Part shown: positions 1-64,000 of the stretch, one piece after another | How the letters are laid out: every line of letters starts with the position of its first letter | Numbering within the stretch: the stretch's first letter is position 1 | Source: Parietichytrium sp. I65-24A | Lineage: Eukaryota > Sar > Bigyra > Thraustochytrida > Thraustochytriidae | NCBI GenBank assembly: GCA_012862575.1 | Contig: BLSF01000030.1 | Location: 251,584-315,583, forward strand | Length of the DNA: 64,000 bases | Direction: 5' to 3' | Translations under genes and position numbers: made by a program | The notes under the pieces: model-generated | The model's database searches: none | The model's input: the letters and a program-made list of their open reading frames with translations, nothing else | What the model was told of the DNA's origin: nothing

Positions 1-74
1 GTGCTCTCTCTCGTGTGATTGGTTGATGCTGATGCTGTGGTTTTGGTATTTTGGGTTGCGTGTCTGCGACGCAG

Positions 75-1035
75 CGACGACGCGGCTATAAGCAAGCTCT
101 CGGCGTGCCAGAAAGGGTACTATGAGGATCCGTTCATAGAGACGTTCGTGGGCAAGTCGGGAAAGCGGTCGCCATTGATCAACAGAGGTTATTACGCCCG
201 GGTCCGCGCGATGGAGATGGTGGTTCAGAGGTTCCTGGAAGGAGCAGCAGGCGATGCGCAGATTGTGGCACTTGGAGCAGGGAACGACACCACGTTTTTT
301 AGATTACGCAATGACGGACGCGCGCCGTGCAAATACGTCGAAGTGGACTTGAAAGGAGTTGTGCTGAAGAAGCTGGCCGTGCTGGCAAAGAATGAACACA
401 TTCGCGAGCTTGCAGGAGTCGATATGGAGAAAATTGAGGATGCTGCGAGGAATGTAGGTACCGCCGTTTTGCAGTCCGAGCACTACGCCCTGGCGTGCGT
501 GGATTTGCGAGATGTACAAAGCCTTGCTATTATTCTCGGTCAAGTGCAAGGGTTCAGCTTTAAAGCTCCCACCCTCTTCATCTCAGAGTGTGTATTGTGT
601 TACGTAGAGCCAGAACATTCCGGACGGTTGCTGACTTGGATGCAGGACAGCTTTGATAGCGTTGCGTTCACAGCTTACGAACAGATCCTCCCCGACGATG
701 CTTTCGGAAGAACGATGCTGGGCCATTTTCAATCCAGGGGATGCCCATTAATGTCAATCCACGAGTACCCGGACCTGGCTTCTCAAGTCAAGAGGTTCAA
801 AGATCGCAACTGGGGCTATGTGGAGGTCTATGACATGAACGATATCTACTATAAGTGCCTTGACAAGGAGGATTTGCGCCGGGCAGAAAGGCTGGAAATA
901 TTTGACGAATTTGAGGAATGGCACATGATGCAAGGCCACTACTGCATCGTTCTGGCTGTGAGCGAAAAGGCGGAGACGAAGGCTCTCGCGAACGTCAAGC
1001 TTTTAATTACAGAAAGCGAAGCTGGCGCTGTCTAG
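75..1035 (+). CDS. LCMT1: Leucine carboxyl methyltransferase 1 (LCMT1/PPM1), 5' partial
   Basis: Transfers a methyl group from S-adenosylmethionine to the C-terminal leucine carboxylate of the PP2A catalytic subunit, which controls PP2A holoenzyme assembly. The readable part starts at SDDAAISKL, followed by the family-typical GYYEDPFIETFV and INRGYYARV, the SAM-binding LGAGNDTTFFRL and the acidic YVEVDLKG. ISECVLCYVEP and a C-terminal MMQGHYCIVLA complete the family order. The frame is open upstream to base 19, but those residues (VVLVFWVACLRR) do not look like LCMT. A 3' splice site ending at base 74 (gacgcag) fits, so the first exon probably lies left of the window. The stop is at 1033-1035 and AATAAA follows at 1096. 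The gene is convergent with NOT2. Family identity is confident; the 5' boundary is inferred. Confidence 0.9.
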
Positions 1036-1095
1036 CTTGCGCCAGTTCTTTCTTTCTTTCTCCGCTCGATGTGTCGTACAGTCCTGAAACGAGAA

Positions 1096-1101
1096 AATAA
1101 A
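1096..1101 (+). terminator. Polyadenylation signal AATAAA of LCMT1
   Basis: A canonical AATAAA hexamer lies 61 nt after the LCMT1 stop codon, in the short gap before the convergent NOT2 stop codon at 1229. Confidence 0.5.
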
Positions 1102-1228
1102 CTATATAAAAGAGAACGAGAGCAGTTTTGATGAATAATCCAACCATAAAGCCCTTCACTCTGAGGAAGAGCTGCGTTTTTGCGCGCAGCAGGAAAATTG
1201 AAAAATTGATTGCTTCATTTTTAATGCT

Positions 1229-2288
1229 TTATGAGGACACAGTTCCTTGGGGCGTTGCTGCGCCAGGAGAAACTTGCTGCGAGGCGGTACCGATGGAAAA
1301 GAGGGTGCTACCTGGCATGAAGCCTGATTGCAGGGTGCCGGCTAAGCTGGAGTTGTTGAAAGCTCGGCGCTCCCAAGCGTGCAAATCAAAGTATAAATAC
1401 TGCGGCTGGTCCTGTGACGCCTCCTTCGACTGCTGAAACCAGATTCTGTGCTCCATGTGGTAGCGCCAGTCCCGATTATAAAGCTCCTGGGCGGCCATGA
1501 CTTGCGCTGCGTCTCTTGGCATTGCATAAAAAATGTAAAACAAGGTCTCCAGGGAGAACTTTCCAAACATTCCCGCCTTGAGAGTAGGTTTCACCGAGTT
1601 TCCTCCAGCACTTTTGGTCGAAATATTGTAACAGGCAGGCAGTGTAAACTGTGGGTCGCGACTAGAGGGCCGATCCGACCATGGCGAGGAGAACGAGTTG
1701 TGAAGCGACTCTGAGGAGTTCAGGTTTAGTCCCAGCGACGTCAGGTCAGTTCCAAGAGCGAGAACCATGCGATCTTGCTCTTCCATGCGAATCACACTGA
1801 GCAACCCAAGGAGACCAAAGTACTGATCTGGAGGAAGTGGCGACTTTTTCTTTTGGTTACCACCTGCGCCAGCTCCGACTCCAACCCCCTTTTGTCCTGG
1901 TGCACCGGCCTTGAGAGCCTGCGCCTGGTAATCTTTCAAGCTCATGCTATTCACATCCATCCCGGCACGCATTTGCTCCATCATTTGCCCGCCGGGATTT
2001 GTCATACCAATAACTCCATTATTATCAAGTCCGTTTGGCAGTCTTTTCTGAGGTTGCTGCTGCTGCTGTTGTTGTTGTTGTTGCTGCTGGATGGTTTTGT
2101 TCCCGCCGTTTCCACCACCGCCTGGAAGTTTCATCCCTATACCTTGGCTTGGGTAGCCGGCAGAGGGCATCCCGGACCCTACCGCTCCAGCGCTACCACC
2201 GCTCGATACACTCGAGTCCAACGGGTATGGGCTTTGCTGCTGCTGCTGCTGCATGTACAATTGCTGCTGTTGCGACAACCTTTCGCGT

Positions 2289-2320
<32 letters not shown>

Positions 2321-3149
2321 TAACTGTTGCTGATGATGAGAGACCTGATTTCCCAGCGACTGCCTCAGCTGGTGGTGAAAAAGTTGTTGCTGTTGCTGTT
2401 GTAACCTTGCCATGTTATTTCTACCATCATTGGAGTCGGCTCCAGAGCCATTCACGTTACCACCAAGAGCCGGAAAGTCTTCTGTTTGAATAGCAAAGTC
2501 TGTCCGCTGATGTCCAAGCTGCATAGGATACCCAGAGCTACCTGAGTTACTCGCGTCCGGGCGGCTCTGAGCCAGCGACGGGAATTCAGACATGTCAAAA
2601 GCCATACCAGGATTGTCCATTCCCATACCCATCCTCGACGTATACGAGTTTGTAGATCCGGAGCGGTTCAGCATCATGGCGGGGTTTCCGCCACCACCCA
2701 TATGAGCTCCCATGTCTGATATACCGCTACCCATCCCCGAAGACCTGCATACATTGTTAAACAAAGTGAAAGAGAAAGCGATTTCGAATTCTGTCAGACG
2801 AGCCTGCTGGAATCCCTCTGGCAACCTCCCCTTGCCCCAACGAAGAGCGACACACTCTCTCTTCACGCCTCTGACAAAGTGACCAGAGCATCAAGAGTAC
2901 AATCAAGTCAACGTACATAGATCTTTGGGGCATACCAAACCCTATTCCTAGTCCGCCGTCGTGCATTTGCATGCCGCCACCCGCGGACGACATCATGGGC
3001 ATGTTTGGATACCTCGCACTCGATCCGCCCATCTGCTGCTGCTGCTGCTGCTGTTGTTGTTGTTGCATTCCCATCTGCATCCTCCCCTGGCCGTGCATTC
3101 TCCGCGCAGCCAATTCACTTGAATCAATCACGCCGCCAACACCAAACAT
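1229..3149 (-). CDS. CNOT2: CCR4-NOT complex subunit 2 (NOT2/CNOT2)
   Basis: Scaffold subunit of the CCR4-NOT deadenylase, which dimerises with NOT3/5 and controls mRNA turnover and transcription. Two exons join in frame. Exon 1 runs 3149-2917 and begins with ATG (MFGVGGVID). The intron, 2916-2745 (172 nt), starts gtacgt and ends tgcag. Exon 2 runs 2744-1229. The spliced protein is 582 residues. The C-terminal NOT2/3/5 domain, about residues 385-560, shows DQYFGLLGLL, a Ser-Pro-Trp segment, KFSLETLFYIFYAMPRD, WRYHMEHRIWF and YLYFDLHAWE. The long N-terminal half is Gln/Gly/Met/Asn-rich, with several poly-Gln runs from mixed CAG/CAA codons, one of them in exon 1. Leucine- and alanine-rich open frames on the opposite strand here are shadows of the poly-Gln codons. 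Confidence 0.9.
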
Positions 3150-4263
3150 CCAATCTTGTTAAGCCCCATATACTGTCGCGCAAGAAAAAGACACTTGTTG
3201 CACAATCATCAACCCTCCAAACTCACGTCTACGAGCGCACTTTCCCAGCGCCTGCCGCCGCGTACCAAAAGCGCGAATCCACTCACACAATTCACCCAAT
3301 TCGCCAAATCCAAGCGCACAGCGCAAGTCTGAAACTCGCCCTCTCGCCGTCTCGCTGTACCAAACTATCTCACCGACGCGTGTGCCAAGCGACCCGCCCG
3401 CTCTCTGCCGCGAGGAGCGTGCGTCTCTCAGCAGCCGAAGAATGTCAGCGACCACGGTTCGAATCCGCCGCCGCGCGCTTTTTTTGCCCCTTCTTTCCTT
3501 TCTCTCTGTCCTTCCCGCGCGATCCTCCGCTCCCTCTCCCTCTCCACTCTCGCGCTGCCTCTCCTGCCGCGGTTGTTTTGAACCAAGGTTCTCCACACAG
3601 TACCGATCACTAAGTCGCACCGTGGGGGCCCAAGGGCGAGCCTCCAAAGCACGCTTCATTTTTGTTCTTTTTGAGACCGTGGGGGGAGGGGCACGGGGCG
3701 CCTTTGGATGTTATGTGGGTTTAAGGAGTCTTAAGCGGAAGACGTTGGGATTTTACCAAGCCTTGAAGTGAGCCTGAGCCTTGAGCCGTGAGTCATCGTA
3801 ATTATCGATTTTGATTGACAGTGTGACATTGTGAACGCGTGCAAATTTTATTTAGAGCCTTGCGGTTTTCTGACCTGTTTGTTCGTGCGCTGTGCTCTGA
3901 GTCAATGGAATGAACTTCTAGCAAAGGGGGCGAAAGGTTGAGCGCTTCAAGAGGCATTTCATGTCTTCGCTGTTGATAAACGTGGTTGTTTTTGTCGATA
4001 CTGTGGAATCTAGAAAAGGTTTTCAAAAAGCTCTGTAGAAAGCTTGTCCAGGAACTGAGCTCCTCAATTGGTACGATTGGTACTCTACTTTCGTCCGTTT
4101 GCTCTATCGTCGCGGTGACCGTGAGGGACAGTGAGTGCCGTGACACGCGGCGCGTACACGGTTAGTGCGACTCGCTCACTTTGAGGTATTTGAGGCGCCT
4201 ACTCGAAGAGCGCAGGTGCGAAGCGAGCAGGAGAGCAGCAGAGACTGTCTGGCGAGGCCAAGG
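3150..4263. promoter_or_regulatory. Divergent intergenic region between NOT2 and BBS5
   Basis: About 1.1 kb with no supported gene. The left part is C-rich with Ser/Arg-rich spurious frames. Near BBS5 it holds two copies of the recurring GACAGTG core (3817-3823 in ttgattgacagtg, and 4127-4133) and a cgcgtacacgg element about 115 nt before the BBS5 ATG. These elements recur at other divergent gene starts in the window, so a shared promoter role is plausible but not shown. Confidence 0.4.
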
Positions 4264-5412
4264 ATGGAGGAAGTATGGCAGGACAGGGAGATCCGGTTCG
4301 ACATCCCCCCGAGAGAGTATGTCTGCAGGGCCGGCGAGACGGAGATTGACTCAATCAACTCAGTGGAGGACACCAAAGGCAACAATGGCATCCGAGGGAG
4401 CCTGGCCATTACAAACCTCCGGTTGCTGTGGTGTTCGCACAAGTCTACAAAGGTGAACTTGAGTAAGTTGAAAGACTAGGTCTGAAACGATGTGCGTGAG
4501 GGCACTGACACAAGAAACTGCATGATCTCTACAGGTATCGGCCTGAACTGCATTCTCAAGCTCAAGATCAAGACTGCAGACTCCAAGCTCCGAGGACCAA
4601 CGCAGGCTTTGTATGTGATGGGGAAGTTCGAGGACACGAAATTTGAGTTTATCTTTACTTCGTTGGTGAAGTACAGTCCGCGACTGTTCACAACGGTTCA
4701 AGCCGTCTACAGAGCGTACGAGACGAGCAGGCTATATCGAGAGCTAAAACTTCGTGGCGCGATCGTTCGCGAAAACACCCTCAAGCTTTTGCCAGATGAA
4801 GAGATTTATGAGCGCGTGTCTGGGGTGTGGAACCTTTCTGCGGACCAAGGAAACCTCGGGACATTCGTCATCACAAACATACGCCTGGTGTGGTTTGCGA
4901 ATCTCGCGACGAATTTCAATGTTAGTATCCCATATTTGCAGATGAAAACGGTATGGCTGAAGGCCTCCAAGTTTGGGGATGCGATTGTTGTCGAGACGAC
5001 AGCGAAGGAGGGCAGCTTTGTGTTAGGATTCAAAGTATCTCCGCAGGAGAAGATGGAGGAGACCCTCAACACGGTCAAGAATTTGCACAAAGTTTTTTCA
5101 CAAAATCCAAATTTTGGGGTCTCTTTCACTTACGACGAGGCCCCTCAGTCCCTGGAGCAAGTGACTGAAAAGAAGATTGACGAGGACGCCACAATCGTCG
5201 AGGACTACAACGACTACATTCCTGCATCATTCGCTGCCACCAAAGGTCGCTCTGCATACGTAACCGAAGCCGGGAACAACGCTTCAGAAGAGTCAAAAGA
5301 AGCGGAAGACTCAAAACCTGTCATTATATACAGTCACGAGCTCGGGTGCGCCGTGCAGCAGCCGTCGGGAGGTGCCACCATGGCAGCTCTCTGGTCATTG
5401 ATATCTTCGTAA
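4264..5412 (+). CDS. BBS5: Bardet-Biedl syndrome 5 protein (BBSome subunit BBS5)
   Basis: Subunit of the BBSome, the coat that moves membrane cargo in and out of cilia; BBS5 carries tandem PH-like (DM16) repeats that bind phosphoinositides. Exon 1 is 4264-4462, intron 4463-4534 (72 nt, gtaagt to tctctacag), exon 2 4535-5412, giving 358 residues against about 341 in human. Diagnostic stretches are RDGIRGSLAITNLRLLW-like text in the first repeat, SKLRGPTQALYVMGKFED, VYRAYETSRLYRELKLR, VWNLSADQGNLGTFVITN, NVSIPYLQMK and the C-terminal motif around ELGCAVQQ and ALWSLISS. The start ATG gives the expected short N-terminus. Its presence implies that the organism builds a cilium or flagellum at some stage. 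Confidence 0.93.
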
Positions 5413-6298
5413 CGGACATGGAACTCTCTCACTCTCTCATTGCTCGAATTTCTTTTCTTCCTTGCACGTTTACGCTCTTTCCCAATGGCAATCTCAAAAC
5501 TCTTTCATTCCTTTCTCGTCATTCGCAACTCACCTGTTCTGCATTTGCTCCAAACTCATCAAAACTCTCTGTGATGTACAATTCTCTATTAGGTCCTACA
5601 GTACAGCCTTGAGTGTCCATTCGCATAATATTCGTGCATTCCCTATCCAAGTATCTTACATATACAAGTGCCATCCTCATCTGTTACCAGACCTCGCTGC
5701 GGAATTTCCTCGAAACCTCATCTTTTATCCGCTCCTATCGTTACTGGCAGATGCAAGGTGCGCGAACGGCCACGTCACAGAGAGGAGCAGGCGGAAACTA
5801 TAGGAAGTCTCGCCACTCCTACAGTTCTCACCCCACTGCTACCCAAAGCCATTCACCTCCTATGACGGACTAGCGCATGGTAGCGGCTTTTAGGAGAGAC
5901 AGCGAGAGACAAAGAGACTCTGAGAGAGAATGAGAGAGAGACGGAGACAGAGTCACAGAGTCACAGACAGTACAGACAGGCTAAGACTGAGGAGGCCAGA
6001 GCATGGACTCTTGGAGTTTAATGTAGCAAGGGCCAGTGAGAGTGGTGGAAAGTGTTAGGTTGGAGAAGAGAGAGAAGAGGAGAGAAAGAAACCGAAGCAC
6101 AAGCTAAAGGTAATCAAAGCGAGCAGTCGATCCCATTCCATGTTCGCCACGGTGGGAACGTTTGTATCTCGGTAATTGTCAGCGTAAGCAGAGGACAGAG
6201 GACAGAGGACAGAGGACAGAGGACAGAGGAGCGGAGAGCGAGGGACTGAGGTCGGAGAGAGTGTAAAAGTTGGCGCACAGGGCTCATCGGTTTGTGAG
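5413..6298. other. Intergenic region between BBS5 and YKT6
   Basis: No gene is supported. The first 450 bases are pyrimidine-rich, as expected of a 3' region. From about 5890 to 5985 the strand becomes a purine-rich GAGA/ACAGA tract. A 7-bp tandem repeat follows at 6191-6230, just upstream of the YKT6 start. Confidence 0.5.
6191..6230. repeat. Heptanucleotide tandem repeat (GAGGACA)
   Basis: About 5.7 uninterrupted copies of a 7-bp unit, ending roughly 70 nt before the YKT6 start codon and therefore probably in its 5' UTR or promoter. Confidence 0.9.
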
Positions 6299-6901
6299 AT
6301 GAAGATTATCGGTATTTCCATCTTGAGGTGGAACGAGGACACCGCGGAGCCGGTGTACCTCGCGGCAGCGACGGACCTGTCGAGCTACGGCTTCTTCGAG
6401 AGGTCGACGGCGGGCCAGTTTGTCAAGTTCATCAGCCGCACGCTGATCCAGCGGACGCCGCGCGGGAAGAGGCAGTCTGTGGTCCATGAAGGGAACAATG
6501 TACACACCTATTTGAGGAGTGACGGGCTCGGCGCAGCGGTGGTCGCCGACTCGGAGTACCCAGAGAGAGTGGCGTTCACCATCATGTCACAGCTGTTGGA
6601 CCAGTTTCACACCACGTACTCCCAACAATGGCCAGCCGTGGCCCAGGACACCAAGCTTGCATTCGAGCCGCTGGACACAGCCATCGTAGAGTTTCAGGAC
6701 CCGACAAAGGCCGATAAAATTACAAAAATCCAGAAAGATCTCGATGAGACCATGGAGGTCATGCACAAAACCATCGATTCTGTTCTTGAGCGCCAGGTAA
6801 AGCTCGATAAGCTTGTGGAACAGTCCGGGGATTTAACGATGCAGTCCAAGGCATTTTACCACACTGCCAAGCAGCACAATCAGTGCTGCATAATTTGCTA
6901 G
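6299..6901 (+). CDS. YKT6: R-SNARE YKT6 (longin SNARE)
   Basis: Prenylated R-SNARE acting in ER-Golgi, endosomal, vacuolar and autophagosome fusion. The protein is 200 residues, the normal length, from one exon. The N-terminal longin domain (MKIIGISILRWN through VAFTIMSQLLDQF) covers about residues 1-130. The SNARE helix, about 138-195, contains the zero-layer arginine in VLERQVKLDKLV. The C-terminus CCIIC matches the double-cysteine CaaX of YKT6, with the first Cys available for palmitoylation and the second for prenylation; Cys in the X position is less usual than Met. The gene is convergent with the next gene, which also ends in a CaaX box. Confidence 0.95.
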   Translation: MKIIGISILRWNEDTAEPVYLAAATDLSSYGFFERSTAGQFVKFISRTLIQRTPRGKRQSVVHEGNNVHTYLRSDGLGAAVVADSEYPERVAFTIMSQLLDQFHTTYSQQWPAVAQDTKLAFEPLDTAIVEFQDPTKADKITKIQKDLDETMEVMHKTIDSVLERQVKLDKLVEQSGDLTMQSKAFYHTAKQHNQCCIIC

Positions 6902-7164
6902 CTATGAGGAGAAGCTGTACGTAACGACTTGATACTTGATTGACAGTGAATCGCATTTCTTTTTTTTTTTTTTTCAAAAATTCTTTTCTATCCATTGCTT
7001 ATGTTCTCTTTCTACTCGACGTGTTCATTGACCGACTCTACCCTGCGGTATTGTGTACCGACGGAACCCACACTATTGCGCGCCCGCGTGTAGAAGAGAA
7101 GGAATAGTACAGGATATTTACACGCAAGTTCCTCCTGGAAAATGCGGTTGTTCCAAATCGGCAC

Positions 7165-7809
7165 TTATGAAATGACGCATGTTTTGCTAGCATTTGATTT
7201 CTTTTTCAACTCCTCCATTTCCTGCTTGAGCTTGTCCCTCTCCTCTTCGAGGGACTTTACCTTGACTTCAAGGTCCCTGTCAGCTGGTGCGCTCTGCTGC
7301 GGGTTTGCATGCGCGCCCTCCCCGCCAGCGGTTTTTGCTCCCCACAATTCGAACTCGATAGACTCCTTTTGCAGCCAAGCTTGCATAGTGGTAGATGCCA
7401 TAACGCGGTGCTTCTCTGTAAAGTTACAAGTCTGATTCACCACCCCGCTCTGTTCAGCGCTTGGTTTGATGATTCTCTTTTTATCCCCAATTGTTCCGTT
7501 TGGGTCGAATGAAAACCGCAGCTCCACAGTTTTGAAATCGATGTTCGAGCCAAGCCCGCTGATAGTCGGGACGCGTAACTCCAACTGCATCTCTTCGCCA
7601 TTGAACTGGTTGGCGTCCATTTCCCCTCCGCTCTCCTGCTTTTCCTTCTGCATATCTCTGCTCCCGAACCTCTCCACTATCACGGCCGCCTCCACAGTTG
7701 CCACATACTGCCCTGCAGAGTCGAAAACGGGTAAAGTCTCCTCCACGTCCAACGCGAACGACAGCGGCGAGAGGTACAGTATCCCTGTACCGATCTTCTC
7801 CTGAGCCAT
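7165..7809 (-). CDS. C2-like domain protein with coiled coil and C-terminal CaaX box
   Basis: Putative prenylated membrane-associated protein of 214 residues from ATG 7809 (MAQEKIGTGILYLS). Residues about 5-150 form a beta-rich, C2-like region. The segment around TTMQAWLQKESIEFELWG resembles the end of the C2-like domain in kinesin-3 family tails (a strand of the form IEFEVWG), but there is no motor domain. A charged coiled coil follows (LEEERDKLKQEMEELKKK), and the protein ends KTCVIS, a CaaX box with Ser at X that fits farnesylation. The frame stays open upstream through an 8-bp microsatellite, but no ATG there looks genuine. Function is inferred only: a small peripheral-membrane adaptor is likely. 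It could instead be a diverged kinesin-tail paralogue. Confidence 0.7.
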   Translation of the reverse strand: MAQEKIGTGILYLSPLSFALDVEETLPVFDSAGQYVATVEAAVIVERFGSRDMQKEKQESGGEMDANQFNGEEMQLELRVPTISGLGSNIDFKTVELRFSFDPNGTIGDKKRIIKPSAEQSGVVNQTCNFTEKHRVMASTTMQAWLQKESIEFELWGAKTAGGEGAHANPQQSAPADRDLEVKVKSLEEERDKLKQEMEELKKKSNASKTCVIS

Positions 7810-7828
7810 CCCGTCGCCACGTTTCCCC

Positions 7829-7926
7829 AACTCTGCAACTCTGCAACTCTGCAACTCTGCAACTCTGCAACTCTGCAACTCTGCAACTCTGCAACTCTGC
7901 AACTCTGCAACTCTCTCTCTCTCTCC
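7829..7926. repeat. Octanucleotide microsatellite (AACTCTGC)n followed by (CT)n
   Basis: About 10 perfect copies of an 8-bp unit end in a CT run. It lies immediately upstream of the minus-strand C2/CaaX gene, in its 5' UTR or promoter. Read through, it encodes an artificial 8-residue periodic peptide and should not be taken as coding. Confidence 0.95.
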
Positions 7927-7929
7927 CGG

Positions 7930-9149
7930 TCGCTCTTCTCTGGCAGTGCGTTCCTCTCTGTCTGCCTGTCTGTCTCGGTTGTTTCTGCGTTTCTACGTTT
8001 CTGCGTTCCTGCGCATACGTCTCTATCTCTCTCCGCGAGAAATCTGCCGGCCGATGAAACCGACGCGTACACGGTAGCAGTACTCACTGTATACGGTAAA
8101 AGTATTCGAAATGTACGAAAAGCAGCGCTCTACCCTTGCGCTGGGTCCTAATGAAATGTTGATACCTCTTAGCAGCCGCGTAATTTTTTTGACAGTGTGC
8201 ACTGCGCGGAGGTGAGGGTTCTATTTGGGTAGTAGATAATGCTATATTTTTGTTTTCTATTTAGAAGTGAGGTTTTCGTTGTTTTAATTTGGCAGACTTT
8301 TGTGCTTTCGGTTGCAACGGGAAATGGCATTGCAGTAGACGGGGAGTCGCCGTGGCTTGGGTCAATACTAGCTGGGGTCTGAATCTTCGAGGCATGAAGC
8401 ACAGATTGCAGATGCTGATGCTTGAGAATTTTCTGGCGTGATATAACCTGTGCCTCGCTGCAGTCGAAATGGACAAAACCTGGGGACCAATGCGGCTCAA
8501 TCTCATCAAGTTCATCACATTTATCGGCCCTCAAAAGAGTCGTGAGTCTCATCAGCCTCGCCAATCGCTTTAGCCCGTCTGGCAGTGCCAGGCTCTGTAG
8601 AAACTTGAATCAACGAAGCAACCTTTCAAGACGAGTTGCTTCTTGTTCTCGAGCGGAGAGAAAGGGAATGATCACCTGCAACACGAATGCCCTTTGAACT
8701 TTGAGAGCATCGACCTGTCAGCCCGTAGCGCCGCCATCCATCCACCCGCCTCGCAATCTTTCTGACAGTGAATTCTTCTAAATTCTGAATTATGCAAAGG
8801 TCCATCGAATCAGCGCCAAAGCAAATGTGTGCTAAAAATGATGTCTCGAACTCGCAGAGCTCTCCCTGGGGTTGACCCTGGCGGCTGTAGACGTAGCAAC
8901 GAGACGTTAAAAGTTGTGCTGTGGAGCAATCGTAACTTTGGCGGAGAGTCCTTTCTCATTCAGCCTCGGCAATGCCTGAACGCAGGATCTTTCATAGTCT
9001 ACTAAACCATTACTGAGCGGTTAGCTTGGCCCTAAAGTAGCGTGGTCAATTGAAGCCGAGAGATACCGCGAAGGACGGGGCAGACCCGTCAGACAGATAG
9101 GCGCAAAGACGGAGAGACGGAGAGGCTAGCCCGCGATTGTAGCGCAAGC
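7930..9149. promoter_or_regulatory. Divergent intergenic region, C2/CaaX gene and membrane-protein gene
   Basis: About 1.2 kb without a supported gene. It contains cgcgtacacggtagcag followed by TACTCACTGTATA at 8081-8093, and GACAGTG cores at 8191-8197 and 8763-8769. These are the same motif family seen at other divergent starts in the window. Confidence 0.35.
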
Positions 9150-9947
9150 ATGGAGCTGCTAGAGCTGATCAACACTCTGGCGTTCACGTTCACAGCGACA
9201 GAATTCGCGCTGCGAAAGCCGACAGCTGCGACTTCGTCACTACCGGCGCGACAAAGTGGTTCGAGAGAAGTGTTGTCGCGATTCGGGCCGGCGTGGGCGG
9301 TGCTGGTGTTGGTGAATGTGCTGGTAGGTCTAGTCGGCGAGCACCCCGTGGTGCAGGCGGTGGACGATGCGGTGCATCTCCCGTGGCGCGTGGCGCACAC
9401 GCTGGGGCTGGAAGCGCTTGTTGCGACATTGGTGAGCCTTCTATACGTAAGCGCTGCGGTTGGGTATGCTAGCGCCAAGGGAAAGGTGGAAAATGTGCGA
9501 AGTACGAAAAGGGTACTGTTTGCAATCTCGGTCATCATTCTTTTTGTTACTACTTTTTCGATCGTGGCCCTTTGGAGAGACCACGAGCACAAGAGGCACA
9601 TACCTGTTCTAGTCAAAGTCTTGTTCGCCGCGGTTGGATACGCGACATTGTTTTTTTTCGACGCAAGACGTTATGCTCAACACCTTAGTGCCTGGGACCT
9701 TTCCATCATCGTGGCACAAAGCATTTTCTTCACGCTTCCAATCATTCCGATAGTTGCAGTGTTGTTCAGCTTTTGTCTGCTTGTGCTGGCGGGTGTGGTT
9801 GAGAACGTGCTTCGATTGAACCCACAGTTCCTGAATTGGCCCATTTATTACATCACAATTTACGGTCCGTTTGTCGCAGTTTATCTGCAGGCCAAGCGTG
9901 TGTGTCTCGACCGCGCCAGACACCATCTCCCCATGGCACAGCGATAA
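9150..9947 (+). CDS. Multipass membrane protein of unknown family
   Basis: A 265-residue single-exon protein that I do not recognise. Hydrophobic segments lie at about residues 45-65 (AWAVLVLVNVLVGLVG), 88-107, 120-143 (VLFAISVIILFVTTFSIVAL), 153-172, 184-218 and 228-246, so about six helices are likely. Between them are short basic loops such as RDHEHKRH and a C-terminal basic tail (RVCLDRARHH). There is no obvious signal peptide or catalytic motif. The stop codon is only 5 nt from the stop codon of the convergent helicase gene, so the two transcripts must overlap at their 3' ends. Codon use and length support a real gene. Confidence 0.7.
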   Translation: MELLELINTLAFTFTATEFALRKPTAATSSLPARQSGSREVLSRFGPAWAVLVLVNVLVGLVGEHPVVQAVDDAVHLPWRVAHTLGLEALVATLVSLLYVSAAVGYASAKGKVENVRSTKRVLFAISVIILFVTTFSIVALWRDHEHKRHIPVLVKVLFAAVGYATLFFFDARRYAQHLSAWDLSIIVAQSIFFTLPIIPIVAVLFSFCLLVLAGVVENVLRLNPQFLNWPIYYITIYGPFVAVYLQAKRVCLDRARHHLPMAQR

Positions 9948-9952
9948 TCCAC

Positions 9953-12157
9953 TCAGGAGTGCTTGCGACGCTTGCTTCGTTTCTTAGTGCCCTGTCCAGA
10001 GAGTTCGCTTTGGGCCAGTGACCGTTTCCCGGTGATGAGAGAGTCGTGAAGGCTTGCCCGCGAGTGACTGGAGTCATTGGCAATAAACTTGGACGATGAA
10101 AACCGCGGCTGGATCCGCTGACTCAGCAAGCCTTCCAAATTCCGCCGCAAACTATTGATCTCCTTGACTTCTGCGCCATAGGTACGATTCGTCGCGATTC
10201 CATAATCTTGGTCCTCCTTTTCCTTGACTAGGTCTTCATCTACCTCGATGTCGGCAGCCGCAGCTTGTGCCCGATACCACTCCTGTTTAGATTTGTGAAA
10301 TCTATGTTTGCGCTCAAGCAGCTCGATCCTACGAGCCAATCCGATGCGAGATTGCACCTGGGGCATGTACGTCATGTCGAAGGGAAAGTCTTCCACCCGA
10401 TCTCTCCCAATTGCTTGTTCGATAGAGTCAAACGAGGACACTTCGTTCGTTCCCACAAGCGCCAGACACATACCGATGCTCATCGCACGAGCTGTACGAC
10501 CGGAGCGATGCACGAAAATATCCGCGGATTTGGGGATTGAAAAGTGGACCACGTAGTTGATGCCTTTAATGTCCAACCCACGAGCCGCAACATCTGTTGC
10601 AATCAAGACGCCAGTCTCGGCCTTGGTAAACTTCTCAAGATGCTGGAGACGCTGTCTCTGCTGCATATTTGCATGGAGCGTCTGAACGTTCTCCATCTTG
10701 AGAACTCTGAGGAGTTCTGATAACCTTCGCAGGGTGGCGATGGTGTTGACGAAAACGAGCGTTCTGCCAACGTATTTGGTCAAAAAGTAATACAGATAAT
10801 TGTCCTTGCTTTCTTCAACGCACCTCACTGCGGCCAGCGTCAAACCCTCCGGAAGCGTTACGGTAGGCTCAATCACCGCTTTTTTTTCAATCTTTGAAGT
10901 TTCGGTACCATTCGTGTCCGATTTTGAGGGTTTTTTCCCACCCCAGAATTCCTGCTGATCCTCCGCTGACACAGAGCACAAGGATGGTTTACCGCGTACT
11001 CCAATGCGCTCCATGAGGTCATCCAGAGACTCCATGCTACTCTGCGTGGCTGCGGGAGATTTCTTCTTCCCCATCTTTTTTGGCTCTGGTGCAGTCTCAA
11101 GCGTCAGCGTAGCACTGAACAGGAATGTCTGACGCTTGTACTTGCTCTTGGAGGCCTTCACCCCGCGCTCTAGCAGCACCAGGAATGGGGTGAGTTCAGG
11201 AAAGTGGCCGCGCGCGAACATTCTGTCTGCCTCATCAACCACCAAGTACCTCAACGTGGAGCTCAGCTTTGACAGATGCTGCGTTCCCTCCTTGATCATT
11301 GCCCAAAGCCGACCAGGTGTCCCAATAACCACTTGTGGCCTTTGCGACATGATCCGCTCCTGCTTCACCTGAGACATACCACCGAGCACCCTACCGATAC
11401 GCAGCGTTTTCTTCTCGCCGGCGTTAACTACCCGAAGAACAGCATCAAAGTGATCTGCGATTTGCACGGCAAGCTCGCGCGTTGGGGCCAGAATCAGAGC
11501 TGCAACGCCATCCTCGGCGTCGGGCATTTTGTTCAAAAGGCCGTTGAGAAGTGGGAGTCCAAAAGCAAGGGTTTTACCTGACCCAGTCTCTGCCGTTCCC
11601 ATGATGTCACTTCCGGCCATGGCCTTGGTTATGCAAAGCCTTTGAATCGGGGTCGGCACCGCATAGCCGAGCTTTTCTAGACCTTTCAAAAGCCCCTCGT
11701 GCAAGCCGAATTCCATCCAAGCGGACATGTCCAGCTTGCTCGATTCCTCATCTTCCTCAGGCTCAACCTCCTTGCCCTCTTCATCATCCTCTGCAGCACC
11801 TGCGACTCCCTCTTTCTCTGCGACAGTCCCCAACTCCTGTTCCTCCTTTGCCTTTTTGTTCTTGTTCTTCTTCTTTTTGGGCTTCTTCTTTTTAGGCTTT
11901 TTCTTGTCTTCCTTGCTCGCCACCGTCTCATCCTTGCCCTTCTGATCTGCTTCGCCGTCATCTTCGTCATCGCTCTTCCTCTCGTCTCCCTGGCTAACCC
12001 CATCCTCTCCATCCTTGAAGATCACTTTGCCATTGACCACCTTGTACGACCCCGCCGGCAGCTCTTCAAAGGACAGCATCGTGCCAATGTCTTCGTCGGC
12101 GCCAAGCTCCTGCGCCTCCGTCAGGTCTACCTCCACTTTGCGCCATTTTGGGGCCAT
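9953..12157 (-). CDS. DDX24: DEAD-box RNA helicase DDX24/Mak5
   Basis: Nucleolar ATP-dependent RNA helicase of the DDX24/Mak5 group, required for 60S ribosomal subunit assembly. It is 734 residues from ATG 12157. The opening MAPKWRKVEVDL with LSFEELPAGSYK matches the conserved N-terminus of DDX24. A Lys/Glu/Asp-rich linker follows, then the Q motif (GYAVPTPIQRL), motif I (AETGSGKT), PTRELAVQ, GTPGRL, DEAD in VVDEADRMF, SAT in FLFSATL, an insertion typical of this subfamily, RGLDI and HRSGRTAR. A basic tail (KKRSKRRKH) fits nucleolar targeting. The frame is open with an ATG at 12388, but that extension is low-complexity and not conserved, so I take the internal start. Confidence 0.92.
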   Translation of the reverse strand: MAPKWRKVEVDLTEAQELGADEDIGTMLSFEELPAGSYKVVNGKVIFKDGEDGVSQGDERKSDDEDDGEADQKGKDETVASKEDKKKPKKKKPKKKKNKNKKAKEEQELGTVAEKEGVAGAAEDDEEGKEVEPEEDEESSKLDMSAWMEFGLHEGLLKGLEKLGYAVPTPIQRLCITKAMAGSDIMGTAETGSGKTLAFGLPLLNGLLNKMPDAEDGVAALILAPTRELAVQIADHFDAVLRVVNAGEKKTLRIGRVLGGMSQVKQERIMSQRPQVVIGTPGRLWAMIKEGTQHLSKLSSTLRYLVVDEADRMFARGHFPELTPFLVLLERGVKASKSKYKRQTFLFSATLTLETAPEPKKMGKKKSPAATQSSMESLDDLMERIGVRGKPSLCSVSAEDQQEFWGGKKPSKSDTNGTETSKIEKKAVIEPTVTLPEGLTLAAVRCVEESKDNYLYYFLTKYVGRTLVFVNTIATLRRLSELLRVLKMENVQTLHANMQQRQRLQHLEKFTKAETGVLIATDVAARGLDIKGINYVVHFSIPKSADIFVHRSGRTARAMSIGMCLALVGTNEVSSFDSIEQAIGRDRVEDFPFDMTYMPQVQSRIGLARRIELLERKHRFHKSKQEWYRAQAAAADIEVDEDLVKEKEDQDYGIATNRTYGAEVKEINSLRRNLEGLLSQRIQPRFSSSKFIANDSSHSRASLHDSLITGKRSLAQSELSGQGTKKRSKRRKHS

Positions 12158-12614
12158 CTTTTCCTGGCTTCTGGATGGCCTACAGCGAACGATCTCACGC
12201 GGGGCGTCGAGGCCCGATCTCACGCGTGCCTGTGCTTCTCCTCCTGCTGTTCCGCCGTGCGCCGTCTTGCTCGGCGCACCCTGTACTTGGCCGCCGCTTG
12301 TTTGTGCGTTTGTGTGCTGGTACCAAACTGGTGAAAATGCGGCAAAGTGTTTCCAAGTTGCTTTCCTTTCGCTGGTTGATCCTGACATGGGCCTAGACTT
12401 TGGGAGGAGTGACCTAGTGCGAGTACCCCGGCGTGTACACGATACAGTAGCAAAGGGAAAGTGCTACCGTGTAAATCTCTAGTTGGATGACTGGTTGGAT
12501 GGCGAGATGGTAGCAGCCCATAGGGAGTGCATAATGAGGAGACATGAGGAATGTTTGTGTAAATGCTGTGAATGGGAGATGGAAGGCAATGCGAAATGGA
12601 CCTGGATTGTTTGG
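12158..12614. promoter_or_regulatory. Upstream region of DDX24, downstream of the RanBPM gene
   Basis: A 457-nt gap between two minus-strand genes. It contains ggcgtgtacacgatacagtagc (within 12420-12455) and a nearby inverted partner, gtgctaccgtgtaa, which resemble the GTACAC elements near other gene starts. An in-frame but unconserved extension of DDX24 covers its lower half. Confidence 0.35.
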
Positions 12615-14666
12615 TCAGCCTCCCGGGCTCTGCGTGGCTGAGAACAAATGCGGGAATTCAGCAATGCGAGACCTTTTGATGCGAAGAATCATCTCCAAAC
12701 TGCTTGAGATGAGCATTTTGTCTGGAGGTTTGTCGTCCTTTTTGCTCGCGACGTTTCGGTGCGCAATTGAGACAATCTGTTCCATGACACAGACGATAAC
12801 GTCGTCGCGGAACTCGTCAGAGAATAGGTATGAGTGCGGAGACTCTTTGGGATCGGAATATGCCAAGACGGGCAGAAAGTGCTTGGCAACGGACGGCCTC
12901 AATTTCTCCCTTGCGAACTGTATTGCGTTCAAAGTCTCCTTCCTCCTCACGAGATCAATAAAGTGTAACGAAAGAAGAGGCTGCATAGCATCGTCCCAAC
13001 CAGGCCCATGACAGTCTCGAAAGTGCTCCTTCAACTTTTCGATTGCTTTCATCGGTTGGCCATCCGAAATCAGCATTCTGATTTTGTTACGTTCAGAGAT
13101 GCTGAGCACCCCGTCCGCTGAGGCCAGGGGCAGCGACCCGTACCATCCGCTGCGATCTAAGAACTCTTCTGAATATAGACAGAAAAAACTGTACAGCGCA
13201 GATCTTTGCCTCTGTATAACGTTCTCCCCGACTTTGCTTGGCGGGATGAGAGTGTCGCACTCTTTGTCGAACGCTTCTAATGTTCGCTCGTATCCATGGA
13301 ACTCGAGAAAGTCCCTGACGAGGGCTGGGAGAGCTTCGGGTTCTAGCTCAAACGATCGAAGTCCCTTTTCACGAAAAGCGGTCAATTCGGACAAATACGC
13401 ATCTACATCGTACTTAAACGGCCCGCTGAAGTTGGCAGTCACTTCCTCACCATGATTTTGCAAACTAGCACTCGGGAAATAGTCGTGGCTAAATACATCT
13501 GAGTGCTGGTACTCACAGCAGAACTCCCCGTTCATTGTGAAAAATACGGTGCCTTTCAGGTAATTCAGCCCACATCCAACAACGTCTCCGTTTTGTATCG
13601 GGCCAGACGACCCTGCTTGAGGTCCAGCCAGCGCAGCGAGCACCTTGCTGCTACCTCCTCCGATCGCGATCGAAAAGTCGACATCTCCCAGCGGCGCTCC
13701 TCCAACCTGCGCGATGGAACTCGTTGACAAAAACGAGCTGGTGCACAGACCAACCCTGACGCCTTTGGGGTCCTTACTTGAGGCGCGAACCTGAGCCTCG
13801 AAATAGTCCACGAAACCCTTCCTTGGAAATGGTCGAACGGACACAATCCTTCCATGAAAGTAGTTGTTCGCTTCAATGTCCGACCGGTCCGGCGCAATGT
13901 ATACAGCGCGGTTACCGTCCTGACTTACTCCAACCAGATCAGGATCCATAGACGGCGCCCATCGATTTGAGGTGCTTGCATCTAAGTCGGGGCCAATATC
14001 CATATCCTCGTACTGGGTATCTCGTGCCTTCGCTTTGGCCGCCAAATTTTTCCCAATACCATAGAGTTCCTTGGCCCATTTGGATTGCGAGCTTCTATGC
14101 TCCGTTGCGCGGTCATTAGTACTATTGGGCTCTTGCTGCAGGCGGCCGCGTAAGAACGGCTCGGTGATATCGTAATCTTTCGCTGATGAGAATTTCCCCT
14201 TGTGCGCGCTGATAATCTTACTGTACAGCTGATGGGTCGCACTGTACCGCTCCGCATCAGCGCCCATGCGCGAAAGGCCGATCGGCACGCTTCCACGCCC
14301 GGGACCATTGTCATTGTCAACATCGTCGCTGTCATCTCCATTGTCATTGTCATTGTCGTTCTCAATATCATCGTCCTCGCCGTTCTCATCCTCATTGACA
14401 TTATCGTTCTCATCCTCATCCTCATCGTCATCGTCGTTGGATTCGGCGTCGTTGTCGCGAGCTAGGCTGGATTCTTGCATGCCCCGGAGCGCTTCGCGGC
14501 CCTCGCGTCGGGATCGATGCCGAGGTCCTTGTCTCGCTCGGCTCTGGCTGGACTGTCGTCCCCCAAATTCCACGCTGCTGCTGCCGCTACTGTCCACGCT
14601 GCTATGATCGCTGTCCATCAGCGCAGCGCCCCTTCCTCTCCTGCTCGCGCCCCTGTAAGGATTCAT
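12615..14666 (-). CDS. RanBPM/RanBP9-like SPRY-LisH-CTLH-CRA protein
   Basis: Likely subunit of the CTLH/GID-type E3 ubiquitin ligase, or a general RanBP9/10 scaffold. It is 683 residues from the first ATG (MNPYRGASRR); the longer frame opens with GTG and is not used. The N-terminus is Arg/Ser-rich, followed by a long Asp/Asn/Glu tract at about residues 75-130. The SPRY domain spans about 267-412 (FHGRIVSVRPFPRKG, VGCGLNYLKGTVFFTMNGEF). LisH lies at about 445-470 (LVRDFLEFHGYERTLEAFDKE). CTLH and CRA follow from about 523 (NKIRMLISDGQPMKAIEKL, LHFIDLVRRKETLNAIQFAREKL). The gene is a single exon. Domain order is that of RanBPM; exact orthology is not shown. Confidence 0.88.
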   Translation of the reverse strand: MNPYRGASRRGRGAALMDSDHSSVDSSGSSSVEFGGRQSSQSRARQGPRHRSRREGREALRGMQESSLARDNDAESNDDDDEDEDENDNVNEDENGEDDDIENDNDNDNGDDSDDVDNDNGPGRGSVPIGLSRMGADAERYSATHQLYSKIISAHKGKFSSAKDYDITEPFLRGRLQQEPNSTNDRATEHRSSQSKWAKELYGIGKNLAAKAKARDTQYEDMDIGPDLDASTSNRWAPSMDPDLVGVSQDGNRAVYIAPDRSDIEANNYFHGRIVSVRPFPRKGFVDYFEAQVRASSKDPKGVRVGLCTSSFLSTSSIAQVGGAPLGDVDFSIAIGGGSSKVLAALAGPQAGSSGPIQNGDVVGCGLNYLKGTVFFTMNGEFCCEYQHSDVFSHDYFPSASLQNHGEEVTANFSGPFKYDVDAYLSELTAFREKGLRSFELEPEALPALVRDFLEFHGYERTLEAFDKECDTLIPPSKVGENVIQRQRSALYSFFCLYSEEFLDRSGWYGSLPLASADGVLSISERNKIRMLISDGQPMKAIEKLKEHFRDCHGPGWDDAMQPLLSLHFIDLVRRKETLNAIQFAREKLRPSVAKHFLPVLAYSDPKESPHSYLFSDEFRDDVIVCVMEQIVSIAHRNVASKKDDKPPDKMLISSSLEMILRIKRSRIAEFPHLFSATQSPGG

Positions 14667-14730
14667 TATTCTCCGTCCCCTGCCTCTTCCCTGCTCCTCT
14701 GCTCCTCTGCTCCTCGTTCTCACACCAACT

Positions 14731-14769
14731 TCTGAATTCAGAATTCAGAATTCAGAATTCAGAATTCTG
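14731..14769. repeat. Heptanucleotide palindromic tandem repeat (AGAATTC)
   Basis: About five copies of a 7-bp unit containing the EcoRI-type palindrome GAATTC, just upstream of the RanBPM-like start. The same unit recurs at 61049-61080. Confidence 0.95.
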
Positions 14770-15544
14770 CTTTGTCTTTTTTCCAAAACAATACAACAAA
14801 GTTCTCTACGCGCTGGCTTTCCGGACTTGCGGACTTCCGGACTTGCGGGTACAGTGGCTCGCGGTCCTGTGCTTCTGAAGGAACGGGCTGGGTGCGCTAA
14901 GATTTCCCTCTCCCACCGGCGGAATTACGCCGAGGATGCGTTTGATATGCGCCGATACCGTACCCGCAGCTGGCCCTTTCCACACAAGCGCGCGAGTTGT
15001 CCCGAGGAAAAGTGCGCGGAAGATCGCGTAGGAGTACTTAGGGGAGACTACGTGGCGGAGACGCGGGGGGGGGGGGGGGGTGGTAGGGAATAGTCTAGCG
15101 GTGGAGGTAAGCAAGAGAGGAAATGTCGAGGAATAGGTTGGCAGAAAGTCAGTGGGTTCTCGGGAGGAGAACCGGAGAGCCCGCTGGAGAACCGGTTCTT
15201 CGTTTGTTTCTTCTGAATCTGATGATTTTGTTTTGTTTTGTTTTGCCACAGTCAATTCGGACCGGTGAGGCCAACGAGTTGGATATGGCGTTCGATGACA
15301 AGCGATGGAATGGAAAGTTAAAAAGTCTGTGTCGGCGAGCAAAGTAGGTAGCTGTTGCAGAGAGAGGAGAAAGGAAAGGTCGAGATCAGGTGCGAGAACA
15401 TTATCATTAAGAGAAAGAGAGTACACTGGATGTGCACCATGCATCATCATGATGGCAACGTAGACGCAGCTGCCAAGGGCGAAGATCGCGCGCGTTGCAG
15501 GCGGCAACCGCGACCGCGATTTAGCTCAGAACCACATGAGTTCC
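14770..15544. other. Intergenic stretch with a poly-G tract
   Basis: No supported gene. A run of about 16 G lies at 15065-15080. A 233-codon minus-strand frame (14806-15507) crosses this tract and shows no recognisable domain, so I treat it as spurious. TTTTG repeats lie near 15228-15245. Confidence 0.4.
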
Positions 15545-15640
15545 TTACTTCTTGCCGCCCTTCTTTGCGTCAGTCTTTGCTGGTGCTGGCTTTGCTGCTG
15601 GAGCATCGCCAGTCTTCTGGGTGGTGTCCTTCTTTGGCAT
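15545..15640 (-). CDS. 31-residue Lys/Ala/Pro-rich ORF, possible first exon
   Basis: ATG 15640 opens a short frame rich in Lys, Ala and Pro, beginning MPKKDTTQ and ending KKGGKK. The composition resembles the N-terminal tail of a small ribosomal protein such as eS25. The stop codon overlaps a good 5' splice site (aagaa then gtaagg), so this may be a first exon that continues elsewhere. I looked on the minus strand between 14.77 and 15.54 kb for a matching continuation (for example the KKKWSKGK box of eS25) and did not find one. It could be a complete micropeptide, a first exon or chance. Confidence 0.28.
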   Translation of the reverse strand: MPKKDTTQKTGDAPAAKPAPAKTDAKKGGKK

Positions 15641-18546
15641 TTTGATTGTTTTGAGGCTTGTCTTGATTTGCTTCGGTTGCTTTTGGTGTCTGTTCAAGGT
15701 CTCCGCCTGGGCCGACAAACTCAACCCAATGCAAATCTATGAGCAGTGGCCTGGTCCCCATGCATTTGTATTGGAAAAGAAGCCTGGTCGGCCGGGTGAT
15801 GTAGACTCCCGTAGTACCGGCGCTGGTACTCGCTGTCAATCAGACACCCTCGAGTAGATACCAGAAAAAAGATCCACTTTTCACTCGAGTGAGATGGGAC
15901 CCCTCTCCCGCCTTTACGCTCTCCCGCCTTCACGCCCTCACAACTCCTCTGTGGTGAACTAAGAGCTCGGCTAAAGCTGAAAGATCTCGAAGCCCGGCAA
16001 CACGATGCCATTTGCGTTGCTGTATGGTCTGTGCACGGTTGTGTTTGGATCTGGAAACAAAGAAAAGATACGAGCCTCTTACAAATTCAGATGCCAAAGC
16101 CGGAAGGAGGTGCAATATGTTTTTCCTGGTACTGAATTACTGTTAATAACTTGCCGATAAGTATCTTTCTGAAGAGTCAACGCGCAACAGAGCATTCATT
16201 GATTTGCGAACGCAGGCGTCTATTGTGGATTACTAATCCCTTTTATCTGCTTTAAAGTCTTGACTCGTGCGTTTAGTAAGGTCGTGTGAGATTCGAATCT
16301 TTTAATCCCTTGAGGTTCATTACCGTTGCGGAGCGACAAGGCCCTGGGCGTTGAGCAGAAAGAGAGACCAGGTCTTGCTCTGCATCAGAGTTCGCAACAG
16401 TTTTGGCTCATGACTCTCGTCTCATCAGCTCCGACTTGCCCCATCGCGAATGACTGATAAGTAACAGATACTCACCGTCAGTAACCATGAACTTCTGTTG
16501 ACTCGTGACTGACTGTGACAGGAAGAAGAGTGTTTTGCAAATCCTCGTTGCTATCTTGTGAGCGTCTGGACGCTGGTATAGTACGTACACACAACACCGG
16601 TATTAAACAAGCACAAAGTGATCGACTAAGAATAGAACACATGGAGACCCGGCTCCTGGTGTTAATGTTATCGGTAGATGGGGATGGATGTTGTGGCAAC
16701 TTTTCCTTGTGCGCAATGCAGTTGGAGCCGGGCGGATTAGTGCAAGCAGACAAGTCGGAACAAGGGCAACAAAAGAGAGAAGGAAGAACGCCTCTCCCAC
16801 CATGCCCGTTACTGATACTCAGTACCCTGGTACTGTTCTTTTTGTCACGGTCGCACAGAGTGAAGCTTTTGACCGGCGACGAGTTTTGTTTTGCTTTACT
16901 CTAGTAAACAAGTAAAACATCGATTTTTTTATTCGAATTTTTCTCACTGTCAATCCTGAGAAAGGCAAAGTAAGATTGTTGGTGCTATTGGAACTCACAG
17001 AGTCAGACCGAAACAGAGTACGAAGTACTGAGTACCATATATTGCTCACCAGCACTGAACTCGTGATCCAAGGAGTTTTTGTCTTCCAACGCTCGGCCGG
17101 TCGTCGTAGCTTTTCGAGTTGGGCCAAGTCCTTTCAGTTGACTGCTGACGAGTTTATTTTCTCAGTACTAGTATATGAAATCGCCAGTATTCATCGCAGC
17201 ACGGAATTGAGCAAATGTCCGCATCGACCTTTTTACGAGGAACCGCTGTTATAGGCGCAGTGTTTGTTTCTCTGCAAAGGTGACTAGGCCTGATGCTCTT
17301 TGAACCTCGACCTTTAAAAGTGCAGGTGACGGCTCCCGAAAAGAGGATGAGTTTAGGACTATTGTCCTTGGCAACGCCTGTTGCATGCGGCTCTGAACGG
17401 CACTCACGCACGAATCTGATGCGTAGGCAAAAAGACTTGTCAGGTCGATTGCAATCACAGGATGCTGTAAAACTGTTGATCCTGCCTCGCAAGGTCTGGC
17501 TATGGTAGGCTCATGTACTGGTACTCGAGTTCCCAGGTCTTGCCATGTCTTGCCTCCACATCCTGTCGCCCTCGAGACTCTCGAGGCATCATCATGCTCG
17601 CCCGAATCTTTCGCGAGTCGGACCGGAACTCAAGTACACTTTCAACCGGACGCGTCAAACACCGTCGGTTGCCGGCACTGCCCGCGTACACCCGCAATCA
17701 GTACATCGAGTACCCACTGCACATGTTGGCGCGCTCACGGACAGTACTCGATTTCTGCGATCATAATAGTGCATTCCCAATTCATCAAAGAGCTTCGTGT
17801 CTGAAAGATCCCCGATGCAACCCGTTGCGCGTGTAATCTTGTTTTATCAGGCAAGAAAGCTCACGAGAAGTAGATTGGGTGCTTTTTGGGGTGTTATACT
17901 AAGATGATGAAGCAAGCAATTCCTGCTTGTAGACCTAACGCAGTAGGCATCAAGCAAAGAGCAGCCCCGCATAGCCCGATGAGGTCGATCTCCGGAGCTG
18001 TGAGCTGCTCTTGTCCGGATACTCGTTTCAAACCCAGCGTTTTGTGCAGCAAGATGACTCTAAAACCCGCCCCGTTGGATCCGTTGGCTTCTGAGCATAC
18101 TAGTACCCGGCCGGCACTCAGATTATCCGGATCAACATGATTAACCGGGTCAACAACATCGTCATGAACAATTGAGGCCAAACTGCAAATCGATCGTTTG
18201 TGAACCATATTCCTATGCACTGGACTCGAGTGGAACCAAGTGGAGCTATTGGAACCCACCAGCCCACCAAAACGAGACCGAGGAACAAGAGAACTTCGGC
18301 AAATTTTCTCGAAATATTTGCCAGCTTTGCGCTTACTCCATCGCTCTACCAACCCTGGAGCTCAGTTGGCATTATTGCCATTATTAGAGGTCGCAGTAGA
18401 AAAGAGTTTGCGAGGTGCTGTGGGGAGTGCTCCGTGCTCAGTGCTCGGCCAATTTGTACTTGAGGGAGGTCGCGTTCGTAGGATTTGGTGTGGCAGAAGG
18501 ATACGCAAGGCAAGAGTGCAGGGCTGCTCAACTGCGCACAACGAAA
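15641..18546. other. Gene-poor 2.9 kb stretch upstream of the COA3-like gene
   Basis: No confident gene. Frames of 80-150 codons exist on both strands, but none shows a domain or agrees with splice signals. The stretch has a marked excess of GTACTGAGTACC-type palindromes (near 16817, 17024 and 17745). It also holds the TACTCACCGTCAGTA motif at 16469-16483 and a CACTGTC core at 16945-16951. A 104-codon minus frame (17894-18208) with a hydrophobic C-terminus is the best of a weak set. Confidence 0.35.
16469..16483. promoter_or_regulatory. Near-palindromic motif TACTCACCGTCAGTA
   Basis: One of several intergenic copies of a quasi-symmetric 15-mer, consensus TACTCACTGTCAGTA. Others lie at 38082-38096, 60200-60214 and 60608-60624 (with a 2-base insertion), and partial ones at 8081 and 26877. 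Its symmetry suggests a dimeric DNA-binding protein; the function is unknown. Confidence 0.35.
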
Positions 18547-18859
18547 ATGGTGATGTTCTTAAAACAAGCGGCTGTGAGGGCAGCGCGTGGAAGTGGAAAA
18601 CGCATGTTGAGCTCCAAGGCTCCACAGCATCAGCAATACGAGGCACCAGTACCAGCTGGCAGAAATGCGGCGGTTGCGGTCGGGCTTATGCTCTTTGTGG
18701 GATCCGTTTACCTCTACACGGTGAAGAGAATGCAAACGGTAAGTATTTCCGATGTGCAGGGGATGTATGGGATTGGTACTAACTGAGGCGTCGCAGAATG
18801 CCGAGCTCGGGGAAGACTTCTCTCAAATCTTTGAACAGGTGAAGAAGGAGGAGAAGTGA
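18547..18859 (+). CDS. COA3-like mitochondrial inner-membrane assembly protein
   Basis: A small protein of 84 residues from two exons: 18547-18738, intron 18739-18796 (58 nt, gtaagt to gtcgcag with tactaac branch-like sequence), then 18797-18859. The N-terminus (MVMFLKQAAVRAARGSGKRM) is basic and amphipathic like a mitochondrial presequence. A single membrane segment follows a conserved Arg-Asn (GRNAAVAVGLMLFVGSVYLYT), with a charged tail (NAELGEDFSQIFEQVKKEEK). The pattern RN, a helix, IYxYT, then an acidic tail is that of COA3/CCDC56, which couples COX1 synthesis to cytochrome c oxidase assembly. The family assignment is an inference from a short sequence; another small inner-membrane subunit is possible. 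Confidence 0.6.
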
Positions 18860-19364
18860 AGCTCTTTGCGTCCATCAGACACATGGAAAGACTTGTTTAA
18901 GACGGAGTGCATCTGTTGAAGCATTTTTGCGCACTTGCACGCCCTTCCTGTTTTTGGCGGAAGGCTTTTCACATCCATTGCTTGAATTAAATATAGATTA
19001 TAAACCATCCTCTTCTAATTTCTTGAACTGAAACTGAAAGAACAGGATTGTACTAACAGAATTAAAAAAAATACAAACCCAGAGAGCATCTGATGGTCAT
19101 CCATGTACTCATATAACTTTTAACACTGTAAATACGTTTCCTCCCTCCCGATCTCGTAGATCAGTTCCATAAATATGGTAGGGAGAGAAATCGGATGCAG
19201 GATGCAGATCGGCAATTGCTGGGTGCTGACTGTGAGTATGCATGTTTTCTGTTATTTCAGGGTCGTCAAGCTAATGTTCTTCCAGACTCACAATTTCAAC
19301 TTTTCTCTGAAACTGCCAAAATATCGCGCGCGCGCGAGAGAAAGAGTAGGGTTGGAAGAGTCGT
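18860..19364. other. Convergent 3' region between the COA3-like gene and GrpE
   Basis: 505 nt, AT-rich after the COA3-like stop, with poly-A/T tracts and no ORF of interest. It presumably holds both 3' UTRs. A (CG)n-like cgcgcgcgcg run lies at 19326-19336. Confidence 0.5.
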
Positions 19365-20072
19365 CTATTTCTGTGGCTTGGCTTTGACTGTGCCGACCTG
19401 TGCCGGGCGGAGAACGCGGTCCTTAAATTTGTAGCCGCTCTGCATCAGAAAGCCGATGGTGCCAGCCTCAAATTCTGGGTGGTCCATCTGGTACATTGCC
19501 TCATGCATTTGAGGGTCATACTTGTCTCCAACCTGGCCATAGCGGGTGATGCCATTTGCTTCGAACACCTTAAGCAAGTTTCCCTCGGTCATCTTGATAC
19601 CCTCGTACAAAGACGACAAGTGCTGGTTGACATTCTCGCCAGCCAAGGCTTCCTCTGGAACTGCGTTCACAGCACGGGTGAGGTTGTCCGCGACTTCGAG
19701 CAGGCTCTTGGCAAACTTTTGGTTGGCGTATGTGTTTGCATGGTCTACATCGCGTTTGGCGCGGTTTCTAACATTCTCCATCTCAGCATACGCGCGAAGC
19801 ATTTTGTCCTTCATGTCTGCAAGGTCGGTTTCGAGTTTTGTGACCTTTTCATTGAGCTCGGTCACCTTTGGGTCCACAGCCTCCGCGGCTTGCGCAGTCT
19901 CCTGGGTGCCTTCAGCTCCTTCAGGCTTTTCTGTTGGCTTGGAATCTCCGGATTGCGTTGAGAACTTGAGCGCCTGGCTCCTGGCTCCGAACACCGGCGC
20001 CCACGCACTCCTTCTGGCCACACCAGGCGCAGACACCCTGGCCGCCAAAAGCGCTCTTCCTGCAAAGCTCAT
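19365..20072 (-). CDS. GRPEL: Mitochondrial GrpE (Mge1), nucleotide exchange factor of mtHsp70
   Basis: Releases ADP from matrix Hsp70 during protein import and folding. It is 235 residues from ATG 20072 (MSFAGRALLAARV), with an Arg/Ala/Ser presequence of about 35 residues, a charged linker, a long coiled coil (VTELNEKVTKLETDLADMKDKMLRAYAEMENVRNR, interrupted here only by normal heptads) and the C-terminal beta wing (FEANGITRYGQVGDKYDP, HEAMYQ, GTIGFLMQSGYKFKDRVLRPA). A 5' UTR intron is likely at 20074-20176: donor actcag/gtgagt, acceptor gtgcag directly before the ATG's preceding G. That splice removes an alternative ATG at 20081 and so fixes the start. Confidence 0.95.
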   Translation of the reverse strand: MSFAGRALLAARVSAPGVARRSAWAPVFGARSQALKFSTQSGDSKPTEKPEGAEGTQETAQAAEAVDPKVTELNEKVTKLETDLADMKDKMLRAYAEMENVRNRAKRDVDHANTYANQKFAKSLLEVADNLTRAVNAVPEEALAGENVNQHLSSLYEGIKMTEGNLLKVFEANGITRYGQVGDKYDPQMHEAMYQMDHPEFEAGTIGFLMQSGYKFKDRVLRPAQVGTVKAKPQK

Positions 20073-20176
20073 CCTGCACATTAAATCAATCGCGCCAGTC
20101 AGTCGGTCGCACCACTTTATCCAGCGAGGCAAAACAACCACAACCACCACCGCACCCGTCAGCCGCTGCAACTCAC

Positions 20177-21223
20177 CTGAGTGTATGTGTCCAATCAATC
20201 AATGCCTCTGTGCTTCCTTGTGAGCCAAAACACACAACTGCCTCCGATGCTCCAACGCCAACGTCAACGTCAACGACAATGCCAACTCAAAGTCAATGTC
20301 AATGTCAATGTCAATGTCAATGTCAATGTCAATGTCAACGCTGTTTGCGTGTCTGTCTTGCTTTGCTTGCTAACACACGCTTTGTCTCTCAGCCTTTCTT
20401 TCATTCATTCTTTCTTTCTTTCTTTCGCTTGCAATCATCTCAGTCATTCTCAGTCTCTCGGTCTATCTATCACTCATTCACCTTTTACTTTTACTACTTT
20501 TAAGCCTACCTATACCCCTATCTCCGCCTTTACTTCCTTCTCTTACTTACGGGTTAGGTCATTCTGATAGCAGTCACGCGGTCCGGAGTGGCTGGCTATG
20601 CCTGGCTACGCGAATGGGTAGGAATCTTCCCTGGCGAGGATTACCTGGACTGTTAAGGAGGGATAGTGGGGAGCTAGGCGCTTGACAGTGAGTAGTACGG
20701 TGTACTCGACGCACAAGTTTTGGAGCCTATGTGAGCCTAAGACGAGAGGTAAGGGGAGGGGTAATGAGTGCGGACGAAATTGGCTAACGATCCACCTAGC
20801 AGTCAGGTCGTTTTTGTTCGGGAAGGTTGGTGGGAAAAGAACAGTAACGACGGCGTTTTCGTGACGCCTTGCGCCGTGCTTGATACGTGAATGTGCTTAT
20901 CGATACGTCACAGGGACTCTAAAGCGACGCATAACGAACCTCTTCGGATGAACCACCTTGGCCTCTAAGTGACGTGATACGCAAGAGTTTGAGCGTCTAA
21001 TAGACCCCTTCGTTACCTTAATTGCAGACTTTTCAGCATTTCGAGGCGGAGAGAGCGAAGAGGGAACAGTTTTGTTAGTTTGTATGAAATGTGAATGAGT
21101 TTTATCGTCTACTAGCAAAAGCATCAATGGAGAGCATGGCGAATCGGATTTGCTTTGATGGACTTGTGTGGAAGACGTCCTGTCAACTAGCTAGTGTGCG
21201 CCAAGAGCTGTGAGCTGTGCGCG
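20177..21223. promoter_or_regulatory. Divergent region between GrpE and TMEM115
   Basis: About 1 kb with no supported gene. It begins with the hexamer repeat described separately, then pyrimidine-rich sequence. The motif cttgacagtgagtagtacggtgtac lies at about 20681-20705, a copy of the recurring GACAGTGAGTA element, centrally placed between the two divergent genes. Confidence 0.4.
20252..20340. repeat. Hexanucleotide repeat (GTCAAC/GTCAAT)n
   Basis: An imperfect (GTCAAC) array grades into about eight perfect GTCAAT units at 20292-20340, upstream of the GrpE first exon. Confidence 0.95.
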
Positions 21224-22566
21224 ATGGCTCAGCTGATCAGCCTGGGAAAGAGGTCGCCAGCAGCGGCAGTTGGCAGCGTGCTTTCGGTGGCATGCACGGT
21301 GTACAACGCAGTTGACTTGCTGGGAAAACGCGAAGCGGAGCTGGAAGTGTCAGAGATTGCCTCCGAACTGGTGTTGGTGCCTTCCAAGTGAGTTTGCGCA
21401 GGGCTCGAGCCCTTGGTGTTGAAGTCGGATGTGATCGATCTCGGATTGGACCAAGCGATGTAGGACCTCTGCTCAGTGCTGAAGGGAGCGGGCGTGAGGT
21501 CTGCAGCCGTGGCGGTGCGTGGAAAAGAAGCTAACCGTTGTTGTGAAAACGTTTCGATGATACTGATTGCTGGTGCAGTACGGCGCTGACGCATTGGTAC
21601 TTTTGGAATGTGTGCACAGCAAACTTGTGCGATGTGTCGGTGATCAAGGGCCTGGTTTTCTCTTTGGGCATGTTCCATCTGGGGATTAAGCTTGAGGCTG
21701 GGTGGGGAAGTAAAGGTTTTGTGGTGTATGTGCTCCTCTTGTGTACATTGATAGGCGTGCTGAGCAACCTTGTCATGCTTGTGCTTTATTTTTTGCGTTC
21801 CGAAGAGTACTTTTATGAAACGTTGCTTTGTGGGCAAGCCGGTCTCCTGGTTGGGCTTGCGCTCGGCAATTTACGGGTTGATATTGAGGACAGCCTTTAC
21901 CCCTCCATGAAAACCAGGCACGCACTGTTGCCGGGCCTACTCGTGTACACAGTGTTATGGTTTGTCGACTCGAGCGTCAGCATAAGCCACGGCGCACATG
22001 GCGCCACTTGGATCCGCGATGCTTGTTTTGCCTGGGTGTCTTTTGTGGTCGGTTTTATCATCGTCCGGTTCTATGACTTTACGCAGGACCAGTCTTTTTG
22101 CACACCAAGAATTAGCTACGCAGATGATGCGTTCTGTTTTGATGCCTTGTTTCCTGACTCGATTCGACCACTTATCCGGGCCGTAAGTATTCTCGCGGAT
22201 GGCCTCCTGCAGCAGATGTTGCGACCTTGTCTTGGGAATCGTCAGCAGGGTTTGCCCACCTTTGCAGATCGTGGGGCAAATTACACAGCCGGGACTGGTT
22301 CCTTGGGCGCTGGAAACGGCCCTTCAAGTCAGTATGGTCTCTCGGGGCGTCCATCGCTCGGCATAGCCAAAGGCCCTGTCGCAGCAAACCCCATTGCCGA
22401 TCGCAGACGTGCGCGGGCTTTAAAAGCTCTAGATATGAAGCTTGCACAGATGTCCCGAGAGCCAGAAGTAGCGCTTGACGAAGGGGAGGAAGCTGACCCT
22501 AAGCCAGAGGGCAAGGCTGGCGACACGGTTGAAAACGTCGAAGGCGCGGCAAAACCCGAGGTGTAA
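21224..22566 (+). CDS. TMEM115: TMEM115 family rhomboid-like Golgi membrane protein
   Basis: Rhomboid-fold, non-protease membrane protein of the Golgi, linked to retrograde transport. Exon 1 21224-21387 (MAQLISLGKRSP), intron 21388-21578 (191 nt, gtgagt to ggtgcag), exon 2 21579-22566; 383 residues. The conserved DUF1751 pattern is clear: SELVLVPS, then LTHWYFWNVCTANLCDVS, LGIKLEAGWGSKGF and FVVYVLLLCTLIGVLSNL, followed by further helices and GQAGLLVGLALGNL. About six membrane segments precede a hydrophilic, Pro/Glu-rich C-terminal tail of about 130 residues. The splice restores the conserved PSNTALTHWYFW junction, which supports the intron. Confidence 0.9.
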
Positions 22567-23055
22567 ATTTCAGCGGCGAAAGTCTGAATGATCGCACTGC
22601 ATCTGCTCAGCATATTTAGCCGAAAGAGGTTGAAAATTTCCTCCTTTTATTTTCTAATAGATGAACTGAGAGGAAAATTGGAGAACTATCATTTTGTTGG
22701 ACAAATAATAACTTTCCTTGCACTATTCTCTTTTAAAAAAAAAATGATTTCATACTCTGCTCTGACTTGGAAACAAAAAACACCACCATTGGTTTTGATC
22801 TCTTGAGATTCAAGCGTAACAGAAGATTAAAAAGATTGCAACGGAACAAAAACTTGAGGGTATAAAAATTGCTTAATTTCAGGCTTGCCTTTTGTCACTA
22901 TTAAAGCGGCTTTCAAGAAGAAAGAAAATCGTACGGCGGCACGGTGCTTGAATGCAAGGGAGACTGGGCGGGGGTTAGAAAACAGATATAACACAGCAAA
23001 GGGTATATATTTCTGCAACCGTGCAGAGCCAACGATGGACCTATCAGTCAATCCA
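22567..23055. other. Convergent 3' region between TMEM115 and the RING gene
   Basis: 489 nt, AT-rich, with A9 and T runs and several ATTAAA-like hexamers. No coding feature seen. Confidence 0.5.
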
Positions 23056-24159
23056 TCAGACCATATTCGCAGCATCAGAAGATGAACCCCGTCTGGACCG
23101 GCGGGTGCTAGAGTCGGAAACTGGTTCTGCGCTCCTCAGTGAAGGAGATTCTGAATGCGTCGACGATGCTGAAGGAGTCTCCGACGCTGCCGCGCTGTTA
23201 TTCTCAGTTGGAACAACCGAAGCCCTACAAATAGGACAAGAGCCATTTACACGCAGCCACTCATCCACGCACTCTTTGTGAAAGTGGTGCCTTCCATCAC
23301 AGGGAAGTATACGGAGATCCTGCTGCTCCTCGTAAGAAGAAAGGCAAATCGAGCACTGTGGGTCGGCCTCGTCCTCGAAGAGCCCCGCGTGATATTTCTT
23401 TGAAACTATCGAATTGATCACCTGCTCGGAGGCTCCTTTGCCACGAAATTGTTCGGCGCCTGCAACTCGAGCCAAAAGCCTGATAACACATGGGAGGCAG
23501 AAACATAAGAATGGCAGGGCAAGAATAATAACGATGCACGGCAGGAGAAAGTAAACAAAGCCGACGAAGACTAGCCAAAAACACAGCGTGAATAAGGACG
23601 GCGAAGACGACGCGCAAGACTCCGCGCTTTGCACCCACACTTGCCCAATGATCAGCCAGCCTAACGAGAAGCTTTCTAGAGGCTTCTTTACGGACTCGGC
23701 AAATCGGCGCAAGCGGGACATATCATCCAGAACTTCGGTGGGCTCAAAATACGACATCCAGGCTGAGAATATGGACAGAAACAGTGTCAAAGCGTAAACC
23801 ACCGCCCAGAATCCGAGGGGTTGGTCGCACGACTCGCCCTTCTCCCAGGACATAGGTACTACCACCACTGCCGCGAGTGCCGGCGGGAGCTGCAGGATCG
23901 TCTGCACGTACACCAAAACGCTCTGACCCCTGTTGTTCTCTGTCGTAGGCGACGCCACAGTCTGCGCCACGTTTAGCCGCACCTGCTGGGACTCGTTCAA
24001 CTGCCCATCTTGTAGCGACAAAAGCGAGCCAGTCGACCTGTTTGCCTCGCTATCTCTCCTGAAGATCGGGATCCTCTCGCCATTCCGTTCCGTCTGTTCT
24101 CGCGCGTCCGCGTCCTCATCGCGCGTGGACACGTTCGCGTACGCTCCGGGCCTACTCAT
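23056..24159 (-). CDS. Multipass RING-H2 E3 ubiquitin ligase
   Basis: Membrane-anchored E3 ligase, 367 residues from ATG 24159 (MSRPGAYANVS). A hydrophilic N-terminus of about 100 residues precedes four likely helices (FWAVVYALTLFLSIFSAW; SLGWLIIGQVWV; LFTLCFWLVFVGFVYFLL; CIVIILALPFLCFCLPCV). The RING-H2 finger, at about 264-308, is CSICLSSYEEQ, LPCDGRHHFHKEC, EWLRVNGSCPICR. The layout, helices followed by a cytosolic RING-H2 and a Ser-rich tail, resembles plant-type At1g12760-like E3s. Substrate and compartment cannot be told from sequence. The longer frame starts at GTG and is not used. Confidence 0.85.
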   Translation of the reverse strand: MSRPGAYANVSTRDEDADAREQTERNGERIPIFRRDSEANRSTGSLLSLQDGQLNESQQVRLNVAQTVASPTTENNRGQSVLVYVQTILQLPPALAAVVVVPMSWEKGESCDQPLGFWAVVYALTLFLSIFSAWMSYFEPTEVLDDMSRLRRFAESVKKPLESFSLGWLIIGQVWVQSAESCASSSPSLFTLCFWLVFVGFVYFLLPCIVIILALPFLCFCLPCVIRLLARVAGAEQFRGKGASEQVINSIVSKKYHAGLFEDEADPQCSICLSSYEEQQDLRILPCDGRHHFHKECVDEWLRVNGSCPICRASVVPTENNSAAASETPSASSTHSESPSLRSAEPVSDSSTRRSRRGSSSDAANMV

Positions 24160-27100
24160 CCGCCCGTCCACAGAACACAATGCCGTAACCCGTACACCGT
24201 TGCAACGCGCACAAAAAATATACACAAATAAATGTATACTCCCAGATCAGCGCACCTACGCCCGCCCCGGTTGATCCACGCACTTTCCAGGCAAATTCCG
24301 AGCAAGCCGAGGGCAACTTCCTTGCACGCCACGTCGTTGCGAGGCAAACCAACCTCCAGACACCCAGACACCCAGACTATCACACTATCAGAATACCACA
24401 CTCCGCTTCAGCGACCCTTCGATCCCCCTATCAATATGCAGGTGCCGATGCCTCTCCGAACGACCCACCGCGAGGACACCTGGCGCGCTCGCTGACACAC
24501 TCGCCCAGTGGCTCTGTGTATGTAGAGAGAGAAAGAGAGAGAGAGAGAGAGGGAGGGAGTGCGGCGTATGGCTTATGGCGGTGTGCGCGTTTGCTAAGTT
24601 GTACGAGTTGTGTGAGTTAGTTGATTTGACTCAGTGCAAGAGTGGCCTTCTTGTCTTAGTCGATATGCTGCCCGCACGGTTAGCAGGTGGCAATGGTGCT
24701 AGCGCAAGTTTGGCATTCCCCGTTCGTTGTGAAGTTGGAAAATGTTGATTGATTTGTTTGATTTGACCAACATCCAACGATGAAGTTGGAATTCGGAACT
24801 TTCTGTCAGTTTGTTCTTTCGTTGGGCTCTGAGATAATGACATGAGACAGCATGTAGTCACTGTCAATACAGTTCTCGCAGTCAGTAAGTTAAAGGTTTC
24901 ACATTGCACAACGTCGCGAAGAATGGAATGGAAACAAAGACCACGATAACAACGACACTGAGAATCACTGAGAGGAGAGAGGAGAGGAGTGAGACATAAG
25001 CTTAGTGAGACAGAGAGACCACGCACCTCTGCTTTCTTAGCGACTTGTATAGTCTCTGATAGATGCTGCTAACAACACTGGTACTAGTCGATCTTACCCG
25101 TCCGAGCTGACTCTGCACGTAGGAAGAAGCGCTACTCAATGAGGTATACGCAGACTAAGACGGTTTTGCTGTTTGCAAAAACGGGTTTTTCAGTGCTATT
25201 TCATAGCTAAACCAATCGCTTAGTATTATAGCTCTTTCCAAAAGAAAGTATGCGTGGCGTTTCCACCTCCTACCCACTGGCATATCCAGCCTTACCACTC
25301 TATGTAAGGCGCTTACGGCTCTCATGCTCAACTGCTTGGTTCTACTGGACCGCTAGGCCATGCACGTAGGAGTAGGGCTGAACACTATCAGGCTGTTAGC
25401 GAGAATGCTGAGATTGGCAGAGAGAACAAAAAACGAAAAGGAGAAAGAAAGGTCACTAGCGCTGCCTAATGAAGGCTTATATTGTGCAAGCCCGTTGGCG
25501 CACTACGACTGTGGTTATAGAAAGTTCTAAGTGACCTTCAGAGCGGTTGCAGGACACAGGCAGGCAGCAGATGAATGAGATGAAAGAGAGAGACGTGAAT
25601 GAGCGAAAAGTGTGACAAAGACAGTGGCGCTCTAACGACTATGATCGCATTCATATGCTGGGCGTTGCTCTTCAATTACCGGTAGCACTTGGACGAACTT
25701 GACGCTGCGAACCAATGAGTTCAATTGCACTTGGCTTGACATTGAAAGTTTATCTTGGCCAGCTGACATCTTCCTTCATTCATTCAGAACATTCATTCAT
25801 CAGCAGGAGATTGATTGACCAATTGTGAAAAGAAGAAGAGCGAAAGGACGTTGGAGACTTGACAATGTGCGGACTGGGCAATGGTTGCAAATAAACGTTT
25901 CGTAACTCGATGGTGAGGTCTTTGGATCAAGGAAAGACGATCGCAAGTCGCTCTTTTACTCGCTGCGATCTAATAAAATACATTAGTGTGGTCGCTTGTG
26001 AGCCAGCCCGTCATCAACTGTTTGTTTGCCTGGAATTGAGATGACTTTAGGCAGAGTGTAGAATTCAGAGAACTGCCAATACGAATACCAAGCTTCGTTT
26101 TCTGTATTTTTCTTTACCTTTGCACGGTTCCGTCCATCAGAAAATTTTCTGGGCTGGTTCTCTCCCAACCTACGGACTTTTTAGAAGACTCTGGAGTGTT
26201 GGAGGCCCTGTTTGCCTGGCGTCTTCGGTTCCTGGCAATCGATTGAAAAGCGCGCAACTGACATCAGGAACACTGTCCATCTGTCCGCTCGACATTGTTA
26301 TCGGCAGGCCGTAAATCCTTGGATAGCTTCGCGGATAGGGAGGAGAAGAGACAGGGAATTCATGCCAATTGACCATCGAAAAGCGAAAACAGGGGCCGTG
26401 CAATGCCGAGAGCCTAGGACGGCACTTCTTGAGACCATATCTTGCGACACACAGGCTCGAAAGAAGAAAAGAGGCCAAAATGTTCCATCCTAGATGGCGT
26501 GAAGATGAAGAGTCAACTGCCGGCCGCAGAGATTCGAGCTCCGTTGTCTTGCAACGCACTCAGTTCAAAGTTCACTTTTGGCCGGCAACTGTCCACAGAT
26601 GTACAATGTTCAAGGCTTACCGAAACATCGTTATCTCGAGTTGAAAGAAGCTTCGCCTTGCGCTTACTTTACTGTGCGAGGCAGGTACTGCGGCACATTT
26701 GGATCCATTTAGGGCCGCTCGCGTCACAGGATTCGATCTGCGCCTCGGCGAAGCTAGTTATCTTGGAGACACAGCCAAAGCCAAAGCCAAAGCCATAGGA
26801 TTCGATTTGGTGGGGAAGGCGGCTGTTGGAGCTCGTTGATGCGTGCTCATCAACAGCACTAGTACTGAGTACCGAGTACTCACAGTACTTACAGTCAATT
26901 TGCGAAGCTATTTGGCCGCGATAGTACTGCCTGTGAGAAACCGTTTCTTTTCTTTGCTAAATTGCTAAATGCGTGCCATGGGAAAAACAAGTTTGAGTCT
27001 TCGATCCTAAGCGTGGTGGAAGAGAACTCTCTCTTTATTTCTGTTCAGTGAATGGTGATTGCGAAGTACAGTACAGGAGATAGGAGACCAAACAGGTCAG

Positions 27101-27320
27101 AAAGTTGAATCGGGAAAGTTCACTGAACAGAGATAGAGAGACATTTGCAGTTTTTGTAATTACAGCAGGGAGTAGCGGAGGGCCGCATCTCAAAACAGAT
27201 ATCATAATCCTTGACGACTCGCAAGAAACAGTGCACCTCGAGTATAGTATCGTCTGAACGGTAAAAGATCCAGAACGATGTGCCGTGTCAGAATGAGCTT
27301 TTGCCACAATGGACGCATTC
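24160..27320. other. Gene-poor 3.2 kb stretch
   Basis: No supported gene on either strand. A GA microsatellite lies at about 24524-24548. CACTGTC cores occur at 24859 and 26271. A dense palindromic cluster at about 26860-26905 reads agtactgagtacc, gagtactcacagtact, then ttacagtcaa. The right third (26.1-26.7 kb) has several overlapping frames of about 100 codons, none with a domain. Non-coding RNA genes cannot be excluded by eye. Confidence 0.4.
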
Positions 27321-28825
27321 TCAGAGGTCCTGAAAATCACTTTCAGCTTCTCGGATTGGTCTTCGGCACGGGAGGGTGAAATTTGACAGGTTTAATCGGT
27401 CGCAGCAGGGAAACAGCTTCTGCTGCGGAACGTGATCCAACGTTGGACGCAGAATAATATAATACATGAGGGAGAGCGATGCTACGCTCGCAATGATCGC
27501 AATAACGCTGATGCCAATATACATGTTGCGCACCATTGGTTCCCACATTGCACAAGCAAACATTGCAAGAATCGCAACGAATGAACCTCCCGAAGTGAGC
27601 ACAAGGACTAATCTAACGGTGTCCACAAAGCGCTCTCGAAGAGGGGCTGCTTGCTTTTCTTCAGTCTCGCCGGACGAGATCGTCTGAGAATCATAATCCA
27701 GGGAGGTCTGTGAGCTGGCTTTTCGGCGAGGGGACGCACTTGACATTGGAGAGGATGTGAGGGCCGCTATGGCTTTCTTTGCTTTGGAGTACACACGGCT
27801 GAGAAGCAGAGTGATGAAAACCATACTTCCCCACCACACTGCGGTGATAAAAGCCATCGTGAAGATGGCCATCTGATCGTAATCTTGTCGGCGATCCGGG
27901 TTCGCTGATGGCAGGATGAAAAAAAAGAGCTGCAGTAAAACGACCGACAGCAGCGCCCAAACCTTTGCCCACACGAAAAACGCCATGGGATACTGTACCA
28001 AGACCGAGTGAATGTCCAGCAGCTTGCCATAACGCTTGATGCTCGGAAGCATATCATACCACTTGTACGCGGTTGCCCAAAGACCTAACATGCAGCACGA
28101 CGTTCCTGTGGCGATCAAGAAGCTCAAAAACCGTCCTCCTGGTGTGCTATCGAAACGATATGTCTTTCCGAAGAGCGAGACGAATTCGTATATGGTGAAC
28201 GTGAATCCGAAAACAAAAAACAGCGCAACAAGCCAGAAGGAGAGTAGCGCTTGTAGCTGGATCTGATGCCTCTGCACACGGCTCTGCTGCGTTATCGCGC
28301 CGGTAGCCTCGCTTTTCCTTCGGGAGATTGGCTCGTCCGAGAAGCTTGACAGCGAAGACGGGTGGATGGATGGCTCGTAACTCACAACCGAGCCAGGTGC
28401 GTTCGTGTCCGCAGGGAAGCATTTGCCAATGTACCTTCGCAGTCGCCACCAAACGCCGTATTTTTTCTTTGAAAGCACCACCAGAGTGATATACGCGAGA
28501 ACCATCACCATCAAGCACAGTATCAGCACAAAGAAGTGCAGCGTGAACCGCAACCCGTCGTTCACGTGGCACGAGTCCTCAAAGTAGTACCAGTCGTCTT
28601 TTCCAGAGCATCCTGCCGGACACCCGCACACCTCCTCGCCGTCCACCGTTTCGCACGGTACCGTATCCGGGCACCCTAACACCATCTTCGAACCTTCAAA
28701 TTCTGGCTGGCAAGCCGGGCTCCGACCCGCGTTCCCGATGCAACGACCCTGTCCTGATTCGAAACGCTTCTTGTCAACCGCAACCCAAGCGCGTCGCCGG
28801 TTCGCCTGGCGTTGCTCACAACTTG
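27321..28825 (-). CDS. Seven-helix membrane protein with Cys-rich ectodomain, 5' partial
   Basis: Unrecognised receptor-like protein. A Cys-rich extracellular-type segment (CIGNAGRSPACQ, CPDTVPCETVDGEEVCGCPAGC) precedes seven hydrophobic helices: LHFFVLILCLMVMVLAYITL; FWLVALFFVFGFTFTIYEFV; FLIATGTSCCMLGLWAT; FFVWAKVWALLSVVLLQLFF; FTMAFITAVWWGSMVFITLL; VLVLTSGGSFVAILAMFACA; and MYIGISVIAIIASVASLSLM. Loops between helices 1-2 and 5-6 are Ser-rich and charged. The frame has no ATG before M at 28685, yet cysteines upstream look coding. A 3' splice site (gctttgcag) places the exon start at 28825, so a signal-peptide exon probably lies further right and was not found. GPCR-like topology is an inference. 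Confidence 0.7.
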
Positions 28826-29190
28826 CTGCAAAGCTATGCAACAGGTTCTAGCAAACCGTCCGCTCCACCGGGACTCTGAGCGCTAAACAAGCGCCTTCCA
28901 CGAGCCCAGCAGCTGCAATTTCGACCACACAACCAATCAACCAATGAATCAAGCAACCAGCTAACCAACCAACCAACCAACCTCTCGCTGCCTCAGTGCC
29001 AAACCCGATGCCCGTGTGGCTTGCTTGGCTTTGGTCTTCTCGACTCTCTTTCACCCCTTTTGATTAACACACGTTCCTTCTGCCCCGCGAGGCTTCGCTC
29101 CCACAGTCCCTGTCTCACTCACTCTCTCTCACTCTCTCTCTCTTCCTCTCTGTCCCTTTCGTTCTCTCCTCCCTGGTGCCTTTCACACTG

Positions 29191-29227
<37 letters not shown>

Positions 29228-31523
29228 ATCTATCTCTGTCTATGTGTGTCTCTCTGTCTATGTCTGTCTCTCTGTGTCTCTGTGAGTGAGAGTGTGTGTT
29301 GTTTGTTCATTTTGGGCTTGCTCTTGCGCCTCTTGCCTCCTCCCGCCCGTGCTAACCTATCCCCTAAATGCTTGATAGATGGACGACTACCACTGTGGAG
29401 CGGACCGCTATTAGGCGGGAAGGTAAGGATAGCGGTACGGACCCATTAGCTGAGGAATGTAGGTATGGTTAGCACTGTTGTATGCGAACTCCCAAGTGAT
29501 GCGGTGGAGAGGCTGGTAGGAGTGGATATGAGAGCGGTAGAAGGGCAGTGATGTATGGAGCGAGAGAGAGCAAGAATGGGTGTACTTGTCGACTAAGCGG
29601 GCCTAATATTTTGACTAGTATGCATGGAATACTGGGGGCTAGACTATAGGGTAAGTCTCCACGCACACGCACCGATGCTTGGCTTTATGGAGTGGCGTAG
29701 TGTGGGATAGCGATTGAAAATTATTCAGGAATTGTCCTGGCGCATGTTCAAAAATCAATCACCATCATGTGACCATCATCAACTTTTTTATTTTAATTGG
29801 AAAAAGCGAGTTGTTCATGCAAACACAGACCGCTGACAGGAGCTTAATGAAACCGATAAACGCTTGGTGTTCACAGGTGTGGAGGTTTAATAAGTTCCTC
29901 AATCAAGGAATCACTCTTTCAGGAATTTAGATAATCCACATGGCCGGTTTTGACACTTTTCCTTTTTCCTTATCTTTCGAACACAGAACATGAAGATGAA
30001 CATTTCAAACAAGCATCACATTGCATTCTCGTCGCACGCGGGCACTATGACGGTCCAACGACGTCCACGCAGGAGCTCCAACCCAGTGCACCATCATCAG
30101 CAGGCGCCTGCCCGCATTCGCGCCGAAGCCGTGGTTTTGGACAGGCCCGAAAGGATGGACAAGGAGGGTGGCGGGCGGGTCGTACGAGTCGGCGAGTTCC
30201 AGCTGGCACCTATGGCACCTATGGCAACCATGGCAACCATGGCGGCCACAGGAGAACTCCGAGAGACAGAGGAGAAATAATACTCAGAAACGGGAAGCGT
30301 GCCGCCTGGCTCCTTTGCAAATGAGCGAGGTGAGCGAGGGAGGGTGTCTTACGATGCGTTACTGTTACGAAGCAGGGAGACTCGGTTGTCTCGGTTGGTA
30401 GGGCACTGAGAGCTTATGCGGAGGCTCTGCTCTCTCGCAGTCTTTGGGGTCTTTGATAGTCTTTGGTTGACAAGCGAGATTGAGTCGTTTGATCGATTGA
30501 TTGATTGATTGATTGTCTTTGAAGTGAATGATTCGATTGATGCGATAGATGGGCACGTGCTCCAAATGCCTCCAAAAACATCCAACTGTCTCTACGCAAA
30601 TGTACTAATACTGACTAGCACACACACCTCGACGAGAATTCGGATCTGGTTTACAGTGACAACAGTGACAACTAATGAGGTAGGAGTTAGTGGGCGTACA
30701 AATGGACGTATTTCTACCAATAGGGTTAACGAAGTAATGACACTATGCTCGCGGTGTAGAATGGGCTCATGTGAGACTTATTGTATTCTTTATGTTCTTA
30801 TTAAGTTCGTATGAAAACTGCCTTAAAGGTAATTACTGATAGATTATGATGGTTTGCTACCGGCGTAAAGCCCTATCAATGCCAGTAAGTTAGGCCAGGT
30901 AGAGCCTGAGAAGGAAGACGACCAAGGCTTCGCAAGAGTCGGGATGATAAGATTGTACTAGTACCTGAGCTTTCGCTTGCCGATGCTTGTTGCTCTCGAG
31001 CTCTCGAGCAGCGTGTTTAATAGTGTTTGACTCGGATCTGAGCGGGATTTGGAAGATGCCTGGCTTGGGAGCACTCACTGTGAGCACCGATGTGGTGTGA
31101 GTGTACCCCGTGGGTCCGTCGCGTTCGGTCCAACTTAAGTTGGGTTTGCATAAGCCTTCCTTCGAGACGCACAGCCACTTCCAAATCAATCTTCTCATCG
31201 TGGAAGATTTGCTCATCATGAATTGCGTGCTGCTTGTGAAGATAGACTTGGAAAGAATCACGAGGCGCTAAGCCAGGCTTGAAAAGAGATACGTTTCGTG
31301 ACTCGAGGTATTAAAAGAGTGCAAGTTATGACTTGGACAGCCAAGGTAATGGCTGTTAATTTTTTGCCAAAGACTTCAGAAAGTGTGAAACGTCCGCACC
31401 ATGAGATGGGCAGAGTGTGGAAGTGGCAGCTGCGAGATGATTTGACCTGACAGTTGACTTGGGATAGTAGTGTAATTATGGAACGGCTGCATTGGTAACC
31501 CAAGCAATGCCTCCAAGACCATT
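28826..31523. other. Gene-poor 2.7 kb stretch with CT/GT-rich tracts
   Basis: Contains (GGTT)-type repeats around 28955-28985, a long CT-rich tract at about 29100-29290 including (CT)n at 29198-29225, and (GATT)n at about 30491-30515. A possible small gene at 29990-30280 is listed separately. The rest, including a 123-codon minus frame at 30890-31261, shows no domain. The missing first exon of the seven-helix protein may lie in the left part. Confidence 0.4.
29990..30280 (+). CDS. Possible small 96-residue protein
   Basis: ATG 29990 (MKMNISNKHHIAFSS) opens a 96-codon frame ending in TAA at 30278-30280. It directly follows a strong 3' splice site (T/C-rich tract, then aacacag at 29980-29986), so a 5' UTR exon may lie upstream, for example ending at gtaagt near 29650. 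The C-terminus contains a near-tandem Met-Ala-Pro/Met-Ala-Thr run from a repeated atggcac/atggcaa unit. An overlapping frame is also open. No family recognised. Confidence 0.2.
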   Translation: MKMNISNKHHIAFSSHAGTMTVQRRPRRSSNPVHHHQQAPARIRAEAVVLDRPERMDKEGGGRVVRVGEFQLAPMAPMATMATMAATGELRETEEK

Positions 31524-32330
31524 TTATGCAAAGGCTTTTGCGACGCCAACCAAGCCAAAGAGCAAAAAGAGCGCAGAACCGGCAAAAGCGAGCGATCTCT
31601 GCGATACCTTGGTCGCTATGAGTGCCCCACTAGCAACTGCCAAGGTGGAGCAAATTCCGTGGCCGATAAACCCGCCCAAACATACCCCAAAAGGGTTGTT
31701 TGACGCGGCCAGCGTGATCGTTGCAACCTGGCTTCTATCCCCCCATTCCGCAAAAAAGGTGAGGATGAACGTCTCCGCAAAGACTGGCGAGAGAATCGGT
31801 TCCACAAGAGCTCGAAGTTCTTTGGCGTCCCGGGGGAGCCTCGCTTCTTGAACGTATTCATCTACCTCTGGGGCGAGCTTCCAACCCCAAAAGCGTTTTG
31901 ATCTCCGAGATTGGGAGGTGTTCGATGATTGCGAGTGCGAGCTCGAGAGCCTTTTGGACCTTCTCGCGCTTTTGCGTAGCTGATGCTCGATCTCAGCGAC
32001 GTCGTCTTCGAGCCCAGCCCCGTCAGAGCTATATCCGATCCAGAAGAGCCGCGCGGCGAATACGAAAAACATGACCGTCGCAACACGCTGCGTGAGGACC
32101 GGCGACAACAGCTTGGGCACAAGCCAACCGAGAGAGGCCGACAGAATAGTCATGAGGTAGAGTGCCGCAATGGCGCCGGCAAGGACCTGTCCTTTTGGAT
32201 GCCTCATTGCGAGAATCGCAGCCATAATAAACGTTTCGTCTCCAAACTCCGACACGAGCGTCATTGCCAAAGACCGCCCTGTGGCTTTCCAAAAGCTGGC
32301 AGGCCCGCCCGCCTCTCCTACCGACTGCAT
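31524..32330 (-). CDS. GDT1: GDT1/TMEM165 (UPF0016) Golgi cation/proton transporter
   Basis: Golgi Ca2+/Mn2+ transporter of the UPF0016 family, needed for manganese supply to glycosyltransferases. It is 268 residues from ATG 32330 (MQSVGEAGG). The two signature motifs are present: EFGDET at about residues 28-33, where most members have Lys or Arg in place of the second Glu, and EWGDRS in the second half. Flanking sequences are typical (MAAILAMRHPKGQVLAGAIAALYLMTILSASLGW; VATITLAASNNPFGVCLGGFIGHGICSTLAV). A Ser/Arg-rich cytosolic loop divides the two three-helix halves. No signal peptide is visible at this start; an upstream exon cannot be excluded. The gene is divergent from the metacaspase. 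Confidence 0.9.
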   Translation of the reverse strand: MQSVGEAGGPASFWKATGRSLAMTLVSEFGDETFIMAAILAMRHPKGQVLAGAIAALYLMTILSASLGWLVPKLLSPVLTQRVATVMFFVFAARLFWIGYSSDGAGLEDDVAEIEHQLRKSARRSKRLSSSHSQSSNTSQSRRSKRFWGWKLAPEVDEYVQEARLPRDAKELRALVEPILSPVFAETFILTFFAEWGDRSQVATITLAASNNPFGVCLGGFIGHGICSTLAVASGALIATKVSQRSLAFAGSALFLLFGLVGVAKAFA

Positions 32331-33087
32331 TCTCCTGCGCTGAATTCGCCTTCGCCGTGCTTCGCAAGACCAGGGCACGCACTACTTGCCTCCACCACGC
32401 TGCTCCAAGTTCTGCGCTTCTTCAACGCGACTAAACAATGGAAACGAACATCCTGCATGTCCGGTACACACCATGACTCCGAGTCATGACTCGAAGTCGT
32501 CACTTTATCTACTTTATCTACTTCGAAGGTACAAGTTAGACTCATGATGACTTTAAATAACTTATAAAAAATGAAGATGAATTTGACGAAAACCCGCGCG
32601 GTCCAAGTTACAATCACTCGAGCAAACCGGGCAAACTGGCCGCCATTTGTTACGCAGGCGCAGTGCCGCCCACATGTTCACAACCATGTCCGTCGATGCA
32701 CGTCGATGAACGGCTCCGCCAGGGGCATATTTGCAATTACCTAAATACGTCAATACGATACGTTTCATATGCTGGTTGTCCGGTGGAGGAGTAGGCTGAG
32801 CGGTTAGTGGAAGAGGTAGGACTCGGAGCGCGGAGTCTCCGCGGGATATTGAGGAGGGGACAAGTGCAATGGTTGACTGTTAATGTGAGTGGAACATCGC
32901 GAGCACGGCCCACGCATGCACACGATGACAGACTGCGGCGGAAGAGAGACTCAAAACGCGTCGCGTCTAGGATTTTTGTAAGATCGTGCACCAACGGGAA
33001 AAAGTGGGCTTGGAATCAACTTTTGACGAGAAAAACATGACCAAACTAACATTCAAGATCAGCAAGCGACTATTTAACTAAATAATA

Positions 33088-33120
<33 letters not shown>

Positions 33121-33349
33121 CACACGTCTTACTCCGCGGCAGCTACTCTTGCGTTTGCGCAGGGAGAATAGTTGTGTGTCTACGCGATTGCGGACTGGCA
33201 GATTGGTAGCCGTACTAAGATGCCAGCCCATGCAAAAAGACCTTGCTGGTCACAACCCACATGGCACCAGATTCCAAACTCGCCGAGAGATCTATTGTCG
33301 GGGGGAGGTCTATCGCCTGGAGAAGCAAGGTCCGTGCAAGAGCCCGAAA
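32331..33349. promoter_or_regulatory. Divergent region between GDT1 and metacaspase
   Basis: About 1 kb. It holds a (GATT)n microsatellite at 33088-33120 and a possible in-frame 5' extension of the metacaspase from 33230 (ATG) that has no conserved content. No other gene supported. Confidence 0.4.
33088..33120. repeat. Tetranucleotide microsatellite (GATT)n
   Basis: About eight perfect copies of a 4-bp unit, some 230 nt before the preferred metacaspase start. A second short tract of the same unit is at about 30491-30515. Confidence 0.95.
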
Positions 33350-34591
33350 ATGAGCCAAGAGAACGTCGAGATTCCCGCGGAAGAGATCAAGGACGACAAT
33401 GTCGCGGAGCCCAAGGCCGAAGGCGGCGAGGTGCCTCAGGAACAGGAGCAGGAGCCGATAGAGTCCAAAGCGATCGAGAGGCCAGATGTGCAGATCGCCC
33501 AATCCGTGGGTACGCCGCGGGGAATCATCGACTCAAGGCTGCGAGAAGAAGCCAACATTATCATGCCTGCGAAGGTTTTTCTCGTGAGCGGCTGCCAAGA
33601 TCATCAAACTTCTGCTGATGTGAGCAACACCGGGGGAATTCGTCCAGCAAGCATGGGAATGACTGGCGGTGCCTGTACAGCCGCATTTCTAAACGTGTTT
33701 GATCAAAAGAGCCGCACTCCTGATAGCCCGGCCAAGATTTGGGGGGACGTCGTCGTGGAGCTGCGAAATAAGATGAAAGAGCACAGCTTGCAGCAAGTTC
33801 CGCAGCTCAGCTGCACCAAGCAGCTTGCGCTTGATGAAAAGGTCCAACTCCTTCACCCAGAGTCAGACTCGAAGAGTACAAAGCGCGCTCTTCTAATCGG
33901 AATCAACTACATTCGCGCGGCTGAAGACATGCGGCTTGGGGGCTGTGTGAATGATGCACTTGAAATGCGCAAGTTTCTGGAGAAGGAAGGATTTACAGAG
34001 TTCATGATGCTCTTGGAAGAAGATGGAGATATGGAGCCAACACGAGATAATATCTTGAAAGGGTTTCGATGGGTCACAGAAAACGTGTCTGAGAATGGCA
34101 GTTGCTTTGTTCACTACTCTGGCCACGGGTAAGTTTTTCAAATGGGTGTTTTAGTTTTCAATCCTTGAGCAGCGGAAGCTGACATTCTTGCGTGTATTTT
34201 CTATAGATCTCAGGTTCAGGACGTTGGGGGAGACGAGGCAGATCGCTCTGATGAATGCATCATTCCGTCAGATTACTTTGAGAATAACTCGGTGATCACA
34301 GATGACGAGATATGTCGGCAGCTGGTCATGCCGATGCATGCAACTAGTCAGTTGACCTGCCTTTTTGATTGCTGTCACTCAGGAACCATGTTAGATTTGC
34401 CGTATTCTGCGACATTCGGCGGCGAGCTTCACATGAACCGCGAGCTACCTGCCAACCAGGAGTTTAGCCTTAAAAGATACCTGAACCTCGGAAAAGAGCT
34501 GGTGGACTCGGCTTATGACTCTCTCACTGGGGGGCTCAAGAATCTCGCGGACTTTGTTCGAGGCTTTGGGGGCGTCGTCCCAGGGCTGTGA
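33350..34591 (+). CDS. Type III metacaspase (p10-like region before p20)
   Basis: Caspase-fold cysteine protease of the metacaspase family (Arg/Lys-specific, usually Ca2+-dependent). Exon 1 33350-34128, intron 34129-34206 (78 nt, gtaagt to ttctatag), exon 2 34207-34591; 387 residues. After an acidic N-terminus, residues about 70-170 hold what is normally the C-terminal p10 part (KVFLVSGCQDHQTSADV, GGACTAAFL, QVPQLS). The p20 part follows at about 180-330: KRALLIGINY, LGGCVNDALEM, catalytic His259 in HYSGHGSQVQD and catalytic Cys316 in FDCCHSG. The protein ends soon after p20, with no second p10. This order is the type III architecture described from algae with secondary plastids. The splice restores the conserved SGHGSQ motif. 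An in-frame ATG at 33230 would add 40 unconserved residues. Confidence 0.93.
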
Positions 34592-34663
34592 GCCGGGGGA
34601 GCAGCGCATTGCGACTCATCTTTTGTTGTACCATATGTAACTCACAACTTTTAATTAGAATGT

Positions 34664-35050
34664 CTAATCGTTGCATCCACTTGCGTCGGTCATCTCAGGT
34701 ATTTCCATCCTCATTGAACCGTTCGTTGAGCTTCTTTTTCGTAACGTGCGATTGCGCAAAGGCACATTTCGAGCCCCGCGACCTGCGCTTTTGTGCATTG
34801 TGCTTCCTGGCTTTGTTAGCATTCCAGCCCCGCGACCTGCGCTTTTGTGCATTGTGCTTCCTGGCTTTGTTAGCATTCCAGGTTCATGTCCCCAATCCTT
34901 CCAGCTGCTCTCAATCACAGTCAGTTGAACGCTCGTCAGCAGCGCGGCAAAGGGGTCTGCGAATTTGCGAATTGTGGAAGCCTCCCAAATAGATTCCAAA
35001 ACAAGCAGCCCTCCATCTCCGCAGGAACCCGCCAGGAAGAATGCATGCAT
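34664..35050 (-). CDS. Hypothetical 128-residue ORF with an in-frame 18-residue duplication
   Basis: ATG 35050 (MHAFFLAGSCGDGG) opens a frame to 34664. The first 55 residues look protein-like (FADPFAALLTSVQLTVIESS) and are followed by a basic, Ser/Arg-rich C-terminus containing two tandem copies of GMLTKPGSTMHKSAGRGA. A second frame in the same DNA is strongly Lys/Arg-rich (KARKHNAQKRRSRG, ending KKKLNERFNEDGNT). It could be the real reading if splicing at gctaacaaagccag occurs. No family recognised; either or neither frame may be used. Confidence 0.25.
   Translation of the reverse strand: MHAFFLAGSCGDGGLLVLESIWEASTIRKFADPFAALLTSVQLTVIESSWKDWGHEPGMLTKPGSTMHKSAGRGAGMLTKPGSTMHKSAGRGARNVPLRNRTLRKRSSTNGSMRMEIPEMTDASGCND
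34772..34881. repeat. 54-bp direct tandem duplication (two copies)
   Basis: Two essentially identical 54-bp copies, 34772-34825 and 34826-34879, starting agccccgcgacctgcgc. The length is a multiple of three. On the minus strand each copy contains gctaac followed by aaagccag, which looks like a branch point plus 3' splice site. Confidence 0.95.
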
Positions 35051-35323
35051 CGTCGAGGAGATACGTTCATTTCAATTCCAACTTGAACTTGAATTTGATT
35101 GATCAAGAGAGAATGAGAATGATAGAATCAAATAGCAATCTCCCATTTCGGAACCCAAGTCAGCGGCCTCACGCGTACCGCGCGTACCGGAAAAGCTTGC
35201 GAGTACTGTTACCGCGGTGTGCTCGCGCACAGACCATTGGTCCTCGCTGCCAGTCATAAGACAGAGAAAGAAGCAAAGAGAGAGAGAGAGAGAGAGAGAA
35301 GGGATCGGGATTGGGGATTCGGG

Positions 35324-36007
35324 ATGGGGGCGCGTCCCAGCCGCGCAGTTGTGTCGAGCTCTGCGGCGTCAGAGGCGCTGGCCACGCGGCTGAATCTCTC
35401 CGCCGGCGCGGTGGAGGCGTACTTTGTCGGCGCGGCGAACGATGGCAGCGCGACGCGGCCGTCGCGCATGAGCCTTCGAGCCTTCAGGCGCGAGTTTGCT
35501 TCGCCCTTCTTCGAGCTGGGCGCGTTAGTGGAGTCCAGATTCTGCGCTGTGCTGGGCTGCGAAGAGCAGAGCGCGGACCAGTCGGAGGGAACGGCGCAGG
35601 AATCTTCCGACCACGCGGGCATTGGCCTGGATCAGTTCGTGTGCGCGGTGTACTTGTTCGCGTGTGCCAGCGAAGAAGAGCGACTTCGGCTGCTCTTCGC
35701 CATGTTCGACGTGCACGGCGCGGGATACGTCCGCAGGAAGGAGTTCCGCGCCATGGCACTGGCGCTGCTGAAAGGCGGCTGCGAATCCGCGCCAGCGGGA
35801 CTCGAGACCGAGTTCGCGCCGCTCGAAAAGGCCATGACGGACGCGGCTATGCAGCTGTACGATGCCAACCGCGACGGTAAACTGGCGTTCGAGGAGTGGT
35901 GCGTCTATGCCAGGGAGGACGAATGTGTCTCCGCGTGCCTGCACGCACTCAGCGAGGGCACCGGCGTTGTGGAGAGGATACGGCGCATGGAGAGCGAGGC
36001 TGGTTGA
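35324..36007 (+). CDS. EF-hand calcium-binding protein with N-myristoylation signal
   Basis: Calcium sensor-like protein, 227 residues, single exon. The N-terminus MGARPSR fits the N-myristoylation consensus (Gly2, Ser6). One canonical EF-hand loop is at about residues 180-191 (DANRDGKLAFEE). A degenerate one lies near 129-140 (DVHGAGYVRRKE), preceded by an LLFAMFD helix, so Ca2+ binding probably rests mainly on the last loop. The overall pattern recalls calcineurin B/NCS-type sensors, or the N-terminal half of TLDC1/MEAK7-like proteins, but no TLDc domain follows. GC content is higher than in neighbours. Partner unknown. Confidence 0.8.
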   Translation: MGARPSRAVVSSSAASEALATRLNLSAGAVEAYFVGAANDGSATRPSRMSLRAFRREFASPFFELGALVESRFCAVLGCEEQSADQSEGTAQESSDHAGIGLDQFVCAVYLFACASEEERLRLLFAMFDVHGAGYVRRKEFRAMALALLKGGCESAPAGLETEFAPLEKAMTDAAMQLYDANRDGKLAFEEWCVYAREDECVSACLHALSEGTGVVERIRRMESEAG

Positions 36008-36373
36008 TCCGTTGAGAACGTTATCCATCTTTTCGTCTAATAACCCAGAGCCCTCTCGCACATTTGTTCTTGACAGCATCTCGTCACCGCATGGAGTCAT
36101 TTGAGGCTTCTGAACACCACAAGCACGGAAAAGGACAGCTCTTTTCACGCTCTACAGAGCCATTTCTGTTTCCTCTACTTCCTTGCACTGGTACCTTTAT
36201 TGCTTCCTTTTGTCTCACCGCCGAAACGACGGATAGAAAAACCAAAGTCGGCAAAAAAGAAACAGATAGACCACGACGCCGCTGTATGTTCTATAATAGA
36301 AGTTCAAAAAAAATGAATAACATTCTGTTCTATTACACTTACAAACACACACACAAATTCTAAAGGTTTCTGC
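36008..36373. other. Convergent 3' region between EF-hand gene and HDAC
   Basis: 366 nt, becoming AT-rich to the right, with A-rich runs and a (CACA)n stretch near 36345-36357. No coding feature. Confidence 0.5.
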
Positions 36374-37657
36374 TCATGGGCTGTCGCCCAGTGCTGACCA
36401 GTACGGCCTGTGAGCCTCAATGGTCTGCGCAATACTGGTCAACGCGCCTTGCTTTATTGGCGCCTTGCGCAGGTCCGCCTCAAAGGCGTCCAGCTCGGCG
36501 CAGTTCTCGCCACATAGTGTGGCCACACAGGCAGCCATCGACGCGCCTAGTGCCGGGAGATAATACCCTCCCTCCAGGACTACCACAACTTTACCACCGG
36601 CCAAAGACTGCAACTTGCGTGTGAGAAGCGCATAGCCCATCGGCGTGAGGCAACACCCGCCCATGGGGTCGCCTTGCGCCGCGTCAAAGCCTGCGGAAAC
36701 GATGACCAAGTCAGGGCTGAACTGCTGGGCGATAGGCAGGAGCACTCGCTCCCAGGCCGCAAGGTACTCTGCGTCGCCAAAGCCTTTCCCGTTCCACGCC
36801 ACATTCACGTTGGTGCCGGCCGCCGCGCCCCGGCCGACCACCCCCGCCGCGGCCTGCTCCAGCGCCGGATAGAACCCGCCGCAGTCAAATCTGTGCACCG
36901 AAAAACACAGCACGTCCGCATCTTCCAAAAACGCGTTCTGCGTTCCATTGCCGTGGTGCACATCCCAGTCTACGATTGCCACTTTTCCGGCCCTTTTCGC
37001 CTTCACAACCGCTCCTGCCTCTCCCGCAGCGCTAGCGTTCAAGTTGACGTCCAAGTTTGCATCGGTGCTGACGCTGGTGTCGCTGCTCCCTCTACCACTG
37101 ACGTAGACATTCGCGCCGTCACCGGTGCCGATGTCCATATTTTCGTCGGAGTCGCGCGCGAGCTGCTTCAGCACGGCTCTTGCGCAGACCGCAACGTTGT
37201 TGATCACGCAGAACCCTTGCGCAGCAGACCTCTCCGCGTGGTGCCCAGGCGGCCTCACCGCCGCCACCGCACACCTGAACTGTCCTTTGCACACGGCCAG
37301 CGCCGCCTCCACGCTCGCGCCCGCGGCCAGCACCGCGCACCGCACCGTGTGCTCGTTAAAGTACACGTCCTCCTCCAGCTCCTCCAGCTCCTCCTGCTCG
37401 CGCGCGAGCGAGTCCCCGCGCCTGGCGAGCCGCCGCAGGTACGCTCGCGAGTGCACTGCGGCCAGCTCCTCTTGCGACGCCGGCCTCGGCTCGATCCTCG
37501 CCAGGTCGAAGCGCTCCAGCGCGGACAGCACACACTTGAGCCGCGCCGGGCTCTCCGGGTGTCCGCGACGCTCGTGCAGCTGCAGCTCCGCGCTCGTGCA
37601 CAGGCACACACTCCCTAGTTCGCCTGCGCGCCACGCCATGCCAGCCATGCCAGCCAT
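36374..37657 (-). CDS. Histone deacetylase, class II-like (HDAC6/10/Hda1 group)
   Basis: Zn2+-dependent protein deacetylase, 427 residues, one deacetylase domain almost from the start. Typical elements: LHERRGHPESPARL near the N-terminus; RPPGHHAERSAAQGFCVINN at about residue 135; VDWDVHHGNGTQNAF at about 228-240 with the metal-binding Asp/His; SVHRFDCGGFYP; SAGFDAAQGDPMGG; and LEGGYYLPALG. Between the NN motif and the catalytic DWDVHHGNGT there is an extra Asp/Asn/Ser/Gly-rich insert of about 55 residues (roughly 167-222). Three in-frame ATGs (37657, 37648, 37639) are produced by a 9-bp repeat; I take the first. The gene lies in GC-rich DNA beside a repeat cluster. Confidence 0.92.
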   Translation of the reverse strand: MAGMAGMAWRAGELGSVCLCTSAELQLHERRGHPESPARLKCVLSALERFDLARIEPRPASQEELAAVHSRAYLRRLARRGDSLAREQEELEELEEDVYFNEHTVRCAVLAAGASVEAALAVCKGQFRCAVAAVRPPGHHAERSAAQGFCVINNVAVCARAVLKQLARDSDENMDIGTGDGANVYVSGRGSSDTSVSTDANLDVNLNASAAGEAGAVVKAKRAGKVAIVDWDVHHGNGTQNAFLEDADVLCFSVHRFDCGGFYPALEQAAAGVVGRGAAAGTNVNVAWNGKGFGDAEYLAAWERVLLPIAQQFSPDLVIVSAGFDAAQGDPMGGCCLTPMGYALLTRKLQSLAGGKVVVVLEGGYYLPALGASMAACVATLCGENCAELDAFEADLRKAPIKQGALTSIAQTIEAHRPYWSALGDSP

Positions 37658-37660
37658 GCC
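37637..37660. repeat. 9-bp repeat carrying the HDAC start codon
   Basis: Three copies of a 9-bp unit (CCATGCCAG on the plus strand) place three in-frame ATG codons nine bases apart at the start of the HDAC gene (MAGMAGMAW). Unit number directly changes the N-terminus. Confidence 0.85.
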
Positions 37661-37765
37661 CGACACGCAAGCGCGGACGCCAAATGCGGCTTCCGCTGGC
37701 GGCACCAAGCGCCGAGAGTTGCCCGCTTCGGCGGACGCTCGACCGAGATTGGGGTCTGGTCACCC

Positions 37766-37848
37766 GAGCCACGAGCCTTGAGCCTTGAGCCTTGAGTCGC
37801 GACCCACGATGCACAATGCACAATGCACAATGCACAATGCACAATGCA
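37766..37848. repeat. Two adjacent heptanucleotide arrays (GAGCCTT)n and (ATGCACA)n
   Basis: The first array has about four copies and the second nearly six, separated by about 10 nt. Both units are 7 bp but unrelated in sequence. Confidence 0.9.
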
Positions 37849-38185
37849 CGATGCGCCCACCACCTCGGACAAAAACGCGCAGCGGAGAACGCCGATGGCG
37901 CCGATGGCGCCAGCAGCAGCAGTGGCGTAATAGTAGCAATGGAGCAATGGCAGCAATAGGAGCAACAGTGCCATCAACGCTCGCGGGTAGGTTGCGTAGG
38001 TTGCGTGGGTGTGAGCAAGGTTGCTGGGTTGCAAGATGTTGCAAGATGTTGCTAGTGTTGCAAGAGGGCTAGAGGTGCCGGTATTCACTGTCAGTACACA
38101 TGGGAGACGCAAGAGAAGACTTCTGTTTGATGAGATCGCTGCGCGCGATGCAAATGATGCAAGTGATGCGCCGTTCCTGCGTCCA

Positions 38186-38216
38186 AGGTGTCCAGGGTGT
38201 CCAGGGTGTCCAGGGC
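38186..38216. repeat. Nonanucleotide repeat (GGTGTCCAG)
   Basis: Three near-perfect copies of a 9-bp unit within the repeat-rich region upstream of the HDAC gene. Confidence 0.85.
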
Positions 38217-38440
38217 ATGGTTGGCCTGAGTGCAAGTGGAGACTGGCGAAAAGTGGATGGGAGCTGCCATGGGCGAGTAGGGTAAGGTAGATGCCAAAAT
38301 GCCAAGAGTCAGTTTACTTTAGAAGGAAGGAGCTGTGGGCAGAGAATAACAAATTGCGGGCAGATAGAAAAGAAAGAAAGGTACAAGGGCGCCGAGCCAA
38401 CGGCGGGGCTCTCAGTAGACGAGGACGAGGACGAACACGT

Positions 38441-39384
38441 TCAGAAGCGTGAGGCAGAGCCGAGACGGACCAGCGCGAAGATACTCATGACGCACAGCAG
38501 CAACCCTGGGAGAGACAAGAGACGCGAAGGTCCGAACTTGAACCTGTTTTCTAGCTCGAAGACGATCTTGCCAGTCTCGGCTTTGAGGTGCTCCAGAGAG
38601 CTGTCGTTCCAAATGACAAAGTTGGCCATCTCCGCCTTCTCTTTGACCGGGATCTGGGAGTTAATTCTGTCCATGGCCAATTCTCGCGAAAGGCCGTCGC
38701 GCTTTTCGATGCGCTCAAGCTGATGCTCCATTGTTGCAGCGACCACGATCACCACTGAGCATATATGCAGCAAAGTTTTCGTCTCGTATAACGTGGGTGC
38801 TGCGGGGATACGACGATTTTCATTGTTGATTGATTGGACAAGGCACATTTCGGTTAAGTTTCCGTCAGCAACTCCTCAGCGGCAAGCACAATCTGCTCTG
38901 GGGCACAATGACTTACCGTCAACCACCACGATTGGGGTACCGATCCCAAAATGATATGTGATCTCCCTCATAATTGCTTTAAATATCTCTGGGCCGGTGA
39001 TTCCCGACAGCTTCTTCCGCAGCGCCTCATCTTTGAAAATGATCTCCCCGAGCTTGGCCCTGTTGATCCCGCTGCCATCGTCCAAAATGACATCCGGGCC
39101 GAACTCCTTCGCAATTTTAAAGAATGCAGGCTTGCCCGGCTCCACCACCTGCCTGGCGATCACATCACAGTCCACCACCGGTATGCCCCGGTCCAGCAGC
39201 AGCTTGCTCACCGTGGATTTGCCGCACGCAATCCCCTGCATCAGGCCATCATCCCCCAAGTCAGTCAGCGCCACGAAACTGAAACTACTACTACACGCCC
39301 CACCAAACCTCGTTCACCAACGCAGACAAACGCAGAAACAATACGCGGAAAACTTACCCCGGTCAGACCAACTATACGAGTCAT
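38441..39384 (-). CDS. COAE: Dephospho-CoA kinase (CoaE/Cab5)
   Basis: Phosphorylates dephospho-CoA on the 3'-OH of ribose, the last step of coenzyme A synthesis. Three exons: 39384-39358 (only 27 nt, MTRIVGLTG), 39235-38917 and 38799-38441. Introns are 39357-39236 (gtaagt to atgcag) and 38916-38800 (gtaagt to ccgcag). The spliced protein is 234 residues. The first junction rebuilds the P-loop as GLTGGIACGKST and the second rebuilds DAPTLYET. VVDCDVIARQVVEPG, ITGPEIF and VVAATMEHQLERIEKRDGLSRELAMDRINSQ are family hallmarks. A C-terminal hydrophobic helix (LLSLPGLLLCVMSIFALV) suggests a membrane tail anchor, as in some eukaryotic members. Confidence 0.92.
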
Positions 39385-40142
39385 CTCCCTGACACCGCAC
39401 TCACAACCACAACTCTCAACTCTCACAACTCTCACAACTCTTCTCTATTCGCCTCTCTTTCCTTCTCTCACTCACACACACACTCTCTCTCTCTCGCACG
39501 CTCCACTCTCTCCTTCTTCGACGCTGTCAGTTGTGAGTTGTGAGTTGAAACAGAGTGGACAAAGGTCCAAAGCCAAACAAAACCAAACAAAACCAAACAA
39601 AACATAACAAAACATAACAAAAGAGACGAAAACAATCGAGTTGCGGGGGCTTAGCCAGACGATTAATCATTTTATTATTGATGTCTCTAGGTATTCAATT
39701 ATGCGTAGTATTAAGGTGGGAGGGCGCTACGAAAGACTATGTGGTACGCGTATTGAGGGCGGCCAAAGGGTTAGTGTAATTATGCAACTTCTAGACTCAC
39801 GCACACACTATCGCGGGGCAGTACCACTTGAATAGGCGGAACTACATCCAGATGGACCGTAATTGATATCGCTATATACGCCTATGAGGCTTTTCCTTTC
39901 AGCCGTGTACGTACGACCTTGTATTACCACACTCTCTAGCTAAATACTAGGATATAGCACCAATTACTCCAGCGCGACGACTCCAAGTCTGGTAAGATGG
40001 CACAGCAAGTAAATACACGTGGTCTTGAAAGATAGGTGCAGAAACATGCGAAAGGGGCAGTCAGTCCCCGAGGACCCCCAGCGCGTACGTGTGTGTACGT
40101 ACTAGCGTAGTAGCTCCCGTGTGTAGCGTGTAGACTGGCGCT
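39385..40142. promoter_or_regulatory. Divergent region between dephospho-CoA kinase and CysRS
   Basis: About 760 nt. Short CT/CA tracts and an ACTCTCACA-type repeat lie at 39400-39500, a decamer array (CCAAACAAAA, then CATAACAAAA) at about 39574-39622, and gtgtgtacgtacgta-like sequence at 40085-40105, close to the CysRS ATG. No gene supported. Confidence 0.4.
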
Positions 40143-42182
40143 ATGGCCCTGCGTCTCGCGCGTCAAAGCGGCTGCGCAACTGGACCATTGGGATGTGTTT
40201 GGAGATCTGTGAGAACAGCAGCAGCAGCAAGAATAACAGGAGATGCAGCGCAATGGTCGACAGGAAGAGTGAGATGCAGGTCGTCGTTCGCGAGCGAGAG
40301 AGTGGTGGTGCAGGACAATCTCAGTCGAGAACGAAGAGAGCTCGGAGTGAGCAGGGAGACCGCTGGCGTGGTGACCATGTACTGCTGCGGACCCACAGTG
40401 TACGACGCCGCACACATGGGACATGCGAGGACGTATGTGCATCTGGACACAGTTCGGAGGATTTTGCAGCAGGTGGCGGGAATGGAAGTGGCGTTCTTTA
40501 TGAACGTGACGGATGTGGACCTGAAGATTCTCAACAGAGCGGCAGAGACACAGCAGTCATGGAAAGCGATCTCTGAAAGGTTTGAGGCGGAGTTCTTCCA
40601 AGATATGGCGAGCCTCGGGGTCATTCCGCCGACATTCACGCCGCGGGCCACCGAGTATATCGACGATATCGTTTCACACATCGAAACATTGATTAGTAAA
40701 GGGCTCGCCTATGTCGGGACCAACACCAACTCGGTCTATTTCGATACGCAAGCCTACGACACTAGCGCCGGACACGCAGATTACAAATACGGCGCGCTAG
40801 ATCCAAGCCGCCGGACCAACGATACTGAACACCACGCGATTCTCGAGGCGGAAGAAGAGGACGAGCATGTCAATGAGAAAAGGCACCGGGCCGACTTTGC
40901 CCTGTGGAAAGTCAGCTCGCAGAACAGCAGCGCGCCATCAACCACATGGCCGAGCCCCTGGGGCGACGGATTGCCAGGATGGCACTCCGAGTGCACTGCA
41001 ATGGTGGCGCGAACTGCGGGTCTCTTTCGCAACGATGGGAGGGTTGATATCCATGCAGGTGGCATTGATCTACGATTCCCTCACCACGAAAATGAGCGCG
41101 TCCAGGGCCAAGCGTTGCAACCAACGTGCTGCTCGGGGGACTCGCACTGGTCTACCACATTTATTCACACCGGGCATCTCCACATCAAGGGTCAAAAGAT
41201 GAGCAAGTCTTTGAAAAACTTTTTAACTATTCGACAGATTCTTGGAATTGAACCAAAACCCGCCGGGCTTGAAGACATTGCCACGCTTAGTCCAAGACAA
41301 ATCAGGCTACTCTTTTTGCAGGTAAAATACAGTCACCCAATGGAGCTCTCGGCCGAGACCATGAACGCTGCCAAAAGCTTAGATGCATACATCAGCGAGC
41401 TCTACCTCACAGCTCAGGTGACTTCACGGCGGACTGGCTCCTTGCGCAAGTGGTCTACGATAGATGTCAGGATGATGGAGAAGGTTGAATCATTCCGGCA
41501 GCACGCGAAGGAGGATTTGTTAGACGACTTCAATACCCCGCAAGTACTTCACAGAATACGGGATTTGGTGAATGCTTCGAATGCCTATGTCGGCGAATCC
41601 CAAGGTCTTCCACAGCCCGGCGTTCTTGTTGCGACTTGCAACGCTCTTGACTGGGCATTTTCAGTTCTGGGCGTGGGTGGCCCAGGCTCTTCAGTGACTG
41701 GCTACGGGAACAGCGTGAACCGAGATGCAGCCCAAGGAACCGGGGAGCACAGGGTGTCTGCTGCCCAAGTAATGGATATTTTGGCTGATTTCAGGCAGCA
41801 AGTCCGCGAAATGGCCAAAGCTAAAGACTTTGCAGGATTATTTAGAGCGTGCGATGAAGTGCGGGATTCTGCCCTGCCAAATGTTGGTGTGAGACTGGAC
41901 GATCGCAAAGAAGTCACTTCATGGAGCTTTTTTGACCCAACCCTTCAGAAAGCAGCAACCGAGAAGGCTGATCCTACGCCGAGAGAACCTTCCTCCAAGG
42001 TCATCCGTCCAGAATTGACAGATATCGACTTGGTTGATTACTTTAAGCTCACGGCTGGAGATCTGTACTCTGCGTACGATAGTGAGGGGGTGCCCACGCA
42101 CCATGCAGATGGGTCGCCATTGTCAAAGTCTGCCACAAAAAAACTCCAAAAGAAGCTTGCAAACCTTCGAAAGAAGTTATAG
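40143..42182 (+). CDS. CARS2: Cysteinyl-tRNA synthetase, mitochondrial/organellar type
   Basis: Class I aminoacyl-tRNA synthetase charging tRNA-Cys. It is 679 residues, single exon. The first 50 residues are Arg/Ala/Ser-rich without acidic residues, consistent with an organellar targeting peptide. MYCCGPTVYDAAHMGHART holds the HIGH-type motif HMGH (residues 91-94) and the zinc Cys. Others are FFMNVTDVDLKI, PGWHSECTAM, DIHAGGIDLRFPHHENE and the KMSKS motif at 352-356. An insert rich in Glu (EAEEEDEHVNEKRH) and a longer C-terminal part, with an acidic linker then a Lys-rich SATKKLQKKLANLRKK tail, distinguish it from bacterial CysS. Whether it also serves the cytosol cannot be told. Confidence 0.95.
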   Translation: MALRLARQSGCATGPLGCVWRSVRTAAAARITGDAAQWSTGRVRCRSSFASERVVVQDNLSRERRELGVSRETAGVVTMYCCGPTVYDAAHMGHARTYVHLDTVRRILQQVAGMEVAFFMNVTDVDLKILNRAAETQQSWKAISERFEAEFFQDMASLGVIPPTFTPRATEYIDDIVSHIETLISKGLAYVGTNTNSVYFDTQAYDTSAGHADYKYGALDPSRRTNDTEHHAILEAEEEDEHVNEKRHRADFALWKVSSQNSSAPSTTWPSPWGDGLPGWHSECTAMVARTAGLFRNDGRVDIHAGGIDLRFPHHENERVQGQALQPTCCSGDSHWSTTFIHTGHLHIKGQKMSKSLKNFLTIRQILGIEPKPAGLEDIATLSPRQIRLLFLQVKYSHPMELSAETMNAAKSLDAYISELYLTAQVTSRRTGSLRKWSTIDVRMMEKVESFRQHAKEDLLDDFNTPQVLHRIRDLVNASNAYVGESQGLPQPGVLVATCNALDWAFSVLGVGGPGSSVTGYGNSVNRDAAQGTGEHRVSAAQVMDILADFRQQVREMAKAKDFAGLFRACDEVRDSALPNVGVRLDDRKEVTSWSFFDPTLQKAATEKADPTPREPSSKVIRPELTDIDLVDYFKLTAGDLYSAYDSEGVPTHHADGSPLSKSATKKLQKKLANLRKKL

Positions 42183-42439
42183 TATGACCTTTGACTTGTC
42201 AGAAAGTCAAAGAGAAAAATGAGCTAGTAGCTAGTATTATTGTTTTTTTTGCTTTAGAGCAGCATTAATTAAAAATATATATATTTTTTAAAAAAGGAAT
42301 TGTGAAAGCAATGAATTTGTTGTGTTGTGTGCTACCAGATTCCATCGCCCCTGTGCCAATCAAATTGAGCGAGAGATGGAGCGGGAAGAGACGACTTGCT
42401 CGCTCACATCAGACAGCAGACCGCAGAAGGATGTTTCAA

Positions 42440-44059
42440 TTACCCTCGCACGACGCGAAACCCGAGCTGAGTAAGCACAAAGTATGCGAGAGCGACTTTG
42501 AGGACTAATCTGATGACTGGAAGGGGCAGGTTTACTAGCCTCTCCACCCAGAGAGCACCCACTCTCCTTCCAATCGCTTGCTTGTAGTTACCGTATGGCG
42601 GAAAGCGAAGGTCGTGCAGCGGCTTTAGAAAGAAGAGCTGATCCACAACCTGGCTCTTGTGAAGAACAGCCTTCAAGTGCGTAAATCGTTCAAACGAGTG
42701 CTTGCCGTGATATCCTCCCCCAAGGCCACTGTTACCCACTCCACCGAATGGCAGGTCGTGATTCGCCAGGTGCATAATGGAATCGTTGATGCAAAGTCCT
42801 CCTGATGTGGTTCTGTACTTGATCGAGTCGATAAATTTGGAGTCGTTCCCGTATGCGTACAATGCGAGAGGCTTGCCAGTCGGCAAATTTTTTACAAACT
42901 GGATGACTTGCTCCAAAGTACTGTACCGGAAAATTGGTAGGATCGGGCCAAATAGTTCATCAGCCATTAGCTCGGAGTTTTTAAACGCGTCAAAGTTGGT
43001 CCCAAAGTCTACCAGCGTTGGCGAGATGAAACGATCGGCCTCGTCCATCTCCCCTCCAAAGACAACGCGGTCGCGCTCGCCTTCGATGAGTTTGGATAAA
43101 CGAGAGAATGCCCCGTCGTTGATCAAGCGGCCGTACCACTCAGTCTTCTGTATGTTTTCTCCATAGAACTCAACGATGGTGGACTTGATCTTCGCAATCA
43201 GCTCGTCGGCGACCGACTCGTGCACGCACATAAAGTCATTTGAGACGCAGGTCTGGCCGGCATTCACAAATTTGCCCCAGACAATTCTCTTGGCAGCAAG
43301 CTCTACGTCTGCAGAGTGATGTACAATGCATGGGCTCTTGCCTCCGAGCTCCAGCACGCAAGGGGTCAGATTCTCTGCTGCAGCGCGAGCCACGATCTTT
43401 CCAACAAATGCCGATCCTGTGAAGAAGATGAGTTCAAATTTCTCGCGGAGCAATGCGTTCGTTACCTCTCTGTTGCCCTCAACGACACGGAAGAATGCTG
43501 GGTCCATGTACCTGCGCATCACGCGAGCGATTGCGTTACTCGTCGCGGTGGCATAGCTTCCTGGTTTGAGAATTGCACAATTTCCTCCAGCGATGCAGCC
43601 GACCAGAGGAGCAAACTGCAGCTGGAGGGGGTAGTTCCAAGCGCCCATAAGCAGGCATACTCCGAGCGGATCGCGCTGCATCGTGCTCCAAGCAGGGATA
43701 TTGGCCGCGGCATTTCCAGTCTTGACGGGCTCCATCCACTCATCGAGATGCGCCAGAGCAATGTCAATCTCGGAAATCACCAGGCTGATCTCGATCAAGA
43801 ACACCTCAAACGGAGACTTGTGCAGGTCTGCGTGGACTGCCCTGCAGAGCTCGTCTTCCGACTCGATGAGCATCTTTTTCATTTGCTTGAGGTGCTTCCT
43901 CCTCCATTCTTTCGAATACGTTACCTCCGTGGCATACGAGTCGCGCAGTGCTCCGACAATGCCAGGGATATGCTCAGCTGTGATGGTCTCCTCCGCCTTC
44001 AGCTCTGTCCTCTTGAACTCCGCGTACCGGCTCGTATCGTTGACATCTTTCGGCGGCAT
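42440..44059 (-). CDS. ALDH3: Membrane-anchored aldehyde dehydrogenase (ALDH3/fatty aldehyde dehydrogenase)
   Basis: NAD(P)-dependent oxidation of fatty and other aldehydes. It is 539 residues from ATG 44059 (MPPKDVNDTSRY); the longer frame starts with GTG. Features: PLGVCLLMGAWNYPLQL, GNCAILKPGSYA, FFTGSAFVGKIV, the catalytic Glu region LELGGKSPCIVH, nucleophilic Cys at about 272 in NAGQTCVSND, ELFGPILPI and LPFGGVGNSGLGGGYHG. The C-terminal hydrophobic helix (LPLPVIRLVLKVALAYFVLT) matches the tail anchor of ER/peroxisomal fatty aldehyde dehydrogenase. Its stop codon is 258 nt from the convergent CysRS stop. Confidence 0.94.
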   Translation of the reverse strand: MPPKDVNDTSRYAEFKRTELKAEETITAEHIPGIVGALRDSYATEVTYSKEWRRKHLKQMKKMLIESEDELCRAVHADLHKSPFEVFLIEISLVISEIDIALAHLDEWMEPVKTGNAAANIPAWSTMQRDPLGVCLLMGAWNYPLQLQFAPLVGCIAGGNCAILKPGSYATATSNAIARVMRRYMDPAFFRVVEGNREVTNALLREKFELIFFTGSAFVGKIVARAAAENLTPCVLELGGKSPCIVHHSADVELAAKRIVWGKFVNAGQTCVSNDFMCVHESVADELIAKIKSTIVEFYGENIQKTEWYGRLINDGAFSRLSKLIEGERDRVVFGGEMDEADRFISPTLVDFGTNFDAFKNSELMADELFGPILPIFRYSTLEQVIQFVKNLPTGKPLALYAYGNDSKFIDSIKYRTTSGGLCINDSIMHLANHDLPFGGVGNSGLGGGYHGKHSFERFTHLKAVLHKSQVVDQLFFLKPLHDLRFPPYGNYKQAIGRRVGALWVERLVNLPLPVIRLVLKVALAYFVLTQLGFRVVRG

Positions 44060-45029
44060 TTCTGCTCTCGCTCCTGCTCCTTGCCCCTCCTTCCTCCGAC
44101 AACCAACGCTGATCACTGCCCCGCTGCCTCAGCACTCGACACTCGAAACTCAACACTCAACACTCAACAATCTAATGCAGGACTGCAATCGCGTGGGTCT
44201 TCTCTCAAACTCAACATGGAACTTCCATCCCCACCCCATCCATCATCAATCATCATCATGCATCATCCGTCATATTTCCTTCCTTACTGATTGATTACTC
44301 AAACTGCTAGCACCACATAGGGCGGTGGGTGTGTACTTACTAGAATTTCCTGGTGAAACTAGTTCTCAGATACATCTTGAAGGCTTTGGTGGTGTTCCTA
44401 ATGGAATCGCTGATAGCCTCGTAGGAGCGAGAGTATTGAAGGTACTATGGTACAAAGTACAGGGATGATGATAAGGTGCTACCAATCTTAGTTAAGGTTG
44501 GTTAGGGAATGTTAGGGAACGAGTTCGCGCAAATTGGTCGCGAAAGGCCTCGGGTCGAGAGATTGTATAGATTGAGAAGCACGAGACGAAGATTGATGAA
44601 GCCTGAGAAGCACGCAACGTTTCGTTGGGTTCGAATTGCGGTGCGACGAGGTGAACAGGATGGTAGCTCTAGCAGCTAGCTATAACTTTCACGTGTTCGT
44701 TGGATGTGTGGCCGCGTATGTGCAAGCGAATCACATCTAACCCGAGAAAGGTTGGTTTGGGTTGCTGTAGCGAACTATAGAACCTTGTAATGACTCGCAA
44801 GCTGGCGAATCATGTCAAGTAAAGCCTTACCATGATGCGCGATTAAACCACCCAATTTCCCGCGTCTCAAGATGATTCAAGGCTCGTCAAAAACACATTC
44901 CACATCTATTTTCGATGGAAGAGCGCGACTTGACCGAATTTCTAATTTCTAATCTTTGGGAGTGAACATGAGCAACAAGAAAAAGAATAGTGGTGTCATT
45001 TACGAAAGTGCGAACAAAGTTAATAGGCG
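44060..45029. other. Intergenic stretch between FALDH start and ZnT stop
   Basis: About 970 nt. A 7-bp repeat related to (ACTCAAC) is at 44133-44169 in the presumed FALDH 5' UTR, and gtgtgtacttactag lies near 44330. The right side is AT-rich. No gene supported. Confidence 0.4.
44133..44169. repeat. Heptanucleotide repeat (CACTCAA/CACTCGA)
   Basis: About five imperfect 7-bp copies in the presumed FALDH 5' leader. Confidence 0.85.
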
Positions 45030-46025
45030 TCAATGAAACGATGATGCCACATGATCTTTTGAGATCTGTACAGTGGCGTGATGGGAAAACGACCCAAGAA
45101 TGCTGTGGACACGAAGCAAGAGGTCACCTTCGTTCACCGAGTCGCGTACGCGGATGTTGATAGTGGTAACGACCACATTCGGCGAGTAGGTCCAGATGTG
45201 CTCTCGATGGCATTCGAGAACGCCTGCAATAGTGGATATTTCTCGTATCGCTTTGTCCAGTGCGGCCCGGCTCTGAACGGGGGCAACTTGCAACAGCGTC
45301 TGCCCAGATGTCACCAGCAAAGGGATGATGGAGCGAACTATTAAAAATGCAATCGCAAGCGCCATGAGAGGATCAGCGCTGCTCCAGCCCTTATGGCGCA
45401 CGACCAACGAGCTAATTATTACACCGACACTGTTGAATACATCGCAGCTTGCGTGCAAAAGCACGCTTTGCAGGTTCAAGATCTGGGCATGCCTCATGGC
45501 TTTCACCGACCCGCTTAGTCCTGCCTGGCCAACGATGGGAAGCAGGCCGGAAGGGCTACTACTTCCGCTTCTCCGCGAGCTCTTGCCATCACTATCCTTG
45601 AATCGCCTGCTACTCACGCCCACAAGGACAAGTCCAATAACGTTAACCACCAGTCCCGCAAACGCCACGAACACGACATGGTCCGAGTGCCCATCGTGCG
45701 TTTCCCCAAATCTGCGCAGCGCTTCGGCGACCAGAAACAAAGACACAAACGCCAGGAAAACAGCGTTCGTAAAAGCAGCCAAAACATGAACACGGTCAAA
45801 TCCCAGCGCCGACTTGACCATGGGCGGCTGCTGGGATACTTCAACTGCCGCCAGACTTAACGCAATTCCGAAGCAATTGATGGCCAGGTGCACCCCGTCA
45901 CAAACCAGCCCCAACGACCCTGCCAACAGCCCGTACCCGATCTCCACCAGCATCAAACAAAAATTTAGCAAAACATACGCCAGCAGCGGCTGCGTGGGCG
46001 CAGGCATGTCCCGGAGCATCTCCAT
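45030..46025 (-). CDS. Cation diffusion facilitator (ZnT family) with altered TM2 metal motif
   Basis: Divalent metal/proton antiporter family, probably secretory-pathway type, 331 residues from ATG 46025 (MEMLRDMPAPTQ). Six helices are visible: LLAYVLLNFCLMLVEIGYGLLAGS; VHLAINCFGIALSLAAVEV; VLAAFTNAVFLAFVSLFLVAEAL; VVFVAFAGLVVNVIGLVLVG; LLHASCDVFNSVGVIISSLVV; and LMALAIAFLIVRSIIPLLV. A short C-terminal domain (VLECHREHIWTYSPNVVVTTINIRV) follows. The TM5 site HxxxD is intact (His191, Asp195). The TM2 site reads His46-x-x-x-Asn50, where zinc-transporting relatives have Asp. The TM4-5 loop is Ser/Arg-rich rather than His-rich. Metal specificity may therefore differ from zinc, or the protein may be a non-transporting partner. 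Confidence 0.88.
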   Translation of the reverse strand: MEMLRDMPAPTQPLLAYVLLNFCLMLVEIGYGLLAGSLGLVCDGVHLAINCFGIALSLAAVEVSQQPPMVKSALGFDRVHVLAAFTNAVFLAFVSLFLVAEALRRFGETHDGHSDHVVFVAFAGLVVNVIGLVLVGVSSRRFKDSDGKSSRRSGSSSPSGLLPIVGQAGLSGSVKAMRHAQILNLQSVLLHASCDVFNSVGVIISSLVVRHKGWSSADPLMALAIAFLIVRSIIPLLVTSGQTLLQVAPVQSRAALDKAIREISTIAGVLECHREHIWTYSPNVVVTTINIRVRDSVNEGDLLLRVHSILGSFSHHATVQISKDHVASSFH

Positions 46026-48513
46026 CTCCCTTGCGCCAGCCCGCGCGCTCTTGTCCCCGAGAGGAACAACCACAATAGTTCAACAGGCGCAACCTACGGC
46101 CCACGCTCCCTCACAATCGTCCAGGGATCCCACTCTTAACAGCGTCAACGCAGCGCAAGCTTCCCAGTTGGCGCGTATCCCCTATCCCTTTCTCTCTTTC
46201 AGAGCCCGAGGAGTGCGCGAGGACACATTCGCGTACTTTTTTCTAGTGCCACTATGCCAAGTTACTACGACCATATTGTCCTATTTGTATCATCGTTAAG
46301 AATCCACTGCCTGGTAAAGAGCCCAAGCTAGGATCTGTTATGTTGGTTTGATTGGAATCATGTCTTGTGGATTCTTGTGGAGAACTTTTTTAAGTTTGGT
46401 GGAAAGCAACGCGATCTTTTGATCTTTTGGCCAAAGGCGAGGCATCTTTGGGACCTTGGGGTGGCAATGGGTGGCTGGCGTCTGGTCGTGAGGAAAAATG
46501 GACTAGGTCTCTCGGGCGAGGACAGTGCAAGCCGGGCGCATGGGTCAGATTGTTGTTGAATCGCAAACGTTTGCGATCCTTGAACTCTCCGGTTCGCGGA
46601 CCCTGAAAAGCCTTTCGGCACGTTCTGGATGCGGAACCGAGAACATGACCTGACCGAAAGGCTCCCACTCACCCATCTTCCTTTCGTGCTCAGGTGTGCA
46701 TGTACAAAGGAGCAGCACGCATTGTGTTCGAGTCTCCGTTCATCTCCGTTCGCACAATTCCCCTTCAAGATCGGCCGTGTCGCACTCGGAACGTATTCCT
46801 GACTGCCTGTACTCTCTCTGCAACTAACTGCCAAGGATGAGTGTTGAAGATGAGAGTGGGAGCAAGGGAGAGCGAGTCGCAGCTTTTGCTAGGCAGCTTT
46901 CTGGATCGCCCTTCTCGCGCCTAATCTTTCGTGTCCTCTCTTTCCATTCTTTCGTTTCTTGTGTCGTGAAAAAGCAATCCAGGACAATCGAGGCCAATCT
47001 TTGCTTTGTGGCTGATGGAGTGATTTCTTCGACAGTTCACGTTGCAACAAAGCTTTTTATTTTGGCCGAGTTATCTCTCGCAGGGAGTAGAATGAGTTGA
47101 GTAGGCCTATGAGTTTTTCTAGCGAAATGACTGAGACGAAACACTAGTGTCGCATCCTGACCGTTTCGTTCACGCGCAGCTGAGCTAGAACACAGCGTAG
47201 CGCAATGGCAAATGTGGTACACTGGTCAACGGAAGCGTGCGCTCATACCTGACACAGCTGGACTGAGGGGTTATGTTGAAGGTTATGGAGCGTGGTCTGG
47301 TGAGCGAGGTCGGCGCGGGTGAACGTTTATAGAATTTAGAGAGACGTTGAGCGGGTGGCGTATTTGGGTTATTACATTACAACATTACAACGATGCACAT
47401 AGAAATGCTGGATAAACTTGGATGCACAGATGAGATGAGACGGAGATGGGATTTAGATGAAATAGGATAGATGTGGAAACTGACCGGTGCTCCTGGAACT
47501 CACAGTCGGTTCAAGTTATTGGCGGCGTAAACTATTCACTAACCTATCATGCAAATCGAAAGCGTTTCCAGTTTCGTGCACAGTCCTGGCATCTGCAGAC
47601 AGACTTCGCCCTCGGAGAGCGGAGACTGATGGATATGGTCCTCATTGTCAGTACCTGTTGCCAAAGGTTGATGAGCGAGAGAACTGACGTTATCTGGGTT
47701 ATCTGCTTGATTTTGGTTTTCAAGATGCAGCAGACGGGTGAGATTGGTCGAGTGAGGACGACGTAGGACTGTTTCACTCGCCCTTTTTCGCGTGCAACGT
47801 TTTGGCGATCTGGGAGGTTTTTTCAAGGACGAAAGTGTATATGGGTTTAGAGATACTTGAGTGGCAGTAGTGTCTTCGCAGATCATCGCTCGCAATGCCC
47901 CTCCCAACTTCTCCCTCTCTGTCTTTCTCCCCCCCTTCTCCACCCCCCCTCCCTCCCTTTCTCATTTGCTTGTTGTGTATTAAAAGATATATGCCCTCCC
48001 CCCCCCCGGTTTTAACCCCTCTCTTCTGGGTGTTGTGCCAACGCCCGAACTGCTCATAGAATTGAACTTAGATCGTTTACAGAATTCAGAAAGGGCCAAA
48101 CAAGTCAGCCCTCTCCCCGGCCACTGGCCCATCCTCCCCGGTGTGTTTGTAGCCTGCCGAAGACTGTGTAAAGATTTAGGCTTCCATCTCAAGCTCGCAG
48201 TAGATATCGGGTCAAAAGTGCTACTCGACCTACATCGCGTCTTGAGCGCCAATCTTCTTTCCGCTTCATAGTTTCTATTTATTCAGACGCGCGCTTGCTG
48301 CTTGCCCAACGCTCGCTTGCGGACCTCGCGTGTGTTGTAGCCTCTGCAAATCCTTCGCGAGACGAACTCGAGGTGAGACTCGCGTCACAACAGTGCCACC
48401 TGTCTGAGCGAATTCATTTGCGGAAGCAGCCGTCTACTCGCCGAACGTGGAAGGGCAGTCATCTTTTTGGAAGCGATATCCAGGACGCTGAGCAGGTCGC
48501 AGACGCGGAAACG
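46026..48513. promoter_or_regulatory. Divergent 2.5 kb region between ZnT and MAPK
   Basis: No supported gene. An 87-codon plus frame (46837-47100) and a 158-codon minus frame (46358-46834) have no domain. A pyrimidine-rich tract with C9-type runs is at about 47925-48010. The MAPK frame is open without ATG from 48295, so the MAPK 5' UTR probably covers at least 48300-48513. Confidence 0.4.
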
Positions 48514-49788
48514 ATGAGCCAAGCGATGGACATGTCAGGAGCAGTGGAGCAGCCTCCACGGCCACCAAAGCGTCAATTTCACACATTCACGATCTCCGGC
48601 ATCCTATTCGAGGTCGAAACTAGATACCAGAACCTTCGTGCGGTGGGACAAGGGTCTTATGGACTGGTGTGCTCTGCTGATGACGTTCTCACGGGCACAA
48701 AGGTGGCGATAAAGAAAGTGACCGATGCTTTCCAGGACCTAATTGATGCAAAGCGGATTTTGCGCGAGATTAAGCTGCTCCGACACCTCGGTGACCACGA
48801 GAACGTAATTGGACTTGTGGACATCAGCGTGATGCCTCCCCACACGTTGGACTTTAAGGACATTTACATTGTCACAGAGCTCATGGAGTGCGACTTGGAT
48901 CGTATTGTATCCTCGAACCAGCCTCTCTCCGATCAGCATGCTCAATACTTTTTGTACCAGATTCTGCGTGGCCTCAAGTACATTCACTCTGCAAACGTCC
49001 TCCATCGCGACCTCAAGCCATCGAACCTCCTCGTCAACTCAAACTGCGACCTTGCTATCTGTGACTTTGGGCTTGCAAGGGGTGTCAACACCGAGTATGA
49101 AGACACGCTGACCGAGTATGTTGTGACCAGGTGGTACCGTGCTCCGGAGCTTCTTACTGACAGCAAGTATTACGGAAGTGGAGTGGACACTTGGAGTCTT
49201 GGGTGCATTTTCGCGGAGATTCTTTCACGAAGACCACTTTTCCAAGGGAAAGACTACATGCACCAGCTTCAGGTTATCATTGAGATCCTTGGAACCCCTT
49301 CACCGGAGGAGATGGATTTCATCTCCAACGCAAGTGCTCGCAGGGCCATTCAATCTTTCGGTAAACACCGCAAGAAGAGCCTCACTCGACTCCCCCAATT
49401 TCAAGGTTGCAACCCATTGGCAATCGATTTGTTGGAGAAAATGCTCGTCTTTGACCCAAGAGGGCGATGCACTATCGACGAGGCTCTCGAACATCCATAC
49501 CTCGCTGACCTGCACGACGAGAGCGAGGTTCCCGTTGCATCCGAGACCTTTGACCTGGACTTTGAGCAAGGCTACAAAGGAGAGATGCCAAAGGACATCA
49601 TGCAAAAGTTCATTTACGAGGACATGATCACATTCCATCCTGAGGAGGTCTTCTATACTGCTCAACAAGACGCTAGACGACATCACCTGGGAAAAGCTCC
49701 AGTCCAGCGATTTCCTGCAGCTTCAACAAGCTTCCCGAAGGTGGCGCGGGCAAAACCTAAGCAACGTGCTGCAGCTGTGCACAAGTAA
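48514..49788 (+). CDS. Mitogen-activated protein kinase, TEY (ERK) type
   Basis: Ser/Thr kinase acting at the end of a MAPK cascade. It is 424 residues from the first in-frame ATG (MSQAMDMSGA). Gly-rich loop VGQGSYGLV, catalytic Lys in VAIKKV, HRDLKPSNLL, DFGLARG, activation loop Thr200-Glu201-Tyr202 (DTLTEYVVTRWYRAPE), GVDTWSLGCIFAEIL and the C-lobe MAPK insert (QVIIEILGTPS) are all present. The TEY motif makes it ERK-like rather than TDY or p38 type. The C-terminal extension has the acidic common-docking-like region LADLHDESEVP and a basic Lys/Arg/Pro tail. Single exon. Confidence 0.95.
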   Translation: MSQAMDMSGAVEQPPRPPKRQFHTFTISGILFEVETRYQNLRAVGQGSYGLVCSADDVLTGTKVAIKKVTDAFQDLIDAKRILREIKLLRHLGDHENVIGLVDISVMPPHTLDFKDIYIVTELMECDLDRIVSSNQPLSDQHAQYFLYQILRGLKYIHSANVLHRDLKPSNLLVNSNCDLAICDFGLARGVNTEYEDTLTEYVVTRWYRAPELLTDSKYYGSGVDTWSLGCIFAEILSRRPLFQGKDYMHQLQVIIEILGTPSPEEMDFISNASARRAIQSFGKHRKKSLTRLPQFQGCNPLAIDLLEKMLVFDPRGRCTIDEALEHPYLADLHDESEVPVASETFDLDFEQGYKGEMPKDIMQKFIYEDMITFHPEEVFYTAQQDARRHHLGKAPVQRFPAASTSFPKVARAKPKQRAAAVHK

Positions 49789-50258
49789 CCGACCACTGCG
49801 CCAGCTCTAGAATATGCAATTTTTGAAACTGTAAACATAGAAAATGAGAATGCTTATGATGGACTCTGACTGCTTCTTTCCTCTCTTTTCTCATTGTAAG
49901 TACAAAACAAAAATGTAAACACAAACTCTTTAAAAAAGACCTCTTTTTTTTTTTCTCTTTTACGTCACAACTTTTCCGATCCATTTCTTTAACAGTACTC
50001 CTCAGTATGTAGCTTTGATATTCGGCGGTGTGGGTCACGCCCGCCCAGTTTCAAAGGAGTCAATTGCCTTTTGCCCGTTCCATTCTAGTTGAATTCCATT
50101 TATATATATCTTGATGCCAGAGTTTGTCACACTCCACACTCAGCACCAGTCAAATCAAAGACTTTCCATCTTTCTCTTTCTCTTCTTTCTCTTCACTCAC
50201 GGTTGTCCATTCCGCAATACACCCAACAACACCTTTCACCCGCCAAGCCGATTTCACT
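49789..50258. other. Convergent 3' region between MAPK and CXC gene
   Basis: 470 nt, AT-rich with T9 and A runs near 49935-49955, no coding feature. It presumably holds both 3' UTRs. Confidence 0.5.
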
Positions 50259-52601
50259 CTACTTATTCAGGCAAGCCGCGCACTCGCAATCGACGCACAG
50301 GACTTTCTGCCGAAAGCAAGGGCAATAAAGCTGCAAACATTTAGATCGCTTGCATCTGCAAGTCGAGATCACTGCGTCCGAACTCTCACCGGACTCCAAC
50401 TGCAGTGCGTCGCTCGCCAGCGCGGTGCGATGCTTGGGATTCTGAGCCAGGAATGTGGCGGCGACAGATGCAGCTCTCCTTCTTTGAGAGACCAAGCCTG
50501 CGCTTGTCCGGTGCGTAGGACTTGTTTCGCTAGAGGCAGCCTTTTTACTCAAAGCAGAAGACACCAGAGCTCTGTGATCCGTGAAAATCTTTTTAGCCCA
50601 TGTTGTGGAATTGCGCTCGAGCACTGTCTTGAATGCAACTTCGCGCTCATGTTCAAACCCGTCAACATTCATGCACCCATTGCATTTACAGGAAGGTGAG
50701 CACATTGCATTCTTTTCGAAGCAGTTGCAGTACAACTTCAAGCAATGCGACTTCTTGCATGCGCACCAAACTTCTCCGCAAGCTCGCAGTTCGGCCAGCG
50801 TCTTGATTCGAACCTGCTCCTGCTGCTTGCGCACATCAACAAGCTGAAGAACCTTCCTGACAGGAGGGCGTTCATTTTCCTTGTTTGTGGACTCGGTCTG
50901 GATAGTTGGAGCCGCTGAAGAGCTGGGTGCCTCGCGCCTAAGACATGCCTCTGCATCGCTTCGACTAAAGTCTAACACTCGAGAGGAGCTTGGAAGACGC
51001 CGTGCCTCGGATTTCTCCTCCTTGGCATCTGTAAGAAGCTGTGTTCGCGCCGCCTCACGACGACGCCTCATGCTGTTGCCATCCCCATCGCAATTAGCTT
51101 CATCCTGACCTGACAGCATGTTCCCCGGTGCTCGAAGGCTTGCAAAGCCACCTTCCTCAAGCTTTACGCCTTTCGCCCTCGGTTTCGGACTTCCAGCGAA
51201 TGATTCTGGAGTACACGACCGGCTCGACACTCGACTTGAAAACCTCTGGCTTTCTGGAGACGAAAACAGGATCACAGACGAGTTCGCCGAGCCCGAGTCT
51301 ATAGCAGTTGCCCTGGTTGACTCACTGCATTCGCTGCGAGCATCGTCGGCCAAACGATTGCTTGCCTTGTAGTCGACCTGAGTTGGACGCAAATCTTGAT
51401 GGCTCTGTGAGCTTTGCAGAGGCTTCACGGACGGCTTGAGAAGTGTAGGCGGTCTGGAGAGACTAGAACCTCTCGCTGTCTCGTCGGTCGATGCATTCTC
51501 TGAGTTGCACCGCTCATCCTTGATGTCGCCCTCGTCGCTCTCTGTAAGACTCGCGAGCTTTGCAGTGAAGGATTTGTGTGTGCTCGGCGCGAACAAGTCG
51601 ACATCCGTTCCAGAAGACAGTCCTCCGACAAAACTCTGCAGGGAAGTGCCTCGAACAATGATGCTCCCGTTCTTGGTCAGGATTCCGTGTGGGTCCAGCT
51701 CGATGCTTCGTCCCATCAATGAGTGGTTCCGAGACAAAGCTCTATCACTAATGTGGTCCTCCAGCTTGCCGGCTTCCTCAAAAGACAAATGTTTCAAAGA
51801 GGGGAATCTAAAGAGCGAATCCTTCCTGGCATGATCGCCGGCTGCACGCTCTCCTGCAACACTAGTGTCTACTGTTGCAAAATCCCCAATCTCCCCAAGT
51901 TCTCCAGCTCGCTCAGTCAGTTGTACGAGGTGCTCAGACGGGTGCTGAGGCAAATTAAATAACACGCTGGAGAGCGAACCAGCGCGGTCAAAATAAGGCT
52001 GCGAAGCGCGCGAACGCAAAGAACCTCCCCTCTCCAGCGCAGCGTCAAGGGAGAAAGGTATGCTTCCACCTCGTTCGGCTCTTTCACCACGCAAAGCGCC
52101 CAAAGGACTGTCGGAGAGGGAGAGCGAACGCAGCGAAAAGCCTCTCACAGGCGAGCCAGACTGCTTCTCCTCCCCAGCGCCAAGAGAGCTTGGAGAGCTT
52201 GGAGAGCCTGGAGCGCCTTGCGCCGCCCCTGGCTGCAACTTTTCAAAAGTCGTGAGGTAGTACTTGTGGCTGAGCTCTTGCTGCTCGCGTTGATCATCTT
52301 CAACATCCTTTTCCAGGGCTTGAATCCGCTCCAAGATCCGCGTCCTCACGCGCACGCTGCCTGGCGACAGCTCCTCTTCCAGCCCAGCCAGGATCCCTTT
52401 CAAGCTTTCCAGATTCTCACGCTTCAGAAGGAGTCGTTCGTGAAGCGCCTCACATCGATACCTGAGTTCCTCCGTCGATGCGGACGAGTCCTGTGCGGTC
52501 TTTTGCAGCTTCTTCGGCGTAGGTTGCTCCTCAAGACTGCACGCGCGCATGTTCTGCCGCAGCCCAGTGCACTCTTCCTCCGCTCCCTCCATTGCCTCCA
52601 T
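50259..52601 (-). CDS. CXC (CRC) domain DNA-binding protein, tesmin/TSO1/LIN54-like
   Basis: Probable transcription regulator of the CRC family (LIN54 in the DREAM/MuvB complex, TSO1 in plants), 780 residues. Residues about 45-110 form a coiled coil (RERLLLKRENLESLKGILAGLEEEL-type heptads). A long Ser-rich, probably disordered middle follows. CXC motif 1 is at about 610-643 (CACKKSHCLKLYCNCF, CSPSCKCNGCMN). The linker begins like other CRC linkers (REVAFKTVLERN) but reads RNSTTWAKK instead of RNPxAFxPK and is about 100 residues long. CXC motif 2 occupies the extreme C-terminus, about 748-780 (CRCKRSKCLQLYCPCF, CVDCECAACLNK). An internal KENERPPVRKVLQL box precedes motif 1. No C-terminal helical extension is seen. 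Confidence 0.9.
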   Translation of the reverse strand: MEAMEGAEEECTGLRQNMRACSLEEQPTPKKLQKTAQDSSASTEELRYRCEALHERLLLKRENLESLKGILAGLEEELSPGSVRVRTRILERIQALEKDVEDDQREQQELSHKYYLTTFEKLQPGAAQGAPGSPSSPSSLGAGEEKQSGSPVRGFSLRSLSLSDSPLGALRGERAERGGSIPFSLDAALERGGSLRSRASQPYFDRAGSLSSVLFNLPQHPSEHLVQLTERAGELGEIGDFATVDTSVAGERAAGDHARKDSLFRFPSLKHLSFEEAGKLEDHISDRALSRNHSLMGRSIELDPHGILTKNGSIIVRGTSLQSFVGGLSSGTDVDLFAPSTHKSFTAKLASLTESDEGDIKDERCNSENASTDETARGSSLSRPPTLLKPSVKPLQSSQSHQDLRPTQVDYKASNRLADDARSECSESTRATAIDSGSANSSVILFSSPESQRFSSRVSSRSCTPESFAGSPKPRAKGVKLEEGGFASLRAPGNMLSGQDEANCDGDGNSMRRRREAARTQLLTDAKEEKSEARRLPSSSRVLDFSRSDAEACLRREAPSSSAAPTIQTESTNKENERPPVRKVLQLVDVRKQQEQVRIKTLAELRACGEVWCACKKSHCLKLYCNCFEKNAMCSPSCKCNGCMNVDGFEHEREVAFKTVLERNSTTWAKKIFTDHRALVSSALSKKAASSETSPTHRTSAGLVSQRRRAASVAATFLAQNPKHRTALASDALQLESGESSDAVISTCRCKRSKCLQLYCPCFRQKVLCVDCECAACLNK

Positions 52602-53768
52602 TGCCTCTTCCTCTTCGTGCTATTCGGAGACTATTGCAGCATATTCGCCAGCACCAACTCCCGTTCCGAGTTTCCTTTCTCCCACCCAGCTCCAAGTCTG
52701 AGACCCCAACACCCAAATACTCCCAATATACCCCAATACTCCCAATACTTGCCAAATCTATGAAGACGTGCCAACGAACGCGCCAAAACAACGCGCCAGG
52801 AATGCGTCAATCGTCAAATGTGAAGAAAGATTGCGCCCAACTTTGGTGGAAACTCCCAACAAAGCAAGTTCGCTAAAGGCGAGTCTCCTGTCTCCTGTCT
52901 CCTGACTCCTGACTCCTTAGCGCCTCTTTGCGCGGAAGAAGCGGTCCTCTTTGCGCTCTGCGGAACCCTTTGCTCGGCAAATTGACTGTCCGCGCGCACT
53001 CTGTGGCGCGGTTCTTTGCAACTAAGCTCACACTACTCCCGACTTCATTTTTTTTTCCCCCGAGTAAGAGTGTCTATGCGTTTCGATAATGGCCCCCACG
53101 TTTGAAATAATAATGTGATTCGTTTGGGTTGCCTGGGCGATGTTCCGTGGAGTTCGTTTTGTTCTCTGGGGGGATTCGTAGCTGTTGGTTTTGATTTGAT
53201 TTTGTTGAGAAATGTTGTTCTGAGGAATGTTGACTGTGAAGCGGCGTGAGATGAATTTGCCCGCGGGAAAAAAGGACAAGGGCGGGGCAAACGCACTAGG
53301 CTGCTCGGCGCAATTTAATTCAAATGCTTTCGTGGAATTGGATTCATTCGTCGGTGTTCGTGGAAGCTAAAACCCCCCTGAACTGAAACTTCTCAACATC
53401 GCAAGTTCAACTTTGAGTTGATTGACAGTGAAATAAGACCAAATTCAACGTAGCACCACTAGGATGCTCGGTACTGAATACCAGTAAATCTAAATCTTTT
53501 TTTCTTGTGAGGGTGGCCGTGCATGGTACATACTATCGTGTACTCGAGGACCCCGTGACATACTTAAACACTAATCGATCGCTAATAAAAATCTCTAGCA
53601 ACCCGCTGGACGCTGTGCCGTACTCTCTAACTCTCTAACTCTCTCACGCTGGCAGTGGCGAGAGAAGGAGGTTAAGGAGGTGTCCGCATCCCTCTCTGCG
53701 CGAGATTTGGAGTCCTCGCACGGCAGAGAAACGTACGCGCGTACACCCGAGTCGCAATCGCTGGAAGT
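52602..53768. promoter_or_regulatory. Divergent region between CXC gene and RUN-TLDc gene
   Basis: About 1.2 kb. A heptamer repeat (CTCCTGT/CTCCTGA) is at 52883-52917, the GACAGTG core at 53424-53430 (ttgattgacagtgaaataag), cgtgtactcgagg near 53538, and an octamer array (CTCTCTAA) at about 53623-53645. cgcgcgtacacccgag at 53735 lies about 30 nt before the start of the next gene. No ORF supported. Confidence 0.4.
52883..52917. repeat. Heptanucleotide repeat (CTCCTGT/CTCCTGA)
   Basis: About five copies of a 7-bp unit in the shared upstream region of the CXC and RUN-TLDc genes. Confidence 0.85.
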
Positions 53769-56700
53769 ATGCGACAGTGGTCAGAGCTCTTCGTGTCGCG
53801 CGGCGAGCGCGAGCGCCGCGAACGCCGGTACGAGCGCGAGCGCGCAGGTCTTCTCCGCGAGCTGAAAGGAGCGATCTCGGCGACCATGGAGCTGTCCTCG
53901 CTGCGTACCCCTCACACGGACGTCATCGGCACCGGCAGCAGCAGTAGCATTAGCAGTGGCAGTAACAACGGCGGGGACGCTGATGACGTGGCGCTGTGTT
54001 TGGCGCTGGAGGAGGACGACGCGGCGGTGCAGGATCTGTTGCTGTGGCTGGAACGGTGCTTGTGGCACGGACTGCGCGAGGACTTTACGCTGTGGTCCGC
54101 GGTGGGAAAGGCAGAGTGGCGCGGGGACGGACACCAGTGTGCTGGCGCCAAGTCCGCGGCGGAGAACGCGCGGGGATTGGCGCACGTACGCGAGGCAGCC
54201 GGGAAGAGCAGGGCGTGGGTGCGGCTCGCTCTGAACGGCAAAGTGCTGGACTGGGCGGTGGCAGCACTGGCAAGGGACAACGCGACGCTGCTGGCCAGCT
54301 GCTACGAGGATTTCGCACTGGTGCGCGATGAGGACGCGTGCTCGCTGCTGTCATCCATGCTCACCGGCCTCAACGGTCTGGACTTTGCGCTCCGACCTGA
54401 CCTTGCGGTGTGGGACAAAGCGCCGCTGCCGCTGCGCCGACCCGTCATGCTCGTGTCCTCGGACTCGGACACAGGGCCCGTTTCTGCCTCCTTTGGAGAC
54501 TCCTTTTTTGCCTCCCGCAGTCCGAGCAACTCGCTCGGCAACGAATCAGATGGGAGACGAAGGTCGGCGTCCCAGACGCATCAGGACCAGTTCTCGCACC
54601 AGGATTACCGGGACCAGCAGGAGCCTAGCGGTCACGAACGTGCTCATGGCGCAGCTGCGGGCTCGACTTCAACGGAGAAGCGGTCGATCTGGTCCCGGAC
54701 GCTGCGGCAGGCCATGGACCGTGCGTCGCAGGCCATTGCTGGCGTCAGGGACGGTGCGAGCAATAGCAAGGCGAACGATGACAGCGGCAGGCAGCAGAGT
54801 GTCGTGCTTGATGTGGCGGCCAAGGCGCTTCACCAAAGGGCGAACGCAAAGCGAAAGGTGCGCGAGAGGTATCTTCTCAAGCTCCAGGAACAAAGCGATC
54901 CCTTTGGGCAATCGCTAGAGCTGGCTTGCAAGAACCCCAGCATTAGCGCCCTCGCCTTGATGGAGCCGCGAATCGCGGTGCCCGACATCTTTCTCAGGTG
55001 CGTCGCTCTTCTTTGGCAGCTGAAATCGAAGAATGGTCTACCAGCAAATTCGTTCGCTCTGGCACAATGCGAGCGCGGAACCACCAGCACTGAAGAGCAC
55101 AAATGGAGACAGATTTTGCAGCTCAAGTACTGCTTGGGGCAGCTGGGGAGGTCCGGGCTCACGATTTTCTCCCGAGTCGGTGTTGATGTCGACCTCGAGG
55201 TTGCACTATCCTCCATCGCAACAACCACTCAAGCAGGAATTCCTCGTGCACAGGAGATGCTGGTGAAGTCGGACATCGTTGCCTCCGTTCTCTTTGTGTA
55301 CCTCAAGCAGTTGCCCAAACCATTGATTCCTGCAGAGATGCTGGAACCTATGCTGCTTTGCCTGGGTATTGAAGAGGAGGTTGCCCAAACTCGCAATTTC
55401 TCATGCCTCATAGAAGCCTTTCCGCAATCCAATAAAACGTGCTTGGATCTCTTTTTGATGTTCCTGGCTCGCCTAATGGACGGACAGACTGAGGAGGACC
55501 GCAAAATGCTGCTCGACTCGCTCGCGCCACACTTTTGTAGGCACCTTGGAGAGACCGGGGGACCCAGTGCTAGACTTCTTACTGTTCTTATTGACCGACA
55601 CACGGAAATAATGTCGAGTGTTCGGCAACAGATTATCGAGTGGAAGGAGCGACTGGCAACCAAGGTGGCACGGATTCGCGCGGTTTCAGATGGGCTTAAT
55701 CGCATGGTTGTATATGCCGAGGAAGACTTGCCGGACAAGGACAACACGGCCTACCGGGTTCCCAACTCGAAGAGGAACCACGCTTGTCTAGAAGTGCTTT
55801 GGGACCATCTTGGTGGTGAACCTGACAACAAGGGGGGCGGCGCAGGAAGCATGAGCTTGCAATCCCAAGGCTGGAAATCAAGGGGCTGCGTGAGCTCCGA
55901 TGTAACAAAAGAGTTTCGAGGGGGCGGGGAGACTGCTCTTTACGATTTGGCGTATTTTGTCACAAAGCACTCCAAAAAGACTCGGATGATGGTCGAGGCA
56001 AAGAAGTTTCCATTTGTTCAGGCCGCATGCCAAGTTAGCAGAATGACTGCAGATGTGCTAGGGATCGCATCTCAGGAATTCCTCTCCTCGGGCTCGCTCT
56101 CCTCGGCTGGAACTACCGGCGTGCCCAGGTTTGGCGGGTCTTCCGCGAGGAATGGAGGTGGGGTCAAAAGGACGCAGGGTTTATATTCTGGCGGCGCGGG
56201 TCAAGCAAACTCGTCGCGGATATTGGAAGACATTTCTGCGAAGCCGTGGTGGAGAATGCTCGATGAGGAGGATGCCACACACCGTGTATTCGCTATGGCG
56301 TTCCTTCTGCTTGATCTCAACTTTTCAGAGACTAATGCAAGTGTGTCGGACTTCACCCGTGTAGCGCAAGAGACCAAGTTCCAGATGTTAGATCTACTTG
56401 CTCTTGAGCCCAGCAGTGTGAACCAGCTTTGGCATTCGTGGATTGCACTTCGAGCAGAGCGTATGCTGTGGAAGTCTCCGTCTCCCGATCCTGCGCCAGC
56501 ATCAGCATCTGCAAATCCGCATGATTCGAACGTTAGTGGCGGTCGCTCCATGGCTGGTGCGGCCAATGCCTCCAACTCGGTACATTTAGGCGTTGGAGGG
56601 TCTGGAGAGCTCCGTCTTCCTTCCAAGGCGTCCAGTTCGCTTATGGAGGAGTCTGAGACCGAGGTGAGGGATGCGTCGCCTCGAAACGCAACTCGCGCCA

Positions 56701-57281
56701 ATTTCTCGAGCTCGGTTGACATGAGCGCAAGCTCAATGAGCTCATCGGTCCAGTTCGATCAGCTCTTGCCCAGGCTATTAGCAAAGAGCGGCATATTGAC
56801 CACAGAACACATTCGTAGCCTAGAAGCGGCATTGCCGGACACATACCAAGGGTACAACTGGACTCTCGCTTACAGCTCCGCCAGGGACGGCCCGTCATTG
56901 GAAACTTTGTACAGCAAAGCCTGCGAACATGAGGCAAGTATGCTTATTGTAAAGGATACCACGGGGGCGTGCTTTGGGGGGTTCTCCTCTTCTCCGCTGC
57001 GCGTGACAGCAAGTTACTTTGGAAACGAGGACACGTTTTTGTTCCGATTGGAACCGGTATTTGAGGCGTTTAGTTGGTCAAGAAAGAACAACTACTTTGT
57101 GCTAGCAAATGAAGACTCGATCGCATTCGGGGGTGGAGGAGAGTTCGGCTTGTTCTTGGACGAGGATCTTCAAGGGGGTACAACTGGACCTTGCCCGACG
57201 TTCACTAGCCCTTGCCTCTCCACTCAGCCCGACTTTGACACAAGTCTCGTTGAAGTGTGGACGTTTGTGGTTCGGCTTTAA
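53769..57281 (+). CDS. RUN-RhoGAP-TLDc multidomain protein
   Basis: Large single-exon protein, 1170 residues. After a basic N-terminal helix (RGERERRERRYERER), residues about 72-218 form a RUN domain (LLLWLERCLWHGL, AWVRLALNGKVLDWAVAALA, DLAVWDKAPLPL); RUN domains bind small GTPases and motors on membranes. Residues about 400-610 resemble a RhoGAP domain (VPDIFLRCVALLWQLKSKNG, SVLFVYLKQLPKPLIPAEML, FPQSNKTCLDLFLMFLARLM, LAPHFCRHL). The arginine-finger position reads TIFSRVG rather than GIFRxSG, so catalysis is doubtful. Residues about 1000-1170 are a complete TLDc domain (YNWTLAYSSARDG, FGGFSSSPLRVTASYFGNEDTFLFRLEP, YFVLANEDSIAFGGGGEFGLFLDEDL, VWTFVV), the V-ATPase-binding and oxidation-resistance fold. 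Ser-rich linkers separate the domains. A role linking GTPase signalling, endolysosomes and V-ATPase is inferred. Confidence 0.85.
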   Translation: MRQWSELFVSRGERERRERRYERERAGLLRELKGAISATMELSSLRTPHTDVIGTGSSSSISSGSNNGGDADDVALCLALEEDDAAVQDLLLWLERCLWHGLREDFTLWSAVGKAEWRGDGHQCAGAKSAAENARGLAHVREAAGKSRAWVRLALNGKVLDWAVAALARDNATLLASCYEDFALVRDEDACSLLSSMLTGLNGLDFALRPDLAVWDKAPLPLRRPVMLVSSDSDTGPVSASFGDSFFASRSPSNSLGNESDGRRRSASQTHQDQFSHQDYRDQQEPSGHERAHGAAAGSTSTEKRSIWSRTLRQAMDRASQAIAGVRDGASNSKANDDSGRQQSVVLDVAAKALHQRANAKRKVRERYLLKLQEQSDPFGQSLELACKNPSISALALMEPRIAVPDIFLRCVALLWQLKSKNGLPANSFALAQCERGTTSTEEHKWRQILQLKYCLGQLGRSGLTIFSRVGVDVDLEVALSSIATTTQAGIPRAQEMLVKSDIVASVLFVYLKQLPKPLIPAEMLEPMLLCLGIEEEVAQTRNFSCLIEAFPQSNKTCLDLFLMFLARLMDGQTEEDRKMLLDSLAPHFCRHLGETGGPSARLLTVLIDRHTEIMSSVRQQIIEWKERLATKVARIRAVSDGLNRMVVYAEEDLPDKDNTAYRVPNSKRNHACLEVLWDHLGGEPDNKGGGAGSMSLQSQGWKSRGCVSSDVTKEFRGGGETALYDLAYFVTKHSKKTRMMVEAKKFPFVQAACQVSRMTADVLGIASQEFLSSGSLSSAGTTGVPRFGGSSARNGGGVKRTQGLYSGGAGQANSSRILEDISAKPWWRMLDEEDATHRVFAMAFLLLDLNFSETNASVSDFTRVAQETKFQMLDLLALEPSSVNQLWHSWIALRAERMLWKSPSPDPAPASASANPHDSNVSGGRSMAGAANASNSVHLGVGGSGELRLPSKASSSLMEESETEVRDASPRNATRANFSSSVDMSASSMSSSVQFDQLLPRLLAKSGILTTEHIRSLEAALPDTYQGYNWTLAYSSARDGPSLETLYSKACEHEASMLIVKDTTGACFGGFSSSPLRVTASYFGNEDTFLFRLEPVFEAFSWSRKNNYFVLANEDSIAFGGGGEFGLFLDEDLQGGTTGPCPTFTSPCLSTQPDFDTSLVEVWTFVVRL

Positions 57282-57450
57282 TCCATTCTTGCACATATGT
57301 TTTCTCGCGGCTTTTTAATTGTGAAATGAAAGGGGAATATCCTCCGTTGGTTCTCGCATCTGATTATCAGGCAGAACCACTTTTGAATATTTGTTTATGT
57401 CAATTTTGATGCTAAACTGAACATGTTGATGTTCGCATTGACACCGAGTT
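57282..57450. other. 3' flank of the RUN-TLDc gene
   Basis: AT-rich sequence with TTTTTAATTG and a minus-strand AATAAA-like hexamer near 57449-57454. It probably holds the shared 3' ends of the RUN-TLDc gene and the weak minus ORF that follows. Confidence 0.35.
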
Positions 57451-57672
57451 TTATTTTTTTACCAATATCACATTTTTTGGTCTCCTGGGACTGTCGTCTC
57501 TTCGCAATTGGTTTCGCGTCGCTCCATCTGGCAGCAACCCCCGAGCTCCCGGAGACCGTTCGTTTGTTCTGCTCAAGTTGCGGAACGGTTCTGGCTTGGA
57601 CTTGTTGAGCTTCGAGTCCGAGTAGTCCGATGTTTTTTCTGACCTCCACACTTTGCCTGCGGGCCTGCACAT
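57451..57672 (-). CDS. Small basic ORF with upstream TATA-like sequence
   Basis: ATG 57672 (MCRPAGKVWRSEKTSDY) opens 73 residues rich in Arg, Lys, Ser and Pro, ending NVILVKK. An AATAAA-type hexamer overlaps the stop region. A TATATATAAA sequence at 57721-57733 is about 50 nt upstream in this orientation. An overlapping frame of 91 residues is also open. No family recognised; it could be a real small gene, a terminal exon or chance. Confidence 0.25.
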   Translation of the reverse strand: MCRPAGKVWRSEKTSDYSDSKLNKSKPEPFRNLSRTNERSPGARGLLPDGATRNQLRRDDSPRRPKNVILVKK

Positions 57673-57720
57673 GTCGGCCGCGCCACTTGTGCTCGTTTAA
57701 TGGGCTCGTAGATCGTTCTC

Positions 57721-57733
57721 TTTATATATAAAA
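57721..57733. promoter_or_regulatory. TATA-box-like sequence TTTATATATAAAA
   Basis: A near-palindromic AT run that could act as a TATA box in either direction. It is the best such candidate near an ORF start in this part of the window. Confidence 0.3.
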
Positions 57734-60700
57734 TTATCAATCAGTTTTTTCAGTCCGAGATGGTCCGAGATGTCCGATGGTTCACCTTCAGCTCCGGTCA
57801 CCCTCACAATCTTGTATCATCTCGTGGGTGAGAGTGAGAGAGAGTGAGAGAGAGAGGAAGTGGGCGACTGTGATTCCACTGCGAGACCCCAGGTGTGACG
57901 CTCAGAATGAGATTGTTGGAACTTGTCGAAACTTGCGACCGTGGATCATTAAGCTTGCGATCGGCAACTTGGCTGACCGGCCATCTTTTTCTTTTCTTCA
58001 GCTTTCCTTCTCAAGCTCCAGAAACTCATAAACTCAAATTCAGAAATTCAGAATTCAGAACAGATGTTTCCGCATTCCAAACATTCTCCATACCAGGTCT
58101 CTCGGAAATTGCTAAAATTCTTCTCTAAAAGTGCGACGGAGGGGAGCTGACAGTCACTACATTGGTACTACGGGTAAGGAGTCCTTTCTCAGGCTGACTC
58201 CACTCGCACCCGCTCTTTTTCTGAATTCTGACAAAATTCTGATTCTGAAATCTGAACTACTTCATCCCTCCTTCCTTCCTTCCTTCCTTCTTTCGGACCG
58301 GCTATTTGGAGTGGAGTGTGGAGTTTGGAAATTGTGAATTGAAGAACAAACGTCGCGACAAGTGATCTACTGGTTACTGACCTCACGTAGTGAGTACCGT
58401 ACTCAGTGCCTTGGTCGCTTCACACGACGACGAGTCTTTGGTAAGGTTCGAACGAGAGGTTGTTGACGCACAACACCACGGAGCGCTCCGGCGCTCCCGG
58501 CCACAGCCACGCCGAGAGCCACGCGCGGGAACCTTCCGAGAACTTGGCGAATTTCGTTCGGAAGGAAACCTCATGCTCTCCTCACACAGTCAGGAGGTGT
58601 TGAAGACTGGTCAACAGAGAGTTAGCGGGCACTGACTGCTTTTGCGCTCACCGCAGCATCTGCTGCTGTGAGAATTGATTGATGATGGACGATGATCTCA
58701 AAACTTCAATCTGCCGCTAGCTAGCAAGCCCAAGCACATGCACATGCAACGTGAGACGGGAGATAGATCTCCCGACCCTCAGATACCCTCAGGCTCCATC
58801 GGCAGCTCACAGCTCTCACAGCTCTCACAGCATCCTACAGGTGACATAAATTGTATAACCGGGAAACCTCTGTTGCTCTGGTTGTTGTGTTTGGAATCGC
58901 CCAACACTTGTGTCGCGCATTGTGTTTCTCGCACGTCGATCAAATTGCTGATTTCTGTTTTGAAAATGGAACCAGCATCTTCCGATCTACCAAGTCGCAC
59001 GTGTTGCGTCATGATCGCCAGTTGTTAGTTTTGGCAGCTTCCTTCGTGCGTTCTCGCGAGACATACATGACTTGACAACATCAAAATAGAACGGAACGAC
59101 TAAATCAAAGTCTACGAGTAACGCAGCACGTTCGCTTGTTGCTGTTCGATTTTTGCCGTCATTCAAATTGAAATGTTCTCTCTTTCTTCGAATTCAAAGA
59201 GATGGATGAACTGCGAATGAATGAGTGAGAGCATTTAAAAATAATAATTATCGCAGTCAAATTGAAATCAACAAGAAAAGACAAAGATACGGAATTCTGT
59301 TCTGCATTCTGAAGAATTCTGAACTCTCACTCGAGTAGGAGTGGTGTACTCAGTACATAGACCATCCGTCCCTCACATCGTCCCCTACACTCAGATAAGC
59401 CCGCGCTACAAGAAAGCGCACCAGTGCTGCAGTCTGGACTCGTAGAGCGGTTGATAGATCGAGAGCTTAGCAAGATTTTGGACCTGACCAATCTGGCTGA
59501 TCGCTACCTAGGCAAGTAGTGTAAGCAGCCGTCGGAAGATGGGAAGAATAGCGCGTCCGGTAGAAAGAGCCTAGTGAAGTAATCTGGAGAAAGAGTCGGC
59601 GCGAGGGGAACACGGGGATCAGTGACCAACAGTCGTTTTTACAAAATCTGTTTCCGATTTTTGGAAAGGCAAAGTGCGATAACTTTGTAACTTTTGAAAA
59701 AGAAACCTGTTGTAAATTCTGAACTTTGAATTCTAAATTGTGAATCACTAAGTTTAATATAATCAACACTCTGCCAAAGAGGGGTGAGCAAGATGGCTCG
59801 CTGATGTTGCATTATGGAGGATGGTGAATGATGGATGCCCTCCCTCTCTCTCTCTCTCTCTTCCTCTCTCGCTCCCTACGTGACATGTCTTTCGACGGTG
59901 ACAAGCGTTCACAAGTGTTCAATTAAATTTGAGTTGAATGTTGAATGTTGATGGTGAATTTGTTGAATGAGAACCACGTTCTGACCCCGCTCCCATTCGT
60001 CTGCCTTCCTTCCTTCCTTCTTTCTTTCCCTGCCAGCAAGCCTAGATCGGAAACATTCGGAAAAGCGAGCCACTCTGCCTCCGACGGCCTCGGCTGTCGC
60101 CGCGTTCAGCGCAAAAGGGGGTGAAAAGAGCAAGCAAACGGAGAGTGAGGCAGAGAAGCGATGACCTCGGTGCACTGTAGTGTCCTCTCTTCCCATCGGT
60201 GCTCACTGTCAGTATCGTAAGATTTCAGAGTTGAGAATTCAAGTTTCAGAAAGCCAGCATTTATTTGTGCGAGATTGTGAGACTCAGAGAGACGAGTTCC
60301 GCTCACAACTGCGCTCGCTCTCAGAGGCTCGGGCTGGGCAAGGCAAGAACGAATGCACAAGATGCGACCGTTTGGTTTTGAATGCGCAAAGGGCAGGATC
60401 AAAAGAATAAAAATTAAAAATTATTCACAATCCACAATTTAGAACTTAGAATTTCGACTGCAAGAAGACAAGAAGAAAGTTGAAACCCCTTCTAGCACGC
60501 TGCAAGCTCTACAATCGTCTACGTTTCGCCAAAAAAAGAAAAAAACAGCGTGCGAGGAAAAAGATGGATGGATCATTTCACTCACACATTCCTCGCCTCT
60601 TCCTTAATACTGACAGTGTGAGTATCGATCCCTCCCTTGCTTCTGTGACACTGGACTCACTGGACCCAGCCAATGTGGCAATGGTGGCAATGATGGCAAT

Positions 60701-62646
60701 GGTGGATAAACAGAACGCCGAGACCTACCCAACCGCCTGCCACAGCCGCTAAAGCCGTGCTGCCGTCTATTGCCCGCGCCACTACCCGCTAAAAGACACT
60801 TACGGGATGGGGCGAACGTTTGGGAAATAAAGTATCGCGTAACTGCTGGAGAGGGAGAGGGAGGGCCAAGAGCGCGGGAGAACGCAAGACAACAACGTTC
60901 GCATAGGTGGCGGCTAAGCATTCCCGGGACGCGGTGTAACTGTGGCGGCGGCAAAAGTGCGATCGATCGATGGTAACGATGGGCCGATCCATCGATCCAT
61001 TAGCGCAGGAAACCTTTGAAAAGAAAGATTCGAACAGATTGACTTTTTTCTGAATTCTGAATTCTGAATTCTGAATTCTCAGAAGTTCAGTGAATGAATC
61101 AATGATGAGCGAGTTTCTCCGCGGGAAGACGTTTTAGTATCTTGACGTGCCACAGCGCAGGCAGCGGGCAGACACATGGGAACAGCGCCAGTTCGTTCTG
61201 AACTGATAAACAGTCAAGCAGCGTCGTTGGTTTCTGGTCCCGACTAACAGTAAGCCAGAGCAGAAGAAACATGAACTGCAGAGAGAGTGGGAGCGGGAAA
61301 ACGCGGGACAACATGGGAAGGACATTTGCAAAACGTTGTTTTCGACATTTTACAAGAAAGAATTCAAAAGTCAAAAGTCAGAACACAGATGAATTGATGG
61401 CGAGAAACAGGAAAACAAAGTCCAAGTGTGGGCCAGAGTCCGGCAGTCTGTGACGACGTCCCAGGGAGTGAGGAAAGGCAGGGAACGAGCGCAAATTTGG
61501 ATCTTTCTTCCATCGGGAACAGTGAAACAACACTTGGTCTGGAGCGCAATCGTGAAAACTGAAGATGCACCTCTGAGGCTCTCTCTCTCTGTTCCTCTCT
61601 CTCTCTCATCACCATCACCTCCCTGCTCAGGCGTCAGCCGATGAGTCATGGTCTCTACTAGAGATCGTTCGATGTCTCTCCATCCGCTTACACTCTTTGC
61701 CAGTACTCAGTTGCCTGGCTGGAGTACAACATTACAACAAACAACTGGCGGAGTGGTGCAAGGAAAAGGAAACGGGCAACCTTACGGGAAAGACTGGCGC
61801 CGCGATAGTGCCAACACTCGTCGTCAATCCACGGAACGCACACAGCTCCAAGCGTTTCCCATTCATTCACTGTCAAACATAGTTGGGCTTTCTTTCTTCC
61901 TCACTGCCAAAGTCAATCAAAGTCAAATGCTGTCGATCGAAATCGAAAACAAGTAGGCCGCCGATCGACCAGCGTCCCTCCACGCGTGTTGAATAGTTGC
62001 ACAGGTAGGTAGATAGATAGATAGATAGACGGATAAAGAAAGAATTCAAGTTTTACTTCTTCATGATGGGAGAAATAGGCACCGCTGAGCAATTCGAGTA
62101 CAACAAGTAGAGTTTCGATTCCGAGCACGACGCCAGCGAATTTGGACGGGTAGAGCTGGTTTTCTCACACCCGTCACAAAGTCAAGGCGTCTTTAACCAC
62201 CTTACTTTTTTCGCTTGCGCCTTTGTCCAGACGATCTCTCCGAGAACTTGGTACTTGCGGACGACTCGTATTTTGAGGTCTCCCGTTCTCTACAGCAAGC
62301 GTTGTTTGCCCAGCACCTTTTTTTTTTTTTTGCTTGTACTTTTGCCCGGCGCTGGTGCACTGACTGTGAGGAATCAAGCGCGACTGTTTCTCTTCCACCG
62401 TTTCTGCTGTGGCCTGTGGTGTATTGGTGCATACTGCACTCAAAGCCTGCCACAAAGGGAGAACGAACACCTGCCTAGAGTGAGGAGCAGAGAAGAGAAA
62501 CAGACCAAGAAATAAACCGCCGCTGGCTGGCTGGCTCACTGTCTAACCCGGGCCAGACACATCCTGATGCATAAGTTACTACCGCCGAAAGTATAGTAGT
62601 CCCCAGACTTGTTCCGACACGCATATCCTGTTCGGCCAGCGAGTAG
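57734..62646. other. Gene-poor, repeat-rich 4.9 kb stretch
   Basis: No supported gene on either strand. It contains GA/CT tracts (57830-57860; 59833-59865; 61580-61612), TTCC runs (58265-58290; 60005-60030), many AATTCTG/CAGAATT words (58030-58060; 58215-58255; 59290-59325; 61049-61080), a (CTCACAGCT) nonamer near 58803-58830, and near-palindromic TACT(C/G)AC-type motifs at 60200-60214 and 60608-60624. Frames up to about 115 codons show no domain. Confidence 0.45.
61049..61080. repeat. Heptanucleotide repeat (TGAATTC)
   Basis: Four and a half copies of the same 7-bp unit, in reverse complement, as at 14731-14769. Confidence 0.95.
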
Positions 62647-63746
62647 CTTCCTATTGCGGACCATTCCACAAACCGTTCAGTGTGCTCGGTGTGGTGTGAT
62701 CAGTGTGACCTGCCTGCCATCTTGCCTGTTCGATCCTGGTTCGACCCTGAGATCCTCCAGTCCTTGGAGAAACAACGCCGGCCGCAGGCGCCAAAGTCTT
62801 GCAAGCGAGGAATTCACCTGGCGCAGATTTGCTCGCAATCGGACAAAGTAAAAGCGGTGCAGAAGGCAGAGATCATCACCGCTGCGCGAGGTAAGTCAAC
62901 ATTTGAGCGGGACTGGGAGAGGGGGATGGTGGGTGGGTGGGTGGGGGGTTGTTTCCAGTTATTCGACCAGCACGGCGCACATTCGTGAGAGATCGGCATC
63001 AGGCTCTTCATCTCCAGAACAGCTCAGCAGCAGCATGGCCGCTGGGACTGTTGTCAGTCCATGCGACTCCAACGTCGCTATGTCGGCAAAAGGGAACCAA
63101 TTCATAGGCGCGGACCCGCGAAGCTCACGGATTTAATTGGGGGAGAAGAAGGAGCAGGAGTTGTGCTTGAGCTTTTTGCGACTCGCACGCGAATCCGCGG
63201 AAAGGGATCCCAACCGGAAAACTGTTTGCCACATTTGTCGCACACCCGAACGTACCAGCATTAGATCGTTTAAGAGGCAAGTTGGCGCGGATCATGGTGG
63301 TGGTGGCAGCACGCGAATGTTGAGAGAATCAAGTGACACATTCTGTAGTACACTGTAGTTGCCAACCAGTTGCCCAGCCTGGAGCAAACGGAGCTTTCAG
63401 TGTCAGTCAATTCTCCACCGCTTTTCTCCCTCTGTCTCGGATGGCACTTTCCTGTCTCACAGATCCACACACCGAGCCCATTCGCAGTCAATTGACCATT
63501 CCACTCGAGCATTCGAGCATTCGGGAACGGTGTGTACGCCAATTGTACCCATTGGGTTTACCGAAAGTGAAAATGCACTCAAGCGATTGCATCGCGTGCC
63601 AAACCAAGATAGCTCTAGAGCTTTACTCTTTGAGTAGCTTCGCTTGCGACTCGGTTGTTCTTGCCAAACTTACGACTAGCCAACAGGGCGGGGCGACAAG
63701 AGGGGTGTGCCCTTACTGCGGTCGCACCTGGAGCGACTCGGCATAG
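62647..63746 (+). CDS. Possible multi-exon zinc-binding protein (exon fragments)
   Basis: Weak candidate built from separated frames with CxxC pairs. An exon at about 62647-62890 (VCSVWCDQCDLPAILP, LQSLEKQRRP, KAEIITAAR) ends at a good donor, gag/gtaagt. Frames at about 63145-63290 (LARESAERDPNRKTVCHICRT) and 63570-63746 (SDCIACQTKIALELYSL, GVCPYCGRTWSDSA, stop) carry further CxxC motifs. Acceptors between them are ambiguous (for example ctccag at about 63010-63018), and I could not build a single unbroken model. No named zinc-finger family fits. The gene may continue beyond 64 kb, or the fragments may be chance. Confidence 0.2.
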
Positions 63747-64000
63747 TGCTCACTCCTGTAGTGCTCCCGCCCCCACTTTCTCTTCGCGCCACAAGACCAA
63801 CTCAGCCTCAATTTTCCATCATCAGCAGCGACGTGTGGCACAGGTGGCAGTGGGAGTGCTCTTGGCTGTCGTGAGTCTTGCCGTCGACAAAAGTTAGATT
63901 GTCTCTGTGACTTTTGTCTCATCTTTTCCACCCTCAACATTCGTTTAGTGGCTAGCTTCTGGAAGTACAATTCTCGGCACGCGACAGGGGAAGAAGACTG
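63747..64000. other. Right edge of window
   Basis: No further coding signal is identifiable. A short frame with a hydrophobic end (VAQVAVGVLLAVVSLAV) closes at 63897. Confidence 0.3.

Follow-up and report, generated by a model that had tools for sequence, protein, structure and literature searches.

A predicted four-domain protein of Parietichytrium sp. I65-24A combines RUN, RhoGAP-like and ELMO domains with an NCOA7/OXR1-type TLDc domain

A single open reading frame of Parietichytrium sp. I65-24A is predicted to encode a protein of 1170 amino acids in which a RUN domain, a RhoGAP-like domain, an ELMO/CED-12 domain and a TLDc domain follow one another (Table 1). The frame lies in a 64-kb stretch of contig BLSF01000030.1, the whole of which is referred to here as the window. 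Judged from the sequence, the protein may be a RUN-recruited regulator of the V-ATPase with an ELMO domain acting on Arf/Arl GTPases, such that recruiter, GTPase switch and pump regulator would be combined in one polypeptide; we put the probability of this reading at about one half.

Table 1. Predicted features of the 1170-residue protein and its gene (positions are those of the window)
Feature	Position	Strand	Evidence
Single ORF, RUN-RhoGAP-ELMO-TLDc, 1170 aa	53769..57281	+	Open frame, Pfam, coding signal; no likely intron seen
RUN domain, residues 94-211	54048..54401	+	PF02759, 53.1 bits (cut-off 22), E 4.7e-14
RhoGAP-like domain, finger-loop region from residue 462, Pfam stretch 501-589; probably degenerate	55152..55535	+	PF00620, 38.4 bits, E 1.5e-9, profile 53-139 of 148
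ELMO/CED-12 domain, residues 667-865, with Gly/Ser-rich insert	55767..56363	+	PF04727, 57.1 bits (cut-off 23.3), E 3.1e-15; 2.3e-15 in genome scan
ELMOD-type GAP motif, residues 702-727, Arg717 (codon 55917-55919)	55872..55949	+	8/13 consensus positions
TLDc domain, residues 1005-1166, NCOA7/OXR1 type	56781..57266	+	PF07534, 155.6 bits, E 1.5e-45; NCOA7 5.9e-38; 6/6 V-ATPase-interaction residues

All four domains scored above the curated gathering cut-offs of Pfam. An earlier note on this DNA had claimed an N-terminal RUN domain, a central RhoGAP-like region and a full C-terminal TLDc domain, while allowing that a search might find no RUN or RhoGAP match; both of these were recovered by profile, and the TLDc match runs from position 3 to 169 of the 170 in the profile. 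The three-domain make-up it described was nevertheless incomplete, as the ELMO_CED12 domain between RhoGAP and TLDc had been overlooked. Matches to solved structures were strong for the TLDc (5.9e-38) and RUN (3.6e-9) domains and weak for RhoGAP (GRAF; 0.0032 when the whole protein was used, 0.00041 when the region was), while that for ELMO lacked significance (human ELMO1; 0.28). AlphaFold2 without an alignment reached a mean pLDDT of 36.7 over the whole protein and of 49.9 over the RhoGAP region, which is insufficient for a fold search. No LysM, FYVE, PH, PX or Rubicon-homology match was found in the protein with Pfam, nor a RabGAP-TBC match at E values up to 10, although the search filters remove most matches above about 0.1; a search of NCBIfam found no match.

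On the reading we prefer, recruitment to an endolysosomal membrane would be the task of the RUN domain, by way of a Rab-, Arl8- or Rap-like GTPase, and the ELMO domain would act there as a GAP on an Arf/Arl GTPase. The RhoGAP-like domain might bind a Rho-family GTPase without turnover, or could be a spacer, and the TLDc domain would bind the V1 sector and inhibit or dismantle the V-ATPase. Taken together, these parts would form a switch that shuts down both Arf/Arl signalling and the pump on one membrane, following the logic of TBC1D24 with another GAP fold. In its favour we count the four domains above cut-off, the structure matches for TLDc and RUN, the ELMO Arg and the six conserved TLDc residues; the presence in the genome of Arl2, other Arf/Arl proteins and V-ATPase subunit E; and the occurrence of the RUN relative in a RUN-PX-Rubicon-homology protein. 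Against it we count the lower agreement of the ELMO motif with its consensus by comparison with two other ELMO proteins of the genome. The earlier note had proposed a tie between Rho/Rab-type signalling and the proton pump: a link between GTPase and pump is what the domains best support, but Arf/Arl would be a likelier substrate than Rho/Rab, because the ELMO domain has the Arg needed by ELMOD-type Arf/Arl GAPs. A bolder proposal, which we consider unlikely, is that the protein represents a new type of V-ATPase regulator, with an ELMO Arf/Arl GAP and a V1-binding TLDc domain covalently joined; Arf/Arl GTP hydrolysis and pump dismantling would then be one event on RUN-marked endolysosomes, with a dead RhoGAP domain sensing Rho signalling.

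The ELMOD GAP motif is given as WX3G(F/W)QX3PXTD(F/L)RGXGX3LX2L, with the Arg required (PMC8483735). Residues 702–727 of the Parietichytrium protein align with this motif without a gap over all 26 residues and agree at eight of the 13 consensus positions, Arg717 among them, with the Phe-Arg-Gly-x-Gly frame around this residue intact; the maximum in 1000 shuffles of the protein was 7/13. Three other ELMO places were present in the genome, of which two have 12 of the 13 positions and the Arg; the third (C45) has six positions in the ungapped register and the Arg is absent from the stretch. The alignment with human ELMO1 places a Thr opposite Arg717, although the stretch over the motif contributes about 0 bits and so is no evidence either way. 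In the likeliest role of the protein, the working GTPase arm would be the ELMO domain, acting on Arf/Arl. Arl2 GAP activity is described for ELMOD1–3 (PMC3764207). The candidate partners Arl2 (1.3e-83) and V-ATPase subunit E were both found in the genome, together with 66 matches to the Arf/Arl family PF00025, a count that by our reading includes other small GTPases.

The best placed of the alternatives, although we think it improbable on balance, is that the protein is a catalytically silent scaffold in which RUN, RhoGAP-like and ELMO domains are all GTPase-binding surfaces without GAP activity, tied to the pump by TLDc. The altered catalytic site of the RhoGAP domain (see below) and the incomplete ELMO motif are consistent with such a scaffold; the Thr of human ELMO1 would also point this way, but in a stretch of about 0 bits it proves nothing. 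Arguing for a working ELMO domain, Arg717 and its frame are intact, and this is the one residue demonstrated to be essential in animal and plant ELMODs; by contrast, the C45 copy in the same genome has no Arg in the corresponding stretch.

The RhoGAP-like domain looks degenerate. Its catalytic residues, which we take from the p50RhoGAP literature to be a finger Arg, a Lys and an Asn, were compared with those of other RhoGAP domains in the genome; as the Pfam match starts at profile position 53, the finger loop falls outside it. In a pairwise alignment with the best RhoGAP domain of the genome (L018; score 67), SGLT---IFSRVG is set against SGLTTEGIF-RVPG, that is, three residues of the finger loop are missing and one is added, with Arg469 opposite the finger Arg. 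When six of the genome's RhoGAP domains were aligned with it by MAFFT, Arg469 again paired with the finger Arg, and the ungapped GRAF alignment placed Ser468 at this position; five of the six pairwise alignments scored 39 or less, and the finger reading rests on L018, MAFFT and GRAF. The position of the catalytic Lys is occupied by Phe509 and that of the Asn by Ser584. Among ten stretches taken from the 16 other RhoGAP matches of the genome, the Arg was kept in all seven covering it, the Lys in eight of ten and the Asn in four of nine; therefore little can be read into the missing Asn, and this domain is not alone in lacking the Lys. With Phe at the Lys position and the finger loop rebuilt, it is doubtful that the domain acts as a GAP on Rho.

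These comparisons also bear on whether the protein could be an active dual GAP, with Arg469 as the finger and with Rho and Arf/Arl switched off together. The two gapped alignments that pair Arg469 with the finger Arg, the RhoGAP score above the Pfam cut-off and the two of ten other stretches in which the Lys is also missing would fit this; the rebuilt finger loop, the Phe and Ser substitutions, the placement of Ser468 at the finger in the ungapped alignment and the consistency with which the other stretches retain Arg and Lys do not, and we regard an active dual GAP as a poor prospect.

For the TLDc domain, the nearest solved structures are NCOA7 and other NCOA7/OXR-type domains, with Skywalker (7.3e-14) and mEAK-7 (1.6e-12) far behind. 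Alanine substitution of Ncoa7 residues G815, S817, G845, G896, L926 and E938 abolished or reduced V-ATPase interaction (PMC8608904), and all six residues are identical here when mapped through zebrafish OXR2. Four of these residues are buried, so that their conservation bears on the fold in general as well. In GST pull-downs from the same study, TLDc domains purified from Tbc1d24 and Tldc1 failed to bind the V-ATPase, whereas overexpressed Tldc1 protein did interact (PMC8608904). Because of these negative pull-downs and the burial of four residues, conservation of the six does not prove V-ATPase binding, and we infer such binding for this TLDc domain from its residues. In yeast, disassembly of the V-ATPase is driven by the TLDc protein Oxr1p (PMC11094088). 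A common protective role against oxidative stress is ascribed to mammalian TLDc proteins in a review (PMC5614904), and a stress-protection protein, in which TLDc would act apart from the V-ATPase and the N-terminal domains would merely place the protein in the cell, could be proposed. We hold this to be improbable, given that the domain is closest to the V-ATPase-binding NCOA7/OXR1 class and keeps the interaction residues.

At the other end of the protein, the RUN domain matched the solved structures of RUFY3 (3.6e-9), PLEKHM1 (1.7e-7) and PLEKHM2 (7.7e-7), and the sole RUN relative found in the genome with the whole protein is 34% identical and forms part of a RUN-PX-Rubicon-homology protein. 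RUN domains differ in their partners, and RUFY3 binds ARL8 via its CC2 region and not via RUN (PMC8938451), which we count against the reading we prefer.

Genome-wide profile scans for the four families, in which weak matches may be missed, gave four ELMO, eight TLDc, three RUN and 17 RhoGAP matches, this protein included. Apart from the protein itself, matches to two different families shared a contig three times, and the closest pair, a TLDc and a RhoGAP match 8.7 kb apart (C40), lies in separate open frames; by coordinates, nowhere else in the genome do two of the four families occur within 8 kb. It thus seems that no other gene of the genome joins any two of these domains. Pfam analysis of nine other open frames gave the combinations RUN-PX-RH, PXA-RUN-PX-Nexin_C, TBC-TLDc (C60), LysM-TLDc (C101) and CBS-TLDc; of the remaining frames, two had ELMO as their only domain, one had TLDc only, and one had ELMO plus a marginal DIX match. 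The LysM-TLDc protein entered this set as 692 of its 759 residues and neighbouring exons were left out, as were the TLDc places C8, C2:519172 and C40 and the other RhoGAP places.

The reading frame runs without a stop for 1170 codons from its ATG and for 1201 codons from stop to stop; shuffling the ORF 200 times by single bases gave a longest open run of 243 codons (mean 137). Eight other ORFs of the window served to train a codon-usage score, which, read in blocks of 300 nt, was best in the ORF frame in all 12 blocks, those over the linkers among them, and positive in 11; the last block (−0.01) extends 87 nt beyond the stop. In the same register the score was negative in the two blocks before the ORF and the three after it. 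In this genome, gaps of 100–156 nt starting GTAAGT or GTGAGT break up the matches to Arf genes (three read), so the absence of introns from the 1170-codon ORF is not to be presumed. Of GTRAG donor sites, the only type considered, the ORF has two; one lies within the ELMO motif, and the sole acceptor partner of the other is inside the TLDc domain. Were an in-frame intron present in a linker, the order of the domains would be unaffected. That two adjacent genes in one frame, or a hidden frame-changing intron, produced the architecture artefactually is very improbable: the gaps in the Arf genes of this genome speak for it, but the long stop-free run, the coding signal across the linkers and the positions of both GTRAG sites argue against it.

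A search of the genome (42.5 Mb, 172 contigs) with the whole protein found one copy; of the six other matches, five cover TLDc alone and one RUN alone. Of two collections of viral or prokaryotic DNA searched for relatives, one gave none and the other gave 18 pattern matches without a confirmed relative, a result that is silent on other eukaryotes. For the omega-3 PfaA family, the genome had matches far below the cut-off and no others. No Rfam match was found in the window. Its 21 other ORFs of at least 250 amino acids were sampled by scanning ten with Pfam, and those with matches looked ordinary, for example CXC/tesmin, kinase, aldehyde dehydrogenase and tRNA synthetase proteins.

Comparison with known systems suggests that TBC1D24 is the nearest working model for the protein. 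As in TBC1D24 and Skywalker (TBC-TLDc), a domain of the kind that regulates small GTPases precedes a C-terminal TLDc, but RUN, RhoGAP-like and ELMO domains stand in place of TBC and the TLDc is nearer to NCOA7/OXR1; the Parietichytrium genome also encodes a separate TBC-TLDc protein (C60). According to a review (PMC5614904), TBC1D24 has no TBC-type Arg finger; it binds to ARF6, reduces ARF6-GTP and can also inactivate Rab35. With NCOA7/OXR1 (LysM-GRAM-TLDc) the protein shares the TLDc class and V-ATPase-interaction residues, although it has no LysM, and the LysM-TLDc protein of the genome is again separate (C101). It resembles the RUN adaptors RUFY3, PLEKHM1 and PLEKHM2/SKIP, with which we group Rubicon, in its clear RUN matches, but is without the FYVE, PH, PX or Rubicon-homology matches sought above; to our knowledge none of these four carries ELMO or TLDc. 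RUN-TBC proteins, the SGSM family, also join RUN to a GAP domain, whereas here the GAP folds are others and TLDc is added. The ELMO domain with its Arg is shared with the ELMOD Arf/Arl GAPs; in the Parietichytrium protein, however, it is one of four domains and has a motif of 8/13. Arabidopsis ELMODs are proteins of 265–323 amino acids, save for one shorter likely pseudogene (PMC8483735).

No description of the RUN-RhoGAP-ELMO-TLDc combination was found in the literature as judged by titles and the starts of abstracts, and the words 'TLDc', 'RUN' and 'RhoGAP' are absent from the main text of an ARF survey (PMC8358228). The domains are known and their combination is new to us; the protein is of a known kind, a TLDc protein with a GTPase-regulating domain, and related species may have a protein of this architecture that has gone unnoticed. 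The protein bears on how TLDc proteins are directed to individual V-ATPases and on what sets them off. If an ELMOD-like Arf/Arl GAP, a RUN recruiter and an NCOA7-type TLDc are indeed joined here, the protein would be a natural fusion suggesting that they belong to one pathway, testable in one protein, and its architecture suggests a direct link between the switching off of an Arf-type GTPase and the control of organelle acidity. If this is true, the 1170-residue protein would be a separate solution of the same kind beside TBC1D24 with its puzzling link to ARF6.

The RUN-containing product of locus L030 resembles Rubicon/PLEKHM1, with a PX domain in addition. The domain order of that of L032 is of the sorting-nexin type, with RUN placed between PXA and PX; its RUN match in the Pfam scan was weak (1.4e-5), yet above the cut-off. 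Comparison of the ELMO protein (L006) with the ELMOD-type GAP motif showed the catalytic arginine to be absent from the motif stretch, and the DIX match preceding ELMO was marginal (22.3 bits versus a cut-off of 22.2). The very long frame on contig C66 gave seven matches to portions of the omega-3 PfaA model, each below cut-off, and by our reading is a large polyketide or fatty-acid synthase.

Open frames in the Parietichytrium sp. I65-24A genome (G000; ORF positions count within each locus)
Product	Locus	ORF	Strand	Basis
RUN-PX-Rubicon-homology, 1708 residues, single ORF	L030 (G000:C11:376500-382500)	251-5374	+	Pfam scan
PXA-RUN-PX-Nexin_C	L032 (G000:C5:537000-543000)	1448-4780	-	Pfam scan
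5583-residue frame	G000:C66:8562-22499			omega-3 PfaA model matches
ELMO, marginal DIX	L006 (G000:C45:131960-135184)	550-2019	+	Pfam scan
CBS domains, C-terminal TLDc	L037 (G000:C2:1056500-1061000)	1464-4070	+	Pfam scan
TLDc	L031 (G000:C56:79900-82800)	677-2620	-	Translation, Pfam scan

Ahead of the L031 TLDc, an apparent signal peptide and one apparent transmembrane helix were read by eye; the product is perhaps a membrane-anchored TLDc. The CBS domains of L037 appear AMPK-gamma-like by eye, and this fusion would set a nucleotide-sensing module beside a V-ATPase-type regulator.
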